From Formosa sp. L2A11 (lineage in GTDB: Bacteria; Bacteroidota; Bacteroidia; Flavobacteriales; Flavobacteriaceae), in NCBI RefSeq assembly GCF_009796865.1, contig NZ_CP047028.1, forward strand, positions 930,001-994,000: 64,000 nt of DNA, in the 5' to 3' direction. The notes beneath the pieces were generated by a model. That model was given only the letters and a program-made list of their open reading frames with translations. It was not told the DNA's origin and ran no database searches. The position numbers and the translations under genes were made by a program. Positions 1-64,000 of this stretch are shown piece by piece (position 1 is the stretch's first letter; each line of letters begins with the position of its first letter).

Positions 1-1
1 T

Positions 2-2092
2 ACAACATCTGCTTATGCAGATCAGAGTTCAGGGAATGCAGATATTACATCTAAAGGATATTCGAAAAAAGAATTATCTATAGGCATATCTTCAGGATAT
101 AACACAAACCTTTTTGGAGTAGATAATTTTAAAAAGAGTATCATTTCTGAAGATGTAACACTTGGTTTTCACAAAAAGGAATATGCTTTAGTAGACTTAA
201 TTACAAGACAAGGTTGGGACCCACTAGAACAAAAAAACACAGGAAACTACGGTATTGCAATTTCTGGCGGTACTAAATTTGAAGTATTTGGTAAACAAGT
301 AAAATTATTTGCAGCAGGTTCTCACTCTAAAAAATACAACTATCAAGAAGGAATTTTTAGAAGCTACAGATCTAACATCTTAGATAATGAATTTACAGAC
401 ACAGAGCTTTCTAACACAAGTATAAACTCTACTGGTTATATAAACTTAGGTTTAAAACTAAACAGCAACAACAACATTAGAATTAGCAGCTTATCTGTTA
501 ACAAGAGTGACGACAACGTCTACGAGCAAGGTAGAAACGGAGAGGGTTATGTATTTGATCAAGACCCACAAGAAGATGGTGCTTTTGTAAGAGACCAGAA
601 TTTTAAGCAAACTACTATGTTAATTAACCAAATTGAAGGAGACCATAATATTACAGAACGTAATACTTTAAAATGGGCGGCTGGATTTAATTATGTATTA
701 GCTCAAGAACCTAACAGAATTAGAAATGAGGTTAACATTTTAGACGAAAACACAGTACAATATGCTCACGTTGGCGATTACCAACAAAGAAAATCTAGTC
801 AACAAATTGAAGACACAGAATATAACGCTTATATTATAGATGCTATTGAATTAGGTAAATTTGATGAAGATGCAAACACTAGACCATTAAAATTAAATTT
901 TGGAGCAGATTACCGTCAGAAAGACCGTTCTTTTAACTCCCTTTTCATAGGAGTTAGAGCTCGTGATTTCCAAGTACCAACAGTAGATGATTTTTCTGAA
1001 ACATTTACAACAGAAAACTTTAATAACGGATTAGTACTTCGCGAAAGAGATCCAGACTTATATGATGCAGATTTAAACATAATTGCTGGATTTGCTAATT
1101 TAGATTTTGGATTAAATAAAAAATTCTCAGGAAATGTAGGAGTACGTTTAGAAAGAGATGAAATTAATGTAAACTGGGATGTTGCCAATTTTGTTGGTCG
1201 TTTAGGATCTATTAAAAAAGAATACACAGAAGTTTATCCTAGTGTAAATTTAAAATATGAGTTAAACGAAAATCAATTTCTTCGTTTAGCATCTAGTTTA
1301 ACACAAACACTTCCAGAATTTAAAGAATTAGCACCATTCGAATACGTATCGCCAACAGGACGTGTTACACGTGGAGATCCAGATTTAGAAAAATCAGATG
1401 TATTTAATTTAGACTTAAAATGGGAATTCTTTCCTAAAAGAAGCGAACTTATTTCTGCAACAGCATTCTATAAGCAAATTAAAAACCCTATTAACTTAGC
1501 ACAAACAAGAGGATCTTCTGGAATATTTGAGTACTCAAATACAGGAGACGCTGCAGATGTTGTAGGATTAGAATTTGAAGGTAGAGTAGATTTAATTACT
1601 AATGATGACGATGAAGCACTATTAAACTTAAATGCCAATGTTACTAAAATGTGGTTTACTCAAGATTTACTTGAAGACTACCAATACAATAACATTAGCG
1701 AAACAGATTTACAAGGCGCATCTGACTTAATTATAAACGGATCTTTAAGCTACAATAGCCATAAAGAAAAAGAATTTATAGCAACATTAACAGGAAACTA
1801 TTCTTCAGACAAAATATACGCTTTAGGTTCTCCAGAAGATTTTACAAACAGCGCTGTACTTTATAACGATGCAATTATAGAACAAGGTTTTGTAACCTTA
1901 GACTTAGTTGTTAGTAAACAAATTACAGATAACTTATTAGTAAAATTCACAGGAGGAAACTTATTAAATCCAGAAATTAAACAAACACAAAACATAAGAA
2001 ACATTAACTCCGGAATACAGACTAACGAAACTGTGCTTTCTTATAAAAAAGGTAGTTTATTAAGCTTAAGCCTAAAATATACTTTCAAATAA
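2..2092 (+). CDS. TonB-dependent outer-membrane receptor, C-terminal part (5' truncated by window edge)
   Basis: The reading frame is open from base 2 to the stop at 2092, so the visible part is about 696 residues and the signal peptide, any carboxypeptidase-like domain and most of the plug lie upstream. The visible part has the alternating aromatic/polar strands of a 22-stranded TonB receptor barrel. It includes a conserved TonB-receptor segment near 'SLTQTLPEFKELAPFEY' and a terminal strand ending 'SLKYTFK' with an aromatic penultimate residue. An internal ATG at 617 is not the start, because homologous barrel sequence continues in frame before it. It lies 134 bp upstream of a beta-helix lipoprotein on the same strand, a common receptor/surface-lipoprotein pairing. 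The substrate is not shown by sequence; the nearby PiT transporter and PHO-like boxes make a phosphorus compound a possibility (inference). Confidence 0.85.
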   Translation, partial: TTSAYADQSSGNADITSKGYSKKELSIGISSGYNTNLFGVDNFKKSIISEDVTLGFHKKEYALVDLITRQGWDPLEQKNTGNYGIAISGGTKFEVFGKQVKLFAAGSHSKKYNYQEGIFRSYRSNILDNEFTDTELSNTSINSTGYINLGLKLNSNNNIRISSLSVNKSDDNVYEQGRNGEGYVFDQDPQEDGAFVRDQNFKQTTMLINQIEGDHNITERNTLKWAAGFNYVLAQEPNRIRNEVNILDENTVQYAHVGDYQQRKSSQQIEDTEYNAYIIDAIELGKFDEDANTRPLKLNFGADYRQKDRSFNSLFIGVRARDFQVPTVDDFSETFTTENFNNGLVLRERDPDLYDADLNIIAGFANLDFGLNKKFSGNVGVRLERDEINVNWDVANFVGRLGSIKKEYTEVYPSVNLKYELNENQFLRLASSLTQTLPEFKELAPFEYVSPTGRVTRGDPDLEKSDVFNLDLKWEFFPKRSELISATAFYKQIKNPINLAQTRGSSGIFEYSNTGDAADVVGLEFEGRVDLITNDDDEALLNLNANVTKMWFTQDLLEDYQYNNISETDLQGASDLIINGSLSYNSHKEKEFIATLTGNYSSDKIYALGSPEDFTNSAVLYNDAIIEQGFVTLDLVVSKQITDNLLVKFTGGNLLNPEIKQTQNIRNINSGIQTNETVLSYKKGSLLSLSLKYTFK

Positions 2093-2131
2093 TATTCTAT
2101 TAACAAAGAGTCATAATTTACCATAAAACGG

Positions 2132-2149
2132 TAACCTTACTTTAATACT
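2132..2149 (+). promoter_or_regulatory. PHO-box-like 7-4-7 direct repeat upstream of the beta-helix lipoprotein
   Basis: TAACCTT, four bases, TAATACT. The 21-mer around it (2130-2150) matches the element at 4739-4759 at 17 of 21 positions. A -7-like TTTCTTTG lies at 2179-2186, one base off TAnnTTTG. The repeat geometry (two 7-mers, 11-bp period) is that of PhoB/PhoP-type sites; assignment to phosphate control is inference. Confidence 0.35.
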
Positions 2150-2226
2150 GAGTTAAAAATACAGAAACACAAAGAACGTTTCTTTGCATCAACAAAAACA
2201 ATAAACAAAATCAAACAAAAATTAAT

Positions 2227-4233
2227 ATGAAAAAGTTAGTCTTAAATTTCTTTAAAGTTGCTGGATTAGTATCAGCTGTAGCTTTTACAAGCTGTAGTAC
2301 AGACGATCCAGAATCTGTCGGACAAGAACAAGCAGATGTAATTACAAATCTTGATGCTGGTATCTTAAACGGTACTTTACAAGAAAGCTACTCTTTAGAA
2401 GCAGGTGTACAATACCAATTAACTGGACAATTTATTATTGATGACAATGCTGTTTTAAATATTCCTGCTGGAACAAAGATCGTTGCAGAAAATGGAGGAA
2501 CAGATGTTTATATCGCTACTTTAAAAGGAGGAACAATAAACATTAACGGTACAGAAAGTAGCCCTGTAATTATGTCTTCTGTAAATGCACAACCAGGTGA
2601 CTGGGGAGGATTAACACTTTGTGGAGACGCTACAACTTCTGCAGGTACAGATGCGACTGCAGAAGTAGGTGGTTTTACTTACGGTGGATCAAACGATAGC
2701 GATAGTTCTGGAATTATTAAATACTTACAAATTTCAGGTACAGGAGCACAAATTAACTCAGAATCTCAATACAATGGTGTATCTTTTTACGCTGTAGGTT
2801 CTGGTACTTACGTAGATAACGTAGCCATAATTAATGGATCTGATGATGGTGTTGAGTTTTTTGGAGGTACAGTTAGCGTGTCTAACTTATATTTAGAAAA
2901 TCTTGATGATGACGCTATCGACTGGACAGAAGGATGGAATGGATCTGTAAACAGAGCTTACATATCTAATACTATTTCTGGATTCTCTACAGTTTTTGAA
3001 GGAGATAAAGATAACGGGAACCCAACATTTACAGACATTACAGCGATCTCTACTGTTGGAGGAACAGCTTTACAATTTAAAAAAGAATCTGGAGGAACAA
3101 TCACTAACCTTTCTTTAAGTGGTTACGATGTAGATTTAGACATGAAAGACGGAGGAGCTCTTTCTAATGTTGTTTTTGAAGACAATTACACAGCTGTTGC
3201 TTATGCTACAGATGAAGAAATGGAAGCTTCAGGAGAATACTTTTACGGATTAAACACTTCAGTTATTGCAACTGTTGATGTAAATGATTTTGCTTGGGTA
3301 GATACAAACATATCTTTTGATACAGACGTATTACAAGGAGCTGTAACTGGAGATGTTACTTTAGATGCTTCTATTAGCTATACTTTAAATTCTTCTTACA
3401 TCGTTCAAGATGGTGGAAAATTAACAATCCCTGCAGGAACAAAAATCACTGCTAGAGATGGTGGAACGGGTGTTTACATCGCTGTATTAAAAGGAGGAAC
3501 AATAGACATTCAAGGAACAGAAACTAATCCTGTTGTTATGTCTTCTGTTAGTGCTGAACCTGGAGACTGGGGTGGATTAACAATTTGTGGTGATGCTTCA
3601 ACTACTGCTGGTGCTGATGCTACTGCTGAAATTGGAGGATTTGTTTACGGAGGATCTAACGATGCTGATAACTCTGGATCTATTAAAAACTTAGTTATAA
3701 AAGGAACAGGTGCTCAAATTAACTCTGAGTCTCAATACAATGGTGTATCTCTTTACGCTGTAGGTTCTGGAACAGTCTTAGAAAACATTGCTGTAATTAA
3801 CGGAGCTGATGATGGTATCGAGTTTTTCGGAGGATCTGCTTCTGCAACTAACTTATACTTTGACAATAACGATGATGATTCTATAGACTGGACTGAAGGA
3901 TGGAACGGAACTGTTACAAATGCATACATTTCTCATACTAAAGAAGGATTCTCTACTGCTTTTGAAGGAGATAAAGACAATAACAATCCTAAGTTTATAA
4001 ACATTACAGCAATCTCTACTGTAGGTGGTACTGCATTACAATTTAAAAAACAATCTGGAGGAACAATCACTAACTTATACTTAAGTGGTTACGATCTTAA
4101 CATCGATATGAAAGATGAAGGACCTTTAGCTAATGTAATTATAGATGGTCAAGCAGCTACAACTACAGATGCTTATAACGAAGGAACTCAAGTAGACATC
4201 TCTACTTGGTCTTGGATTAACGCTAGTTTATAA
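2227..4233 (+). CDS. Surface lipoprotein with two tandem parallel beta-helix domains
   Basis: 668 residues. An N-terminal lipoprotein signal ends at Cys23 (context 'AFTSCSTDD'), with acidic residues following as in exported Bacteroidota lipoproteins. The body is two homologous halves, about residues 42-330 and 362-668. Each contains the ordered landmarks 'IPAGTKI', 'GDWGGLT', 'QINSESQYNGVS', 'DWTEGWNG', 'FEGDKDN' and 'STVGGTALQFKK', so the gene arose by internal duplication. Glycine- and asparagine-rich rungs fit a right-handed parallel beta-helix. Proteins of this type have sometimes been labelled 'multidrug transporter' in databases; nothing here supports transport across a membrane, since there are no TM segments. 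It sits between a TonB receptor and a PiT transporter and has a PHO-like box in its leader. It could be the surface binding partner of the receptor; function not established. Confidence 0.7.
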   Translation: MKKLVLNFFKVAGLVSAVAFTSCSTDDPESVGQEQADVITNLDAGILNGTLQESYSLEAGVQYQLTGQFIIDDNAVLNIPAGTKIVAENGGTDVYIATLKGGTININGTESSPVIMSSVNAQPGDWGGLTLCGDATTSAGTDATAEVGGFTYGGSNDSDSSGIIKYLQISGTGAQINSESQYNGVSFYAVGSGTYVDNVAIINGSDDGVEFFGGTVSVSNLYLENLDDDAIDWTEGWNGSVNRAYISNTISGFSTVFEGDKDNGNPTFTDITAISTVGGTALQFKKESGGTITNLSLSGYDVDLDMKDGGALSNVVFEDNYTAVAYATDEEMEASGEYFYGLNTSVIATVDVNDFAWVDTNISFDTDVLQGAVTGDVTLDASISYTLNSSYIVQDGGKLTIPAGTKITARDGGTGVYIAVLKGGTIDIQGTETNPVVMSSVSAEPGDWGGLTICGDASTTAGADATAEIGGFVYGGSNDADNSGSIKNLVIKGTGAQINSESQYNGVSLYAVGSGTVLENIAVINGADDGIEFFGGSASATNLYFDNNDDDSIDWTEGWNGTVTNAYISHTKEGFSTAFEGDKDNNNPKFINITAISTVGGTALQFKKQSGGTITNLYLSGYDLNIDMKDEGPLANVIIDGQAATTTDAYNEGTQVDISTWSWINASL

Positions 4234-4256
4234 TACACACATTTTATACAAAATAA

Positions 4257-4290
4257 AAAAAAAGCACCCAATTATTGGGTGCTTTTTTTT
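4257..4290. terminator. Bidirectional rho-independent terminator
   Basis: GCACCCAA (4264-4271), loop TTA, TTGGGTGC (4275-4282), flanked by an A-run on the left and a T-run on the right. It therefore serves both the + strand lipoprotein and the convergent minus-strand gene ending at 4316. Confidence 0.9.
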
Positions 4291-4315
4291 TATTTTGTAC
4301 TCTTAAGTTTTCTAT

Positions 4316-4672
4316 TTAATGAGATGCTAATTGAGATTTACTACTCCACTCACTAACACTTGCAATAGCATTGTTAGAATAATTCACTTCTCTTAAAGAA
4401 TTTTCTCCCCAAAAGAACCATTTTCCAACTTTTTTACCATCTTTATAATTAGCAGTTGCTGTGCGTTGCCCTTTAAGGTCAAAACTATTCCATTCGCCTT
4501 GCAACTTACCTTCTTGAGTATACGTTCCTGTTTGACTAACTTCACCATTTGCATGGTAATAAGTAACATCAATTAATTGTGTATCGTTATTTAATTTTAA
4601 TTCTCTTTTATCTTGTGCAAATGACATAACAGTCACTAATAAAGCAAATACAAATATTATTTTCGTTTTCAT
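4316..4672 (-). CDS. Secreted YwqK-like (MORN-type repeat) protein
   Basis: 118 residues with a clear Sec signal peptide (hydrophobic to 'VMSFAQ', cleavage after about residue 19). Three short repeats follow, of the form 'G-x-W-x-x-[YF]-x-x-x-G', for example 'GEVSQTGTYTQEGKLQGEW', 'ANYKDGKKVGKWFFW' and 'REVNYSNN'. These are typical of the YwqK/MORN family, which database annotation often calls a toxin-antitoxin 'antitoxin' without evidence; here there is no toxin partner. A perfect flavobacterial -7 element (TATCTTTG on the minus strand, 4709-4702) lies 30 bp before the start codon, and a PHO-like repeat lies about 32 bp further upstream. The exported location and lone position suggest a periplasmic or surface role, unknown in detail. 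Confidence 0.75.
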   Translation of the reverse strand: MKTKIIFVFALLVTVMSFAQDKRELKLNNDTQLIDVTYYHANGEVSQTGTYTQEGKLQGEWNSFDLKGQRTATANYKDGKKVGKWFFWGENSLREVNYSNNAIASVSEWSSKSQLASH

Positions 4673-4701
4673 CTCCGTTTGTTTTTAATTAATCTACTAC
4701 T

Positions 4702-4709
4702 CAAAGATA
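4702..4709 (-). promoter_or_regulatory. -7 promoter element of the YwqK-like gene
   Basis: Minus-strand TATCTTTG matches the Bacteroidota consensus TAnnTTTG at all fixed positions and lies 30 bp upstream of the ATG at 4672. Confidence 0.5.
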
Positions 4710-4740
4710 ACTAATAATTAACGTTAAAAAAATGTTTTGG

Positions 4741-4758
4741 TAACATTAATTTAACATT
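4741..4758 (+). promoter_or_regulatory. PHO-box-like perfect 7-4-7 direct repeat
   Basis: TAACATT-AATT-TAACATT, two identical 7-mers with an 11-bp period, as in E. coli PHO boxes (7-4-7) and Bacillus PhoP sites (TTAACA repeats). It lies between the minus-strand YwqK-like gene and the PiT gene. Its 19-base core (4737-4755) recurs exactly near 58284-58302. The regulator is inferred, not seen. Confidence 0.4.
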
Positions 4759-4921
4759 GAAGCTTATTTAATTACAAATCAACCTATTACAATGTTAACA
4801 TGGAGAAATATCAATTAATAATAACATAATATATGCTTCACATAGACGTAAAACACAATACCGTTATTTGCAATTATTCATATAAGCTATTAGTTTTTGT
4901 CGACTATTTATCATGAACAAA

Positions 4922-4951
4922 AAGAACTGCCTTTACAGGCAGTTCTTATTT
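4922..4951 (+). terminator. Orphan terminator-like hairpin, possibly the 3' end of a small RNA
   Basis: AAGAACTGCCT (4922-4932), loop TTAC, AGGCAGTTCTT (4937-4947), an 11-bp perfect stem followed by AT-rich sequence. No gene reads into it from the left on the + strand, so it either ends an unannotated small transcript starting near the box at 4741-4758 or acts on something else. Confidence 0.5.
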
Positions 4952-5443
4952 ATATAGACAAGATAATACCTGTGTAAAAAACTAAGACACATTACAAAAC
5001 AACACCAGACATAAGACCACACGTGGGGTCTTAAAAAACTTCACTAAAAAAATGTGTCGTGAAAATAAAAAACTACAAATTTAAAATTCAATAATATAAA
5101 GACCTGAATTTATAAACATTGGAGTTGTTAGAATTATTATTAATTAAAGAAGACAAAATGGTCTTTAAATAGCAATCCTTAATTAAATAAAATTAAAATA
5201 GTATCTTTTACTTTTTATTCAAATAACAGAAATAGAAAATATATTTTAACGGATAATTTAACATGCAAAAATCTAAAATGTCTTAATATTACCGAGTAAA
5301 TATTCACAACAGTTTAAAAAAAACTCGCAAGTTTTAATAAGTATTAAAAAATAGATGAATTTAGAGGCTGTTTTTATTAGATAAATTCTAAAAATTAATA
5401 CATATAAATCATATTAAACGCCTACTGTTTTTAATAAAAATCA

Positions 5444-5461
5444 TAACATTTACGTAACACA
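5444..5461 (+). promoter_or_regulatory. PHO-box-like repeat at the PiT transporter promoter
   Basis: TAACATT-TACG-TAACACA, a 7-4-7 repeat with 5 of 7 positions shared. It ends 18 bp before a near-consensus -7 (GATATTTG, 5480-5487; only the first base deviates from TAnnTTTG). That spacing would put an activator over the -33 region, as for PhoB-dependent promoters. Functional role is inference. Confidence 0.4.
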
Positions 5462-5508
5462 TCAGTGAGAAACACTATAGATATTTGCAAACAATTTGAG
5501 ATTAAAAA

Positions 5509-7821
5509 ATGGAGAATATATATTTATTAATGATTGTTGCTTTGGCAGTACTTGCTATAGCAGATTTAATTGTAGGAGTAAGTAACGATGCCGTTAACTT
5601 TTTAAACTCTGCAATAGGCTCTAAAGCTGTTTCTTTTAAAACAATTATGATTGTAGCTAGCCTTGGTGTGGCAATTGGAGCAATCTTCTCAAGCGGAATG
5701 ATGGAAGTTGCCAGAAAAGGAATTTTTAACCCTGGAGAATTCATGTTTAGTGAAATCATGATTATTTTTATGGCAGTAATGATAACCGATATCTTATTAC
5801 TGGATTTCTTCAATAGTATAGGAATGCCAACCTCTACAACAGTATCTATAGTATTCGAACTTTTAGGAGCTTCGGTAGCCATAGCACTTATTAAAATTGG
5901 GAATGATGGCGGTAACATATCAGACTTAGTAAAGTATATAAACACATCTAAAGCCACTCAAATTATATTTGGAATACTACTATCTGTAGTTATAGCATTC
6001 TCTGTAGGAGCCATTGTACAATGGTTTACACGTTTACTTTTATCTTTTAATTTCGACAAAAAAGCAAAATGGGTAGGTGCCTTATTTGGTGGTTTAGCTA
6101 TTTCTGCAATTTCATATTTCATTTTTATTAAAGGTATTGGCGGAACAGCTTTTGCCAAAGAAAGTTACTCAATCTTAGGAGGCTTAACAATCAAACATTA
6201 TATAGAAAACGAAGTCTTAATTATACTATTAATAAGCTTCACTTTTTGGAGCATTATATCTTACATTTATTTAACGGTATTAAAGTTTAACATATATAAA
6301 CTAATCATATTAATAGGAACCTTTGCTCTAGCACTAGCCTTTGCAGGAAACGACTTAGTTAACTTTATAGGTGTGCCAATCGCGGCATGGCAATCTTACC
6401 AAGAATGGTCTATTTCTGGAGTGCCAGCAGATCAATTTAATATGGGAATTTTAGCTGAAGCCGTTAAAACACCAACAATTATGCTATTTGTTGCAGGTAT
6501 GGTTATGGTAGCAACATTATGGTTCTCTAGTAAAGCAAAAGCTGTAGTTAAAACATCTATAGATTTAGCTTCTAGCCAAGGGGAAACTAAAGAGCGTTTT
6601 CAACCTAACTTCTTATCTAGAGGATTTGTAAGAACTGCTGTTGGGCTTTCAGACTTTGTTAAATTAATGATTCCAAGTGGTACCCAAGAAAAAATAGACA
6701 GACGCTTCGAAAAACCTACAATTCATTTAGAAAAAAACAAGACATACGAGTTACCTGCTTTCGATATGGTACGTGCCGCTGTAAACCTTATGGTTGCCAG
6801 TGTACTTATATCTATAGCAACGTCTATGAAATTACCATTATCTACAACATACGTAACCTTTATGGTTGCCATGGGTACATCTTTAGCAGATAAAGCTTGG
6901 GGAGCAGAAAGTGCAGTATACCGTGTTGCTGGGGTTTTAAATGTAATTGGAGGTTGGTTTTTTACCGCAATAATTGCTTTTGTAGCAGCTGCAATAATTG
7001 CTTACTTAATTAATTTACATGTACCATCTATGGTAGGTATCTTATTATTAATAGCATTCCTATTATTATCTAGAAACTACTTAACACACAGTAAAAAACA
7101 AAAAGAACTCAAAGCAGAAGGACAACTAATACGAGCAGAAAGCAGCTCTATACAAGGTGTAGTTCACGAAAGTGCTCACAACATTGCCAATGCTATAAAA
7201 CGTGTAAACAGAATTTACACAGGTGCTATAAACGGATTATCTAAACAAGATTTAATTGCGCTAAAACAAAATAAAAAACAAGTAGAAAAACTAACCAACG
7301 AGATTGATGAACTCAGGGATAATATATTCTATTTCATTAAAAACCTTGACGAATCTAGTGTTGCTGCAAGTAATTTTTACATTAATATTTTGGGGTATTT
7401 ACAAGATATGTCTCAATCTTTAGAATACATTTCTAAAGTGAGTTACAAGCACGTAAATAACAACCACAAGAAATTAAAATTCAACCAGATTAAAGAATTA
7501 AAACAGATAGATACGTTGTTAGAAAATTTATTTTCTAATACACAGACAACATTTGAAAATCGTTCTTTTGAAGATATTGGTGAAATTTTAAAAACTAAAA
7601 AAGATCTATTTACTGAAATTACTGATAAAATTCAGAAACAAGTAGAACGTACAAGAACAGAGGAAGTAAGTCCGAAAAACACAACACTATACTTTAGTTT
7701 ATTACTAGAGACTAAAGACTTACTAACCGCTACAATGAATTTATTAGAAGAATTCTATCATGCAAATGACGGAACAACACAAATTCATAAAATAATTAAA
7801 GAAGAAGAGATAGACGAATAA
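5509..7821 (+). CDS. PiT-family inorganic phosphate transporter with C-terminal PhoU-like domain
   Basis: 770 residues. The N-terminal half has many TM segments and the first PiT signature, 'GVSNDAVNFLNSAIGSKAV' (about residues 23-41). The second signature copy, 'AGNDLVNFIGVPIAAWQSY', starts near residue 283. Membrane segments resume at about 405-530. The remaining 240 residues are soluble, helical and charged, like PhoU, a fused regulatory tail seen in many Bacteroidota PiT proteins. PiT proteins are low-affinity Pi symporters of the inner membrane. The gene is monocistronic: 836 bp of upstream DNA with a PHO-like box and a terminator 30 bp after the stop. The ATG at 5509 is chosen because the first TM segment begins immediately after it. 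A shadow frame on the opposite strand is not a gene. Confidence 0.93.
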   Translation: MENIYLLMIVALAVLAIADLIVGVSNDAVNFLNSAIGSKAVSFKTIMIVASLGVAIGAIFSSGMMEVARKGIFNPGEFMFSEIMIIFMAVMITDILLLDFFNSIGMPTSTTVSIVFELLGASVAIALIKIGNDGGNISDLVKYINTSKATQIIFGILLSVVIAFSVGAIVQWFTRLLLSFNFDKKAKWVGALFGGLAISAISYFIFIKGIGGTAFAKESYSILGGLTIKHYIENEVLIILLISFTFWSIISYIYLTVLKFNIYKLIILIGTFALALAFAGNDLVNFIGVPIAAWQSYQEWSISGVPADQFNMGILAEAVKTPTIMLFVAGMVMVATLWFSSKAKAVVKTSIDLASSQGETKERFQPNFLSRGFVRTAVGLSDFVKLMIPSGTQEKIDRRFEKPTIHLEKNKTYELPAFDMVRAAVNLMVASVLISIATSMKLPLSTTYVTFMVAMGTSLADKAWGAESAVYRVAGVLNVIGGWFFTAIIAFVAAAIIAYLINLHVPSMVGILLLIAFLLLSRNYLTHSKKQKELKAEGQLIRAESSSIQGVVHESAHNIANAIKRVNRIYTGAINGLSKQDLIALKQNKKQVEKLTNEIDELRDNIFYFIKNLDESSVAASNFYINILGYLQDMSQSLEYISKVSYKHVNNNHKKLKFNQIKELKQIDTLLENLFSNTQTTFENRSFEDIGEILKTKKDLFTEITDKIQKQVERTRTEEVSPKNTTLYFSLLLETKDLLTATMNLLEEFYHANDGTTQIHKIIKEEEIDE

Positions 7822-7850
7822 CAAACGCTTATCTTTTTAAAACAATACAA

Positions 7851-7888
7851 GCAGAGCTGTTTAAACATTAAACAGCTCTGCTTTTTTT
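7851..7888 (+). terminator. Rho-independent terminator of the PiT gene
   Basis: GCAGAGCTGTTTA (7851-7863), 5-base loop, TAAACAGCTCTGC (7869-7881), then a run of T. A strong 13-bp stem. Confidence 0.92.
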
Positions 7889-7945
7889 ATACAGATACCT
7901 TCTCCAAAAAAATAAAAGCATACACAATACAAATAGTTAAAACAA

Positions 7946-7976
7946 AAAAAAGAGGACGCCATAAGTCCTCTTTTTA
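7946..7976. terminator. Second terminator-like hairpin 60 bp further on
   Basis: GAGGAC (7952-7957), loop of 7, GTCCTC (7965-7970), flanked by A- and T-runs on either side so it could work in both directions. No gene lies between it and the previous terminator. Confidence 0.7.
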
Positions 7977-8111
7977 TTCCAATAATTAACTAAACTAACT
8001 AATATTGTTTTACTTTGATAAAGATATCGTGCGTGTTACACGATTTATATTCTCGTAATTATACATTATTAATACAATATCAAATATGGAGAAAGAACAC
8101 TGTGAAAATTT

Positions 8112-8140
8112 CATTTTTGTATAGTTGGTAGCCAAAAATG
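8112..8140. repeat. Inverted repeat in the leader of the LytTR regulator gene
   Basis: CATTTTTG (8112-8119) and CAAAAATG (8133-8140), perfect 8-bp arms with a 13-base spacer, 89 bp before the start codon. It could be an operator (for example autoregulation by a LytTR dimer) or an mRNA hairpin. Confidence 0.4.
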
Positions 8141-8229
8141 TATATTTAGCATTTATTATGCTATTAAAATAAATTAATCGAAATATTTTTTACATAAATT
8201 TACCAATAACTTACAATTAATTAAAAATT

Positions 8230-8961
8230 ATGATAAAAGCCATTATTGTTGATGATGAACCAAAAGCCGCACAAAGCCTAACTTGGGAATTAAGCAACTT
8301 TAAAGAACACATAGAAGTTATAAAAACCTTTACCATACCTGAAGAAGCTATTTTATACTTAAACGATAATCCTCCAGATTGTTTATTCCTAGATATTCAG
8401 ATGCCAACCATGGACGGTTTTCAATTTTTAGACAAGTTAAAAAACAGAGATTTTGCCGTTGTTATAACCACAGCATATAACGAATACGGGATTCAGGCTC
8501 TGAAACAAGAAGCAATAGATTACTTATTAAAACCGATAGATTCGGACGACTTAAAAGAGACTATTCAAAGAATTAAAAAGTATAATGCCAAATCGAATAA
8601 CACAGCACAAATAGAACAAGTACTCCTAAAATTTAACGAGCTTAACAACCAACGCATCTCTATAAACACAGACGGAAAACTAATTTTTATAGAAATAGCA
8701 GATATTCTTTTTGTAGAATCAGACGGAAATTATAGTACCATTTTTCTAAAAGATAACCAGAAAATAGTTTTAACAAAAAAATTGAAAGAAGTCAACGCTA
8801 TTTTACCCGAACATGTGTTTTTTAGAATTCATAATTCATATATTGTCAACTTAAACAAAATAAAAGAGTATATTAAGAATGAAGGCTATGTTGTTATGCA
8901 ATCCAACCACAAAATACCAGTGGCTAGACAACGAAAAGCAGATTTCTTAGAAAAATTATAA
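8230..8961 (+). CDS. LytTR-family response regulator
   Basis: 243 residues. The receiver domain (1-120) carries the acidic pair Asp8-Asp9, the phospho-acceptor Asp55 (in 'CLFLDIQMP') and Lys101 (in 'DYLLKPI'). The LytTR DNA-binding domain occupies about 140-243, with 'ILFVESDGNYSTIFL' and 'FFRIHNSYIVNLNKI', the standard LytTR landmarks. One base separates its stop from the start of the cognate sensor kinase at 8963, so the two are co-transcribed. LytTR regulators bind paired direct repeats in promoters; targets here are unknown. Called by domain content with high confidence; no specific physiological pathway can be given. Confidence 0.94.
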   Translation: MIKAIIVDDEPKAAQSLTWELSNFKEHIEVIKTFTIPEEAILYLNDNPPDCLFLDIQMPTMDGFQFLDKLKNRDFAVVITTAYNEYGIQALKQEAIDYLLKPIDSDDLKETIQRIKKYNAKSNNTAQIEQVLLKFNELNNQRISINTDGKLIFIEIADILFVESDGNYSTIFLKDNQKIVLTKKLKEVNAILPEHVFFRIHNSYIVNLNKIKEYIKNEGYVVMQSNHKIPVARQRKADFLEKL

Positions 8962-8962
8962 T

Positions 8963-10954
8963 ATGCAAAGACCATTTTCATATACAAAAGAAAGCCACAT
9001 CTCGCTATCAACTATTTTTATATGGATAGTCCTATTATTTTGTTTTAAAATTACCACTGCACAAAACGCACCTTTAGACTCACAGTTTATTAAACGTGTA
9101 AAAACAGCTCTTAAAAACAAACCTAAAGAATTTCGTAAATTAGAAACCTTTTTCTACAGTGACAAGAAGGACAGTCTAAAAATGAAGTACTTAATAAACC
9201 AAGCTAGCATAAACCAGTATTACGATGCCAAATCTTATGCATTAAATGCACTTGGAACTATAGAACGAAACAGATCTTTATACGACGCATCAATCATACA
9301 ACACAAGAAAGCAATAGACGCGGCTAAAGATGCAAAAAACAAAGTTCTGCAGATTATCTCTCTAAATTTAATAGGAGTAGCTTATCGCAGAATGGACTTG
9401 ATAAAACCCGCTTTAGATTATCATAAAAAGGCGTACGATTTAGCCTTTAAAACATTTAAAACTGATCCCGACCCAGAACTAGAACGCTGTATGGCTATTT
9501 CAAGAAATAGTATGGGTAACATATATTTAGTACTTAAGCAATACAACTTAGCACTAAAACAATTTGAAAAAGCTTTATTAATAGAAAAAAGCACCAATAA
9601 CAAACTTGGTTTAGCCATAAACTACCAAAACATTGGTATTGTTTTAGAAAATCAAGGCCAGTTAGATAAAGCCTTAACAAATTACAGAACCTCACTCCAA
9701 TATAACGAGGAAATAAGCTCTATAATGGGTCGCGTAATTTGCAACAATGCAATTACACAGATTTATATTAAACAAAAAAAATACAATACAGCATTAGCTT
9801 TAGTTACCACAACCTTAAAAGAAGCCATAGCTTTAGGAGATCAATATTATTTATCTCAAACTTATATTAATTTAGGACGTGCACAAGAAAAGCTAAACCT
9901 AAACGAAGATGCGGAAATCAACCTACAAGAAGCACTTAAAATATCTAGAGCATACGATTTAAAAACCTTTACATCTAAAGCCCTTTTATACTTATCTGAA
10001 TTACGTTTTAAAACCGAAGATTACAAAAATGCACATCTGTTTTACAAAGAGAGTAAAGAGATTGAAAACAGCATAACAAACGATCGTAACTTAAATTATG
10101 TAAATGATTTAATGATTGAGTACGAGCATGAATCTAAAAACAATCAAATAAAAAAATTAGCGAATGAGAATGAAATTGTTCGTAATAAACTAGAACGTAA
10201 TAAAAAATTATTTTGGTATACAGCGATATTAATTTCGTTGTTCACCACCATGATTATCATAATTATAAGACATCGCCAATTAAAACAGGAGAAACAAATA
10301 ATTACACTAGAACAAGATATGTTGCGAAGTCAAATGAATCCGCATTTTATCTTTAATTCACTAAACTCAATCAAGTTATACATCATAAACAACGACAAAG
10401 AAAAAGCTGTTTATTACTTAAATAAATTCTCTAAACTTATTCGAAAAATTCTAATTGCATCTACAGAAAAAGAGATGACTTTAGAAGAAGAATTAGATAC
10501 CATGCAACTCTACATTAACATTGAGAATATTAGATTTGAAAACGAAATTGAATTCAACACACATGTAGACGAAAATGTAAATATAGGTAACATAAAAGTT
10601 CCTTCTTTAATTTTACAACCCTTCTTAGAAAACGCCCTTTGGCATGGTTTATCTTCTAAAAAACATGATAAAAAAATAGATTTATACGTTTCTAAAGAAT
10701 CTAACAACTACATTACTATTAGCATTATAGATAATGGTATTGGTAGAATTGAAGCTGCAAAAATTAACAGCTTAAAGGTTTTAAAGCGTAAATCTGTAGG
10801 TATAGCAATTACAAAAGCACGTCTAGCTAATTTCTCTAAACGTTATGATAATAACTATAAATTTAATATTGAAGATTTATACAATGAAAAAGACAGACCA
10901 AAAGGAACCAAAGTAATTTTACAAATTCCAATTCCTAAACACAAAAAGGCGTAA
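8963..10954 (+). CDS. TPR-containing LytS/YehU-type sensor histidine kinase
   Basis: 663 residues. A signal-anchor hydrophobic stretch (about 13-34, ending 'TTAQ') leads into a periplasmic TPR array (about 70-380), seen as repeated 'A-x-x-x-Y-x-x-A' helices. A short coiled region, one TM segment ('LFWYTAILISLFTTMIIIII', about 414-433), the His_kinase domain with phospho-His near 460 ('QMNPHFIFNSLNSIKLYI') and a degenerate HATPase domain with 'IDNGIGR' follow. This domain order is the standard Bacteroidota partner of LytTR regulators. It follows the regulator by one base and its stop abuts the convergent DUF3109 gene with no room for a terminator. The signal sensed by the TPRs is unknown. Confidence 0.92.
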   Translation: MQRPFSYTKESHISLSTIFIWIVLLFCFKITTAQNAPLDSQFIKRVKTALKNKPKEFRKLETFFYSDKKDSLKMKYLINQASINQYYDAKSYALNALGTIERNRSLYDASIIQHKKAIDAAKDAKNKVLQIISLNLIGVAYRRMDLIKPALDYHKKAYDLAFKTFKTDPDPELERCMAISRNSMGNIYLVLKQYNLALKQFEKALLIEKSTNNKLGLAINYQNIGIVLENQGQLDKALTNYRTSLQYNEEISSIMGRVICNNAITQIYIKQKKYNTALALVTTTLKEAIALGDQYYLSQTYINLGRAQEKLNLNEDAEINLQEALKISRAYDLKTFTSKALLYLSELRFKTEDYKNAHLFYKESKEIENSITNDRNLNYVNDLMIEYEHESKNNQIKKLANENEIVRNKLERNKKLFWYTAILISLFTTMIIIIIRHRQLKQEKQIITLEQDMLRSQMNPHFIFNSLNSIKLYIINNDKEKAVYYLNKFSKLIRKILIASTEKEMTLEEELDTMQLYINIENIRFENEIEFNTHVDENVNIGNIKVPSLILQPFLENALWHGLSSKKHDKKIDLYVSKESNNYITISIIDNGIGRIEAAKINSLKVLKRKSVGIAITKARLANFSKRYDNNYKFNIEDLYNEKDRPKGTKVILQIPIPKHKKA

Positions 10955-10955
10955 C

Positions 10956-11522
10956 CTACTTATACGTTTCGGCTACCTTTTCTAGTTCCATATACCAATC
11001 TTCGCCAAATTTTCTAATTAAAGCTTCTTTTACAAACTTATAAATAGGAACTTGTAACTCCTTCCCTAAAGAACAAGCATCGTCGCAAATCTCCCAACGA
11101 TCGTAATTTACAGCAGAAAACTCTGTAAAATCTTTAATTCTAATAGGGTATAAATGACAAGACACAGGCTTTTTCCAGGTAACTTCTCCTTGGTTATAAG
11201 CCTCTTCTATAGCACAAAGCGCTGTACCTTTTTTATCGAAAATAACATAAGCACAATCTGCTCCATCAATAAGAGGGGTTTCATAATCTCCAAAGTCAGT
11301 AGTAATATATGTGCCTTGAGCTTCGATAGCATCAATACCTTTTTGACGTAAAAAGGGTTTTACTTTCGGATAAATATCTTCAAGAATCTGTATCTCTTCC
11401 TTCTCTAAAGGCGCTCCGGCATCGCCATCTATACAACATTGACCTTTACACGCTGACAAATTACAGAGAAAGTTTTTCTCTATAATTTCTTCTGAAACTA
11501 TGGTTTTTCCTATTTGAAACAT
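10956..11522 (-). CDS. DUF3109 family cysteine-rich protein
   Basis: 188 residues, no signal peptide or TM segment. Cysteines at 20, 25, 29 and 30 ('CNLSACKGQCC') and at 90, 103, 122, 146 and 150 are arranged as in DUF3109/YkgJ-type proteins, which are thought to bind zinc or an iron-sulfur cluster. The landmarks 'KPVSCHLYPIRI' and 'WEICDDAC' are well conserved in the family. Biochemical function is not known. It is divergent from marC, with 63 bp between the start codon and the marC promoter region, and convergent with the kinase gene. Confidence 0.85.
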   Translation of the reverse strand: MFQIGKTIVSEEIIEKNFLCNLSACKGQCCIDGDAGAPLEKEEIQILEDIYPKVKPFLRQKGIDAIEAQGTYITTDFGDYETPLIDGADCAYVIFDKKGTALCAIEEAYNQGEVTWKKPVSCHLYPIRIKDFTEFSAVNYDRWEICDDACSLGKELQVPIYKFVKEALIRKFGEDWYMELEKVAETYK

Positions 11523-11580
11523 GCCGCAAAAATAGGTAAACTTTATATTTATTTATTATAGATAGTCTATTTTAATCCAC

Positions 11581-11588
11581 TACTTTTG
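11581..11588 (+). promoter_or_regulatory. -7 promoter element of the marC gene
   Basis: TACTTTTG, a perfect TAnnTTTG. This overlaps the TTG that would extend the marC reading frame upstream to 11586, so transcription must start downstream of that TTG; this settles the start at the ATG at 11613. Confidence 0.6.
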
Positions 11589-11612
11589 CCCAAAAAATTA
11601 AAAGTTAAAGTA

Positions 11613-12194
11613 ATGCAATTCAATACTAAAGAAATCTTCACCGCTTTTATGATTCTATTTGCCGTGATAGACATTATTGGTAATATTCCAATTATTATCG
11701 ATTTACGCAAAAAGATGGGTCATATACAAAGTGAGAAAGCGTCTCTTATTGCTGGTGCAATCTTAATTTTATTCTTATTTTTAGGAAATAGTATTTTAAG
11801 CTTAATTGGTATAGACGTAAATTCTTTTGCCGTTGCAGGTGCCTTTATATTATTTTTCATTGCTTTAGAAATGATTTTAGGAATCACTTTATACAAACAA
11901 GAAGAACAATCTTCTGTAACAGCAACCGTGTTTCCTTTAGCGTTTCCATTAATAGCAGGACCTGGTAGTTTAACTACATTATTATCATTAAGAGCAGAGT
12001 TTAGAATAGAAAATATTATTGTAGCTGTTCTTTTAAACGTTGTACTTATTTATACTGTACTTAAAACATCGTCTGCTATTGAACGTATTATAGGACAAAC
12101 AGGAATAAATATAATTCGTAAAGTATTTGGAGTTATCTTGCTTGCCATTGCTGTAAAACTATTTGCTCACAACATTAAAGCCTTATTTATTTAA
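11613..12194 (+). CDS. MarC-family (UPF0056) integral membrane protein
   Basis: 193 residues from the ATG at 11613. An alternative TTG nine codons upstream is rejected because it lies inside a consensus -7 promoter element. Six hydrophobic segments span the protein. Typical MarC sequence is visible: 'FTAFMILFAVIDIIGNIPI' at the N-terminus and 'FPLAFPLIAGPGSLTTLL' near the middle. The family was once linked to multiple antibiotic resistance but its function is unresolved. The stop is followed after one base by the ATG of a small membrane protein, so the two are likely co-translated. Confidence 0.9.
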   Translation: MQFNTKEIFTAFMILFAVIDIIGNIPIIIDLRKKMGHIQSEKASLIAGAILILFLFLGNSILSLIGIDVNSFAVAGAFILFFIALEMILGITLYKQEEQSSVTATVFPLAFPLIAGPGSLTTLLSLRAEFRIENIIVAVLLNVVLIYTVLKTSSAIERIIGQTGINIIRKVFGVILLAIAVKLFAHNIKALFI

Positions 12195-12195
12195 A

Positions 12196-12408
12196 ATGAA
12201 AATATTCTCAATCATTCTATCTGTAATTGCTATTGCGTTAATCACTTTTAACATTACGCAAATTAATTTTGATGCTCCTTTTGGAGATGAAAGCATTGTA
12301 ACATTAATTACTATTGTTGTATTATTATGCGCCTTAGTATTACTACTTATACTAAATACATCTAAACGTATTGAAGAGAAGTTTAAGAAACAGAAACAAA
12401 CTTTATAA
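12196..12408 (+). CDS. Small two-TM membrane protein
   Basis: 70 residues from the ATG at 12196; an in-frame ATG at 12163 would overlap marC and lacks reason. Two hydrophobic helices (about residues 2-20 and 34-54), a short extracytoplasmic loop ('INFDAPFGDES') and a basic C-terminal tail ('KRIEEKFKKQK'). It is tightly coupled to marC. No recognised family; small proteins in this position are probably conserved among flavobacteria, but I cannot confirm it. Confidence 0.7.
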   Translation: MKIFSIILSVIAIALITFNITQINFDAPFGDESIVTLITIVVLLCALVLLLILNTSKRIEEKFKKQKQTL

Positions 12409-12416
12409 TAAGAAGT

Positions 12417-12458
12417 AAGTGAGTTGCATTAATTAACTTGATGCTGCTCACTTATTTT
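12417..12458 (+). terminator. Terminator hairpin overlapping the 3' end of the protease gene
   Basis: AAGTGAG (12417-12423) and GCAT (12426-12429) pair with ATGC (12441-12444) and CTCACTT (12447-12453), followed by ATTTTT. It ends the marC unit and extends into the last codons of the convergent gene. Confidence 0.5.
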
Positions 12459-14027
12459 TAAAACTTCATTAATTACATTATCATCACTATTAAAGACTTC
12501 GGTATACGCACCTTTCCCGAATAACTGGTCGGCAATTGTTGCTTTAAGATATAACTTTACCTCTTTTTTAATGGTCTGAAAAGAAATATTTGCTGCAGTT
12601 CGCACGTTTAAATAATCTTGAAATTTAAGAACCAGATCATCACTTACCTCAAAAGTATCTACAAATTCTTGTCTAGAATAGCCATCGAAAACATGTCTAT
12701 CTTTTTCTAATTCTTCAAAAATAAAGTAGCTTATAAAACCGCGTTCTTGTAAAAATAATAACGTCTCGTTTTGGGTTTTAACATCTAAAGGCACAAAAAT
12801 ATCTGGAATAATTCCGCCGCCGCCATATACAACTTTACCTTTAGGCGTTGTAAATTTTAAAGAGTCTGAAACTGTAATCTTAAGTGAATCTAGAAGTTCA
12901 CCACTTTCTAAACGCTGGTAATACTCATCGTAATAATCTTTATTTCCATGACTATAAGAACGCTGTATAGAACGCCCTGTTGGTGTATAATATCTAGCCA
13001 CAGTTAATCGTACTGCACTACCGTCTCCCAGTTCCATTTCGCGTTGTACTAAACCTTTTCCGTAAGATCGTCTTCCAACAATGGTTCCTTTATCATTATC
13101 TTGTAATGCGCCAGCAACAATCTCGCTTGCAGATGCAGAATTTTCATTTATCAAGACATAAACTTCTCCATTTTCAAAGTCACCTTTTTCTGAAGCAAAG
13201 TTCTTTTCTATGTTTCCGCTTTTGTTTTTAGTAAATAAAATAAGTTTTTTATCTTCTAAAAATTCATCTACAATTTCCTCGGCAACAGTTAAGAAACCAC
13301 CAGGATTATCGCGTAAATCTAAAACAAGTTCTGTAGCACCTTTCGATTTTAAATCAAGTAATGCTTTTTTAAATTCTTTATATGTTGTTTCGGCAAAACG
13401 ATTCACTTTTATATAACCTAAAGTAGGTGTAAGCATATAACTTGCATCTACACTTTTTATAGGAATAACACCTCTAGACACATCAAAATCTAGAATTTGA
13501 TCGGTTTGTTTTCTGTAAATTTTTAAATGTAATTTAGAACCTACTGGTCCTTTTAAACGATGTACAATATCTGTATCTTTAATATATTTTCCGAATAAAG
13601 AATCGCCGTCTGCAAAAATAAGACGATCTCCTCCAAGAATACCAGCCTTATCACTAGGACCATCATCTACCGTTCTAATTACGGTAACTGTATCTTTATA
13701 AGTATAAAAATGAATACCAATACCTACAAAATCGCCTTTCATGTTCTCTGAGACACGTTCCATATCTTTTTTAGGAATATATACAGAATGCGGATCTAAA
13801 TTTTGAAGAATTCCATTTACAGTAACATCTACAATACTATCGGTATTTACATCGTCTACATATTCGTAGTCTATATAATCTATAAGACGATTTAATTTCT
13901 CTTTTTTACTATTAGATGCAAACAACCTATCTGAAGAATCAGAAAAATTCAATTTACCTCCTATAAATATTCCAGCCGCAACAGCAGCACCAATAATTAG
14001 AGGTAGATATATTTTTTTCATGGTCAT
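12429..14027 (-). CDS. Carboxy-terminal processing protease (S41, CtpA/Prc type)
   Basis: 532 residues. An N-terminal membrane anchor or signal ('IIGAAVAAGIFIGG', about 11-24) is followed by a helical cap, a PDZ domain (about 93-175, 'FVGIGIHF') and the S41 catalytic domain. That domain has 'LVLDLRDNPGG' (235-245), the nucleophile Ser299 in 'NENSASASEI' and the general base Lys324 in 'GRRSYGKGLVQ'. A C-terminal extension of about 120 residues completes the typical Bacteroidota length. It acts in the periplasm on C-termini of exported proteins. The start overlaps the stop of the upstream dCMP deaminase by one base (TAATG), an arrangement implying coupling. ATGs at codon 1 or 3 are both possible. 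Confidence 0.94.
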   Translation of the reverse strand: MTMKKIYLPLIIGAAVAAGIFIGGKLNFSDSSDRLFASNSKKEKLNRLIDYIDYEYVDDVNTDSIVDVTVNGILQNLDPHSVYIPKKDMERVSENMKGDFVGIGIHFYTYKDTVTVIRTVDDGPSDKAGILGGDRLIFADGDSLFGKYIKDTDIVHRLKGPVGSKLHLKIYRKQTDQILDFDVSRGVIPIKSVDASYMLTPTLGYIKVNRFAETTYKEFKKALLDLKSKGATELVLDLRDNPGGFLTVAEEIVDEFLEDKKLILFTKNKSGNIEKNFASEKGDFENGEVYVLINENSASASEIVAGALQDNDKGTIVGRRSYGKGLVQREMELGDGSAVRLTVARYYTPTGRSIQRSYSHGNKDYYDEYYQRLESGELLDSLKITVSDSLKFTTPKGKVVYGGGGIIPDIFVPLDVKTQNETLLFLQERGFISYFIFEELEKDRHVFDGYSRQEFVDTFEVSDDLVLKFQDYLNVRTAANISFQTIKKEVKLYLKATIADQLFGKGAYTEVFNSDDNVINEVLKISEQHQVN

Positions 14028-14458
14028 TATGCAGATAAATCTTCGATATATTCAATATGTATGCCTGCCTTTTCTAGAAAGTCTAACCCAGAGTTATCTT
14101 TATATTTCTGACAATACACGACTCTTACAATTCCTGCTTGGTGAATTAATTTACTACATTCTTTACATGGAGAAAGCGTAATATACAACGTAGCACCTTT
14201 GCACGATTGTGTAGAAGCCGCCACTTTAAGAATAGCATTAGCCTCGGCATGTAACACATACCATTTGGTGTATCCCGCTTCATCTTCACAAAAATTATCG
14301 AATCCTGTTGGTGTTCCGTTAAAACCGTCTGAAATAATCATTCGATCTTTAACAATAACAGCTCCAACTTGTTTACGTTCGCAAAACGATAATTTCCCCC
14401 ACTCTCTAGCTATTCGTAAATAAGCTTTGTCGTACTTAAGTTGCTTTTTATTAGGCAT
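14027..14458 (-). CDS. dCMP deaminase / ComE-like cytidine deaminase family protein
   Basis: 143 residues. The zinc site is complete: His70-Ala-Glu72 ('LHAEANAIL') and Pro97-Cys98-x-x-Cys101 ('SPCKEC'). 'GFNGTPTGFDNFC' (45-57) is the substrate-binding signature of deoxycytidylate deaminases, which convert dCMP to dUMP for thymidylate synthesis. It is first in a two-gene unit with the S41 protease; this pairing is common in Flavobacteriaceae although the functions are unrelated. No allosteric dCTP-binding extension can be identified with certainty. Confidence 0.92.
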   Translation of the reverse strand: MPNKKQLKYDKAYLRIAREWGKLSFCERKQVGAVIVKDRMIISDGFNGTPTGFDNFCEDEAGYTKWYVLHAEANAILKVAASTQSCKGATLYITLSPCKECSKLIHQAGIVRVVYCQKYKDNSGLDFLEKAGIHIEYIEDLSA

Positions 14459-14662
14459 TAAACTTTTTAAATTTTTTATAAACTCATTTTAGAATAAAAG
14501 ATAAACTTAAAATAATAAAGCCTTTATTCTTTTATAGATACCAATCTGCTTTCTTATAAAACTAAGAACAATAGCAAATAAACAACCTATTTAACGAAGA
14601 TAGCCCGTTACCTTTTTAATAACAATGGCTAATCGTTAAAATTTTGAGAAAATTTCTGATTA

Positions 14663-15250
14663 TTAAGAGATTAGTTTATTTGCCATAATCATTGGAATAA
14701 CCAATCCTACTACGACAGACGATATTACTAAAACCCAATCGCGTTTAGAAAATCTGAAAACCGTTTGCATAATGTAACTAAAAAACAAGACTACAAATAC
14801 AATTATAATTTGTGCAGCCTCAATACCCAATGCAAATTCTAATAGAGGTAATAATTTATTACTTGATCCTCCTATTAATAAATGAAATTCCCTAGCAAAT
14901 CCTAAACCATGGACAATCCCAAAAAATAAAGCCGAAAAGAATAATAAACTCACCCCTTTCTGAATGGTTTTTCCTGCTGTAAAAATATTATAAACAGCCA
15001 TTATAAGAATGGTTATAGGAATTAATAACTCGACTAAAGCACCATTAATTTGAACCACATCGTAAGCTGCTAAAATTAACGAAACAGTATGTCCCAATGT
15101 AAATAAAGACACCAATATTAAAACGCGCTTCCAATCTTTAAAAATATAAGCAACCGTTAAAACTAATAAAAACAAAACATGATCGTAGCCATTTATATCT
15201 AACACATGATTAATACCGTATTGCACATAAAAAAGGAAATCATCTAACAT
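14663..15250 (-). CDS. HupE/UreJ family membrane protein
   Basis: 195 residues with six to seven hydrophobic segments. The family signature is present: 'GINHVLDINGYDHVLFLL' near the N-terminus (His and Asp residues proposed to bind metal), 'FTLGHTVSLILA' (His54 region) and 'FGIVHGLGFA'. HupE/UreJ proteins are thought to be nickel or other metal permeases, but no urease or hydrogenase genes are nearby, so the substrate is open. The gene stands alone: 204 bp separate it from the deaminase and 233 bp from the next gene upstream. Confidence 0.85.
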   Translation of the reverse strand: MLDDFLFYVQYGINHVLDINGYDHVLFLLVLTVAYIFKDWKRVLILVSLFTLGHTVSLILAAYDVVQINGALVELLIPITILIMAVYNIFTAGKTIQKGVSLLFFSALFFGIVHGLGFAREFHLLIGGSSNKLLPLLEFALGIEAAQIIIVFVVLFFSYIMQTVFRFSKRDWVLVISSVVVGLVIPMIMANKLIS

Positions 15251-15293
15251 AGTTTTAAGGTTTGGAAATTATAATAGTTAAGTGGATATAGAA

Positions 15294-15362
15294 ATTATTC
15301 GGCAATAAAATTAATAAAAAGAAATGACCCAATACCACTATATACTATTATTTCGGCAATAA
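15294..15362. repeat. Pair of 15/16-base direct repeats upstream of HupE/UreJ
   Basis: ATTATTCGGCAATAA (15294-15308) and ATTATTTCGGCAATAA (15347-15362), start-to-start spacing 53 bp, 44-112 bp before the start codon of the minus-strand gene. Could be paired operator sites. Nothing else is recognisable in 15251-15483. Confidence 0.35.
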
Positions 15363-15483
15363 CATACACACCTGATTTTGAATACAAAAAACTAAAAAAC
15401 AACATTTAATATTCTATTATTTTTCAGTTTAATATAAATTCAACTAAAATTAGAACAAAAAAAAAGCATCTAAATTTAAATAC

Positions 15484-15960
15484 TTAGACACATTCTATTT
15501 TGTTACACACGTATTGTCCTAGCTTAGGAATACGTAATACTTGTCCTGGATAAATACTATCTGGATCTTTAAGCATTGGTTTATTGGCTTCAAAAATCAC
15601 AGAATACGTCTTTGCATCGCCATGATATTCTTTTGCTATTTTACTTAAAGTATCGCCACTTACAACAGTATAAAACTGAGTAATTGGCTCGACATATTTA
15701 ATAGACATTTTATCATTTACTGTAGATATTCCTTTAGAATTACCTACAACTAAAATTACTTTTTCTTTTGTTTCCTAATCTTGAGCTATTCCCGCAACAA
15801 CGGCCTTATCTAAATCAATTTTAACATTTAAATCATCTACTTCTAAATTTAAACCTAATATTGTTTCTTCTACTCTAACAGCTGCCTCTGCTACCTCTTC
15901 TGTTTTTCCTAATCCAAAAATATTAACCCCTGCATCTTTAATAAATGAAAATAATCCCAT
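15484..15960 (-). pseudogene. BON-LysM (Kbp/YgaU-like) gene interrupted by an in-frame amber codon
   Basis: Reading from ATG 15960, 61 residues ('MGLFSFIKDAGVNIFGLGKT' then the first half of a BON domain) end at TAG (15777-15775). The same frame continues without a break as 'ETKEKVILVVGNSKGISTV' (second half of BON) and a complete LysM domain ('FYTVVSGDTLSKIAKEYHG' to 'YPGQVLRIPKL') until the stop at 15484. Intact homologues such as E. coli Kbp/YgaU are one polypeptide of about 150 residues; read through, this is 158. The TAG falls where relatives have Gln, so a single CAG to TAG change explains it. Kbp is a cytoplasmic potassium-binding protein. Possible outcomes are a pseudogene, two short products (a second ATG exists at 15708 for the LysM part), suppression, or sequence error. 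Confidence 0.85.
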
Positions 15961-16108
15961 AATATATATTGTTTTATTTGTTATCGTTTACATATAGTAA
16001 AGTTCAAAAAATATTCAATTAAAAACAACTTACACTTCTAAAATAAAAGGCTTTAAAGCTAAAATAAAATCTAGTTTACAACATCTATTTTTTCACATAT
16101 TATCTTAT

Positions 16109-16167
16109 TATATAGTCCCTATCAAGCACATCTTAAACCTAAAACAAAGACTTAATAGGGATATATA
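16109..16167. repeat. Interrupted inverted repeat (17-18-base arms)
   Basis: Left arm 16109-16126, right arm 16151-16167, complementary except for one mismatch and one gap, with a 24-base loop. No T-run follows, so a terminator is unlikely. It may be an operator or a remnant of something else. Confidence 0.4.
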
Positions 16168-16296
16168 ATTACAACCTTAGCAATTACACAACGTTAAAAA
16201 TTAGATCAAAATTGCTTAACACATTACAAAAAACTCACAAACAGCTACAAAACAACATACTAAGTACATTTAGAAAACAAAGAAGTAGTAAAACTG

Positions 16297-16326
16297 TTTG
16301 ATATTATATTTTTTGTTCTAATTTTG
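16297..16326 (+). promoter_or_regulatory. Promoter of the CLC-type gene (-33 TTTG, -7 TAATTTTG)
   Basis: TTTG at 16297-16300 and TAATTTTG at 16319-16326 are spaced by 18 bases, fitting the Bacteroidota consensus. The predicted transcript start is near 16333, immediately before the riboswitch-like sequence. Confidence 0.55.
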
Positions 16327-16335
16327 TTTATACTC

Positions 16336-16384
16336 GGCAATGAGGTTTGCCTTAAACCGTTCTTAGAAAACTAATGATTACTAC
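16336..16384 (+). promoter_or_regulatory. Candidate fluoride (crcB-type) riboswitch aptamer, possibly degenerate
   Basis: GGCAATGAGGTTTGCC (16336-16351) matches the GGCrAUGrnGUUyGCC core with a GGCAA/TTGCC stem. It is followed by the conserved AAACC(G), a small hairpin and CTAATGA...CTACC, the order seen in known crcB-motif RNAs. The long-range pairing normally made by GAGGU with ACCUC would here use AUUAC (16377-16381), with one A-A mismatch and two G-U pairs, so ligand response may be weakened. Downstream, CTACCGTA (16381-16388) can pair with TACTGTAG (16403-16410) with one mismatch as an expression platform. It sits before a CLC-F type gene, the expected target. Confidence 0.6.
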
Positions 16385-16432
16385 CGTATTAAGACTTGTT
16401 ATTACTGTAGAAGTTATTAATATTTAGTAATT

Positions 16433-17739
16433 ATGACTTTTGAAAATTTTAAAAAAAAACTAACCTCTTTCGAGCAAATTCCTTCTTTATACTACCTTAT
16501 TAAATGGCTAATTATATGCACATTTATAGGAATTATTACAGGAAGTATTTCTGCATTCTTCTTAAAAAGCTTAGAATGGGCTACAGCATACAGGGAATCT
16601 AATTTATGGATTATTGCTTTATTACCTGTTGGTGGATTTATTATAGGAATTACATATCACTTATATGGAAATAGTGTTGTTAAAGGAAACAACTTACTTT
16701 TAGAAGAGTTTCATTCTCCCAAAAAAGTAATTCCGTTTAAAATGGCCCCTTTAGTTTTATTTGGAACTGTAATAACGCATTTATTTGGAGGTTCTGCCGG
16801 TCGTGAAGGTACAGCCGTACAAATTGGTGGAGCTGTTGCAGATCAATTCACAAAAATATTTAAACTTTCTAAAATAGATAGAAAAATTGTTATAACAGCA
16901 GGTATTAGTGCTGGTTTTGCTTCTGTTTTCGGAACACCTTTAGCAGGAGGTATTTTTGCTTTAGAAGTCCTTATTCTGGGACGTATTCGTTTAGATGCCG
17001 TTGTCCCAAGCTTTTTTAGCAGCCGCTTTAGCCAATTACTTTTGTGTAATTTGGGGTATTCATCACACGCATTACAGTATAGAATCTGTTGCCGAAATGA
17101 ATTTTGTAAATTTACTTTGGGCCATGCTAGCAGGTATTATTTTTGGACTAGTAGCCATGTTGTTCTCAAAATCTACGCACTTTTGGTCTAGCCAATTTAA
17201 ACGATTTATAAAATATCCGCCGTTACGTCCAGCTATTGGTGGTGTAATTTTGGCTATTATTATTTACAGTATTGGGACTACTAAATACATCGGACTTGGT
17301 GTACCAACCATTGTACAGTCTTTTACTTCTAACATGAATTTCTTACGACTTTTTAGCGAAACTTTTATTTACATCCTTTACGCTTGGCGCAGGATTTAAG
17401 GGCGGAGAAGTGACTCCATTATTTTATATAGGTGCAACATTAGGAAACGCATTAATCTGGTTTATTCCACTCCCAATGGGCTTGCTAACAGGTATGGGAT
17501 TTGTTGCCGTTTTTGCAGGAGCCACTAACACACCTATAGCATGTACTATTATGGGTATTGAATTATTTGGGGTTGAAGCAGGAGTTTTTATTGCAATTGC
17601 TTGTAGTATATCTTATTTATTTTCTGGACACACAGGTGTATATACTGCTCAAATTATTGGAAGTCCGAAAAACGAAAGTGTTTTCAAGGAGAAAGGATTT
17701 ACTTTATCTGAAATAGAAGATAAAAGACATCTAAAATGA
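16433..17739 (+). pseudogene. CLC-F type fluoride/proton antiporter gene with two +1 frameshifts
   Basis: Three consecutive frames give one CLC protein of about 434 residues. Frame A (from ATG 16433) holds 'KGNNLLLEEFH', the GNN-type selectivity motif I associate with fluoride-exporting CLCs, and 'GGSAGREGTAVQIGG', the gating-glutamate loop. It runs to about 17012, where an extra T in the T6 run at 17012-17017 shifts the frame ('VVPSF' then 'LAAALANYF'). The second frame continues to about 17339, where an extra T (17339-17341) shifts it again into 'SYDFLAKLLFTSFTLGAGF', 'GGEVTPLFYIGA' and the C-terminus. Uncorrected translation stops at 17191. The frame-restored stop overlaps the DUF190 start (ATGA). 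It is either a real pseudogene or an indel-error locus; the second site, TT to TTT, is not a typical homopolymer error. Confidence 0.85.
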
Positions 17740-18080
17740 AAACAACAATCACTATAAGAATTTACTTCGAATACGGCAAAAAACGTAAAGATGTTCCGTT
17801 TTGGAAGACACTTCACGAATCGGATTTCGGAACTGTAATTTTAAAGAAAGCGAAAGCTTCTAATTTAAACCAAGTACTGCAATTTAATGTCTCTAGAGGC
17901 TATTTTGATAATAAAAAAATAAATTGGGGACTTGGTGATGTTCAACATTTTAAACATCCTCAAATTATTGAAATCACAGATACTCCAGAACAGATAGAAT
18001 TGTTTTTAGAACAAGAAAAGGAGTTCTTTAAAGACACTTCTATTTATATCATTAAGAATGAAATTATTCTAAAATCTTAA
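17736..18080 (+). CDS. DUF190 family protein (fluoride/CrcB-associated)
   Basis: 114 residues, soluble. N-terminal 'TTITIRIYFEYGKKRKDVPFW' resembles DUF190, a ferredoxin-like-fold family often encoded beside the fluoride channel CrcB or CLC-F. It shares an ATGA overlap with the end of the CLC gene, so it was part of the same riboswitch-controlled unit. The frame is intact although the gene before it is frameshifted, so its translation may now depend on its own ribosome entry. No crcB gene is in the window. Function in fluoride tolerance is inferred from association only. Confidence 0.75.
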   Translation: MKTTITIRIYFEYGKKRKDVPFWKTLHESDFGTVILKKAKASNLNQVLQFNVSRGYFDNKKINWGLGDVQHFKHPQIIEITDTPEQIELFLEQEKEFFKDTSIYIIKNEIILKS

Positions 18081-18153
18081 GTAATTCTAAATTATCACAA
18101 CTTATAATTGGTTTATTAATATTTCATTAACCCAATAAAGTTAGTTTTTTATG

Positions 18154-18161
18154 TACTTTTG
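18154..18161 (+). promoter_or_regulatory. -7 promoter element of gpsA
   Basis: TACTTTTG, perfect TAnnTTTG, 22 bp upstream of the ATG at 18184. Confidence 0.5.
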
Positions 18162-18183
18162 AATCTATAATTATGATACTTTT

Positions 18184-19185
18184 ATGAGTAAAGAATTAAA
18201 ATATGCTGTGTTTGGCGCAGGTAGTTGGGCCACCGCTATTGTAAAAATGCTTTGTGAAAATCTTGACGAAGTAGGTTGGTATATGCGTAGTGTTTACACT
18301 AAAGAACATTTATTAAAACAACAACATAATCCAAACTACTTAAGTTCTGTCGAATTTAAAACGGAAAATCTAATTATAAGCAACGACATTAATGAAATTG
18401 CGAATTATGCAGATATATTAATTTTTGCTATTCCTTCAGCATTTATGCAAAGTGAATTAGCAAAAATAACGATAGATATTTCTGAAAAAACAGTTGTTTC
18501 TGCTGTAAAAGGAATTATTCCGGAATCTGGTTTATTGGTAGGCGAGCATTTAAACGAAGTTTTTAATATTCCGCTTAATAATATTGCAGTTATTGCAGGT
18601 CCTTGTCATGCAGAAGAAGTCGCTTTAGAGCGTTTATCGTACTTAACCATATCTTGTTCAGACTCTAAAAAAGCTAAAGCCATTGCAAAAAACTTATCTA
18701 GTAATTATATAAAAACAAAAATTAGCGACGATGTTATTGGTACAGAATATGCCGTTATGCTAAAAAATATTTATGCTATTGCAGCAGGAATAGCACATGG
18801 TTTAGGTTACGGAGACAATTTTCAGAGTGTGCTAATGAGTAATGCGATTCGTGAGATGAAACGCTTTATTAAGAAAATGCACAAAATGAAACGTAACATT
18901 AATAATTCGGCGTATTTAGGCGATTTATTAGTTACCGGATATTCTGTATTTTCTAGAAATAGAATGTTCGGGAATATGATTGGAAAAGGCTACACCGTAA
19001 AATCTGCACAAATGGAGATGAGCATGGTTGCAGAAGGGTATTACGCCAGTAAAAGCGCTCAATTATTAAACGACAAGAACACAAGCAAAACAAAGCTTCC
19101 TATAATTAATGCCGTTTATGAAATTTTATATGAAGGTAAAGATCCTAAAAAGACCTTTGAAAAGCTTACAGATAAATTAGATTAA
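18184..19185 (+). CDS. gpsA: NAD(P)H-dependent glycerol-3-phosphate dehydrogenase
   Basis: 333 residues. The N-terminal Rossmann motif 'FGAGSWATAIVKML' (about 9-22), 'AVKGI' and 'AGPCHAEEVALERLSYLTI' (residues binding substrate), and the C-terminal domain with 'TEYAVMLKNIYAIAAGIAHGL' carrying the catalytic Lys, are all in place. It reduces dihydroxyacetone phosphate to sn-glycerol-3-phosphate, the backbone of membrane phospholipids, in the cytoplasm. It has its own promoter and lies 103 bp beyond the DUF190 gene. It is convergent with the next gene with only 10 bp between them. Confidence 0.95.
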   Translation: MSKELKYAVFGAGSWATAIVKMLCENLDEVGWYMRSVYTKEHLLKQQHNPNYLSSVEFKTENLIISNDINEIANYADILIFAIPSAFMQSELAKITIDISEKTVVSAVKGIIPESGLLVGEHLNEVFNIPLNNIAVIAGPCHAEEVALERLSYLTISCSDSKKAKAIAKNLSSNYIKTKISDDVIGTEYAVMLKNIYAIAAGIAHGLGYGDNFQSVLMSNAIREMKRFIKKMHKMKRNINNSAYLGDLLVTGYSVFSRNRMFGNMIGKGYTVKSAQMEMSMVAEGYYASKSAQLLNDKNTSKTKLPIINAVYEILYEGKDPKKTFEKLTDKLD

Positions 19186-19195
19186 ATCTAAAAAT

Positions 19196-19591
19196 CTATT
19201 TAACTAAAACACCCTGAACGCCCATTGTTGGAATAAGCTGAAAAGCTTTCTCGTTTATGGTGTTTTCTTTAAATACAAAAGTCTTATCAAACATTTTGTT
19301 GTCTTCAAAGAAAGAAACTTCAAACGTGTTTACTAATGCTAAAACATCTTCTTGAAGATATTCAATTTTAGCATAACTTTTAGCCGGAAGATTGTCTAAT
19401 TTATGACGCATTACAGCTGTTTTCTTATCTTTAGAAAGTCCTTTAGAGACAATTAAAACCATCTCTAAATCAACTTCCTTATCATTTATAACATACGCAT
19501 TCCATTCGTCTGAATTCAAGTCCTTATTAAACACTTTTACAGCGGCCACATAAACACCTTCGACCTTTGGAATTTCAATATCTTTTTTCAT
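19196..19591 (-). CDS. Conserved hypothetical protein downstream of pheS
   Basis: 131 residues, no signal peptide, TM segment or cysteine. It is rich in beta-type residues and charged ('MKKDIEIPKVEGVYVAAVKVF' at the start, 'AFQLIPTMGVQGVLVK' at the end). I do not recognise a characterised family. It follows pheS after 4 bp on the same strand and is therefore co-transcribed with it. The compact size and lack of export signal suggest a cytoplasmic protein; no function can be assigned. Confidence 0.75.
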   Translation of the reverse strand: MKKDIEIPKVEGVYVAAVKVFNKDLNSDEWNAYVINDKEVDLEMVLIVSKGLSKDKKTAVMRHKLDNLPAKSYAKIEYLQEDVLALVNTFEVSFFEDNKMFDKTFVFKENTINEKAFQLIPTMGVQGVLVK

Positions 19592-19595
19592 ACAA

Positions 19596-20615
19596 TTAAA
19601 TTGTAGACTTAAATTGTTCTAAGAAACGCACATCGTTTTCACTTAATAAACGAATGTCGTTAATTTGATGTAATAACATCGCAATACGATCTATTCCTAC
19701 TCCAAAAGCAAATCCAGAATACACTTTAGAATCTATTTTACAGTTTTCTAAAACATTAGGATCTACCATACCACAACCACCAATTTCTAACCAACCGGTT
19801 CCTTTAGTAATTTTGTAATCAGATTCTGTTTCTAGCCCCCAATACACATCAATTTCTGCACTTGGCTCTGTAAACGGGAAGTAAGACGGACGTAAACGAA
19901 TTTTAGATTTTCCGAACATTTCTGTTGTAAAATACTGAAGCGTTTGCTTTAAGTCTGCAAAGCTTACATCTTTATCTATATATAATCCTTCTACTTGATG
20001 AAAGAAACAGTGAGAACGTGCCGAAATAGCTTCGTTTCTGTACACACGACCTGGAGAAATAGTACGAATTGGAGGTGCATTATTTTCCATATAACGCACT
20101 TGCACAGAACTGGTGTGTGTTCTTAATAACACATCTGGATCTGTTTGTACGAAAAATGTATCCTGCATATCTCTTGCTGGGTGATATTCCGGCAAATTTA
20201 AAGCCGTAAAATTATGCCAATCATCTTCAATTTCTGGACCTTCACTTACATTAAATCCTATGGTTGAAAAAATATCGATAATCTGATTTTTCACAATAGA
20301 AATCGGGTGACGCGCTCCAATAGAAATAGGTTCTCCTGGTCTAGATAAATCGCCATAAATTCCTTTTGCTTCGTCTTTACTTTCTAACTCTGCTTTTAAA
20401 GCATCTACACGACCTTGAGCCGTATTTTTAAGCTGATTAATAACCTGACCAAATTCTTTTTTCTGGTCGTTAGCTACGTTTTTAAATTCAGCAAAATAAT
20501 CGTTTAACAATCCTTTTTTACCTAAGTATTTAATACGGAAAGCTTCAACTTCGTCTTTAGACTGTGCCTTAAACACTTCTGCTTCAGCAATAAGTTCTTT
20601 TATTTTATCAATCAT
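19596..20615 (-). CDS. pheS: Phenylalanine--tRNA ligase alpha subunit
   Basis: 339 residues, the usual length for bacterial PheS. The coiled-coil N-terminal arm (1-100) precedes the class II synthetase core. Motif 2 shows 'PGRVYRNEAISARSHCFFHQVEG' (around 187-209), and motif 3 shows 'GFAFGVGIDRIAML' near the C-terminus, with 'GCGMVDPNVL' between them. It forms an alpha2-beta2 enzyme with PheT, whose gene is not in this window; separation of pheS and pheT is normal in Bacteroidota. Followed by a co-directional unknown after 4 bp. Confidence 0.96.
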   Translation of the reverse strand: MIDKIKELIAEAEVFKAQSKDEVEAFRIKYLGKKGLLNDYFAEFKNVANDQKKEFGQVINQLKNTAQGRVDALKAELESKDEAKGIYGDLSRPGEPISIGARHPISIVKNQIIDIFSTIGFNVSEGPEIEDDWHNFTALNLPEYHPARDMQDTFFVQTDPDVLLRTHTSSVQVRYMENNAPPIRTISPGRVYRNEAISARSHCFFHQVEGLYIDKDVSFADLKQTLQYFTTEMFGKSKIRLRPSYFPFTEPSAEIDVYWGLETESDYKITKGTGWLEIGGCGMVDPNVLENCKIDSKVYSGFAFGVGIDRIAMLLHQINDIRLLSENDVRFLEQFKSTI

Positions 20616-20652
20616 GATGTTCCTTCAAAAATGAATGCAAATTTAATAATTC

Positions 20653-21009
20653 TTACTTTATATATTCGGTTTCAACGAAATAGTTTACAATAGCTTCTTT
20701 CATTAAAATACTTTGTTCTCCAGCTTTTAACGTTGGCAATTGTTCTTTTACGGTATAATGTGGCCACCCATCTTCATCTACAAAATCAAATTCATAGTAT
20801 CCATAAGGCATCAATAATTTACAGATTGCGATATGCATTAAATCTAATTTCTGATCTTTTTTAAATGTGCGATCTAACTGCCCTAACTCCTGTAAACCAA
20901 TTAAATAAATAATGGCATCCAGATCTAAGGTATCACCATCGGCAAACTGATTAGATAATTTAGTAACGACGTCTTTCCAGCGTGATTTTAATTCTTCGTC
21001 TCTTGACAT
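20653..21009 (-). CDS. Conserved hypothetical protein upstream of pheS
   Basis: 118 residues, soluble and acidic. It has predicted helices (residues 3-45), a central 'KLLMPYGYYEFDFVDEDGWPHY' segment rich in aromatics and a helical C-terminus. No cysteine, signal peptide or known motif. It lies 37 bp before pheS on the same strand, so probably the same transcript. I do not recognise the family; orthologues are probably widespread in Flavobacteriaceae, given the conserved-looking aromatic block, but this is a guess. Confidence 0.72.
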   Translation of the reverse strand: MSRDEELKSRWKDVVTKLSNQFADGDTLDLDAIIYLIGLQELGQLDRTFKKDQKLDLMHIAICKLLMPYGYYEFDFVDEDGWPHYTVKEQLPTLKAGEQSILMKEAIVNYFVETEYIK

Positions 21010-21109
21010 ATAATTTTTATTACGCTTAAACTGCGTATTGCAAAGTTAAAAAATAGCACCTCATTTCCTCTAAACATCGCATAAAATATGACAGATTCAT
21101 TTTAAATAT

Positions 21110-21117
21110 TATATTTG
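21110..21117 (+). promoter_or_regulatory. -7 promoter element of the cvpA-like gene
   Basis: TATATTTG, perfect TAnnTTTG, 19 bp before the ATG at 21137. Confidence 0.5.
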
Positions 21118-21136
21118 AGAAAACAACCAATTCATT

Positions 21137-21670
21137 ATGAATTTATTAGACATTATACTTGCCGTAATACTCCTTTTTGGTTTAGTTCGGGGTTTTATAA
21201 ACGGGTTATTTGTTGAAATTGCCTCTTTACTAGCTTTAATTGTTGGTATTTATGGAGCTATTAATTTTAGCGCCTACACAGCTACGCTTTTTAAAGACAA
21301 GGTAGATTGGGACCAGAATTATGTAAGTATCGTTGCCTTTGCAGCAACTTTTATAGTTATTGTTTTGGTTATTGGTCTAGCAGGAAAAGCATTTACTAAG
21401 CTTGCAGATTTTGCTTCTCTAGGTATTGTAAATAAATTTTTAGGCGGTATTTTTGGAATGCTTAAACTTGGTTTAATTGCAAGTATTGCTCTAAATATTT
21501 TTGGTAATTTAAATGACACGGTCCCTTTTATGGACCAAAAAGATATTGAAGAATCTATGCTTTACGAACCTGTAATTGCTATATCTACAAAACTATATCC
21601 TGCAATTAAAGAAAAGGTTGACCAGAAAAAACGAGATCTTTTAACTAAAGACAAGAAAGAAGAAGATTAA
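21137..21670 (+). CDS. CvpA family membrane protein
   Basis: 177 residues with four hydrophobic segments. The N-terminal 'NLLDIILAVILLFGLVRGF' followed by 'GLFVEIASLLALIVGIYG' is the CvpA signature, as is the glycine-rich 'FLGGIFGMLKLGLIASIAL' later on. The C-terminal tail is charged and cytoplasmic ('KEKVDQKKRDLLTKDKKEED'). CvpA was linked to colicin V production in E. coli and more recently to envelope stress; the role here is unknown. Its last four bases overlap the end of the convergent PepSY gene, leaving no separate terminator. Confidence 0.88.
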   Translation: MNLLDIILAVILLFGLVRGFINGLFVEIASLLALIVGIYGAINFSAYTATLFKDKVDWDQNYVSIVAFAATFIVIVLVIGLAGKAFTKLADFASLGIVNKFLGGIFGMLKLGLIASIALNIFGNLNDTVPFMDQKDIEESMLYEPVIAISTKLYPAIKEKVDQKKRDLLTKDKKEED

Positions 21671-23871
21671 TAACAGTCCAGTTTAAGCTGCCCTTTATTT
21701 TTATATACACTTAAAGGATGCTCTAAATGGTGTTTGCAAATAGCTTCTAAAACAATAAGAACCTCTTTTTGCATTGCTATAGAGCCGCAAATAAGAATCT
21801 CGCCTTTATGTTTTAAAACTTGAGCAACTTGTTCGGCATCGCGCTCTAAAAGGTGTTGTACATATAATTTTTTAGTGTCTTGTTGCGAATAGGCAATTTC
21901 AAGTTTATGTAGTCTATTTGTTTGTAAACCTTCATCTATAATTGGCTTGTAAATTTGGAAAGACGACTCTTGTCTTCCTCCCCAATACAATTGCATATTT
22001 TTATTAGAAGTGTTTTGATTTATCATTCCCAAGAACGGTGCAATTCCTGTTCCGTTTGCAATCATTAATACATGTTTGGTACGTTTAGCTAATCGGAATT
22101 CTGTATTCTTAATTAATCGCGCTTTGATTGCATCGTTTGGCTTTAAATTGTTTAAAAAATTAGAACACAATCCTAATTCCTGACGTTTTACACTTAAAAA
22201 TACGGAATCGTTTACCTTTCCTACAGAATATAAACGCTCGGCACTATTTTCTTCGGGCTTGATCGCTAGTAAATCGCCAGATTTAAACCTTAATATTCCT
22301 AATTTAGGTTGTAATGCAATGGTAAAAGTATCGTCTGGATTCTCGCTTGCACTTGTTTTATTGGCAACTGTAAATGTTCGTTTTCGTTTCTTATTTTCCA
22401 GAACATCTTCTCCGGATAACTGGATTTGTAATCCTACTTTTTTAGACCATAAATTAATCCATTGTGTATAAGCTTCAAAAGATTTATTATGAATGGTGAA
22501 CGGCTTTAAAAGCTGAACAGCATTCGGATCTGATTGAAATAACTCATCGACATTAAAAGCATATTTACAGAAATCTGGATATGCTAACGAGCCAAAACCA
22601 ACCACACAATAACTATATGCATGATCGGATTGAATAGTTTTAAAAGTACTTTCGAATTTATTTGCGTTTTCAGGAGCTTCCCCTTGACCATAAGTTGCTG
22701 TAATAACAACGAAGTGTTCGCATTGTTTATAGGTTGAAAATGCATTTAATTCTGCAATAAAACTAGACTGACCTAACTTTAATAATTGCTTATGCAACAT
22801 GTTTGCGTATTGCACTGTACTTCCGTTTTCAGAACCTATTAAAATGACAAACCTAGCATCGTCCTTTTTAAATTTATTTTTGAGTTTAGCCTTACGACGC
22901 TTTAAAGTCATGGCGAAACCAGAATACACAAAAAATAGAATATTTACACAAGCAATAGCCAGAACTAAAGCCCACAATATACTCCCTTGCCCAGTGTGTA
23001 AATTAATACTTAATCGAGAAACAATTGTTATAAACGGATATTTAGCTTCGCTTAAAACGGCTCCAGTATACTGATTCACTAAAACTTCGCGATCTTGTAA
23101 TTGAAGTGTGTAATAATCTTCTACATCTTCAGAAAAAGGAAATTCTACACTTCGAACTTCAGATAGTTTGGTATCTCTAAATATAGATTGATCTTGTATA
23201 TTTAACTTTGGCGTCTCAGAAATAGCATCATAATCAACATTCTGAGTAAGGGTTTCTTTTGGTAGTAAATCGAAACGATATAAAGACAAATACACACCTG
23301 TAAGCGTAAGAACAATAATTGGAATTAAAGACAAACGCCCCAAGACCACATGATAATACTGAGCAAAATTTTCGTTTACTATTTTACCAAAAAAGCGTTT
23401 AAAACTTCGCTGTCTCTTTACAATAAGTACCGTTCCGGAACCAGCAATTAAAAACAGTAAGAATGAAGTGATTCCAACAAAAATACGTCCTGTAGATTTT
23501 AAGAATAAAGACCTATGAAGACTAGTTGTCCATTGAAATAATGGCGACTTCTCTATAATATCTCCAATTTTATCTCCTGTTCTTGGGTCGATATAAAAGG
23601 TTTCAGCATCGCCGTCTTCAGTAATTACAGAGGCAGAAACAAAATCGTTAACATCGACATCGACGTTTAGAATTTCAATATAATTAGCTTTTAAATGCTG
23701 AATAGTTTCAGCAAGCGATACCTCATTAAAATCATGAACACGAAAGGGTTGCACCTGATTAGAAATGGGCTCGAACGCTAAAATTATCCCCGTTAATGAG
23801 GCTAACACTATAAAAGCAAAAGAAGATACAGCCAATGCTAGGTGGCTATATCTCCATATTGAAATTGTCAT
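21667..23871 (-). CDS. PepSY-domain membrane flavoprotein reductase (flavodoxin/FNR-type)
   Basis: 734 residues. Residues 1-330 form a PepSY-type membrane module with about four TM helices: N-terminal 'SFAFIVLASLTGIILAFEP', 'TSLHRSLFLKSTGRIFVGI', and a heme-ligand-like 'SRLSINLHTGQGSILWALV'. From about 338 a flavodoxin domain begins ('FVILIGSENGSTVQYANML'), then an FAD-binding domain with 'ERLYSVGKV' and an NAD(P)-binding domain with 'IANGTGIAPFLGMI' and 'YWGGRQ'. This layout matches sulfite-reductase-flavoprotein-like inner-membrane reductases found in iron-uptake operons, which pass electrons from NADPH to periplasmic ferric complexes (role inferred). It is the last gene of a four-gene unit starting at 26802. 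Confidence 0.88.
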   Translation of the reverse strand: MTISIWRYSHLALAVSSFAFIVLASLTGIILAFEPISNQVQPFRVHDFNEVSLAETIQHLKANYIEILNVDVDVNDFVSASVITEDGDAETFYIDPRTGDKIGDIIEKSPLFQWTTSLHRSLFLKSTGRIFVGITSFLLFLIAGSGTVLIVKRQRSFKRFFGKIVNENFAQYYHVVLGRLSLIPIIVLTLTGVYLSLYRFDLLPKETLTQNVDYDAISETPKLNIQDQSIFRDTKLSEVRSVEFPFSEDVEDYYTLQLQDREVLVNQYTGAVLSEAKYPFITIVSRLSINLHTGQGSILWALVLAIACVNILFFVYSGFAMTLKRRKAKLKNKFKKDDARFVILIGSENGSTVQYANMLHKQLLKLGQSSFIAELNAFSTYKQCEHFVVITATYGQGEAPENANKFESTFKTIQSDHAYSYCVVGFGSLAYPDFCKYAFNVDELFQSDPNAVQLLKPFTIHNKSFEAYTQWINLWSKKVGLQIQLSGEDVLENKKRKRTFTVANKTSASENPDDTFTIALQPKLGILRFKSGDLLAIKPEENSAERLYSVGKVNDSVFLSVKRQELGLCSNFLNNLKPNDAIKARLIKNTEFRLAKRTKHVLMIANGTGIAPFLGMINQNTSNKNMQLYWGGRQESSFQIYKPIIDEGLQTNRLHKLEIAYSQQDTKKLYVQHLLERDAEQVAQVLKHKGEILICGSIAMQKEVLIVLEAICKHHLEHPLSVYKNKGQLKLDCY

Positions 23872-23884
23872 ACTTTAATTTTAT

Positions 23885-24379
23885 TTAGTTAGGAATCATA
23901 CGGATGTAACGTATAAACCCTTTACCTTCTACTTTACTTTTTACGCTTGCAGATGTTAATTTAAACTCGACATCTTTTTCGTAATATTCTTGATCTTCTA
24001 CAGCAGATTCAAAACGGATGCTATATCCTGAGTCTATTTTAGAATCGTCAATTTCAATTACATTTATACTACGTTGTCCGCCCGCAACTGTTGCTCCTGT
24101 TATGGCATCAATATTATTACGTTTTTTTCCGTAGAAATTAAACCAAGACGATAAATCGTTATACCATTCATCATCATCTCCCTGTACATACAAGGTCTTT
24201 TCGTATGCGCCTTCTGGATTTATTAATGAAATAACTACATAAGCACCTTCGCCAGTATAGTTAGTCATTTGCAACATACATTTATATTTAGACGCTGCTT
24301 CTACAGGTTTAAAAGAATAGAAACTAAAGGCTACTAATGCTAAAACACAAACTATTTTTAGTACTGAAAATTTATGCAT
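23885..24379 (-). CDS. DUF2271 family exported protein
   Basis: 164 residues with a signal peptide ('VCVLALVAFSFYSFKPVEAA', cleavage near 29). The mature part has the DUF2271 pattern: 'KCMLQMTNYTGEGAYVVISL' at its start, then 'EKTLYVQGDDDEWYNDLSSW' and 'DAITGATVAGGQRSINV'. The 'DAITGAT' segment resembles the FMN-attachment-like T-G-A-T of FMN-binding domains, but I do not claim a covalent flavin. It lies between the ankyrin gene (4 bp) and the PepSY reductase (13 bp) in one operon, a common set in Bacteroidota, likely acting in the periplasm with the reductase. Confidence 0.82.
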   Translation of the reverse strand: MHKFSVLKIVCVLALVAFSFYSFKPVEAASKYKCMLQMTNYTGEGAYVVISLINPEGAYEKTLYVQGDDDEWYNDLSSWFNFYGKKRNNIDAITGATVAGGQRSINVIEIDDSKIDSGYSIRFESAVEDQEYYEKDVEFKLTSASVKSKVEGKGFIRYIRMIPN

Positions 24380-24382
24380 ATC

Positions 24383-25888
24383 TTATTTTAAAAAGTTAAT
24401 ATTTACGTCGTTTGCTTTTAAAAGCTCGTTCTCACTAGCTAAATCGTAAGCAGTTTCTTCAAACTCTGTTGTAATCGTTTTATCTGCTCCGTTTTCTAAC
24501 AAATACTTTAAAACAGCATCGTTTTTAGCAGACATTGCCGATTTTAATAAAGGCGTAATCCCTTCTTTATTTTTCGCATTGATATCTACTTTATATTGTT
24601 TTGCAAGTTTAAGTAATTCGAATCCTTTATGATCTAAAGCTAGGTGATATAATGTATTTCCGTCTAACTGCGCCTTAGAAACATCTAATCCCTTTGAAGA
24701 TAAAAGCTCAAGTTTAGAATTAAAATCGGCTTTGTTTCTAGGAGAAAAAGAGTTTATTAGATATACCGTTAAATTATTTCCGTTAGCATCTACAACATGT
24801 ACATCTGCTCCTTTTTCTATTAAGAAAGAAACCACATCTGTTGTGTTCTTTTTAACCGCTAAAGCTAAAGCAGACTCTCCTTTTTTGTTTGTTACATTAA
24901 TATTCTTCACTTCTTTTTGAAGTAAAGTAACAATGGCTAAATCATTTCTACCAGCTGCATTTAAAAAGGGCGTATTTCCATTTTCGTCGGCTTGATTTAC
25001 ATTTACACCTTTTGCTAAGAAGTAATTAATAACAGCTACATCTTTACTTTTTCCCGCTAAACCGTGTAAAGGGGTTAATCCGTTTTTAGTTGTTACATTT
25101 GCTTTAATGCCTTTCCCTTCTAAATATTTAAAAACATCTAAGCCATTAGAAGCGCCACGACCACCTGCACTGGCAAAGATCATAGCATTTCCACCTTCGT
25201 TATTTAGGTTTTTATAATCTACACCTTTAGCAATTAATTGATCTAACATATCTGTATTTCCAGACTTAGCTACATAATTAAAAATACCATTCCCATCTGC
25301 ATCTTTACTATTAAGATCTATGCCTTTAGATGTAAAATAATTAATTGTTGTAAAATCTTGAGCACGCTGAGAGACTAACAACAGTGCATTCGCACCATGA
25401 TGATCTAAATCTGTTAATTTTGCGCCGTTTGCTAAACATAAATCGTACACTTTAGTGTTATTCTGACCCGTTGCTGCTGCGAAATTTAAAACTGAATGAC
25501 CGTGATTATCTAAAACATCTATTTTTGCACCTTGTGTTAAAAGGTATTCCATTAATTCTACATTTCCTTTATTTGCTGCCCAAAAGATATATGTACGTCC
25601 GTCGTGAGTTAATTTGTTTACGTCGTTCCCCTCTTGTTTTAATAAATGTAATATTGTTGCATTAGGCACTTCTGCTAAAATAGCCATGGTAACAGCATCG
25701 AAACTTCTTTCGTTAAGTTGCGCTGGGTCATTTCCTTCTTTAATTTGCATATCAACCGTTTCTATAGAAGGTTTACTTCCCCAGAATTCACGATTAAAAA
25801 ACACATTAGAGTCTTGTTGTGCTTGAGCAAACGCTCCTAGAGCTAAAAATGCTCCTAAAATTCCATTTCTAAATACTGATTTTTTCAT
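24383..25888 (-). CDS. Exported ankyrin-repeat protein
   Basis: 501 residues with a signal peptide ('GILGAFLALGAFAQAQ', cleavage near 24). About twelve ankyrin repeats fill the rest, seen as recurring 'G-x-T-x-L-x-x-A' and 'L-L-x-x-G-A-x-V/I' units such as 'DGRTYIFWAANKGNVELMEYLL', 'NGNTPFLNAAGRNDLAIVTLL' and 'FLIEKGADVHVVDANGNNLT'. It is the second gene of the DUF6607-ankyrin-DUF2271-PepSY operon (3 bp after the first gene). Ankyrin proteins bind other proteins; the partner may be one of the operon products. No enzymatic domain seen. Confidence 0.88.
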   Translation of the reverse strand: MKKSVFRNGILGAFLALGAFAQAQQDSNVFFNREFWGSKPSIETVDMQIKEGNDPAQLNERSFDAVTMAILAEVPNATILHLLKQEGNDVNKLTHDGRTYIFWAANKGNVELMEYLLTQGAKIDVLDNHGHSVLNFAAATGQNNTKVYDLCLANGAKLTDLDHHGANALLLVSQRAQDFTTINYFTSKGIDLNSKDADGNGIFNYVAKSGNTDMLDQLIAKGVDYKNLNNEGGNAMIFASAGGRGASNGLDVFKYLEGKGIKANVTTKNGLTPLHGLAGKSKDVAVINYFLAKGVNVNQADENGNTPFLNAAGRNDLAIVTLLQKEVKNINVTNKKGESALALAVKKNTTDVVSFLIEKGADVHVVDANGNNLTVYLINSFSPRNKADFNSKLELLSSKGLDVSKAQLDGNTLYHLALDHKGFELLKLAKQYKVDINAKNKEGITPLLKSAMSAKNDAVLKYLLENGADKTITTEFEETAYDLASENELLKANDVNINFLK

Positions 25889-25890
25889 GT

Positions 25891-26802
25891 CTATTTTTTT
25901 ACAAAAGATTCTATCACTTCGTTAATTTCTGATTCATTCTGATACTCAGTATCAGAAAACAAATACTTATATAATTGTTTATTATCTACTTTTTCTTCTA
26001 AGTTTAAATCTTTATCTCTAGCAAAAATGGCATCCCATTTTGCACGAACTAAAGCCCATTTAGCACTTGTCTTTTTCCAATAATCTTGAGCAGCTATACA
26101 CTTACTGTCGTCTACCTTTGTATATGTATTGAATCCTTTTTCTTGTGCTATAACCACATCTTCTTTACCAGCTTCCCGAATTATTTTATCGTTATCTTGA
26201 TCGTGAATCCATCCTGTTTTAGTAATTTCCTGACGGTTACGTCTTAAAGTAATATTGTAATCGCTACGTTTTGTGTATTCTCTTCGTGGCAATGGAGCTG
26301 TTGTAGTATTTTCCCAATAGCTTTTACCGTCTACATGAACCCAAGATGAAGAACCTTCGTAACGCGGACTATCATCTACTTGAAATACTTTTTGAGACCA
26401 TTGTCCTTTTACTTCTGTTTTGGGAAGGCTTTTGTAACTCCATTCATTATCGCCATTATAGATATATAAATCTGTATTTTCGTATTCCCAATCTTGTCTC
26501 CAATGTTTAACAATATGTGGACTAGCAGGATTTCCTACAATTAACAAATGCTGTAAGACTATTTTATTATCAGCATCTTCGACCAACTCCACCCATTCTA
26601 ATCCTTTATCATGCTTTGTTTCTGAAGGCATGTAAGTAGAATCGTTTACATAATTAAATGTTTCAGCGAAATTAAAAGTCACTTCGTGGCAACCACACAT
26701 GTCTTTAATCGCTTTCTGGTCTTCCTTTTTATGCTCTTGTGCAAAGATTTTACTTGTACTAAACCCTAAAATACAAAGGGCAACTAGTATAATTCTTTTC
26801 AT
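25891..26802 (-). CDS. DUF6607 family exported protein
   Basis: 303 residues with a signal peptide ('VALCILGFSTSKIFAQ', cleavage near 22). The mature N-terminus has 'KDMCGCHEVTFNFAETF', a CGCxE-type motif that could bind heme or metal, and many tryptophans ('HWRQDWEYE', 'WVHVDGKSYWENTT'). This is the pattern of DUF6607, known only from Bacteroidota. It heads the operon that ends with a PepSY ferric-type reductase, and its promoter region is bracketed by a 13-bp inverted repeat. A role in iron or heme handling is inferred from this context only. Confidence 0.78.
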   Translation of the reverse strand: MKRIILVALCILGFSTSKIFAQEHKKEDQKAIKDMCGCHEVTFNFAETFNYVNDSTYMPSETKHDKGLEWVELVEDADNKIVLQHLLIVGNPASPHIVKHWRQDWEYENTDLYIYNGDNEWSYKSLPKTEVKGQWSQKVFQVDDSPRYEGSSSWVHVDGKSYWENTTTAPLPRREYTKRSDYNITLRRNRQEITKTGWIHDQDNDKIIREAGKEDVVIAQEKGFNTYTKVDDSKCIAAQDYWKKTSAKWALVRAKWDAIFARDKDLNLEEKVDNKQLYKYLFSDTEYQNESEINEVIESFVKK

Positions 26803-26837
26803 AGGTATTGGCTTGTTTTTTTACAAAATCACTAACC

Positions 26838-26905
26838 TTATTTAGACTCAATTAAAACAAGATTATATATTAGTGACAAATTTAAAAAAGAATGAGTCTA
26901 AATAA
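26838..26905. promoter_or_regulatory. 13-bp perfect inverted repeat bracketing the operon promoter
   Basis: TTATTTAGACTCA (26838-26850) and TGAGTCTAAATAA (26893-26905), arms identical, spacer 42 bp. The region lies 35-103 bp upstream of the operon's first start codon. On the minus strand the spacer contains TTTG and TAATCTTG, a weak promoter match. Arms are probably binding sites for a metal-responsive repressor (inference). Confidence 0.55.
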
Positions 26906-26963
26906 AAATTATATTTTACTTTTTTTTACTCTGTAAATCAATGAAACATAAGAATAACTCACA

Positions 26964-26995
26964 AAAAAACCATTGAATAGAAATTCAATGGTTTT
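26964..26995 (-). terminator. Terminator of the carbonic anhydrase gene
   Basis: AACCATTGAAT (26968-26978), loop of 4, ATTCAATGGTT (26983-26993). On the minus strand it is followed by a run of seven T. Confidence 0.88.
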
Positions 26996-27028
26996 AAAAT
27001 ATTTAAACTGAAATTTAGTTCTGAAATA

Positions 27029-27655
27029 TTAATCTAAATGATAGATCTCCATAATATTATCAAGAATGTGCTCAAAATCGATCTTTAAATCGATTAGTTT
27101 ACCTGTATGCATATCAAAAATCCATCCATGGACTTTAAGTCCTCTATTACGAATCGCTTTTTGTACTGCAGATGTTTTAATTAAGTTAACACATTGTTCC
27201 TGAACATTAAGTTCGATTAATCTGTCGTATCTTTTTTCTTCATCTTTAATGGCATTTAATTCATCTGCATGAATACGATATACATCTCTAATGTTTCTTA
27301 ACCATGGATTTAATAAACCTAAATCTGCAGATTGCATTGCTGCATGTACACCACCACAACCGTAATGACCACAAACAACAACATGACTCACCTTTAAATG
27401 ATCTACAGCATAATCTACAACAGACATCACATTTAAGTCGGTATTTGGCACCATATTGGCAATGTTTCTGTGTACAAAAGCTTGCCCTAATTCTAATCCC
27501 ATTAATCCTTCTGCATCTACACGACTATCTGAACAACCTATGTATAAAAATTCTGGAGTTTGCCCATGGCGTAAATCTTCAAAGTAGTTTTCATTACTTG
27601 CTAATTTATCTTTAACCCACTTCTCGTTATTCTTAAAAACGTTTTTTAATATCAT
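27029..27655 (-). CDS. Beta-class carbonic anhydrase
   Basis: 208 residues, the size of E. coli Can. Zinc ligands are complete: Cys41 ('GCSDSRVD'), His97 and Cys100 ('VCGHYGCGGV'), with the catalytic dyad Asp43-Arg45. It interconverts CO2 and bicarbonate in the cytoplasm; no signal peptide is present. The gene is monocistronic, with its own terminator at 26964-26995 and 314 bp of upstream DNA. Flavobacterial homologues are often next to SulP transporters; none is present here. Confidence 0.95.
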   Translation of the reverse strand: MILKNVFKNNEKWVKDKLASNENYFEDLRHGQTPEFLYIGCSDSRVDAEGLMGLELGQAFVHRNIANMVPNTDLNVMSVVDYAVDHLKVSHVVVCGHYGCGGVHAAMQSADLGLLNPWLRNIRDVYRIHADELNAIKDEEKRYDRLIELNVQEQCVNLIKTSAVQKAIRNRGLKVHGWIFDMHTGKLIDLKIDFEHILDNIMEIYHLD

Positions 27656-27969
27656 AATCTTGACTTTAACTGTTTTTTATATTGTTTTTTATTTCAACTT
27701 AAACACACCTATAAATAGCTATACACATATTTAGTTGATTATAAATCGGAGACCTTTTTTTTTAAGTACCAGATTTTATTTTGACCGACTTAACAGCCTT
27801 TTTAATCTATATTTATTTTGAAAATTCTAAAACATTGTCCTATACATGCTCAATACTATTAAAAGTAAACACATTAGAAGACTTTCTCTCTTAAAAACAT
27901 ATTAAAAGTAACTCCTTTTAGGTTTGAAAGATTGAAAAACTCAGTTTAATTTAGGACAAATTTGAATTG
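27656..27969. other. 314-bp intergenic region upstream of the carbonic anhydrase
   Basis: AT-rich; presumably holds the carbonic anhydrase promoter and the 3' end of the next minus-strand transcript. I find no consensus -7 element, hairpin terminator or coding sequence that I would defend. Confidence 0.4.
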
Positions 27970-28266
27970 TTAGGCAACACCTTCTGGTGGCGGAGAAACA
28001 TTCTCTAGATCTGATTGAGAATAGGTGTTTAAATAAAAATTATAGGAATTATCGGTCTCTAAAAGACTAAAAACATAACTTAAATCGCCATGTTCGTTTA
28101 ACTCGAAACTAATTAACTTAACCGTTTCCTTACTATTTTCTTCTTCTGCTAAATTATAAAACATAGATACATCTGTGTTTTTTTCAAGCATAGTTATAAG
28201 TGCTGGTGCTGAAATAAACAACACAAAAATCATAGAAAAGAATAAGGATGTTAACGTTTTAGGCAT
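27970..28266 (-). CDS. Small exported or membrane-anchored protein, unknown
   Basis: 98 residues. One N-terminal hydrophobic segment ('LTSLFFSMIFVLFISAPALI', about 4-23) serves as signal or anchor, followed by a soluble domain of about 70 residues with an acidic patch ('NLAEEENSKETVKLI') and a C-terminus ending 'VSPPPEGVA'. No known family. It lies 38 bp after batE on the same strand, so it may be the last gene of the bat transcript or have its own weak promoter in that gap. Confidence 0.7.
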   Translation of the reverse strand: MPKTLTSLFFSMIFVLFISAPALITMLEKNTDVSMFYNLAEEENSKETVKLISFELNEHGDLSYVFSLLETDNSYNFYLNTYSQSDLENVSPPPEGVA

Positions 28267-28304
28267 TAATTATTGAGTAAAATATAAGTTTACGGTAAAA
28301 GTAG

Positions 28305-29057
28305 TTATAAAACTTTAATATCTGAGCTAGAAATCCAACCTGTTTTTCCATCAGACAATTTAATTTTTTTCCAATTATTTACAGTATCTAATACTTGTAC
28401 TTTAGTTCCTTCGTGTAAAACAAAAGCTTCTTGACTACTTAAATTAGGTTCGCTTTTAACTTCACTTTCATGCACAAATACAATTGCAGGATTATCTTTT
28501 AATTTTAAATTGTAATTATGAAATGCAAAAAACAATGTTAGAAAGCCCAGACCTAAAACAATTACACTTGTTGTAAAAGCAATACGTTTTCTTGTTGTAT
28601 ATTCTGAAAAATAATAACTTATAAATAATACTACAAAAATTAAAAACAGTATTACGGTTGTTATTGCCCAACCATCGAAAGTTAAAACACTTGTAATATT
28701 TTTTAAAACTTTAGATAAGCCTACTTCAGGAACCACATCTATAGCATCTATAGTCATGTTTCTAGCATAAGAAATATTGTTTTTAATATCCTTATCGTTT
28801 GGAGCTAACTGTAAGGCTTTTTCAAAATAATACACACTAGGACCAACATGGTTTAGCTTATAATGTGCATTCCCTAAATTAAAAAACAGCTCGCTAGAAT
28901 GCATACCATCATCTAAAATAGATTGATATTTATCTATAGCTTCAGCATATTTCCCGTTATTATAAAGCGTATTTGCTTGCTCGAAAATTGCATTATTATC
29001 TTGAGCAAATGTTAAACTGCCTAACAACATTATTAGTATATATAAAACTGCTTTCAT
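28305..29057 (-). CDS. batE: BatE-like protein: TPR plus SH3 domain
   Basis: About 250 residues from the ATG at 29057, chosen because it begins the signal peptide 'MKAVLYILIMLLGSLTFAQ' and sits just after the batD stop; an earlier ATG at 29078 would lie within batD. TPR units (about residues 20-95, 'YNNGKYAEAIDKYQSIL' and 'GNAHYKLNHVGPSVYYFEKAL') are followed by two TM helices and a C-terminal bacterial SH3 domain ('PNLSSQEAFVLHEGTKVQVL'). Last member of the bat operon. Bat proteins have been linked to aerotolerance and envelope stress; molecular role unresolved. Confidence 0.88.
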   Translation of the reverse strand: MKAVLYILIMLLGSLTFAQDNNAIFEQANTLYNNGKYAEAIDKYQSILDDGMHSSELFFNLGNAHYKLNHVGPSVYYFEKALQLAPNDKDIKNNISYARNMTIDAIDVVPEVGLSKVLKNITSVLTFDGWAITTVILFLIFVVLFISYYFSEYTTRKRIAFTTSVIVLGLGFLTLFFAFHNYNLKLKDNPAIVFVHESEVKSEPNLSSQEAFVLHEGTKVQVLDTVNNWKKIKLSDGKTGWISSSDIKVL

Positions 29058-29058
29058 T

Positions 29059-30831
29059 TTAACGTATTTGTTTATCAATTAATGAAATAGTGCTTGCGGC
29101 CTTATCAAAATCTTGTTGCATAGTAACTTGTGTTAATGGCGTATAACGTGCCAATTCACAACTTTCTAATAAAGATGCAAATTCTGAAACTACTGCTGGC
29201 TCTACTTCCTTATTCTTGAGTAACTCTTGTATTCTATCTTTACTTAACTCGCCAGTTTCAATATTTAACTTCGCTTTTAAATAATTATGTAATGCTTTCT
29301 CTAAAGCTACATAAAAGGCTTCTTTTTTACCTAATGCTTTTTTAGCTTCACTTAAATATTTCTTAGCTAACTTATCTGCTTTTCGTATTTTATTTCCTGT
29401 AACATCTGCGTCTCTAACTGCTTTTTGTTTTCTAAATACCATTGCTAACGGAATCATTAAAAACGGTACTAATAAAGATCCCCAAAACAATTTGGTCTTA
29501 AAGAAATATGATGATGTATTAGACTCTAGATTGGTTTTTGTTTTAATAAAAGCAAAGTGATCTTTATTTAAAACAACAGGTTGCTTTTCTCCTCCAGAAG
29601 CAGATGGTTGCGTACTTGCAACAGTACTATTTGGCCCCTGAGTAACATCTACAATAATTTCGTCTGAAGACAGACGCTTATAAGATTCTGTTTTTAGATC
29701 AAAATAAGAAAAAGAAATACTTGGTATTGGATATTTTCCTTTAAACTGAGGCACTACCGTATAACTATCTGAAATACGACCTTGCATTCCGTTTAAATTT
29801 GTTCTTACATTTTCGTTATGTTCTGGCTCGTAAACTTCAAGAGAACTTGGTAAAACCACTTTAGGTAATTCGAATAATTTTAAATTTCCATTACCAGAAA
29901 CCTCAACATTTAAATCTAAAGATTCTGATGCTTCTAATTTGGTTTTAGAGGTACTTACTTTAAATTTAAAATCTCCTACAGCTCCAGTAAAATCGTCTGG
30001 TTTACCTTTTTCTGGAAGTTGTTTAACATTAATAGTACGCTCTCCTGCAGAAACTGTTTTATGAACTTGTGTCATTAATCTGCCTCCAAAAATATCACGT
30101 CTATTTGTTGCCACATCTACAGTAAGATCTAAGCTTAAAGGTTCAATTTTAAGTTTTCCTGTTTTTTGAGGATATAATACTGTTTTACGTAATACCAAGT
30201 AGCGATAAGGTTCTCCTTCGTAAGTTCCATTCTGTACTTTTAATCCTTTAATATCTATATTCTGACTCCAGAAATCGCTGTATTTCGGACTGTTTATTTC
30301 ACGCCATTGGCTTACACCGGTAGTTGTAGATACGTATAATTTGTACACCACTGTAATGGCTTCATTTAAATACGGACTTGCCTTAGAAACCTCAGCAACT
30401 AAATGAATGTTCTCTGATGCAACAAAATCTGCATTATTACCATCTTTGGGTTTACTAACCGCAGAGGTTACTGTAATTTTTATTGGTGTGGTTTTATAAA
30501 CTTCACCCTCTATCTCTATTGTCGCTTGATTTAACGTGAAACTCCCCTTACTTTTTGGTGATAAGAAATAAGAATATGTTTTTTTATATTGAGATACACC
30601 GTTTACCCACGATTTACTAACCGATTGATTTGGCCCACCTACAACAGTGAAACTTGAAAAATTTGGCGGATTAAAATTATCGCCATCTTTATTCATTACA
30701 AAATCTACTCGTAATCGTTCATTAATACCCAGCTTAGTTTTACTCACCTTAGCTTCAAACTTAACCTGTGCAAAGGTTACGCTAGAGACCAGTAAAACTA
30801 AAACTATAACTATGTGTTTAATACTTTTCAT
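29059..30831 (-). CDS. batD: BatD family protein
   Basis: 590 residues. A signal peptide ('VLVLLVSSVTFAQ', cleavage near 21) leads to a long periplasmic region of Ig-like beta domains starting 'VKFEAKVSKTKLGINERLRV'. The region includes the BatD landmark 'VYKLYVSTTTGVSQW'. One TM helix lies at about 440-460 ('LLVPFLMIPLAMVF'), followed by a cytoplasmic helical tail ('ALHNYLKAKLNIETGELSKD'). Position 23 bp after batC and 1 bp before the batE start fits the standard operon. It probably scaffolds the BatA/BatB VWA proteins at the inner membrane (inference from the family). Confidence 0.93.
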   Translation of the reverse strand: MKSIKHIVIVLVLLVSSVTFAQVKFEAKVSKTKLGINERLRVDFVMNKDGDNFNPPNFSSFTVVGGPNQSVSKSWVNGVSQYKKTYSYFLSPKSKGSFTLNQATIEIEGEVYKTTPIKITVTSAVSKPKDGNNADFVASENIHLVAEVSKASPYLNEAITVVYKLYVSTTTGVSQWREINSPKYSDFWSQNIDIKGLKVQNGTYEGEPYRYLVLRKTVLYPQKTGKLKIEPLSLDLTVDVATNRRDIFGGRLMTQVHKTVSAGERTINVKQLPEKGKPDDFTGAVGDFKFKVSTSKTKLEASESLDLNVEVSGNGNLKLFELPKVVLPSSLEVYEPEHNENVRTNLNGMQGRISDSYTVVPQFKGKYPIPSISFSYFDLKTESYKRLSSDEIIVDVTQGPNSTVASTQPSASGGEKQPVVLNKDHFAFIKTKTNLESNTSSYFFKTKLFWGSLLVPFLMIPLAMVFRKQKAVRDADVTGNKIRKADKLAKKYLSEAKKALGKKEAFYVALEKALHNYLKAKLNIETGELSKDRIQELLKNKEVEPAVVSEFASLLESCELARYTPLTQVTMQQDFDKAASTISLIDKQIR

Positions 30832-30854
30832 TTTAAATTCATTCTAAAAACAAA

Positions 30855-31799
30855 CTACCAATCTTTATCGGTTTTAATACGTTCACCTTTTTGTTTCTCA
30901 GCATTCATCTTTTCTTGAACTTTCTGTTCTTGATTGTTCATCGCCTCTAACAAGTTTTTAATTTGTTGTGGAGACATTTGGCCTTGTTGTGGCTTAGACT
31001 CTTGTGGCTGTTCTTTTTTATCCTGATCGCCTTTGCCTTGATCTTTCTTATCGTCTTTAGGCTTACCATCTTCATTTTCTTTCTGGTCGCCTTTATCTTT
31101 ATCTTGGTCCCCTTCGTCTTTTTTATCCTGATCTTTTTTATCGCCTTCGTCTTTCTTATCTTGATCTTTTTGGTCCTGATCTTTATTATCCTTGTTCTGG
31201 TCCTTATTCTGATCTTTGTTATCTTGATCTTTATTCTGATCCTTGTTTTGATCTTTATTGTCTTTATTATCTTGGTTTTGCTGTTCTTGCTCTTTAGCAC
31301 ATTCTTTAGCTAATCCAAAATTGTAACGTGTTTCTTCGTCTGACGGATCGTTTCTTAGTGCATTCTTATAAACCTCTACCGCTTCTTTACACTTCTTATT
31401 CTGCATTAAAATATTTCCAATATTATGAAAAGCTTTATGTTTCTCTGCACGATCGGTTGCCTTAGTTGCAGCTTCTTGTAAACGATATAAAGACTCTTCG
31501 TAATTCCCTTTTTTGAAATACGACGTTCCTAAATTATAAATTCCAGAAACGTTAGATTGTTCTTCAGAAATTGCTTTTCTGTACGCCATCTCTGCAGCAA
31601 CATAGTCATCTCCCTGAATTTTCTCGTTACCTTCAAAAACAAAATTATTAGATTGTCTTTGGGTTTCAAGAGCAGCTTCATCATCTTCTTGTGCAAAAGC
31701 AGAAAACGAGAATAAAGTGATAAAAATTAATACGATACTTTTCATAACAAACATTCCAAAGTCTCCGAATATTAATGATTTTTTAGCGTTATCTATCAT
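30855..31799 (-). CDS. batC: BatC-like TPR protein with an Asp/Lys/Gln-rich low-complexity tail
   Basis: 314 residues from ATG 31799, which overlaps the batB stop (ATGA). An internal ATG at 31745 begins a better-shaped signal peptide ('MKSIVLIFITLFSFSAFAQ') and may be the real start. TPR repeats span about 50-165 ('GIYNLGTSYFKKGNYEESLY' and 'AFHNIGNILMQNKKCKEAVE'). Residues about 170-270 are a repetitive run of K, D, Q and N, then a helical end ('QIKNLLEAMNNQEQKVQEKM'). The repetitive stretch creates long open frames on both strands that are not genes. The tail may be a disordered linker or a region prone to repeat-number change. Confidence 0.9.
   Translation of the reverse strand: MIDNAKKSLIFGDFGMFVMKSIVLIFITLFSFSAFAQEDDEAALETQRQSNNFVFEGNEKIQGDDYVAAEMAYRKAISEEQSNVSGIYNLGTSYFKKGNYEESLYRLQEAATKATDRAEKHKAFHNIGNILMQNKKCKEAVEVYKNALRNDPSDEETRYNFGLAKECAKEQEQQNQDNKDNKDQNKDQNKDQDNKDQNKDQNKDNKDQDQKDQDKKDEGDKKDQDKKDEGDQDKDKGDQKENEDGKPKDDKKDQGKGDQDKKEQPQESKPQQGQMSPQQIKNLLEAMNNQEQKVQEKMNAEKQKGERIKTDKDW
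30990..31290. repeat. Low-complexity tract in batC encoding KDQ/NKD repeats
   Basis: About 300 bp of imperfect 6-18-bp units (on the minus strand, repeats of AA(T/C)AA(A/G)GATCA(A/G)). They encode alternating Asp, Lys, Gln and Asn. Internal redundancy makes it liable to slippage. Confidence 0.7.
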
Positions 31800-32833
31800 A
31801 AGTTTTCGTTAAATAAGTTCAACTTCGTTAACCATCCTGTCTTACGATCTAGTAAGAAAATATCTATAAATAACAATAAAATTGCAAGCCCAATAAACCA
31901 CTGAAATTGGTCTTTAAAATCAGCAAATTGTTTCGCTTCAAATTCTGTTTTATCCATACCGTTAAGAATGTCTCGAATTTGAGTTACAACTTCACTTGTT
32001 TGTTTACCATTTATATATACTCCATTGGCTTCGTTCGCAATATTCTGAAGTGTTTCTTCATTTAATCGTGTAATTACTGTCTCGCCATTGCTATCTTTTT
32101 TATAATTTATAACAACACCATTTCTCTTTTCAGGAATGGGACCTCCTTTTACATCTCCTACACCAATAGTAAAAATTCTTATACCTTCTTCAGCCGCTTC
32201 TTCTGCAACTTGAGCGGAAACTTCGCTATGATCTTCCCCATCTGAAATAATGATAAGCACACGGTTGGTTTGCTCTGAATCGTCATAATAGGTTTTAGCC
32301 AAATTAATAGCTTCGTTTATAGCAGTTCCTTGAGACGACATCATGTCTGTATTCATATTCTGAAGAAACATTTTTGCCGAAGCATAATCGGTAGTAATTG
32401 GCAATTGCGGAAAAGCTTTCCCTGCATAAGCAATAATACCAACACGATCGCTAGCCAGATTATTAATAATTTGTGTGACTAATTGTTTTGCTTTTTCTAG
32501 TCTGTTAGGCGCTATATCTTCGGCCAACATACTTTTAGAAACATCTACAGCGAAAACAATATCTACACCTTCACGCTTAACGGTTTCTAACTTGGTTCCT
32601 ACTTTAGGGTTAACCAATGCAATTGCCAAAGAAGCAAAAGCCAAGCAAAGAACTACCACTTTTAAAACCGACTTAAATACCGAACGATTGGGACTTAAAC
32701 GCTTTAAAAGTGCTTTATCTGCGAATTTTTTTTGAGTATGGCGTTTCCAAATTTGGAGCACGGAATAGATGATGATAATCACCGGAATGACACACAATGC
32801 CCAAAACCATATTTTTTCTTCTAATTGAAACAT
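31796..32833 (-). CDS. batB: BatB, membrane-anchored VWA-domain protein
   Basis: 345 residues. Two N-terminal TM helices (about 8-28 and 56-76) and one C-terminal TM helix flank a von Willebrand A domain. Its MIDAS motif is 'AVDVSKSM' with Asp97, Ser99 and Ser101, and 'IIISDGEDHSE' supplies the fourth ligand region. It shares the same architecture as BatA next door, a tandem duplication. It is spaced 3 bp from batA and overlaps the batC start. VWA domains bind protein partners through Mg2+. Confidence 0.94.
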   Translation of the reverse strand: MFQLEEKIWFWALCVIPVIIIIYSVLQIWKRHTQKKFADKALLKRLSPNRSVFKSVLKVVVLCLAFASLAIALVNPKVGTKLETVKREGVDIVFAVDVSKSMLAEDIAPNRLEKAKQLVTQIINNLASDRVGIIAYAGKAFPQLPITTDYASAKMFLQNMNTDMMSSQGTAINEAINLAKTYYDDSEQTNRVLIIISDGEDHSEVSAQVAEEAAEEGIRIFTIGVGDVKGGPIPEKRNGVVINYKKDSNGETVITRLNEETLQNIANEANGVYINGKQTSEVVTQIRDILNGMDKTEFEAKQFADFKDQFQWFIGLAILLLFIDIFLLDRKTGWLTKLNLFNENL

Positions 32834-32836
32834 CTA

Positions 32837-33841
32837 TTATATAAAACTTTTGAATATTGTAGATCGAAGTAAAATTTCAAGTAATAATAACATTCCTGCC
32901 AATAATACTAACGGACGGAATTTTTCTTCGTAATTATAGTACTTAAATTCTTCTATATCTGTTTTTTCCAGTTTATTAATTTCTCCGTAAATTTCTTCTA
33001 GCTTCTTGTTATCTGTAGCTCTAAAATATTCACCTCCTGTAACTTTAGCGATATCTTTTAATAAAGCTTCGTCTATCTCTACCTGAACACGTCCGTATTG
33101 AAAACTTCCGTTTGGTAAAATTCCGATTGGCGATAAGGCCATACCATTAGATCCTAATCCGATAGTATAGGTTTTAATACCAAATTCTACAGCCATTTCA
33201 CTGGCAATTTTAGGATCTATAAACCCCGAGTTATTAACACCATCTGTAAGCAAAATAATCACTTTACTTTTTGCTTTACTATCTTTTAACCGGTTTACTG
33301 CAGTTGCTAATCCCATTCCAATTGCTGTTCCGCCTTCAATAATATTATTATATTTAATATCGTTTAAAGAGCGAATAACAATGCCCTTATCACTAGTAAT
33401 TGGTGTTCTGGTATAACTCTCTCCAGCGTATTCTACTAAACCAATTCTATCGTTAGGGCGCTCTTTAATAAACTCGGCAGCAACTTCTTTTAAAGCCTCT
33501 AAACGGTTTGGTTTTAAATCTTTCGCCAACATACTTGCCGACACATCTATTGCCATAACAATATCTATACCTTTAGTTGTATTTGTTCTAGAAGACACAT
33601 CTACAGTTCTGGGTCTTGCTAATGCCATTATTAATAATGCCAAAGCCAATAAACGTAAAGCAAAAAGAATATGTTTTAATTTTGGCAACCACGAATTGGT
33701 TACTTTAAACCCTTTAATACTAGACATTTTAAGTTCTGCATTTTGTTTATTCTGCTTAAAGATGTACCATACAATTGCTAGTGGTAGCAATAATAGCAAC
33801 CAGAATACTTCTTTGTTTAAAAATTCTATACCCTCAAACAT
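32837..33841 (-). CDS. batA: BatA, membrane-anchored VWA-domain protein
   Basis: 334 residues with the same plan as BatB: TM helices near 10-28 and 58-76, VWA domain with MIDAS 'AIDVSASM' (Asp99, Ser101, Ser103) and 'LLTDGVNNSG', then a terminal TM helix ('LVLLAGMLLLLEILL'). Its start overlaps the stop of the upstream 563-residue gene by one base. It is likely to work with BatB, BatD and the MoxR ATPase as one membrane complex, by analogy with other MoxR/VWA systems. Confidence 0.95.
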   Translation of the reverse strand: MFEGIEFLNKEVFWLLLLLPLAIVWYIFKQNKQNAELKMSSIKGFKVTNSWLPKLKHILFALRLLALALLIMALARPRTVDVSSRTNTTKGIDIVMAIDVSASMLAKDLKPNRLEALKEVAAEFIKERPNDRIGLVEYAGESYTRTPITSDKGIVIRSLNDIKYNNIIEGGTAIGMGLATAVNRLKDSKAKSKVIILLTDGVNNSGFIDPKIASEMAVEFGIKTYTIGLGSNGMALSPIGILPNGSFQYGRVQVEIDEALLKDIAKVTGGEYFRATDNKKLEEIYGEINKLEKTDIEEFKYYNYEEKFRPLVLLAGMLLLLEILLRSTIFKSFI

Positions 33842-35532
33842 TATTCTGCTTTATTTAGTTCTACGGAATTTACAATGCGATCTGCCATTTCTTCTGCATA
33901 CACATCATCGTTTTTCCATGTAATTATAATTTCTTGTAACACATTCTGTCCAGTAAAGTGAAGCATTATATAATGTCCCGACACATAATTGTCTGAATCG
34001 CCTACAGGAATATGTCCGTTACCAAAGGTTTTTAAACCTTTCGCTCCATTAGGAGTAGTAAATTCTTCTTGTTTTACTGTAATATCTGTTACTTTATTAA
34101 GTTCGAATTGTTTTATAGCACGTTCTGATGCTTCATTTAAATCAATTCCTTTGTCTTCTTGCTCGGGTTGCTGACCACCTTGTTGTTGTGCTTGCTGATT
34201 TTGTTGAGGAGCAAACTTCTGAGTTGTTACATTAACACTAAAATCGTCTAACATGGTACCGAATCCGAACTTAGTGACTTGTATTTTCTCTTTTAACTCG
34301 TCTGGAACAGGACTCTCTAAACGCATTAACACTTCTGGTGTTGTAATCTTAACAGGTGGCACACCATAAGAACTTGTAACCCATTGCCCTTCTAGCAATT
34401 GCTTAGTATCATGCCCTAAAAGTGTATCTTTTGTATAATTAAACCCATATTTAAAAGCAAAACCTGCAAAGATTAAAACAATTAAACCAACTCCTGCAGC
34501 TACAGAAATAATAATTTTTTTACGTTTCTTTTTGCGTGCTTGTTCTTCTTTATATTGCAGATTTAATAACTTTTCTTCTTCATCTGGCTCAGGAAGTACT
34601 TCCTTAACGTGATCGATTTCTGTAGCAATGGTTTGCTTATCCATTTCGGCCAAGGCAACATCTGGAGCAGACTTTGCAAATTTCACTAAATCGGCACGTT
34701 TTAAAATACTTTCAATATTTTTAATAGTCTGTTTACTAAAATCTATTTGATTACCTTCTTTTAATAACTCTAATCGACTCACTAATTCATCTGTAGTACT
34801 TTCTAAAGCTTTATCGTAAACTTTTTCATCTAAATACTTACGAAGTACAAGTGTTAACTCTGAATAGTATTCTTTAATTTCGTCTTGTACTAAAAACTCA
34901 CTATCGTCTAATTTCTGAAGTGCTAATTTTGCACGCTCGTATGGTGGTAATAATGCAATTTCTTCCTCTTCGGTAAGTGGTTTTTTACGCCATAAAAACC
35001 AATATAATAATCCGCCTACAATAAGTAATCCTAAAAGAATATAGAGTGGTAATCGCCACCAGTTATTATTCATTTTTTCTACTTGTATGTAAGGCTTAAT
35101 ATCGTAAAGTCCTTGCTTTGTAGAGTCGACAACAATATCTCTAATTTCTACTTTTAAAGAATCTGTCTGAAACGTTTTATCTCCAACAACAATTTTTTGA
35201 ATTGGAATGGTATAATGCCCAGAATCGAATTGCGTTAAACCATATTTTTTAATTAAATTGAATTTATCATCTAATTTGGTAGTGTCTACAGGATACGATT
35301 GTATCATTTCCATAGGCGTGAATGTTTGCCCTTCAGGAAACACAACTAACTTTGTAGAGTCTACTTCAACTTCAATTTTATACGTGATTTGCGCACCTAC
35401 TTTAACAGATGTAGAATCTATTCCTGAGGTTATATCTTGCGCATACGAATAGCCCGAGAATAAGCTGAATACGACTAGTAAACACAAGCTATTCTTAACA
35501 CGATTCAATATTTGGAATTTAAAAATTTTCAT
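33841..35532 (-). CDS. Bat-operon two-TM protein with periplasmic and cytoplasmic domains
   Basis: 563 residues. A signal peptide ('SLFSGYSYAQ', cleavage near 31) is followed by a BatD-like periplasmic beta domain, TM1 (about 160-180, 'LYILLGLLIVGGLLYWFL'), a cytoplasmic helical region resembling DUF4381 ('LLPPYERAKLALQKLDDSEF'), a basic 'KKKRKK' and TM2 (about 342-362). A C-terminal domain contains a Q-rich run ('QQNQQAQQQGGQQPEQ', about 445-460). It sits between the DUF58 gene (16 bp) and batA (1-bp overlap), so it belongs to the operon. I do not recognise a named family for the full protein; it may be a fused DUF4381 component. Confidence 0.8.
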   Translation of the reverse strand: MKIFKFQILNRVKNSLCLLVVFSLFSGYSYAQDITSGIDSTSVKVGAQITYKIEVEVDSTKLVVFPEGQTFTPMEMIQSYPVDTTKLDDKFNLIKKYGLTQFDSGHYTIPIQKIVVGDKTFQTDSLKVEIRDIVVDSTKQGLYDIKPYIQVEKMNNNWWRLPLYILLGLLIVGGLLYWFLWRKKPLTEEEEIALLPPYERAKLALQKLDDSEFLVQDEIKEYYSELTLVLRKYLDEKVYDKALESTTDELVSRLELLKEGNQIDFSKQTIKNIESILKRADLVKFAKSAPDVALAEMDKQTIATEIDHVKEVLPEPDEEEKLLNLQYKEEQARKKKRKKIIISVAAGVGLIVLIFAGFAFKYGFNYTKDTLLGHDTKQLLEGQWVTSSYGVPPVKITTPEVLMRLESPVPDELKEKIQVTKFGFGTMLDDFSVNVTTQKFAPQQNQQAQQQGGQQPEQEDKGIDLNEASERAIKQFELNKVTDITVKQEEFTTPNGAKGLKTFGNGHIPVGDSDNYVSGHYIMLHFTGQNVLQEIIITWKNDDVYAEEMADRIVNSVELNKAE

Positions 35533-35548
35533 AAGTTATTTAAGATTA

Positions 35549-36412
35549 TCATCTGCGTTTAAAATAGCCAAGTAATTTTTTTACATAACTTTCGTCTACA
35601 CGACAATCTATCGTTCCAGCTCCAGATTTAGCGAAGCTGTCTTTATAATAGTTTACTTTTTCTTGATAATATTTACTGTAATTTGTTCTTACAGTTTTAG
35701 ACGATGTATTAACCAACATAAGTTCGCCTGTTTCTTCGTCTTGAATATGTACCATTCCTAAATTAGGGATACTTTCTTCATGTTTATCATACACCCGAAT
35801 TCCAGTAACATCGTGACGTTTAGACGCAATTTTTAGAGTCTGCTTATAATCGTCTGATATGAAATCTGAAAGCACAAAAACAATAGCGCGTTTTTTCTGA
35901 ATACTTGACAAGAACTTAAACGCTTCTGCAATATTAGTTTCCTTACTTTTTGGTTCAAACTCTATAAGTTCTCTAATAATTCTTAAAACATGAGAACGAC
36001 TTTTTTTAGGCGGAATATAAAGCTCAACCGTATCAGAAAACAAAATCAATCCAATTTTATCGTTGTTTTGCGTTGCCGAAAAAGCCAATGTCGCAGCGAT
36101 TTCTGTAACCACTTCGTTTTTAAATTGTTGTTCTGTTCCAAACATTTCAGACCCAGAAACATCAACCATAAGCATCATGGTTAACTCACGCTCTTCTTCA
36201 AACACTTTTATATAAGGTTCGTTATAACGAGCGGTAACATTCCAATCTATATTTCTAACATCGTCTCCAAATTGATACTGACGCACTTCACTAAATGTCA
36301 TACCACGACCTTTGAAGGTAGAATGATATTCTCCTCCAAAAATATGATTAGACAAACGACGTGTCTTAATCTCAACTTTTCGAACTTTTTTTAGTAACTC
36401 TTTAGTGTCCAT
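35549..36412 (-). CDS. DUF58 domain-containing protein
   Basis: 287 residues, soluble. The DUF58 signature 'GMTFSEVRQYQFGDDVRNI' followed by 'DWNVTARYNEPYIKVFEEE' (about 37-75) is complete. A VWA-like fold follows, with 'MLMVDVSGSEMFG' as MIDAS. It lies 81 bp after the MoxR ATPase. DUF58 proteins are constant partners of MoxR ATPases and batA/B; they may present the VWA proteins to the ATPase. No TM segment is present, unlike some family members. Confidence 0.93.
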   Translation of the reverse strand: MDTKELLKKVRKVEIKTRRLSNHIFGGEYHSTFKGRGMTFSEVRQYQFGDDVRNIDWNVTARYNEPYIKVFEEERELTMMLMVDVSGSEMFGTEQQFKNEVVTEIAATLAFSATQNNDKIGLILFSDTVELYIPPKKSRSHVLRIIRELIEFEPKSKETNIAEAFKFLSSIQKKRAIVFVLSDFISDDYKQTLKIASKRHDVTGIRVYDKHEESIPNLGMVHIQDEETGELMLVNTSSKTVRTNYSKYYQEKVNYYKDSFAKSGAGTIDCRVDESYVKKLLGYFKRR

Positions 36413-36493
36413 ACTTCAATTTACGATTCTGGATTTATGATTCATGTTTAAAGAAACAACCAATCGTTATTCTTCATTCTTAAATTAAAAATC

Positions 36494-37495
36494 CTATGGC
36501 ACTTCAATTTCATTAACAATCTTGGTAATGATATCTTCTGAAGTAATATTTTCTGCTTCAGCTTCGTAAGTAATTCCTATTCTGTGACGTAACACATCGT
36601 AAACAACGGCACGTACATCTTCTGGAATTACATAACCACGACGCTTAATAAACGCATAACATTTAGCTGCTGTAGCTAGGTTAATACTACCACGAGGAGA
36701 CGCCCCAAAAGAAATTAAAGGTTTTAAGTCTGATAATCTATATTTTTCTGGGTAACGTGTTGCGAAAATAATATCAAGAATGTATTTCTCAATTTTCTCG
36801 TCCATATATACTTCACGAACGGCTTCTTGCGCTCTTAAAATCTGCTCTACAGAAACCACTGGATTTACTTTCTCGTAAGTTCCTCTTAAATTAGCACGAA
36901 CAATAAGTTGCTCTTCATCTAATTTAGGATAATCAATAACTGTTTTCAACATAAAACGGTCTACTTGCGCTTCTGGTAACGGATACGTTCCTTCTTGCTC
37001 TACCGGGTTTTGTGTTGCCATTACTAAAAACGGTTTATCTAAAATAAACGTTTCATCTCCAATAGTAACTTGCTTTTCCTGCATCGCTTCTAATAAAGCA
37101 GATTGTACTTTTGCAGGCGCTCTGTTAATCTCATCTGCAAGTACAAAGTTTGCAAATATCGGTCCCTTTTTAATAGAGAAATCGTTATCCTTAATGTTAT
37201 AAATTAAAGTACCTACAACATCTGCAGGTAATAAGTCTGGTGTAAATTGCACACGACTAAAACTACCATCTATTGCTTTAGATAGTGTATTAATGGCTAA
37301 TGTTTTTGCTAATCCAGGAACTCCTTCTAAAAGTATGTGTCCTTGACCTAACAACCCAATAAGTAAGCGTTCTACCATATGTTTTTGCCCAACGATTACT
37401 TTATTCATTTCTAGTGTAAGTAAATCGACAAAAGCACTTTCTCTTTCTATCTTTTCGTTGATTGATTTGATATCAACTGTACTGGTATCCTCCAT
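36494..37495 (-). CDS. MoxR-family AAA+ ATPase
   Basis: 333 residues. Walker A is 'GVPGLAKT' (58-65), Walker B 'NFVLADEINRAP' with Asp121 and Glu122, sensor 1 'MATQNPVEQEGTYPLPEAQ', followed by the MoxR lid domain ('SFGASPRGSINLATAAKCYA'). First gene of the bat operon, which runs on the minus strand to about 28305. MoxR ATPases act as chaperones with VWA-domain partners. The start at 37495 follows 253 bp of divergent intergenic DNA shared with the SDR gene. Confidence 0.95.
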   Translation of the reverse strand: MEDTSTVDIKSINEKIERESAFVDLLTLEMNKVIVGQKHMVERLLIGLLGQGHILLEGVPGLAKTLAINTLSKAIDGSFSRVQFTPDLLPADVVGTLIYNIKDNDFSIKKGPIFANFVLADEINRAPAKVQSALLEAMQEKQVTIGDETFILDKPFLVMATQNPVEQEGTYPLPEAQVDRFMLKTVIDYPKLDEEQLIVRANLRGTYEKVNPVVSVEQILRAQEAVREVYMDEKIEKYILDIIFATRYPEKYRLSDLKPLISFGASPRGSINLATAAKCYAFIKRRGYVIPEDVRAVVYDVLRHRIGITYEAEAENITSEDIITKIVNEIEVP

Positions 37496-37748
37496 ATTCT
37501 ATTTTTTAAAAACTCGAATTAAGTAAGCATTTTTAATGCCATGCAAATTGTTAAAATTTTCCGTGTTTAGCTGTTAATAATTGGTTAAAAATTAAACATT
37601 ATGTATTAATTAAGATTTTCTGTGCAAAAAACAGAATTCTAAAACAAGAATGTATCAGAATTAGATAATAATTAACGTGTACACTAGTAAATTTTAATGT
37701 GTATTAAGTATTTTTATACGAAAGTATTCAAAAAAATAAAATCACATA

Positions 37749-38501
37749 ATGAAGACTAAGATAGCATTAATTACAGGTGCCACAAGTGGTATTGGAAAAT
37801 CTACAGCTCAAGAATTTGCTAAACACCACATAAAGTTAGTTTTATGCGGACGTAGACAAGACCGTCTAGACACCATAAAAGAAACATTAGAAAAAGAGAC
37901 CGAAGTGTACACCTTAAATTTTGATGTAAGAGACAAGGAAGCAACACAAGCTGCAATAGATTCTCTTCCTGAAGATTTTTCTAACATAGATATTTTAATT
38001 AATAACGCAGGAAACGCACATGGGCTAGACACCATACAAGATGGAAACACAGACGATTGGGATGCCATGTTAGATATTAACGTAAAAGGTGTTTTATATG
38101 TTAGCCATGCGATTATGCCAAAAATGATAGCTCGTAAATCTGGACATATTATAAACATTGGCTCTTCTGCAGGGAAAGAAGTTTACCCTAAAGGAAATGT
38201 ATATTGCGCAACCAAACATGCCGTTTTAGCCATTACAGAAGGGATGCGAATAGACATGAATCCTTACGGAATAAAAGTAGGAGCTGTTAATCCTGGTTTA
38301 GTTGAAACTGAATTCTCTAAAGTTAGATTTAAAGGAGACCCTAAAGCAGCTGACGTTTACAAAGGATACCAAGCCTTACAACCTCAAGATATTGCCGAAA
38401 TTATTTACTTTGTTATTAGCAGACCTTATCATGTTAACATTGCAGATTTACTCGTGTTTCCAACTGCTCAGGCCAGCTCTACTATTCTAAACAAAGATTA
38501 A
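37749..38501 (+). CDS. Short-chain dehydrogenase/reductase (YdfG-like)
   Basis: 250 residues, classical SDR. Cofactor motif 'TGATSGIGKS' (9-18) with 'CGRRQDRL' following strand 2 suggests NADP preference; 'NNAG' is at 85-88. The catalytic tetrad residues are Ser140 ('NIGSSAGKE'), Tyr152 and Lys156 ('YCATKHA'). It resembles the YdfG/serine-dehydrogenase branch that oxidises 3-hydroxy acids, but substrate cannot be fixed by sequence. One base separates its stop from the next gene, so the two are co-transcribed. Confidence 0.92.
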   Translation: MKTKIALITGATSGIGKSTAQEFAKHHIKLVLCGRRQDRLDTIKETLEKETEVYTLNFDVRDKEATQAAIDSLPEDFSNIDILINNAGNAHGLDTIQDGNTDDWDAMLDINVKGVLYVSHAIMPKMIARKSGHIINIGSSAGKEVYPKGNVYCATKHAVLAITEGMRIDMNPYGIKVGAVNPGLVETEFSKVRFKGDPKAADVYKGYQALQPQDIAEIIYFVISRPYHVNIADLLVFPTAQASSTILNKD

Positions 38502-38502
38502 C

Positions 38503-39636
38503 ATGATTAATAAGCGACTTCTTATTAAAAACCTATTAGCGCATAATGACGAGAATAGCTTTTACGATAAAAAGCGCAAAATTAATATTAGCGAAAAAGA
38601 AGGTAAAGCCAAGTTTTTAAAACATGTTTGCGCCCTTTCTAATAGCAACCCTAAAAACAATTCTTACATTGTTATTGGAGTAGAAGATGATGATAACGAA
38701 ATTATTGGAGTCGATTTTTTTGACGATAGTAAAATTCAGAATTTAATAAACGCCTATCTTACCAATCCACCAATTGTACAATACGAAAACATTCCGTTTC
38801 CGCATTTACCAAATCATAAAGTTGTTGGACTGGTAACGATACGTGCGAATAACAAAATCACTTCTCTACGGAAAAACATTTGGAAATATTACGGTGGCGC
38901 AGTCTTTTTTAGGGATGGCAGCATAAGTATGCCTAAAGCATTTGATATAAAAATTGAAGATGTAAATTCTAAGCTTGTTGAAGCCATAGAAAACCACGCA
39001 CAAAATAATATTGAATACACCTTAAATGGCGTTATCGACTTCCTAAATTCAAGAAAAGATTACAATCCCGAGTACCGCGTTTTTAAAGAATATTTTGTGG
39101 TCTGTTGGGCTGGACAGAAAAAAGTAGTTAAAGACAATACGTATTATTCCAGAGTAGATATTGAATTAATAAACGAACAAGTTCGATTGTTTTTTTCGGC
39201 TCTAGATGAAGTTTCAATTTCTATTACCGAAGACTCTTTTAATATTATTGAATATCTGCACTTAGGCCTACAAGATGCCTATAACTATTATCCTTTAGAA
39301 GAAACTATAATTAGCTTTAAAGACAATGCAAGCTACCATATAAACACAAAATTATTATTTGAACCGCCTCAATATGACAGAAAAGTTCTACATCATATTT
39401 ATAATTCAAATAATGCAATAATAGACAAGCTAAAAAATGGAAGAGCTCTCAATACAACCGAGAAACATGATATAAAAAACCTTCCTGCCACATATTTAAT
39501 ATGTTATCTAAACAATTTTCCCGAAGCTCTTAACAAACTCTACAAAGCAAAATTCTATCTTAAATCTTATAATTTAGAAGTTTACCTGCTTTACAAAAAA
39601 ACGTTACGCATTTTAAGGAAAGTAAAATACAGTTAA
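38503..39636 (+). CDS. AlbA_2/Schlafen-like domain protein
   Basis: 377 residues. The region about 25-135 carries an AlbA_2-type fold with 'AKFLKHVCALSNSNPKNNSY', 'IVIGVEDDDNEIIGVD' and 'VGLVTI', a putative nucleic-acid- or ATP-binding domain. The remaining 240 residues are alpha-helical with no recognised domain; the end is basic ('LLYKKTLRILRKVKYS'). No signal peptide or TM. Transcribed with the SDR gene (1-bp gap). AlbA_2 domains occur in regulators and in some defence proteins; the solitary form here gives no such partner. Confidence 0.8.
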   Translation: MINKRLLIKNLLAHNDENSFYDKKRKINISEKEGKAKFLKHVCALSNSNPKNNSYIVIGVEDDDNEIIGVDFFDDSKIQNLINAYLTNPPIVQYENIPFPHLPNHKVVGLVTIRANNKITSLRKNIWKYYGGAVFFRDGSISMPKAFDIKIEDVNSKLVEAIENHAQNNIEYTLNGVIDFLNSRKDYNPEYRVFKEYFVVCWAGQKKVVKDNTYYSRVDIELINEQVRLFFSALDEVSISITEDSFNIIEYLHLGLQDAYNYYPLEETIISFKDNASYHINTKLLFEPPQYDRKVLHHIYNSNNAIIDKLKNGRALNTTEKHDIKNLPATYLICYLNNFPEALNKLYKAKFYLKSYNLEVYLLYKKTLRILRKVKYS

Positions 39637-39754
39637 ATTTTAACTACACACTAATAGTGACCAACTACATGCGTTTTCATACCAATCACATAATTCATGA
39701 TAATAAAACCTAAAATAGATTCTATATTCGTGCAGCTATTAATCAACTATCAAT

Positions 39755-39797
39755 ATAAACACCTTGTTTCTCCCAATTTTATTTGGCATTGAAATAA
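39755..39797 (+). terminator. Terminator after the AlbA_2 gene
   Basis: CCTTGTTTC and GAAATAAGG form an imperfect 9-base stem with a long loop, followed by eight T. The stem has one mismatch. Confidence 0.6.
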
Positions 39798-39815
39798 GGT
39801 TTTTTTTATTTCTAA

Positions 39816-39854
39816 AAAACCGACTATTTACATAGACGGTTTTATTTTTTTTAG
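39816..39854. terminator. Hairpin terminator between convergent units
   Basis: AAAACCG-A-CTAT, loop, ATAG-A-CGGTTTT with one A-A mismatch, followed by a T-rich run; A-rich on the other side, so it may also end the minus-strand unit that stops at 39905. Confidence 0.65.
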
Positions 39855-39904
39855 TTGATTTGATTATTCTACTCTTCGCTTTTAGACAAATACAATAAAC
39901 CTAT

Positions 39905-40453
39905 TTAACGCAGGCTAAAACCTTTTGCAGACCACCACGGATGAATAACCACATCTAATTGTCCCGCTTTTACCATTGGATCTGCCTTTGCCAGACTATC
40001 TGCCATTTTCTGATTTGGCACATTGTAAATGGTTACACCTCGCATATCTCCTTCGTCTCCAAAAGATCCAGAAATATCTGCATAACCCAACTCATACATT
40101 TTATTTAAATATGCAAAATGTTCGTCTTGTAAGTCTTTTGCTTCTTCTTCGTTCTGAGTTCTTACTGTACCTCCTTTTAAAATAGCGATAAAGTATTGCT
40201 GTATTAAAAGGGTGTCTTTAGTTTCTTCGTCTACATAATCGTAAGTTTCAAAACCTTGCGCTGTTAATTCTACTTTAATTTCATTGTAACTTTTTGGAGT
40301 TTCTACAACTGAAGATTCTATTTTTACCGAATCTACAGCCATCTCTGTATTACTAATAGAATCTTGTCCTGACTGATTTAACGGTGTAGACTTTTCATTC
40401 TTTTTACAACTAAAAAGTACGAGAACGGCAATTATAAGTATTGAATATTTCAT
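39905..40453 (-). CDS. Lipoprotein with YCII-like domain
   Basis: About 182 residues from the ATG at 40453, which overlaps the preceding stop as ATGA; an upstream TTG at 40462 is less likely. Lipoprotein signal 'MKYSILIIAVLVLFSCKKNE' with lipid-accepting Cys16. A linker rich in Ser/Thr/Val follows, then a YCII-related ferredoxin-like domain ('QQYFIAILKGGTVRTQ', 'GFGDEGDMRGVTIYN'-like segment and 'LAKADPMVKAGQLDVVIHPW'). YCII domains are small, often catalytic or ligand-binding. The final 'HPWWSAKGFSLR' is typical. Third gene of a minus-strand trio. Confidence 0.8.
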   Translation of the reverse strand: MKYSILIIAVLVLFSCKKNEKSTPLNQSGQDSISNTEMAVDSVKIESSVVETPKSYNEIKVELTAQGFETYDYVDEETKDTLLIQQYFIAILKGGTVRTQNEEEAKDLQDEHFAYLNKMYELGYADISGSFGDEGDMRGVTIYNVPNQKMADSLAKADPMVKAGQLDVVIHPWWSAKGFSLR

Positions 40454-40923
40454 GTATTCCAAGTATTAAAAGGGTGTTTACTAAGTTGCGAATTATAATA
40501 TTTCACATCTCCTGTGACTTCTTTTCCTAACCAAAGCGGTTTTGAAATTACTTCTGTAGGATAGCTTAATTCAACTTCTGCAACAATTAATCCTGCATTG
40601 GCTCCAAAAAACTCATCAACTTCAAAAGTATGTTGATTCATTTTAATTTCATAACGAATTTTATCAATAACACCAGCTTCACATAATTTTAAAAGGGCAA
40701 GTGCATCTGCCTTATCAATAGATTTCTCCCACTCAAATCGTTCTAAACCATTTTTAGTAGATTTTCCTTTTACGGTTAAAAACCCGCCTTCTCCTTTTAG
40801 TCGTACACGAACGGTGCGCTCTTTATCTGTATTTAAAAAACCTTGAACAATTTTGGTTTGTTTAAAAGCTTCTGTTTTAAAAGCATTAGATTTTACTAAA
40901 AATTTACGCTCTATTTCTATCAT
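40450..40923 (-). CDS. CYTH-domain protein (triphosphate-binding)
   Basis: 157 residues from the ATG at 40923, chosen because CYTH proteins begin with 'MIEIERKFLV', the ExExK motif that binds triphosphate and Mg2+. The four extra codons from 40935 are less likely. Further landmarks include 'VRVRLKGEGGFLTVKGKS' (basic cluster) and 'RFEWEKSI'. Family members hydrolyse inorganic triphosphate or act as class IV adenylate cyclases or thiamine triphosphatases; small stand-alone proteins are mostly tripolyphosphatases. It overlaps the upstream gene by 20 bp and the downstream lipoprotein gene by 4 bp. Confidence 0.9.
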   Translation of the reverse strand: MIEIERKFLVKSNAFKTEAFKQTKIVQGFLNTDKERTVRVRLKGEGGFLTVKGKSTKNGLERFEWEKSIDKADALALLKLCEAGVIDKIRYEIKMNQHTFEVDEFFGANAGLIVAEVELSYPTEVISKPLWLGKEVTGDVKYYNSQLSKHPFNTWNT

Positions 40924-41581
40924 ATGTTTTTGCAATCTCTTTTATATTTTCTGAAGGTATACATTGTAACTCGTAGCTATGTGCTGCCAACCAAAGCATG
41001 GCAGACGCTATTGTTTTAGACTGTATAGGCTTATATTTTTTAAATTTCCCTATAAATAATAGAGACAATACATGCATTAAAACCTTCCCTATAGATTCTC
41101 CAAGTCTAAACTCTTCACGAGAACCCGTTATTAAAGATGGTTGCAACAAATATGTATTTTTAATATTTAAGGACAACACAACGGCTTCCATTTCGCCTTT
41201 AGTTCTGTTATAAAAAACCTTGCTTTTAGAATCTGCACCCAAAGCAGAAATACAAATAAAATGTTTAATATTATTCTTATTACATAAATTTGCTGCAGCA
41301 ACAGGAATACCATAATCTATCTTATGATACATGGCTTTATCTGGCGTTTTAGATTTCGTGGTGCCAATACAGCAAAACACAACATCTCCACGAAATAGTG
41401 TTTTATAACTATCTAATTCAAAAAGATCTATTAAATATTCTGTTATTTTGGAATGTTTTACTCCACAAGACGACCTACTAAACAAAACAATCCTACTATA
41501 ACTACTATCTTTTAAAAGCTTTTGCAACACAATTTCACCTGTTAAACCCGTTGCTCCTAATACAATAGCTGTTTTACCCAT
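40904..41581 (-). CDS. NAD(P)-binding oxidoreductase of the atypical SDR type
   Basis: 225 residues. N-terminal Rossmann motif 'VLGATGLTGEIVLQKLL' (about 7-23), followed by 'DVVFCCIGTTKSKTPDKAMY' and 'VAAANLCNKNNIKHFICISA', as in the HTATIP2/YbjT-like NmrA group. It lacks an obvious catalytic Tyr-x-x-x-Lys except 'FYNRTKGEME', which supplies Tyr and Lys. First gene of a unit with the CYTH and YCII genes, with overlapping ends. Substrate unknown. Confidence 0.87.
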   Translation of the reverse strand: MGKTAIVLGATGLTGEIVLQKLLKDSSYSRIVLFSRSSCGVKHSKITEYLIDLFELDSYKTLFRGDVVFCCIGTTKSKTPDKAMYHKIDYGIPVAAANLCNKNNIKHFICISALGADSKSKVFYNRTKGEMEAVVLSLNIKNTYLLQPSLITGSREEFRLGESIGKVLMHVLSLLFIGKFKKYKPIQSKTIASAMLWLAAHSYELQCIPSENIKEIAKTYDRNRA

Positions 41582-41611
41582 AAGTTTATATTTGCTTTAA
41601 TAAAGTTATTA

Positions 41612-41619
41612 TAAATTTG
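41612..41619 (+). promoter_or_regulatory. -7 promoter element of dinB
   Basis: TAAATTTG, perfect TAnnTTTG, 54 bp upstream of the ATG; another, TATATTTG, is at 41587-41594. I saw no LexA-type box. Confidence 0.4.
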
Positions 41620-41673
41620 TGTAATAGTATACAAAACGTACAGCAATTAACCATAGTATAGAGACACTAATTT

Positions 41674-42774
41674 ATGGAGTCAGATTTTCCTTTAAGAAAA
41701 ATTATTCATGTAGATATGGATGCGTTCTTCGCGTCTGTAGAGCAAATGGATGCTCCTGAACTTAAAGGAAAAGCAATTGCTGTTGGCGGAAGCGAAAAAC
41801 GCGGTGTTGTAAGTGCCGCAAGCTACGAAGCTAGAAAATTTGGTGTAAAAAGCGCCATGAGCGGTATTCAAGCCAAACGTAATTGTCCCGAATTAATTTT
41901 TGTAAAACCTAATTTTGAACGCTACCGGGAAATCTCTAAACAAATTAGAAAAATATTTTTAGATTATACCGATCTCGTAGAGCCACTTTCGCTAGACGAA
42001 GCCTACCTAGACGTTACCGTAAACAAAAAAGGAAACCCTAGTGCATCTCTTATTGCTGAAGAAATTAGAGCACGTATTTTTAAAGAAGTTGGATTAACAG
42101 CATCTGCAGGAATTTCAATTAATAAATTTATTGCTAAAGTCGCTAGTGACTACAATAAACCTAACGGACAGAAAACAGTAAACCCAGAAGATGTTTTAGT
42201 GTTTCTAGAAGATTTAGATGTTCGTAAATTTTATGGCGTTGGCAAAGTCACTGCCGAAAAAATGTATCAATTAGCAATTTATACAGGAAAAGATTTAAAA
42301 TCTAAATCTATAGAATATTTAGAGTCTCATTTTGGTAAATCTGGACACTATTACTATCACGTAGTTCGAGGTATTCACAATAGCGAAGTGAGACCCAACC
42401 GCATTAGAAAATCGCTTGCTGCAGAACGTACCTTTAGCGAAAATTTGTCTAGTGAAATATTCATGTTAGAAAAACTAGAACACATTGCAGAAGAAGTCTC
42501 TAAACGGTTAACAAAAAACAAAGTCGCAGGAAAAACAATTACACTTAAAATTAAATACAGCGATTTCACTTTACAAACTCGAAGCAAAACTTTAAATTAC
42601 TTTATTAGCGATGCCCATTTAATTATGGATACGGTAAAATCTTTATTAATTCAAGAAGAACTAACCAACTCTGTTCGGTTACTAGGAATCTCTATTTCAA
42701 ATTTGAATACCGAAAAACCAAATAAAAAAGTAGAACAAGAAAGCGTTAGTGTACAGTTAAAATTTCAGTTTTAG
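41674..42774 (+). CDS. dinB: DNA polymerase IV (Y-family)
   Basis: 366 residues. Catalytic carboxylates are all present: Asp14 ('HVDMDAFFASVEQ') and Asp108-Glu109 ('LSLDEAYLDV'). Steric-gate region 'FFASVEQ', the 'YEARKFGVKSAM' nucleotide-binding segment, the HhH thumb region ('FYGVGKVTAEKM') and the little-finger domain ('RKSLAAERTFSENL') follow. The C-terminus lacks a clear beta-clamp-binding motif, though 'SVQLKFQF' could serve. Performs error-prone translesion synthesis. Transcribed alone. Confidence 0.95.
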   Translation: MESDFPLRKIIHVDMDAFFASVEQMDAPELKGKAIAVGGSEKRGVVSAASYEARKFGVKSAMSGIQAKRNCPELIFVKPNFERYREISKQIRKIFLDYTDLVEPLSLDEAYLDVTVNKKGNPSASLIAEEIRARIFKEVGLTASAGISINKFIAKVASDYNKPNGQKTVNPEDVLVFLEDLDVRKFYGVGKVTAEKMYQLAIYTGKDLKSKSIEYLESHFGKSGHYYYHVVRGIHNSEVRPNRIRKSLAAERTFSENLSSEIFMLEKLEHIAEEVSKRLTKNKVAGKTITLKIKYSDFTLQTRSKTLNYFISDAHLIMDTVKSLLIQEELTNSVRLLGISISNLNTEKPNKKVEQESVSVQLKFQF

Positions 42775-42951
42775 CTTTTATCTTCATATTAAAACAATTA
42801 CAACACAAATACTTAAATAAAATAAACAATTACTCCTAAATAGTAGTTATTGTTATAAAGTTCGCAATTTAGAATCATCCTTATTAAGGAAAAATAGGCA
42901 AATAATGTAAGTTGTAAAATTATCCTCAAATCTCTTATTTTTATTTGTACT

Positions 42952-42968
42952 TAATCTAAATAAGATTA
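42952..42968. promoter_or_regulatory. Palindrome TAATCT-N5-AGATTA upstream of the TonB receptor
   Basis: Perfect 6-bp arms with 5-base centre, 23 bp before the start codon. Its right side (TCTAAATAA, 42955-42963) is shared with the arm of the inverted repeat at 26893-26905. Could be a metal-regulator operator; the shared 9-mer alone could be chance. Confidence 0.4.
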
Positions 42969-42991
42969 GTTTTGTTAAAAATTTTAAGATA

Positions 42992-45418
42992 ATGTTCTTA
43001 ACAAAAAGCCACTTAACTCTATTTCTTTTTTTAATAAGTACTGTTGTTGTTGCGCAACATCATTCATTAAAAGGTCATGTTGTTTTCGACACTACAGAAC
43101 CTGTACTTGGCGCTCATATTATCTTAACAGGCAACGATATAAAAAAAGAAACCACAACAGATTTTAATGGTTATTACCGTTTTAAAAATGTGCCTTCGGG
43201 AACTTATAACGTCCAAATTATCTCTTTGAATGCTAATCCTAGAACCATAAAAATTACCCATAATTCTAAAAACGAAACACACAAAACCATACTAAAATTT
43301 GCAGAATACCAGGATTTAGATGAAGTCTTAGTGAAATCGCAGACTACAAAACAAAAAATAGAAGATAAAGGATTCTCGGTAAATGTTATAGAAACAGAAG
43401 AGGCTGGAATAAGAAACATTCAAACCAACGAATTACTAAAAACAAGTGTTGGGGTAAACATTAGACAAAATGGTGGTTTAGGCTCTGACGTACAATACAG
43501 CTTAAATGGTTTATCCGGAAGTGCTGTCCGTATTTTTATAGATGGTATTCCAATTTCTATTTACGGATCTTCTTTTAGTTTAAATAGTATTCCCCCTTCA
43601 ATGATTAAGCGTATTGAGGTTTACAAAGGTGTTGTTCCTGGCTATTTAGCCGACGATGCATTAGGAGGCGCTATAAATATTGTACTAAATAAAGGCGCTA
43701 AAAACAACTTAAACGCATCTATATCTTACGGATCTTTTAATACTCTACAAACTAGTCTTAATGGATTATATCGTTTTGATAAATCTGGTTTTACAGTAAA
43801 GGCTTCTGGATTTTATAACTACTCGGATAACGATTATAAAGTTTCAGGAAGAAGTGTTGTTACTACTGGTTTAGGAGGTGTGCAAACACCAATTACAGCT
43901 AGACGATTTAACGACGCTTATAGATCTATTGGCGGAATGGCTCAGGTGGGATTTACAGATGTAAAATGGGCAGATCAATTTTTTATAGGATTAACAGGAT
44001 CTGATGATTATAAAGAAGTACAACATGGTGCTTTTATGACCATTACCCCTTATAAAGATCGTTTTTTAGAATCTGATGCCCTACTCGGAAACCTTACTTA
44101 CCAAAAGAAAGATCTTTTTACTGAAGGTTTAGATGTAAACATACACGGAATATATGGTACAAGAAACCGTGTTGTGAATGATACGGTTGCTGCTGCTTAT
44201 AGTTGGAACGGCGATAGAGCTATAGATTATAAAGGAGACGAATACGAATATACTTGGGGATCGCAACAAGAAGGCGGACCAACATTAGCAACAATTAAAA
44301 GATATGTAGCTTCTGTAAGGTCTGGTATTTCTTATGCCATTAACAACCAACATAAAGTTTTATTTAACCATGTGTATACTGGTGTAGACAGAGAAGATAG
44401 CGATGTTATGAAATCGGTATTAGAAAACACCTTTATGGGAACTAGAGATTTAGATAAAAACATTTATTCCTTGACCTACGAGTTTAACGCTTTTGAAAAC
44501 AAATTAAAGGCCAATGTCTTTGGAAAACACTACCAACAAAAAACTGTAAATATAGATCCAGACATCGCAGAAGATGCAGATGGTAACGACCAAATAGTAG
44601 ATGAAATTACAGAAAGTAACAATAAAGATAATGGGTATGGATTTGCAATTTCATACGATATTCTTTCAAATGTATCGCTATTAACTTCTGCAGAAAAAGC
44701 TGTTCGTTTACCGGACGAAACTGAAGTTTTTGGTAACGACGGAGATAATGTTGTCGCCAACCCGAGCATAAGACCAGAAACAAGTAAAAATTACAACTTA
44801 GGATTTAGATTTGGAACCTTTAAAATTAAAAACCACGACTTCTCTGCTTCAACAAACATCTTTATTAGAGACATTACAGATCGCATTGGTTTACCTATTG
44901 AAACCTCTTTAAATATAGACGACGAGACTATAGTTTATGTGAATCAAGGGAATGCAAAATCTAAAGGTTTCGATGCTCAATTTAATTATACTTACAATAA
45001 AAACTTAGGCTTCAACTTTAATATATCTCATTTCGATTTAACGACAACAACAGCTCTTGGTACTGAAATAGATATACCAAACACGCCATTTTTTACTATG
45101 AATGGGAGTTTAAGATATTCATTTAAAGATCTTATTCAGAAAGAATCTCAACTGAATCTATTCTATACCATGTACTTTACAGATGAGTTCTCTTACTTAA
45201 CTGCTCAAGGCTCAAATACAGTCGGCGATGAATTCTTTTTAGTACCAAAACAATTATCTCAAGATTTTGGAGCGAGTTATTCTTTCCCGAACAAAAATCT
45301 GGTTATGAGTTTCGATATCAAAAACATATTTGATGAAGCTGTTTATGATAATTTATCGGTACAAAAACCAGGAAGAGCTTTTTACCTAAAATTAAATTAC
45401 ACAATCAATACATTTTAA
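42992..45418 (+). CDS. TonB-dependent receptor with carboxypeptidase-like N-terminal domain
   Basis: 808 residues. Signal peptide ends near 'STVVVAQ' (about 21). A CarboxypepD_reg-like beta domain covers 24-110 ('SLKGHVVFDTTEPVLGAHI'). The plug is at about 120-230 ('LLKTSVGVNIRQNGGLGSDV' and 'VRIFIDGIPISIYGSSFSL'), then a 22-stranded barrel ending in 'FYLKLNYTINTF' with terminal Phe. The following gene encodes a DUF4374 lipoprotein 23 bp away, a pairing seen with siderophore- and heme-type receptors, so an iron-chelate substrate is likely (inference). A TAATCT palindrome precedes the gene. Confidence 0.93.
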   Translation: MFLTKSHLTLFLFLISTVVVAQHHSLKGHVVFDTTEPVLGAHIILTGNDIKKETTTDFNGYYRFKNVPSGTYNVQIISLNANPRTIKITHNSKNETHKTILKFAEYQDLDEVLVKSQTTKQKIEDKGFSVNVIETEEAGIRNIQTNELLKTSVGVNIRQNGGLGSDVQYSLNGLSGSAVRIFIDGIPISIYGSSFSLNSIPPSMIKRIEVYKGVVPGYLADDALGGAINIVLNKGAKNNLNASISYGSFNTLQTSLNGLYRFDKSGFTVKASGFYNYSDNDYKVSGRSVVTTGLGGVQTPITARRFNDAYRSIGGMAQVGFTDVKWADQFFIGLTGSDDYKEVQHGAFMTITPYKDRFLESDALLGNLTYQKKDLFTEGLDVNIHGIYGTRNRVVNDTVAAAYSWNGDRAIDYKGDEYEYTWGSQQEGGPTLATIKRYVASVRSGISYAINNQHKVLFNHVYTGVDREDSDVMKSVLENTFMGTRDLDKNIYSLTYEFNAFENKLKANVFGKHYQQKTVNIDPDIAEDADGNDQIVDEITESNNKDNGYGFAISYDILSNVSLLTSAEKAVRLPDETEVFGNDGDNVVANPSIRPETSKNYNLGFRFGTFKIKNHDFSASTNIFIRDITDRIGLPIETSLNIDDETIVYVNQGNAKSKGFDAQFNYTYNKNLGFNFNISHFDLTTTTALGTEIDIPNTPFFTMNGSLRYSFKDLIQKESQLNLFYTMYFTDEFSYLTAQGSNTVGDEFFLVPKQLSQDFGASYSFPNKNLVMSFDIKNIFDEAVYDNLSVQKPGRAFYLKLNYTINTF

Positions 45419-45441
45419 TAACAACAACAAACAATTATAAT

Positions 45442-46779
45442 ATGAAACGCAATTTTTCAAATTACAAATTACTTAGTGCCATAACATTAACCATTGGCCT
45501 TTTTACATCATGTAGTAGCGACGATACAAACGACAACCCCGATCCGGACCCAACTACAGAATCTAGATGGATAACTGTTGCCGCAGCAAGAATGGGAGAC
45601 GATCCAGGAGATGGTAACGGAGGAACATTAATTTATTCTATTAGCAGTGAAGACGCTAAAGATCCAACAGTATCTATAGAACCTTTTGATAATGGATTTA
45701 TAGCACCTTCTAACAGAACTGCTAGATTACAATCTTCTGAAGATGGTAATACCATTTTTAATATTAGTTACGCAGGAGATACCGGAGGAAACTATACTAA
45801 ATACACTGTAGAAGGTGGACAAACGTTCACACAAACAGGTTCAGAAATAAGCATTGCTCCTTATGTAGGGACAGCACCTAGATGGATTAAATTATTTGAT
45901 GGAGACCAAACAGGAGCTGCTGTTTACGTGTCTAATGAAAATGAATTTGACGAAGACGGTAATTACACACGTACAGAAGCTACAATAGGTGTAGTAACTA
46001 TAGATTTAGAGAATTCTTTAATTAATAGATTCGAAGAGGTAAGTGTACCTTTGAGCGCAGAGGAAGAAGCAAACGGTTATTACTTCTCTAGAATTGACAT
46101 GCCTACTTTAAACGAAGCTGGAGATAAATTATACATTGGTGGTCGTTTAAGCAAAGTAGATCCTGCTACCGCAGAAAGCGATAGTGATTACGAAATATTA
46201 GGTTCTAAAACTATTGTATTAGATTACCCTTCCCTATTAAATCCTACAGTAATTACGTCTACAGTAGGACACGGAAACACTAACGGATACCGTAGTATTA
46301 ATGCTTTTGAATATAATGGAAGCGTGTACCAAGCTAACCAAAGTGATCCTGAAGGTTCTCATATTTTAAAGATTGATGCTGATAATGAATATGACGATTC
46401 TTACGAATTTAATTTAGATGATGCTTTAGGTGTTGAAGGCGCTTATATTCTTGCTTGGAGACCAACTGCAAATGGTAAAGCTGTAATTGCTTACCGTCAT
46501 GATGGTTCTGCAGAAGGTGTTGCAGGTGCTCAAGGCTTCTTCGCTCTTGCAGATTTAAACACAAAAACAGCTACAAAAATTGATGCTATTCCTTACGATC
46601 CTGATTTCTACTTATTCCAATACCAAGGTTTTGTAGTAGATGGTACAGAAATATACTTAACACAAGCTCCTGTTGGAGAAAACGGAAACATTTATGTTGT
46701 CGAAACAGAAACTGGAGAAGTTACTAAAGGTGCAGAATTAGTTAATGTTGAAGGTAGCCACTTTATTGGAGTGTTCTAA
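45442..46779 (+). CDS. DUF4374 lipoprotein
   Basis: 445 residues. Lipoprotein signal with Cys24 in 'FTSCSSDDTND'; Asp/Pro-rich linker after it ('NDNPDPDPTTES'). The remainder is a beta-propeller-like domain, as in DUF4374, with 'RWITVAAARMGDDPGDGNGG' at its start and repeated aromatic-glycine blades. The acidic residues after Cys predict outer-membrane surface export. It is in one unit with the TonB receptor and probably acts with it as a substrate-binding or sensing subunit. No TM segment beyond the signal. Confidence 0.85.
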   Translation: MKRNFSNYKLLSAITLTIGLFTSCSSDDTNDNPDPDPTTESRWITVAAARMGDDPGDGNGGTLIYSISSEDAKDPTVSIEPFDNGFIAPSNRTARLQSSEDGNTIFNISYAGDTGGNYTKYTVEGGQTFTQTGSEISIAPYVGTAPRWIKLFDGDQTGAAVYVSNENEFDEDGNYTRTEATIGVVTIDLENSLINRFEEVSVPLSAEEEANGYYFSRIDMPTLNEAGDKLYIGGRLSKVDPATAESDSDYEILGSKTIVLDYPSLLNPTVITSTVGHGNTNGYRSINAFEYNGSVYQANQSDPEGSHILKIDADNEYDDSYEFNLDDALGVEGAYILAWRPTANGKAVIAYRHDGSAEGVAGAQGFFALADLNTKTATKIDAIPYDPDFYLFQYQGFVVDGTEIYLTQAPVGENGNIYVVETETGEVTKGAELVNVEGSHFIGVF

Positions 46780-46828
46780 ATAAAAATAAATTTTTTTTTT
46801 TTAAATATTCATTTTAACTATTAGTCTA

Positions 46829-46866
46829 AAAAAAGCCTCATTAACACATGTTAATGAGGCTTTTAA
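46829..46866. terminator. Bidirectional terminator between DUF4374 gene and pyk
   Basis: AAAAGCCTCATTAAC (46831-46845), loop ACAT, GTTAATGAGGCTTTT (46850-46864). Perfect 15-bp stem with A- and T-tails that serves both convergent genes. Confidence 0.93.
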
Positions 46867-46888
46867 ATATTTTAATACTAAATTTAAA

Positions 46889-48331
46889 TTAGTATTTATT
46901 ATTTCCTATTGCGGTAACACGTAATGTGTTAACCATTCCCTTATCATGAATAGGCATAGCTGCTAAACTAATTACCATATCACCCTCTTCTAAATAGCCT
47001 TTATCACAAGCTAATTTGTTTACATCTTCAATAGTTTCATCTGTACTAACAAACTTATCATAGTAAAGTGCTTTAACACCCCACAACAAGTTTAATTGTG
47101 TTAAGATACGCTTGTTAGATGTAAATACTAAAATATGAGCTGAAGGTCTCCATGCTGAAATTTGGAATGCTGTATACCCACTATTTGTTAATGTAGAAAT
47201 AGCCTGAGCATTAATTTCGTTTGCCATGTTAGCTGCATGAAAACAAATTGCTTTAGTAATGTAACGTTTTGTACGAATATGTGGAGGTGATTGTGGCACT
47301 TTAATAAGTGGTGAATCTTCTACACTTTTAATAATATTCGACATTTTCTTAATTACCTCAACAGGATATTGTCCAACAGAAGTTTCTCCAGAAAGCATAA
47401 CAGCATCGGCACCATCCATTACAGAGTTAGCGACATCGTTAACTTCTGCACGCGTTGGTGTTAAACTATCAATCATAGTTTCCATCATTTGCGTTGCAAT
47501 AATTACTGGAATTCTTGCTTTTTTAGCACATAATACTAATTGCTTTTGAATTAATGGAACTTCTTCTGCAGGAATTTCAACACCTAAATCACCACGAGCT
47601 ACCATTAAACCATCACAATACGAAACAATTTTATCGATATTTTCTACCGCTTCTGGTTTTTCAATTTTGGCAATAATAGGAATTTTATCGGCACTATGTT
47701 CTTTTATAAGATCTTGCAATTGCATTAAATCTTCAGCGTGACGTACAAATGACAATGCCATCCAGTCTACCTTCATTTTAATTGCAAAAATAGCATCTTC
47801 AATATCTTTCTCTGTAAGCGCTGGCTGAGAAATATTTGTGTTAGGTAGGTTTACTCCTTTTTTAGATTTTAAAGGACCTCCTTGTATAACTTTTGCAGTT
47901 ACTTCATCTACATTGTTACTTGAAACAACTTCAAAAAGTAATTTACCATCGTCTAGAAGAATACGTTCACCTGGTTTAGCATCTTGAGGGAATTGTTTGT
48001 AAGTCATGTAAACACGCTCTTTGGTTCCTTCAAACCTTTCGCCAGTAGCAAAAATAATTTCGTCTCCAGGGTTTACATAAACCTCTTCTTTCATGACACC
48101 TACACGAAGTTTTGGACCTTGTAGATCTCCTAAAATTGCAGCATTGTAACCGAATTCTTCGTTTAAGTCACGAATCATTTTAATACGCTCTTCTACATCA
48201 GTATAATCAGCATGAGAAAAATTAATTCTAAACACATCGACACCTTCGTCTAACATGCCTTTTAAAACTTCTTTAGTACTCGTCGCCGGCCCTAATGTGG
48301 CCACTATTTTGGTCTTCTTTCTTTTCAACAT
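46889..48331 (-). CDS. pyk: Pyruvate kinase
   Basis: 480 residues. N-terminal 'KKTKIVATLGPATS' (Arg/Lys site), 'RINFSHADYTDVE', the active-site block 'IPIIAKIEKPEAVENIDKI' (Lys and Glu ligands), 'VARGDLGVEIPAEEVPLIQK' and 'PTRAEVNDVANSVMDGADAV'. A C-terminal domain that can bind an effector completes it. It converts phosphoenolpyruvate and ADP to pyruvate and ATP. Its ATG overlaps the stop of the preceding IPExxxVDY gene (TAATG). This adjacency is common in Bacteroidota. Confidence 0.97.
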   Translation of the reverse strand: MLKRKKTKIVATLGPATSTKEVLKGMLDEGVDVFRINFSHADYTDVEERIKMIRDLNEEFGYNAAILGDLQGPKLRVGVMKEEVYVNPGDEIIFATGERFEGTKERVYMTYKQFPQDAKPGERILLDDGKLLFEVVSSNNVDEVTAKVIQGGPLKSKKGVNLPNTNISQPALTEKDIEDAIFAIKMKVDWMALSFVRHAEDLMQLQDLIKEHSADKIPIIAKIEKPEAVENIDKIVSYCDGLMVARGDLGVEIPAEEVPLIQKQLVLCAKKARIPVIIATQMMETMIDSLTPTRAEVNDVANSVMDGADAVMLSGETSVGQYPVEVIKKMSNIIKSVEDSPLIKVPQSPPHIRTKRYITKAICFHAANMANEINAQAISTLTNSGYTAFQISAWRPSAHILVFTSNKRILTQLNLLWGVKALYYDKFVSTDETIEDVNKLACDKGYLEEGDMVISLAAMPIHDKGMVNTLRVTAIGNNKY

Positions 48332-48822
48332 TAATTAAAAATTAAATTGTCTTTAGATTTTATTTGATCCACGTTTACCGTATAAGTTGTAATAACTTGG
48401 GGTATCTCTTGGATTGTATTCACTATTAATTGTTCACTTATTTGCAAGTCTTCTTTCGTAATCTTCATTAAATAATCTACATTTTTTAATTCAGGAATTA
48501 GGTTGTAAGACTTTATAATTTTTTCTTGATTTGTAAACAAAGAACCTGAACTATGCAGGCTATCTTCTTCACGTTTACAAATGTTAGACACCAAGTTATA
48601 TGTAATTAAATTGGTTTTGTCTTTCCATTCGAAAATGGAATAAGTTGCTGAAAAATATTTATAATCAACATCTTGATCGTTTCTAATTAGGCTTAGATTC
48701 AAACTTTTATTTAAATAATATGTTAATCTATAATCTTCTAATCGACTGTGAATGGCAATTAAAATATAGTCAACATCATCTAGAAAGTCCTCAAGATTAA
48801 GTTTATGAATAGCCATAATCAT
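48331..48822 (-). CDS. IPExxxVDY family protein
   Basis: 163 residues, soluble. The C-terminus 'IQEIPQVITTYTVNVDQIKS' matches the IPExxxVDY pattern in a relaxed form (IPQ, then VNVD). The N-terminus 'IHKLNLEDFLDDVDYILIAI' is also characteristic. Named only by its motif; no biochemical function is known. It lies directly before pyk with a one-base overlap and 136 bp after rnc, so it may have its own promoter in that gap. Confidence 0.88.
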   Translation of the reverse strand: MIMAIHKLNLEDFLDDVDYILIAIHSRLEDYRLTYYLNKSLNLSLIRNDQDVDYKYFSATYSIFEWKDKTNLITYNLVSNICKREEDSLHSSGSLFTNQEKIIKSYNLIPELKNVDYLMKITKEDLQISEQLIVNTIQEIPQVITTYTVNVDQIKSKDNLIFN

Positions 48823-48958
48823 TTACTTTAACTGTAAAGATAACATTTATAAGCATTAGAAAATGACCTTTTCTCTTATCTTATTGTTATATTTTTACGA
48901 AAACGTTTTAGTTACGAAGAATTTTTGTAAAAAAAACAGAAAAAAGTTTCTTTAGAAA

Positions 48959-49699
48959 CTAATTGTTTTTTGTTATTTCTTTCTGAAACACAAAGAATGC
49001 ACGTTTAGAAGCTTTCTCTTCAGCCTTCTTTTTAGAGGTTGCTCTTGCTTTTGCAACCACTTTTTTATTTATGGCTAGCTTAACAGCAAAATGTCTAACA
49101 TCGTCATTTCCTGTATCGTCGTATACATTATAATCGAATGTTTTCTTTTCTTTCTGGCACCATTCTATAAGCAAGCTTTTATAGCTAATTACCTTACCTT
49201 CTAGTTGTTCTATATCTACAAAGGGAGAAATAATACGATTATGTATAAACTTCTCACAATATTTATAACCACGATCTAAATAGATAGCTCCTACTAAGGC
49301 TTCGAATAAATTCCCGTGTATATTGTCTCCAAATTGACCATTCGGAATTTTACTATCTATTAATTCTATTAATTTTAAATCGCGTCCAAGTTCGTTTAAG
49401 TGTTCTCGACTTACAATTTTAGAACGCATTTTTGTAAGATAGCCTTCGTCTCCGGCGGGTGCTTCAATATATAAATATGCAGCAATTACCGACCCTAACA
49501 TGGCATCTCCTAAAAACTCTAATCGTTCGTAATTAATAGCATTCCCCTTATCGTTTTTAATATTCATAGAACGATGGGTGAAAGCTGTTTTGTAGAAACC
49601 TTCATTTTTAGGTTTAAAACCTAAAATTTTTGTTACAGAAACAAAAAAATTCCCGTTATTTTTAAAACGGGAATTTAATATGTAACGAATGCTTTTCAT
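48959..49699 (-). CDS. rnc: Ribonuclease III
   Basis: 246 residues. Catalytic signature 'ERLEFLGDAMLGSVIAAYLY' (around 60-79) with Glu and Asp metal ligands; second site 'GNLFEALVGAIYLDRG' supplies the partner Asp/Glu. The C-terminal dsRNA-binding domain ('SYKSLLIEWCQKEKKTFDYN' to 'AEEKASKRAFF') is complete. Cleaves structured RNA such as rRNA precursors. Gene order acpP-fabF-rnc is typical of Bacteroidota; it starts 6 bp after fabF. Confidence 0.96.
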   Translation of the reverse strand: MKSIRYILNSRFKNNGNFFVSVTKILGFKPKNEGFYKTAFTHRSMNIKNDKGNAINYERLEFLGDAMLGSVIAAYLYIEAPAGDEGYLTKMRSKIVSREHLNELGRDLKLIELIDSKIPNGQFGDNIHGNLFEALVGAIYLDRGYKYCEKFIHNRIISPFVDIEQLEGKVISYKSLLIEWCQKEKKTFDYNVYDDTGNDDVRHFAVKLAINKKVVAKARATSKKKAEEKASKRAFFVFQKEITKNN

Positions 49700-49705
49700 T
49701 CGTAT

Positions 49706-50959
49706 TTAATCTTCTAATTTTCTAAATAATACACAAGCGTTGTGACCGCCAAATCCAAAGGTATTACTCATAGCCACTTTAACATCTCTCTTTTGAGGTT
49801 TATTAAGTGTTAAGTTTAATTCTGAATCAATTCTCTCGTCTACAACCTTGTGGTTAATTGTTGGAGGCACAATACCATACTCCATTGCTAAAATAGCAGC
49901 AATAGATTCTATAGCACCTGCAGCACCTAACAAGTGACCTGTCATAGATTTTGTTGAATTAATGTTGATGTTTTTAGCATGTTTACCAAAAACTTCAGTA
50001 ATCGCTTTTAATTCTGCAACATCCCCTAAAGGTGTAGATGTACCATGTGTATTGATATGATCTACATCTTCTGGTTTTAAGCCTGAATTTTCAAGACAAT
50101 TTTTCATTACAGCGATAACTCCTATACCATCTGGATGTGGTGCCGTCATATGGTGTGCATCTGATGACATTCCTCCACCCATAACTTCTGCATAAATTTT
50201 AGCTCCTCTTGCTTTGGCATGTTCATATTCTTCAAGAACAATTGCCCCTGCGCCTTCTCCTAACACAAACCCGTCTCGAGTTGCATCAAAAGGTCTAGAT
50301 GCTGTTTCTGGACTTTCATTTCTTGTCGATAATGCATGCATTGCATTAAAACCTCCCATTCCTGCAATTGTTACGGCAGCTTCACTTCCTCCTGTTACAA
50401 TAACGTCACACTGTCCTAAACGAATATAGTTTAGTGCGTCTATCATAGCATTCGCAGAAGATGCGCAAGCCGAAACTGTGGTATAGTTAGGTCCCATAAA
50501 TCCATGTTTAATAGAAATGTTACCTGGCGCTATATCTGCAATCATTTTAGGAATAAAAAAAGGATTGAATCGTGGTGTACCATCTCCCGCTGCAAAGTTT
50601 AAAACTTCATTTTGGAATGTTTCTAGACCACCAATTCCTGCTCCCCAAATTACACCTACTCGTAATTTATTAACAACATCTAAATCCAACTTAGCATCTA
50701 AAATAGCTTCATCTGAAGCTACCATAGCGTACTGAGCAAATCGATCCATCTTACGAGCCTCTTTTCTATCAAGAAAATCGGTAGGATTAAAGTTTTTTAA
50801 TTCGCAAGCAAATTTAGTCTTGAACTTCTCAGTATCAAAATATGTTATAGGCGCAGCTCCACTTTTTCCACTAATTAGAGCGTCCCAAAATTCATCTTTG
50901 GTATTTCCAATAGGTGTAAGAGCCCCTAATCCTGTAACTACTACTCGCTTTAGTTCCAT
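49706..50959 (-). CDS. fabF: Beta-ketoacyl-ACP synthase II
   Basis: 417 residues. Nucleophile Cys165 ('TVSACASSANAM'), His305 ('NTHGTSTPLGD') and His342 ('SMTGHLLGAAG') form the Cys-His-His triad of elongating condensing enzymes. The gatekeeper loop 'NTFGFGGHNACVLF' ends the protein. It condenses malonyl-ACP with acyl-ACP in fatty-acid elongation. It follows acpP by 13 bp. Confidence 0.97.
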   Translation of the reverse strand: MELKRVVVTGLGALTPIGNTKDEFWDALISGKSGAAPITYFDTEKFKTKFACELKNFNPTDFLDRKEARKMDRFAQYAMVASDEAILDAKLDLDVVNKLRVGVIWGAGIGGLETFQNEVLNFAAGDGTPRFNPFFIPKMIADIAPGNISIKHGFMGPNYTTVSACASSANAMIDALNYIRLGQCDVIVTGGSEAAVTIAGMGGFNAMHALSTRNESPETASRPFDATRDGFVLGEGAGAIVLEEYEHAKARGAKIYAEVMGGGMSSDAHHMTAPHPDGIGVIAVMKNCLENSGLKPEDVDHINTHGTSTPLGDVAELKAITEVFGKHAKNININSTKSMTGHLLGAAGAIESIAAILAMEYGIVPPTINHKVVDERIDSELNLTLNKPQKRDVKVAMSNTFGFGGHNACVLFRKLED

Positions 50960-50972
50960 AAAAATCTTTTCC

Positions 50973-51206
50973 TTATTTTGCAGCTTCTATGTATGATATA
51001 GCTTGACCAACTGTTGCAATGTTTTCTGCTTGATCATCTGGAATTTGAATATCGAATTCTTTTTCGAATTCCATAATTAATTCTACAGTATCTAATGAAT
51101 CTGCTCCTAAGTCGTTCGTGAAGCTAGCTTCAATTACAACCTCGTTTTCATCAACACCTAATTTGTCTACGATAATCGCTTTTACTCTTGATGCAATGTC
51201 TGACAT
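50973..51206 (-). CDS. acpP: Acyl carrier protein
   Basis: 77 residues, acidic. '[18 protein letters not shown]' places the 4'-phosphopantetheine serine at Ser37 (DSL motif). It carries growing acyl chains to FabF and other enzymes. First gene of the acpP-fabF-rnc unit; a TATTTTTG -7 element on the minus strand (51243-51236) lies 29 bp upstream. Confidence 0.97.
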
Positions 51207-51235
51207 AATCTTTAATTTTAAGTTTAAATAAGGTG

Positions 51236-51243
51236 CAAAAATA
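51236..51243 (-). promoter_or_regulatory. -7 promoter element of acpP
   Basis: Minus-strand TATTTTTG, perfect TAnnTTTG, 29 bp before the acpP ATG. Confidence 0.5.
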
Positions 51244-51318
51244 AAAAACTTTATTTTAAAACACGCTTTTAGTTTAAAAATAGTGAATGTAATTTAATTA
51301 AATTAAGTTGAAGTGTTA

Positions 51319-51326
51319 TAATTTTG
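51319..51326 (+). promoter_or_regulatory. Probable -7 promoter element of purN
   Basis: TAATTTTG, perfect TAnnTTTG, 115 bp before the purN ATG, leaving a leader of about 110 bases. Confidence 0.4.
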
Positions 51327-51441
51327 CATAAAAATTATTAAAAACACATCCCTTTTTTTAAAGAGGACTAAATCATTTTAAGCCTTATTTTACAGTGTTT
51401 AACACGGTTTTAAGCTCAAAAATATTATAAAAATATAACAC

Positions 51442-52017
51442 ATGAAACGTATTGTAATTTTCGCTTCTGGATCTGGATCGAATGCTGAAAACTTAATAAA
51501 ATATTTTAAAACAAAAACTAACGCTTCGGTAACGTTGGTTCTTACAAATAACCCACATGCAAAGGTACTTGATCGATGCAAAAACTTAAAAGTTAGTGCT
51601 TTATCATTTAATAAAGTTGCTTTTACAGAGACCGAAGACGTTTTAAACCTATTAAAAAGCGCAAAACCAGATCTTATAATTCTGGCCGGTTTTTTATGGA
51701 AATTCCCCGAAAGTATACTAAATAAGTATCCCAACATGGTTATTAATGTGCATCCTGCTTTATTACCTAAATTTGGAGGAAAAGGCATGTATGGTATGCG
51801 TGTTCATGAAGCTATAGTTGCAAATAAAGAGCCTGAAACAGGAATTACAATTCATTATGTAAATGAAAATTATGATGAAGGTGCAACAATCTTTCAAGCC
51901 ACTTGCCCTGTTTTAAGCACAGACACAGCAGATGATGTTGCCGCTAAAATTCACGAATTAGAAATGGAACACTTCCCTGTTATTGTTGAAAAAGTTTTAA
52001 ACCAAAAGGAAGCTTAA
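51442..52017 (+). CDS. purN: Phosphoribosylglycinamide formyltransferase
   Basis: 191 residues. 'IVIFASGSGSNAENLI' (about 4-19) binds phosphate, and 'VINVHPALLPKFGGKGMYG' holds the catalytic Asn-x-His (Asn and His near 106-108). The Asp in 'YDEGATIFQ' completes the triad. Transfers formyl from 10-formyl-THF to GAR in purine biosynthesis. Followed after 5 bp by an RNase H gene on the same strand. Confidence 0.96.
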   Translation: MKRIVIFASGSGSNAENLIKYFKTKTNASVTLVLTNNPHAKVLDRCKNLKVSALSFNKVAFTETEDVLNLLKSAKPDLIILAGFLWKFPESILNKYPNMVINVHPALLPKFGGKGMYGMRVHEAIVANKEPETGITIHYVNENYDEGATIFQATCPVLSTDTADDVAAKIHELEMEHFPVIVEKVLNQKEA

Positions 52018-52022
52018 AATAG

Positions 52023-52658
52023 ATGTCTAAAAAGAAAAAATACTACACCGTTTGGAAAGGTCATAAAGTAGGCGTTTACGAAACCTGGAATGCATGTAAA
52101 GCGCAAACCAAAGATTATCCTAGCGCCGTTTATAAATCGTTCCCTACGCTTGAGGCTGCAACACATGCCCTAAACAGCAATCCTAAAGATTTTATTGGTA
52201 ATAAAAAGTTTACAAGCGGTTTAAATTCTGAAGAATTAAAAAAAATAGGAAAACCCAATTACAATTCTATTTCTGTTGATGCTGCTTCTAGTGGAAATCC
52301 GGGAATAATGGAGTACAGAGGTGTAGATACAAAAACAAAAAGACAACTTTTTATACAAGGTCCTTTTAAACAAGGCACAAATAATATAGGCGAATTTTTA
52401 GCGATTGTTCACGGCTTAGCCCTTTTAAAAAAGAACAACAGCAACTTACTAATGTACACAGATTCTCGCACAGCCATAAGTTGGGTTAAAAAGAAAAAAT
52501 GCAACACGAAACTAGAACGAACAGACAAAAATAAGGATGTGTTTGATTTAATAGATCGTGCTGAATTTTGGCTTAAAAACAACGATTATGTTACAACTAT
52601 AGTAAAATGGGAAACTAAAGCTTGGGGAGAAATTCCTGCTGATTTTGGAAGAAAATAA
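52023..52658 (+). CDS. Ribonuclease H1 with N-terminal hybrid-binding (viroplasmin) domain
   Basis: 211 residues. The N-terminal 'YYTVWKGHKVGVYETWNACK' is a caulimovirus-viroplasmin/RNase H1 hybrid-binding domain. The catalytic domain has the DEDD set: Asp in 'SVDAASSGNPG', Glu in 'NIGEFLAIVHGL', Asp in 'MYTDSRTAISWV' and the last Asp in 'EIPADFGRK'. It removes RNA from RNA-DNA hybrids. Probably co-transcribed with purN (5-bp gap). Convergent with the M1 peptidase gene, 17 bp away; no clear terminator seen. Confidence 0.93.
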   Translation: MSKKKKYYTVWKGHKVGVYETWNACKAQTKDYPSAVYKSFPTLEAATHALNSNPKDFIGNKKFTSGLNSEELKKIGKPNYNSISVDAASSGNPGIMEYRGVDTKTKRQLFIQGPFKQGTNNIGEFLAIVHGLALLKKNNSNLLMYTDSRTAISWVKKKKCNTKLERTDKNKDVFDLIDRAEFWLKNNDYVTTIVKWETKAWGEIPADFGRK

Positions 52659-52675
52659 CAGGAATTATCACCTTT

Positions 52676-54628
52676 TTATCCTTTAGCATTCCATACATTA
52701 TTGCTTCTATCTATATCTGGTACTTGATGTTCTGAATCTATAGTTACATGAATAATTTTAGAGGTTGTATTTACGTGAAATTGTGCTGTTTTACCAAACT
52801 TCCAAATTTCTACAGGGACTTTAAATTCGTGTGTTTTTCCGTTTGCTTCTTCTACACTAACCAAAACAGGCATAACCATTTGCTGGTTGTTAGCGACTGA
52901 AATAGTAGCACCATTAGCCACCTTTTCTTTAACATAATCTACGCCTGTAACAGCTTGATCTAACTGCCAATTATTATGAAACCATCCTAACCAAAACCAA
53001 GATAAGTCTTCGCCAGAACCATTATCCATACTTCTGAAAAAATCTTCAGGTTTTGGGTGTTTATATGCCCAATTATGAATGTATTGCTTAAAAGCATAAT
53101 CAAATTTATCAGGACCAAGAATAACCTCTCTTAGAAGCACCAATCCAAATGCAGATTTAAAGTAAGCTAAGGGATGTACAAACTCACGTCCCATATCGTC
53201 GGCTGGCGACATTAACGTTGGACCATCTTTACAATCTTCCATCACCTTAATTATTTCATCGGCAGGATTTCCTCCTCCAGAAGCATATTCGCCATCTCTT
53301 TTTGGCGCAAATTCTCCTTTATTAAAATTATCATGTGCATAAATATCAATAAAGGTATTAAAGCCTTCATCCATAAAAGGAAATCTTCTTTCATCAGACC
53401 CTACAATCATAGGAAACCACGTGTGTCCAATTTCATGAGCTGCAAGTAAAAACATGCTATATGGTTCGGACTTCCAACTATTAAATGCTAATCCTGGATA
53501 TTCCATTCCTCCAACAGGTCCGGCAACACTAGTCGCTACAGCATACGGATATTCAAACCATTTATTAGAAAATTCTTCAACAGAAAACTTTGTAAACTCT
53601 GTAGATCTAGCCCAAGCTTTATTATTTTTTGTAGACGCAACAGGATAAACAGATTGTGCTAAAGCCGTTTTACCACTTGGCAAATTAATTTTAGCAGCAT
53701 CCCAGATATATCCTTTAGACATTGCCCAAGCAACATCTCTTGTATTATTCATTTTAAAATGCCATGTTGTGGTTCCTTTTTTAGTATTAGTTACAGGTTT
53801 ATTTAATTCTTTAGCACTTCTTATAAAAACTGTTTTATCAGACTCGCTAGCTTCTTTTAATCGTTTAAGTGTTTTAGCACTTAAAATATCGTCACCATTC
53901 ATTAATTTACCAGCACCAACAACAACTTGATCCGATGGCACAGTAACTTCATAATCTATGGTTCCGTAATCTAAATACATTTCTCCACTTCCAACAAAAG
54001 GCAAGGTGTTCCAACCGTAATAATCATCGTAAACACATAGTCTTGGGTACCAATAAGAGAACTCAAAAATTTCCCCATCGTCTGCATCCATATAACCCGA
54101 TCGTCCTCCACTACTTCTTGTTTGTAACACATAAGAATATGTTATAGAAAGCGAAATATCTTCGTTAGAGTTTAGCACATCATCTAATCGTATTTGCATA
54201 CGAGTCCCATGAATATAATAAGCTATATCCTGCCACGTTTTATTTTTTAAAACACGGATACTACTAATTTTATATCCTGAATCTGATTTTTCATTAGCAC
54301 CTTTTAACTGGCCAGCCTTAGAGTCTGTATTACCAATATTTTGATCTAATTGCAACCATAAAGATTCTAATTGATCTGGACTATTGTTTGTATAATCTAT
54401 GACAACCTCGCCTTTAAGCAAATACGAATTTACATCGAAGGAAGCCTTAACGGTATAATCTGCTTCGTTTTGCCAATAACCAGAACTTGGTTTTCCTGAG
54501 GCGCTTCTAACAGAATTTCCGTTATGTTGATAAAAATCAGTAGTAAAAATTTGTGAAGAATTGTACTGTGCACTTGCCGTATATAATGTTAAAAACATTA
54601 AAAAAGCTAGATAATTAGAGGATTTCAT
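52676..54628 (-). CDS. Secreted M1-family (gluzincin) metallopeptidase
   Basis: 650 residues. Signal peptide ends 'YTASAQ' (about 20). The N-terminal beta domain is followed by the catalytic domain with 'VAGPVGGMEYPGLAF' (the GxMEN-like exopeptidase motif is altered to 'GGMEYP'). The HExxH zinc motif 'AHEIGHTWFP' is near 396-405 and the third ligand Glu in 'MDEGFNTFID' near 420. All three zinc ligands are present, so it is probably active. Transcribed alone from the 257-bp gap before the PfkB gene. Confidence 0.93.
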   Translation of the reverse strand: MKSSNYLAFLMFLTLYTASAQYNSSQIFTTDFYQHNGNSVRSASGKPSSGYWQNEADYTVKASFDVNSYLLKGEVVIDYTNNSPDQLESLWLQLDQNIGNTDSKAGQLKGANEKSDSGYKISSIRVLKNKTWQDIAYYIHGTRMQIRLDDVLNSNEDISLSITYSYVLQTRSSGGRSGYMDADDGEIFEFSYWYPRLCVYDDYYGWNTLPFVGSGEMYLDYGTIDYEVTVPSDQVVVGAGKLMNGDDILSAKTLKRLKEASESDKTVFIRSAKELNKPVTNTKKGTTTWHFKMNNTRDVAWAMSKGYIWDAAKINLPSGKTALAQSVYPVASTKNNKAWARSTEFTKFSVEEFSNKWFEYPYAVATSVAGPVGGMEYPGLAFNSWKSEPYSMFLLAAHEIGHTWFPMIVGSDERRFPFMDEGFNTFIDIYAHDNFNKGEFAPKRDGEYASGGGNPADEIIKVMEDCKDGPTLMSPADDMGREFVHPLAYFKSAFGLVLLREVILGPDKFDYAFKQYIHNWAYKHPKPEDFFRSMDNGSGEDLSWFWLGWFHNNWQLDQAVTGVDYVKEKVANGATISVANNQQMVMPVLVSVEEANGKTHEFKVPVEIWKFGKTAQFHVNTTSKIIHVTIDSEHQVPDIDRSNNVWNAKG

Positions 54629-54854
54629 AATAGAAAATATTGTATTTTATATCTAAGGTAAACATTCATAACAAAAAACAATTTACACTTGTTCATTTTT
54701 ACCAAACATGCAAAAGCAGAGATTATTATTTAATTATTCAAATTAAAACACATCGTTAATTACAAAATAAGCAACAAACCCGCATAAGTAAAGGGCATAT
54801 AAAAACAATAGTATTCTAAATAAACTTTGTTTATGCTTTAGCCGTTAAAAGACC

Positions 54855-54862
54855 TATATTTG
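54855..54862 (+). promoter_or_regulatory. -7 promoter element of the PfkB-type kinase gene
   Basis: TATATTTG, perfect TAnnTTTG, 23 bp before the ATG. A TTTG at 54826-54829 may act as -33 although the spacing of 25 is long. Confidence 0.45.
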
Positions 54863-54885
54863 CAAAAAAACATTAGCCCTCTTTT

Positions 54886-55812
54886 ATGAGTAAATTAGTT
54901 ATTGTAGGTACCGTAGCGTTTGATGCTATTGAAACACCTTTCGGAAAAACCGATAAAATTCTTGGTGGCGCTGCCACTTATATAGGACTTTCTGCTTCTC
55001 AATTTAATGTAGATAGCGCTGTAGTTTCTGTAGTAGGAAATGATTTTCCTCAAGAATATATAGATTTATTATCTAATAAAAACATAGACGTTTCTGGTTT
55101 AGAAATTGTAAAAGACGGAAAAACATTCTTCTGGAGTGGCCGTTACCATTACGACATGAATACTAGAGATACTTTAGCAACAGAGCTAAACGTATTAGCA
55201 GATTTTAATCCTATAGTTCCTGATGCATATAAAAATGCTGAAGTTGTTATGTTAGGTAATTTACACCCTTTGGTACAACTTGGTGTTTTAGACCAAATGA
55301 CAACAAAGCCAAAATTAGCCATTTTAGATACTATGAATTTCTGGATGGATAATGCTTTAGAAGATTTACATAAAGTAATTGCTAGAGTAGATGTGCTTAC
55401 TATTAACGATGAAGAAGCAAGACAATTAACAGGAGAATATTCTTTAGTTAATGCCGCTCAAAAAATCTTTGAATTAGGACCTCAATTTGTAGTTATTAAA
55501 AAAGGAGAACACGGTGCTTTATTATTTCATAAAGACAACATTTTCTCTGCACCAGCATTACCATTAAAAAGTGTATTCGATCCAACAGGAGCTGGAGATA
55601 CTTTTGCAGGAGGATTTGCAGGATTTTTAGCCAATTCTGGAGAATACACATTTGAGAACATGAAAACAGCCATTATATATGGTTCGGCTTTAGCCTCCTT
55701 CTGTGTTGAAGAATTTGGTACGGAACGTTTACAAAAAGTCACGACAGACGAATTAAACATGCGACTGAAACAATTCAAGGACTTAACAACATTCAATATA
55801 GATTTATCATAA
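54886..55812 (+). CDS. PfkB-family carbohydrate or nucleoside kinase
   Basis: 308 residues. N-terminal 'LVIVGTVAFDAIETPFGKT' and 'LGGAATYIGLSASQF' are the first PfkB signature region. 'DPTGAGDTFAGGFAGFLA' near 231-248 is the second, with the catalytic Asp in GAGD. The sugar or nucleoside is not evident; adenosine kinase-like members are common beside purF. A terminator follows 6 bp after the stop, so it is probably a separate transcript from purF, which starts 54 bp later. Confidence 0.9.
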   Translation: MSKLVIVGTVAFDAIETPFGKTDKILGGAATYIGLSASQFNVDSAVVSVVGNDFPQEYIDLLSNKNIDVSGLEIVKDGKTFFWSGRYHYDMNTRDTLATELNVLADFNPIVPDAYKNAEVVMLGNLHPLVQLGVLDQMTTKPKLAILDTMNFWMDNALEDLHKVIARVDVLTINDEEARQLTGEYSLVNAAQKIFELGPQFVVIKKGEHGALLFHKDNIFSAPALPLKSVFDPTGAGDTFAGGFAGFLANSGEYTFENMKTAIIYGSALASFCVEEFGTERLQKVTTDELNMRLKQFKDLTTFNIDLS

Positions 55813-55814
55813 AA

Positions 55815-55844
55815 AACACGCGCTTGTAAAAAAGCGCGTTTTTT
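55815..55844. terminator. Terminator between the PfkB gene and purF
   Basis: ACGCGCTT (55818-55825), loop of 6, AAGCGCGT (55832-55839), then T-run. Confidence 0.9.
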
Positions 55845-55866
55845 AATTAATTTTATTATATATACA

Positions 55867-57762
55867 ATGAGCGATGCTTTAAAACATGAATGCGGTATAG
55901 CACTCATAAGACTTTTAAAACCATTAGAATACTATAAAGAAAAATATGGTACTGCATTTTATGGTGTAAATAAAATGTATTTAATGATGGAAAAACAACA
56001 CAATCGTGGTCAAGATGGTGCTGGTTTTGCAAGTATTAAATTAGACACTCAGCCAGGCGAACGTTACATAAGCAGAGTACGATCTAATGCTCAACAACCT
56101 ATTCAAGATATATTTGCTCAAATTAACGGAAGAATAAATCAAGAATTAGTAGAACACCCAGAATATACTGATGATGTAGAGCTTCAAAAAAAACACATCC
56201 CTTATTTAGGAGAAGTGCTTTTAGGCCATGTACGTTATGGTACATTTGGAAAGAATAGTGTAGAAAGTGTACACCCGTTTTTAAGACAAAACAACTGGAT
56301 GCACAGAAACCTTATTCTTGCTGGAAACTTTAACATGACTAATGTTAACGAATTATTTGATAATTTAATTCGTCTTGGACAACACCCTAAAGAAAAAGCC
56401 GACACCATTACTATAATGGAAAAAATTGGTCATTTCTTAGACGATTCTGTTGCAAAAAAATACAAACAATTAAAAGCAGAAGGCTATTCTAAAACAGAAT
56501 GCTCGCCTTTAATTGCCGAACGCTTAAACGTTGGTAAAATTTTAAAAAGAGCTGGTAAAAATTTCGATGGTGGTTTTGCTATGGCCGGAATGTTAGGACA
56601 CGGAGATTCTTTTGTTTTACGTGATCCTGCAGGAATTAGACCAGCATATTACTACCAAGACGATGAAGTGGTTGTTGTTGCTTCAGAACGCCCCGTAATT
56701 CAAACTGTTTTTAATGTAGATTTCGATCAAGTAAAAGAACTAGATCCGGGTCATGCTATTATTACTAAAAAATCTGGGGAAGTAAAAATCGAAAAGATTT
56801 TAGAACCTACAGAACGCAAAGCATGTTCTTTCGAACGTATTTATTTCTCTAGAGGAAGTGATGCAGAAATATACCAAGAACGTAAAACATTAGGTAAATT
56901 ATTAATGCCTAAAGTTCTTGAAACTATTAATTACGACACCAAAAACTCTGTTTTTTCTTATATTCCTAACACAGCAGAATCATCGTTTTACGGGATGATA
57001 GAATCTGTTGAAGATTATTTAAATAAAAGAAAAACAAAAGCCATAATTGAAGGTAAAGATTTATCTGAAGAGCAAGTTACCGAAATACTAAAAGAACGTC
57101 CTAGAATTGAAAAAATCGCAATTAAAGATGCTAAGCTTCGTACATTTATAACAGAAGACAGCAGTCGAGACGATTTAGTAGAACACGTTTACGATGTTAC
57201 TTACGGCGTTATTAAAAACACCGATAATATTGTAATTATAGACGATAGTATTGTTCGCGGTACCACACTTAAGAAAAGCATTATTAGAATGCTAGATCGC
57301 TTACACCCTAAGCGTATTGTTGTAGTATCTTCTGCTCCACAAATTCGTTACCCAGATTGTTACGGTATAGATATGGCAAACCTAGAAAGCTTAGTTGCTT
57401 TTAGAGCCATGTTAAGCTTACTTAAAGATCAAAATAAATATCATTTAATAGAAGAGACTTATAAAAAATGTATCGCTCAAGTAGATATGAAAGACACACT
57501 GGTTCAGAACTTTGTTAAGGATTTATATGATGAATTTACAGATGATGAATTATCTATAAAAATAGCAGAACTTATTTCTGACGACACAATTAATGCTGAA
57601 GTTTACACCATTTTCCAAAGTGTTGAAAACTTAAATAAAGCGTGTCCTAAAAATTTAGGTGACTGGTATTTTACAGGAAATTATCCAACTCCTGGAGGTA
57701 ATCGTGTGGTTAACAGAGCATACATTAATTTCTACGAAGGCAACAACCAACGTGCTTATTAA
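55867..57762 (+). CDS. purF: Amidophosphoribosyltransferase
   Basis: 631 residues, longer than E. coli PurF (505), as is usual in Bacteroidota. The Ntn glutamine-hydrolase Cys is residue 9 ('KHECGIALIRL'), so a short propeptide must be removed. The PRPP loop is 'NIVIIDDSIVRGTTLKKS' around 455-472. 'GTFGKNSVESVHPFLRQ' and 'SERPVIQTVF' are glutaminase-domain landmarks. It makes phosphoribosylamine, the first committed step of purine synthesis. It begins 22 bp after the hairpin of the preceding terminator. Confidence 0.96.
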   Translation: MSDALKHECGIALIRLLKPLEYYKEKYGTAFYGVNKMYLMMEKQHNRGQDGAGFASIKLDTQPGERYISRVRSNAQQPIQDIFAQINGRINQELVEHPEYTDDVELQKKHIPYLGEVLLGHVRYGTFGKNSVESVHPFLRQNNWMHRNLILAGNFNMTNVNELFDNLIRLGQHPKEKADTITIMEKIGHFLDDSVAKKYKQLKAEGYSKTECSPLIAERLNVGKILKRAGKNFDGGFAMAGMLGHGDSFVLRDPAGIRPAYYYQDDEVVVVASERPVIQTVFNVDFDQVKELDPGHAIITKKSGEVKIEKILEPTERKACSFERIYFSRGSDAEIYQERKTLGKLLMPKVLETINYDTKNSVFSYIPNTAESSFYGMIESVEDYLNKRKTKAIIEGKDLSEEQVTEILKERPRIEKIAIKDAKLRTFITEDSSRDDLVEHVYDVTYGVIKNTDNIVIIDDSIVRGTTLKKSIIRMLDRLHPKRIVVVSSAPQIRYPDCYGIDMANLESLVAFRAMLSLLKDQNKYHLIEETYKKCIAQVDMKDTLVQNFVKDLYDEFTDDELSIKIAELISDDTINAEVYTIFQSVENLNKACPKNLGDWYFTGNYPTPGGNRVVNRAYINFYEGNNQRAY

Positions 57763-57918
57763 TAAGCTTTTACAGCCGTAAAGATGATTTAAACGTCATA
57801 AAAACACGTTTTACCTGATAATAATGCACTTAATCTAAAAGATTATTTGATAATACATAAATACTCTAATTTGGCACGACCATAACATAAGTAGGTTAAG
57901 TTCATGGTAGATTTGGGG

Positions 57919-57951
57919 CAAAAAAGGTGAACTAACGTTCACCTTTTTTAT
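57919..57951. terminator. Terminator about 160 bp after purF
   Basis: AAAAAGGTGAAC (57921-57932), loop TAAC, GTTCACCTTTTT (57937-57948), then T-run. Confidence 0.9.
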
Positions 57952-58287
57952 GTTTAAAACATTACCATTTTACCTAGACACGCACAAATACCTAAAACAG
58001 TATAGCTTGTAGCACAACTTTTCTAAATTATATATTCTTTTTTAATCATCTATCTATTCAAAAAAAACATATTAGCTCCTACTTAATAAGATCTAAATCT
58101 TCAACATTAAGAAACACACTTATATATAAGTATAAAAATATTTTTAAAATATAACTATATATACTATTAGGTTTCACAAATCAAAACAACATAGTTTCTT
58201 AACCAAATTAATCATAGTGTTAGCCTAAAAAGAGTAAAACTACACGAGATTACCCTAAACATATACAATATTACCTTTAATAATTGG

Positions 58288-58305
58288 TAACATTAATTTA
58301 ACGGT
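58288..58305 (+). promoter_or_regulatory. PHO-box-like repeat upstream of the two-domain secreted protein
   Basis: TAACATT-AATT-TAACGGT, 5 of 7 positions shared between repeats. The surrounding 19-mer (58284-58302) is identical to 4737-4755 near the PiT gene. Confidence 0.4.
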
Positions 58306-58334
58306 TAAAATAGTATACAATATTGCCAATATCG

Positions 58335-58368
58335 TTGTTTTCTAACAACTGTAACGCACATATATTTG
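58335..58368 (+). promoter_or_regulatory. Promoter of the two-domain secreted protein gene
   Basis: TTG (58335-58337) and TATATTTG (58361-58368), spacer 23 bases, 27 bp before the start codon. Confidence 0.5.
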
Positions 58369-58395
58369 CAGTGTTAATCGTTAAGAAAAACACTT

Positions 58396-59001
58396 ATGAA
58401 AAAATTTATCACACTTAGTATTTGTCTGTTAGTAATGACTTCTAGCATTGCAGCTACTTATGCAAACATCTCTTTATCTAAAAAAGATGATGCAACGAAA
58501 AAGGAAATTACATTGACATTGAATGATGTAAAGGCAGGACAAAAATTATCTATTGAAGACGAAAACGGAGTTATTTTATATAATCAAACAATTCAAAAAT
58601 CTGGAGTTTATAATAATAGATTTGATTTATCTGCATTACCTAATGGAGATTACCATTTTGAACACGAAAAAGATCATTACACAAAATTAATTCCTTTTAC
58701 AGTTTCTTTAGGAGAAGTTAATTTTGATAAGGCTAATGAAAAAATAATTTACAAGCCTATAGTAAAAGTTAAAAATGATTACATATACGTATCTAAATTA
58801 GATTTAGAAAAAGATGATGTAAAAATTGACATCTATTACTCTGCTAAAAACAAAAGTGAATTTCAATTAGTGCACTCAGATAAAATCTCAGACACTGTAA
58901 AAATTGAGCGCGCATACCGCTTATCAGAATTACACAAAGGAAATTACAAAGTGATAATCAATAGTAACGGTAAAAGCTACATTGAAAACTTTAAAATATA
59001 G
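58396..59001 (+). CDS. Secreted two-domain protein, unknown
   Basis: 201 residues with a signal peptide ('ITLSICLLVMTSSIAATYA', cleavage near 23). The mature part is two beta-sandwich-like domains, about 32-100 and 108-201, each with a similar ending ('FDLSALPNGDYHFEHE' and 'YRLSELHKGNYKVIINSNG'). They resemble T9SS type A or Ig-like repeats but are not a standard sorting signal: the final 'IENFKI' is short and the first copy is internal. It has its own promoter and terminator and a PHO-like box, which suggests phosphate-responsive expression (inference). Function unknown. Confidence 0.75.
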   Translation: MKKFITLSICLLVMTSSIAATYANISLSKKDDATKKEITLTLNDVKAGQKLSIEDENGVILYNQTIQKSGVYNNRFDLSALPNGDYHFEHEKDHYTKLIPFTVSLGEVNFDKANEKIIYKPIVKVKNDYIYVSKLDLEKDDVKIDIYYSAKNKSEFQLVHSDKISDTVKIERAYRLSELHKGNYKVIINSNGKSYIENFKI

Positions 59002-59051
59002 TTTTAAATAAATAGTATTTCATTATACTATTAAATTTAGTTAGTTTGTTT

Positions 59052-59088
59052 GTAAGAGTGGGACTGGTTATCTCACTCTTTTTTTATG
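59052..59088. terminator. Terminator of the two-domain protein gene (repeat copy 1)
   Basis: AAGAGTGGGA (59054-59063), loop, TCTCACTCTT (59071-59080), seven T, then ATGCC. The right half and tail match the terminator at 63814-63839. Confidence 0.85.
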
Positions 59089-59397
59089 CCCAAAAATTAA
59101 CCCCCCATCAATACTAAAATTGTATTCTCTATAACACCTCCTTTATTAATCAAAGCCATTGTAATTCTTATACAAATAGCAAGATTAAGATTAGAACCTC
59201 CTTCTTAATAATTAGAAAAAACGACTACTTTCTAATTAACTAAATTCCAAAAAAATCAAGTAAATATTTGCTCAAATAACAAATTTTAAATTAAACATTC
59301 ATTCTTTTAACAAAATCAATTTAAAAACAGCAAAAAAAAGTAATTACGAAATACACATCCTTTAGATAACCTATATATTTAGACTAGGAAACATTAT

Positions 59398-59448
59398 AAA
59401 AAATCAGACAAACAGCTTGTGCTTTAAAAGCATATAGCCGGATTTTTT
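59398..59448. promoter_or_regulatory. Nested hairpin element upstream of the amidohydrolase pair
   Basis: Outer arms AAAAAATC (59398-59405) and GATTTTTT (59441-59448). Inner stem GCT-TGCTTT (59415-59417, 59420-59425) and AAAGCA-AGC (59427-59432, 59436-59438) with a one-base loop. Ends in a T-run, so it could be an attenuator or terminator 81 bp before the start codon. Confidence 0.45.
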
Positions 59449-59529
59449 ATTCCATAAGATTAACATCATGTTTTCTATAATTATCAAGTTCAAACAGCTA
59501 ATAATTAACACTAAAAAAAAGAATACTAA

Positions 59530-62478
59530 ATGAAACAAAGGTTACTATTTTTAATACTTTTTATGGCTAGTAGCGGCCTCTTAAAAGCACAAGACTACTT
59601 TCCAGAAAGTAAAGGCGTAAAATCTAATAATCATAATTACACAGCTTTTACAAATGCCAAAATTTATATAACGCCAACTACAGTTATAGAATCTGGAACC
59701 TTATTAATAAAAGATGGCAAAGTTGTTTCTGCAGCAGCACAAGTCACACTTCCCAAAAACACGGTTATTATTAATGCAGAAAACAAAACAATTTACCCTT
59801 CTTTTATAGATGTATATTCAGATTTTGGAGTTACAAAACCAAAAAGAACAGGAGGTCGTGGCCGGTCTGCACAATATGACGCTACTAGAGATGGTTTTTA
59901 CTGGAACGACCATATTATGCCAGAAACAGATGCCATAGAAGTATTTGAATTTGACAATAAGAAAGCAAAAGAACTACTTAATGTAGGTTTTGGAGTAGTA
60001 AACACACATTTACAAGATGGTATTGCACGCGGAACAGGTGTTTTAGTCGCTTTAAATGAAAATGATACTAATGCAAATCGTATTTTAAACGATCGCTCTG
60101 CTCAGTATTTTTCATTAGAAAGAAGCGTTATAAAAGCGCAATCTTACCCAACTTCTTTAATGGGAACAACAGCTTTATTAAGACAATTTTATCACGATGC
60201 AGATTGGTATGCAAAAGGTAATATAGATGTAACAGATCGTTCTTTAGAAGCTTTAAACAACAATAAAGCACTTGTTCAAATATTTGATGCAAGCTCTAAA
60301 AGTAACGTATTAAGAGCCGATAAAATTGGAGACGCATTTGGCATTCAATACACCATTCTTGGAGGAGGAGATGAATATGAAATGGTATCGGCAATAAAAG
60401 CGACACATGCTAAATTAATTTTACCTCTAAATTTCCCTGATGCTTACGATGTTTCAGACCCTTTTAGTGAGACATTTGTATCGCTAGCTGATATGCGCCA
60501 TTGGAGTCAGGCGCCTTCTAATCCTAAAATATTAGCAGATAATGGAGTAACATTTTCATTTACTTTAAATCATTTAAAAGAAACTAAAGATTTTAAAGAA
60601 AAACTTACAGAAGCTGTTAATCGCGGACTTTCTAAAACAAAGGCATTAGAAGCATTAACTACAATTCCAGCCCAAATACTAGGACAGTCTAGCCGAATTG
60701 GAGCTTTACAAAAAGGTATGGAAGCTAATTTTATTATTACTTCTGGCGATTATTTTGATAAAGAAACCATTTTATACGAAAACTGGGTACAAGGAAAAAA
60801 GAACCTTATTAAAGCAGCCAATACTAACGACATAAGAGGCGAATATACAATTACAGCTAATTCAAAAGTATTTACACTTTCAATAAAAGGCACTGCAGAC
60901 ACTCCAAAAGCAACGATTAAACAAGACTCTACAACTTTAGATTCTAAATTTAAGTTTGAAAACAATTGGTTAAACCTATCGTTTACAGACAAGGCTTCTG
61001 CATCGTATAGAGTTTCTTCTTTAGTTACATCTAGCACACCTGTTTTTACTGGAAAAGTAATAACAGAAAATGGAGAACACAGCTTTAACGCAACACAAAC
61101 AGCTCCGTTTAAAAACAACAAACACAAAGATAAAACAAGCAAACCTACAGAGTTATTCCCTATAACCTACCCAAACATTGGATATGGAAATTTAGAACTC
61201 CCTAAACAAGAAACCATTTTATTTAAAAATGCAACGGTTTGGACCAGCGAAGACGAAGGTATTTTAAAAAATACAGACGTTTTAGTAAAAGATGGTAAAA
61301 TAGCCAAAATAGGAAAAGACCTTTCTGCAGGAAAAGCGAGAGTTATAGATGCCACAGGAAAACATTTAACAGCAGGCATTATAGACGAACATAGCCATAT
61401 TGCAGCGCTATCGATAAACGAATCTGGACACAATTCTTCTGCAGAAGTAACCATGGAAGATGTTGTAGACCCAGACGACATTAGCATTTATTATGCACTT
61501 GGTGGTGGCGTAACTTCACTACAATTATTACACGGTTCTGCAAATCCTATTGGAGGACGCTCTGCAATACTTAAATTAAAATGGGGAGAAACTGCTAAGA
61601 ATATGATTTACGATAACTCTCCAAAATTTATAAAATTTGCTTTAGGAGAAAACGTAAAACAAAGTAACTGGGGAAGCACAAACAGATTTCCACAAACACG
61701 AATGGGTGTAGAACAGGTTTTTATAAACTATTTTCAACGCGCTAAAGAATATGGCGAAAAGAAAAAAAGCGGAACACCTTACCGTTATGACGAAGAAATG
61801 GAAACCTTATTAGAAATTCTTAACGGAGAACGTTTTATTAGCTGTCATTCTTACGTGCAAAGTGAGATTAACATGTTAATGAAGGTTGCTGAAAAATTCG
61901 ACTTCAGAATAAACACTTTCACACATATTTTAGAAGGTTATAAAGTAGCAGATAAAATGGTCGAACACGGTGTTGGAGCGGCAACGTTTAGCGACTGGTG
62001 GGCTTATAAATTTGAAGTAAACGATGCCATACCATATAACGCTGCTATAATGCAACAGCAAGGTATAACTGTTGCTATAAATAGTGATGACGATGAAATG
62101 ATTAGAAGATTAAATCAAGAAGCTGGAAAAACTATAAAATACGGCGGAATGACGGAGTTGGAAGCTTGGAAAATGGTAACTATAAACCCAGCAAAATTAT
62201 TACATCTAGACAACAGAGTGGGAAGTATTAAAAAAGGTAAAGACGCAGATCTTGTACTTTGGAACAACAACCCTTTGTCTATTTATTCTAAAGCAGAAAA
62301 AACAGTAATAGAAGGTGTTGTGTATTTTGATATTGAAAAAGACAAACTACAACGTGAAAGCATAAAAACGGAACGTGCCAAATTGGTTAACTTAATGCTT
62401 CAAGAGAAATCTAAAGGTAAAAAGACACAAAAACCAAAAGGTAAAAGAAAAGAAGAAATGACTTGCGAATCACTATAA
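59530..62478 (+). CDS. Exported double amidohydrolase (982 residues; C-terminal module intact)
   Basis: Signal peptide ends 'LLKAQ' (about 20). Two amidohydrolase-like modules follow. The first (about 40-440) has the fold markers 'TLLIKDGKVVSAAAQVTLP' and 'IGALQKGMEANFIITSGDYF' but no HxH ('PSFIDVYSDFG' in its place). The second (about 565-960) has 'IIDEHSHIAAL' with His621 and His623, His773 ('CHSYVQ'), His799 ('THILEGY') and Asp853 ('NSDDDEM'), a complete metal set, and 'VGSIKKGKDADLVLWN'. It is probably a periplasmic hydrolase of cyclic amides or peptides; substrate unknown. Co-transcribed with the next gene (15-bp gap). Confidence 0.9.
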   Translation: MKQRLLFLILFMASSGLLKAQDYFPESKGVKSNNHNYTAFTNAKIYITPTTVIESGTLLIKDGKVVSAAAQVTLPKNTVIINAENKTIYPSFIDVYSDFGVTKPKRTGGRGRSAQYDATRDGFYWNDHIMPETDAIEVFEFDNKKAKELLNVGFGVVNTHLQDGIARGTGVLVALNENDTNANRILNDRSAQYFSLERSVIKAQSYPTSLMGTTALLRQFYHDADWYAKGNIDVTDRSLEALNNNKALVQIFDASSKSNVLRADKIGDAFGIQYTILGGGDEYEMVSAIKATHAKLILPLNFPDAYDVSDPFSETFVSLADMRHWSQAPSNPKILADNGVTFSFTLNHLKETKDFKEKLTEAVNRGLSKTKALEALTTIPAQILGQSSRIGALQKGMEANFIITSGDYFDKETILYENWVQGKKNLIKAANTNDIRGEYTITANSKVFTLSIKGTADTPKATIKQDSTTLDSKFKFENNWLNLSFTDKASASYRVSSLVTSSTPVFTGKVITENGEHSFNATQTAPFKNNKHKDKTSKPTELFPITYPNIGYGNLELPKQETILFKNATVWTSEDEGILKNTDVLVKDGKIAKIGKDLSAGKARVIDATGKHLTAGIIDEHSHIAALSINESGHNSSAEVTMEDVVDPDDISIYYALGGGVTSLQLLHGSANPIGGRSAILKLKWGETAKNMIYDNSPKFIKFALGENVKQSNWGSTNRFPQTRMGVEQVFINYFQRAKEYGEKKKSGTPYRYDEEMETLLEILNGERFISCHSYVQSEINMLMKVAEKFDFRINTFTHILEGYKVADKMVEHGVGAATFSDWWAYKFEVNDAIPYNAAIMQQQGITVAINSDDDEMIRRLNQEAGKTIKYGGMTELEAWKMVTINPAKLLHLDNRVGSIKKGKDADLVLWNNNPLSIYSKAEKTVIEGVVYFDIEKDKLQRESIKTERAKLVNLMLQEKSKGKKTQKPKGKRKEEMTCESL

Positions 62479-62493
62479 AAATAAAAAACTATA

Positions 62494-63786
62494 ATGAAAA
62501 CATATAAAAACATATTAGTGCTCGTCGTTTTGTTTAGTGTATCCTTTTCTTGGGCACAACAAACACCAGCAACTGTACAAAAAGAAGCTATAGTAATAGA
62601 AGGTGCAACTGCCCATCTAGGAAATGGAAACATCATAGAAAATTCGCTTATCATGTTCGAAGGTGGCGTTTTAACATTTGTTGGTGATGCTAAAATGAAA
62701 ATTGCTAGAAAAGGAAAAACAATTGATGGCACAGGAAAGCATATTTACCCAGGCTTTATTGCCCCAACAAAAGCATTAGGATTAATAGAAATTAACGCTG
62801 TTAGAGCGAGTAAAGATGAAGATGAAATAGGAGAATTCATTCCGCATGTACGCAGTTTAATTGCTTATAATGCCGAATCTAAAGTTGTAGAAAGTATGCG
62901 CCCAAACGGTGTATTACTGGCACAAATAGCACCACAAGGAGGCGAAATTTCAGGAACGTCATCTATTGTGCAACTAGATGCTTGGAATTGGGAAGATGCA
63001 GCCGTAAAAGTAGACGATGGAATTCACCTACATTGGCCAAGCAGTTATAGGTTTAATCGCAGAGGAGAAGACAGAGGATATAAACCAAACGATACCTACC
63101 AAAAAACAATTGCAGAAATTACAAATTTTTTACAAGATTCTAAAGCGTACGGAGAAACCGTTTCTGCAGAAGAAAACGAACCCTTTAAAGCCATGCAAGG
63201 ATTATATAACGGTTCTCAAAACCTTTATATTTATGCAGATGGAGAAAAAGAAATTATAGATGCCATTACTTTAGCTAAACATGAAGAGATAAAAAACATT
63301 GTATTAGTTGGCGGATATGAAGCTTACAAAATAACCGATTTCTTAAAACAAAATAACATTCCAGTTTTAGTACAAGCTACACATAACAGACCAAATTTTG
63401 AAGACGAAGACTACGACCTACCTTATAAGCTACCAAAATTATTAACAGACGCAGGTTTATTGGTTGGAATACAAAATGCAAAAAGCGAAAATTTCCAGAC
63501 TAGAAACTTACCTTTTTACGCTGGGCAAGTTGCAGGACAAGGTTTAGATAAAGAGCGTGCTTTATGTTTAATTACAGGAAATACTGCAAAAATACTAGGT
63601 ATAGATAATAGTTACGGAACTTTAGAAGTAGGAAAAAGTGCTACATTATTTATTTCTGAAGGAGATGCTTTAGACATGAGAACCAACCAACTTACAAATG
63701 CTTTTATAGACGGTCGCGAAATCTCTTTAGAAACACACCAAACCACATTATGGAAACGTTACATGAAAAAGTACGAAACTAAATAA
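62494..63786 (+). CDS. Exported amidohydrolase-like protein lacking metal ligands
   Basis: 430 residues. Signal peptide ends 'VSFSWAQ' (about 22). It resembles the N-terminal module of the preceding protein: 'YPGFIAPTKALGLIEINAVR' replaces HxH, and no His corresponds to the other ligands. 'LGIDNSYGTLEVGKSATLFI' ends the fold. So it is likely a non-catalytic partner of the 982-residue protein, or binds a ligand. It lies 15 bp after that gene and is followed by a terminator 28 bp after its stop. Confidence 0.88.
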   Translation: MKTYKNILVLVVLFSVSFSWAQQTPATVQKEAIVIEGATAHLGNGNIIENSLIMFEGGVLTFVGDAKMKIARKGKTIDGTGKHIYPGFIAPTKALGLIEINAVRASKDEDEIGEFIPHVRSLIAYNAESKVVESMRPNGVLLAQIAPQGGEISGTSSIVQLDAWNWEDAAVKVDDGIHLHWPSSYRFNRRGEDRGYKPNDTYQKTIAEITNFLQDSKAYGETVSAEENEPFKAMQGLYNGSQNLYIYADGEKEIIDAITLAKHEEIKNIVLVGGYEAYKITDFLKQNNIPVLVQATHNRPNFEDEDYDLPYKLPKLLTDAGLLVGIQNAKSENFQTRNLPFYAGQVAGQGLDKERALCLITGNTAKILGIDNSYGTLEVGKSATLFISEGDALDMRTNQLTNAFIDGREISLETHQTTLWKRYMKKYETK

Positions 63787-63811
63787 ATTACCTAATCAAT
63801 TTTATTATTTA

Positions 63812-63843
63812 TAAGAGTGAGATTTAAATCTCACTCTTTTTTT
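63812..63843. terminator. Terminator of the amidohydrolase pair (repeat copy 2)
   Basis: AAGAGTGAGATTT (63813-63825) pairs with AAATCTCACTCTT (63826-63838), a near-perfect palindrome, then seven T and ATGCC, as in the copy at 59052-59088. Confidence 0.88.
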
Positions 63844-64000
63844 ATGCCTAAAAATATTTAGAACCTCAACCTTACAAATAAGACCTTAAATAGAAAATAA
63901 AGACAAAATTATCCGACATGGCTTAAATTACCTCAAACATATTTTATATTACCCCTATAAATATAGGGCTTAAGATTCTTGATTAAAATAGAACACAAAG

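Follow-up and report, generated by a model that had tools for sequence, protein, structure and literature searches.

The fluoride riboswitch and CLC-F exporter gene of Formosa sp. L2A11 are best explained as parts of an ordinary fluoride-response operon of a Formosa species, and the two frame breaks that interrupt the exporter gene in the assembly are probably residual one-base insertion errors. The locus lies in the window, by which we mean the whole 64,000-nucleotide stretch of DNA that was analysed (G000:C1:930001-994000), on a genome (G000) that consists of a single 3.78-Mb contig. A sequence-only reading of this stretch had proposed that riboswitch and gene were decaying together, a claim that three results presented below speak against: one-base insertions scattered over the assembly, congeneric leaders that fall below the Rfam threshold in front of intact CLC-F genes, and the window's own riboswitch score, the highest among the Formosa leaders scanned. 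The features of the locus, in window positions, are the following:

16297-16326, + strand: Bacteroidetes-type promoter-like element (TTTG at 16297-16300, 18 nt, TAATTTTG at 16319-16326), with the aptamer directly 3' of it
16327-16390, + strand: fluoride riboswitch aptamer (crcB motif, RF01734), by cmscan; 61.7 bits with our own model R1, of which the window row is itself a part
16342-16346, + strand: pseudoknot 5' strand, from pair counts in alignment A2
16377-16381, + strand: pseudoknot 3' strand, from pair counts in alignment A2; A16380 stands opposite A16343
16407-16419, + strand: proposed anti-aptamer strand; in fluoride-free conditions it could base-pair with the pseudoknot 3' strand (about 16372-16384); duplex versus shuffles, p=0.033
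16433-17191, + strand: first frame of CLC-F, from the start to the first break and then an out-of-frame tail to a stop; PF00654 positions 1-143
16995-17399, + strand: middle frame of CLC-F (matching part about 17010-17339); PF00654 positions 127-251
17012-17017, + strand: first frame break; compared with congeners, the T run is one base longer (DNA alignment)
17339-17341, + strand: second frame break; here, too, the T run is one base longer than in congeners (DNA alignment)
17341-17739, + strand: last frame of CLC-F, with GEVTP and the stop; PF00654 positions 267-345
17736-18080, + strand: DUF190 gene, 114 aa, overlapping the CLC-F stop (ATGA); PF02641 at 24.0 bits against a cut-off of 23.4, a marginal match

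Riboswitch, exporter gene and DUF190 gene

The sequence-only reading had recognized a crcB-type aptamer and suggested a covariance search, which bears it out: against the full RF01734 model, positions 16327-16390 of the plus strand scored 41.3 bits (cmscan; gathering score 34, E 4.9e-8), while no second match was found anywhere in the G000 genome at E 0.001. This score, together with the invariant positions described below, confirms the identity of the leader as a fluoride riboswitch, that is, as a predicted sensor. In the place of the promoter noted directly before the aptamer there is a promoter-like element, with a TTTG-18-TAATTTTG arrangement that we take to fit the Bacteroidetes promoter consensus. 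The TAATTTTG element is retained in five of the six other Formosa leaders (L008, L009/L089, which are one species, L090, L091 and L092) and is missing from that of L093, which is dissimilar overall. The ATG of CLC-F is found downstream of the aptamer, at 16433.

From there on, three overlapping frames (16433-17191, 16995-17399 and 17410-17739) match successive parts of Voltage_CLC (PF00654). When aligned to the intact 434-aa CLC-F of another Formosa (L008), the three pieces show 93% (residues 1-197), 92% and 95% identity and contain no further stop. Relative to this protein the breaks fall at 17010-17023 and 17339-17341, and at the DNA level each amounts to a single additional base within the T stretch that had been singled out before, so that the description of the frame as broken by two single-T insertions holds. 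The motifs GNNLL (16685), GREGT (16799) and GEVTP (17404) are each present in their respective frames, the first being the GNN motif already taken as fluoride-type. The signatures given for CLC-F in the portion of a published survey that we consulted (PMC11139923) are GNNLI or GMGLI, GREGT/V and GEVTP; the window protein thus differs in the final I of the first, replaced by L, and has the same GREGT and GEVTP. The intact orthologue L008 matches the CLC-F of PDB 6D0J at E 2.9e-63, whereas its best ClcA entry is at 2.2e-12, and by this sequence comparison through L008 the gene belongs to the CLC-F family, closer to CLC-F than to the chloride CLCs.

Elsewhere the gene was found in one piece (at least 380 of 434 residues) at all of 84 comparison loci, made up of 79 loci (the best 80 of 162 relatives, minus the query L008) plus L090-L094; two of them have a late stop, at residue 428. 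In a survey of 299 Flavobacteriaceae genomes, 32 had a CLC-F match (E 1e-60 or lower). This match was split in G000 only and in one piece in the 31 others, two of which (G285 and G255) have a TAA inside it; the match in G158, 37% identical, is possibly something other than a genuine CLC-F.

The DUF190 gene had been described as intact, and it is indeed a single frame that runs from 17736 to 18080. Beside the CLC-F genes of L008, L009, L090, L091 and L093 a DUF190 match without a stop was also found, and none was detected in this position in L092 or L094. No work tying bacterial DUF190 to fluoride was found in the literature, part of which was available as partial text.

Origin of the two frame breaks

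G000 was compared with the congener G003 along three syntenic blocks spanning 944 kb of G000, in both directions. Frame switches were present in 3/309, 2/138 and 3/114 of the covered G000 genes (8/561), or 7/560 after one flagged 84-aa ORF lying over tRNA-Leu genes was dropped as spurious. None was detected among 564 genes of G003 (306+141+117) in the reverse direction (7/560 versus 0/564, Fisher p=0.007). Matches with an internal stop and no frame switch, nine in the forward and eight in the reverse direction, were left uncounted. The seven broken genes are CLC-F, which is the only one with a frame switch among the 48 window genes covered by G003, and the following, located outside the window:

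G000:C1 1061.5-1064.0 kb: PorW/SprE
G000:C1 1212.1-1215.3 kb: RecB-like helicase
G000:C1 1292.0-1294.2 kb: two feoB parts
G000:C1 2008.7-2009.5 kb: ABC ATPase
G000:C1 2028.7-2029.7 kb: D-Ala-D-Ala ligase (ddl)

The indels that break these frames have a marked bias: 11 of 12 are one-base insertions and one is a deletion (p=0.006). The bias persists when CLC-F is left out (9/10, p=0.02) and when an uncertain PorW insertion near the end of the gene is removed (10/11, p=0.01). By eye, nearly all of them fall within A/T runs of 3-6 bases or next to one, in a genome that is AT-rich and with the chance rate uncontrolled. In a smaller comparison, carried out on the window, frame-switched genes were not confined to G000: for the 631-aa gene at 55867-57762, which is open in the window and in G003, the orthologue in G004 switches frame near residue 108.

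D-Ala-D-Ala ligase is considered essential. In G000, ddl is split over three frames by two breaks, and no other gene for this enzyme was found in the genome. There are five other matches to the Ddl C-terminal profile; the four that were scanned against ATP-grasp families turned out to be two biotin carboxylase-like proteins, one RimK-like protein below the cut-off and one PurK, the fifth (L266) having been left out of that scan. Because of the essential nature of Ddl, the insertions in its gene are very probably errors, and the completeness of G000, 94.96% compared with 99-100% in five congeners, fits this interpretation. A mutator strain was considered as another source of indels and ruled out, MutS and MutL being encoded intact in single open frames. 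Since the insertion signature found in CLC-F is the same as in other genes, including ddl, its two breaks are best read as errors too, in which case the living cell would probably make an intact CLC-F. Among the observations that count against this, two breaks in one 1.3-kb gene are above what a uniform error rate would lead one to expect, and the 12 indels include a deletion. Two breaks are also present in four of the six other broken genes (PorW, the second one being uncertain, the ABC ATPase, ddl and the N-terminal part of FeoB), but real pseudogenes would show two as well.

The alternative that fares best is a real and recent pseudogenization of CLC-F, with both insertions being true mutations and fluoride export relying on CrcB alone. 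We regard it as unlikely, even though, besides the presence of two insertions within a single gene, several features of the coding sequence speak for it. Private amino-acid changes number 11 in the window CLC, compared with 0-1 in the three close relatives L008, L009 and L090 (the numbers are 9 in L091 and 7 in L092), and A352T affects a residue that is constant at the 84 loci drawn from the best 80 of 162 relatives and L090-L094. Its ratio of nonsynonymous to synonymous changes (N/S) is also above that of the pooled CLC genes of its relatives, at 16/27 versus 18/100 in a ten-gene set (p=0.004) and, less clearly, 21/36 versus 25/86 in a 36-gene set (p=0.07). In addition, the genome carries an intact CrcB, a redundancy that would make the loss tolerable, and the low number of family genomes with both exporters (10 of 299) makes the loss of one of them plausible. 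Against this, the N/S of the CLC equals the window's own background, with 57/114 in the other genes of the ten-gene set (p=0.72) and 305/566 in those of the 36-gene set (p=0.78); the three pieces have kept 92-95% identity and acquired no further stops; the DUF190 gene is intact; and the same insertion signature runs through the assembly, ddl included. As to the shared genes taken together, the private N/S over the ten-gene set was 0.50 in the window, 0.31 in L008, 0.19 in L009 and 0.27 in G003, and over the 36-gene set that of the window was not raised (0.54 versus 0.44-0.71).

Programmed or slippage-based recoding that reads through both shifts, which would agree with their having the same sign and lying in T runs, was rejected as extremely improbable: the gene is in one frame at all 84 loci (from the best 80 of 162 relatives plus L090-L094), the T runs are just six and three bases long, and the first out-of-frame stop comes well over 150 bases past the first shift.

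The reading of the breaks as insertion errors also carries a caution, for a convincing story of a decaying gene weakens sharply once the error pattern of the assembly itself is measured. A broken ddl could serve as a cheap internal control in any genome scan, and other apparent pseudogenes of the G000 genome call for the same care.

Drift of the aptamer and a possible translational switch

The aptamer was compared with 21 others from Flavobacteriaceae (alignment A2, 22 sequences). In the window, the five pseudoknot pairs are, in order, G-C, A-A, G-U, G-U and U-A, so that four of five are standard and two of these are G-U, in agreement with the single A-A mismatch and the pair of G-U pairings seen in the letters alone. 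The window has the fewest Watson-Crick pairs in this helix of the 22 aptamers and is alone in having the second pair unpaired. A single mismatch at a different pair is present in three of the other 21 (L109, L111 and L117), and across the 22 sequences 96% of the cells of the helix are paired. Of five measures taken over the whole aptamer structure, covariation and two more were above all of 500 shuffles, and the observed values of the other two were reached by 130 and 393 shuffles. The window retains all 19 positions that are invariant in the other 21 aptamers, and differs from them at one position, with T where 20 of the 21 have C. According to PMC11077080, whether a transcriptional fluoride riboswitch switches is decided by individual pairs of its pseudoknot, and on that basis the A-A mismatch may well matter.

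This weak pseudoknot is what favours the notion of coupled decay, in which riboswitch and exporter would be lost together once regulation no longer matters. We consider it very improbable and have rejected it, since riboswitch drift also occurs alongside intact CLC-F genes. In three congeners, F. algae (L009), G004 (L091) and G001 (L092), the leader scores under the Rfam threshold and the 434-aa CLC-F is intact, which shows that drift of the riboswitch in Formosa is untied to gene loss; by eye, the leader of F. algae has lost two invariant bases and that of G001 one pseudoknot loop base, and the leader of G004 has mismatches in P1 and in the pseudoknot. The aptamers of L109, L111 and L117, with one mismatch each, are located directly upstream of one-piece CLC-F genes, the match of one of which contains a TAA. 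The top score of the window and its complete set of invariant positions argue in the same direction. No related work on a fluoride riboswitch and a pseudogene was found in the literature, as far as the partly available sources go. The weak pseudoknot is best explained by ordinary drift; of the six Formosa genomes searched, five also carry CrcB.

How the switch would act was explored in 28 leaders. None of them has a run of five or more U between the aptamer and the ATG. Pairing of the pseudoknot 3' strand with a stretch located 14-26 nt upstream of the ATG gave p below 0.05 against shuffles in 11 of the 28: four of the six Formosa leaders, that of the window (0.033) included, and seven of the 22 others; the combined p is small, for sequences that are related. 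Many of these leaders have, shortly before the ATG, a GUAGAA-AUCAUU-like segment that is complementary to this 3' strand. The fold of lowest energy predicted for the window leader pairs the 3' strand instead with the start-codon region, around 16425-16434. This fold has a z of -3.0, with 2 of 200 shuffles equally stable, and for the five remaining Formosa leaders z lies between -0.2 and -1.5.

Whichever of the two pairings holds, these predictions suggest that the switch may act on translation. When fluoride is absent, the pseudoknot 3' strand would pair just upstream of the ATG or at the ATG itself and hinder translation; in its presence, the pseudoknot would form and the ATG region be freed. 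In this way, a riboswitch that senses Mg-bound fluoride would control the CLC-F fluoride/proton antiporter and the overlapping DUF190 gene. We found no related paper linking the fluoride riboswitch, translational control and Bacteroidetes, several of the sources being available in part.

Fluoride exporters in the family and comparison with known systems

It had also been proposed that another fluoride exporter might exist elsewhere in the genome, with crcB as the gene to look for. An intact CrcB/Fluc gene was in fact located at G000:C1:171757-172095 (98.2 bits), with no riboswitch found at its locus. Two further CLC genes of G000 were considered as backup exporters and discarded, their sequences at the place of the GREGT motif of CLC-F being GSVGLEGPT and GSLGPEAP. 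In the 299 genomes of the family, CrcB is present in 264 and CLC-F in the 32 already mentioned; 13 have neither, and CLC-F stands alone in 22. This near-exclusion (Fisher p=5e-17, with genomes counted regardless of kinship) agrees with the published survey, which, in the part consulted, describes the two exporters as usually exclusive and about 3% of strains as having both (PMC11139923). Within Formosa, CrcB is found in five of six genomes, the remaining one being G001 (L092), where no match was found in the genome and CLC-F is intact.

Some observations were made on fluoride riboswitches in other genomes. Matches over the Rfam cut-off were present in at least 15 genomes, with stricter filters that lose weak matches, and nine of these 15 have no CrcB. 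In L016, L018 and L023 a fluoride riboswitch (3714-3774) is located about 2.2 kb upstream of CLC-F, and in G171, seemingly the genome of L023, it lies just before crcB. No paper covering the fluoride riboswitch, CLC-F and CrcB together was found in the literature.

As one of the few genera with both exporters, Formosa is a place to study why one replaces the other. If the loss of CLC-F in G000 were real and recent, the lineage would be in the course of losing one of two exporters that normally exclude each other, while still keeping the riboswitch and the DUF190 gene, G001 would be its mirror image, and the genus would offer a natural experiment in exporter replacement.

Taken as an ordinary operon with insertion errors in its sequence, the locus can be set beside several known systems. 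The aptamer has the same fold as the crcB motif of RF01734 and lies above its gathering score, with a pseudoknot that is weaker than in other members. In comparison with the CLC-F of PDB 6D0J, the gene in the G000 assembly has its frame broken twice. The Fluc/CrcB channel, present intact in the same genome, belongs to a different family and occupies a different locus. Finally, long-read assemblies suffer from indel errors that fragment genes, as stated in the accessible part of PMC12007338, and the isolated one-base indels of G000, which break otherwise conserved genes, are like those errors.
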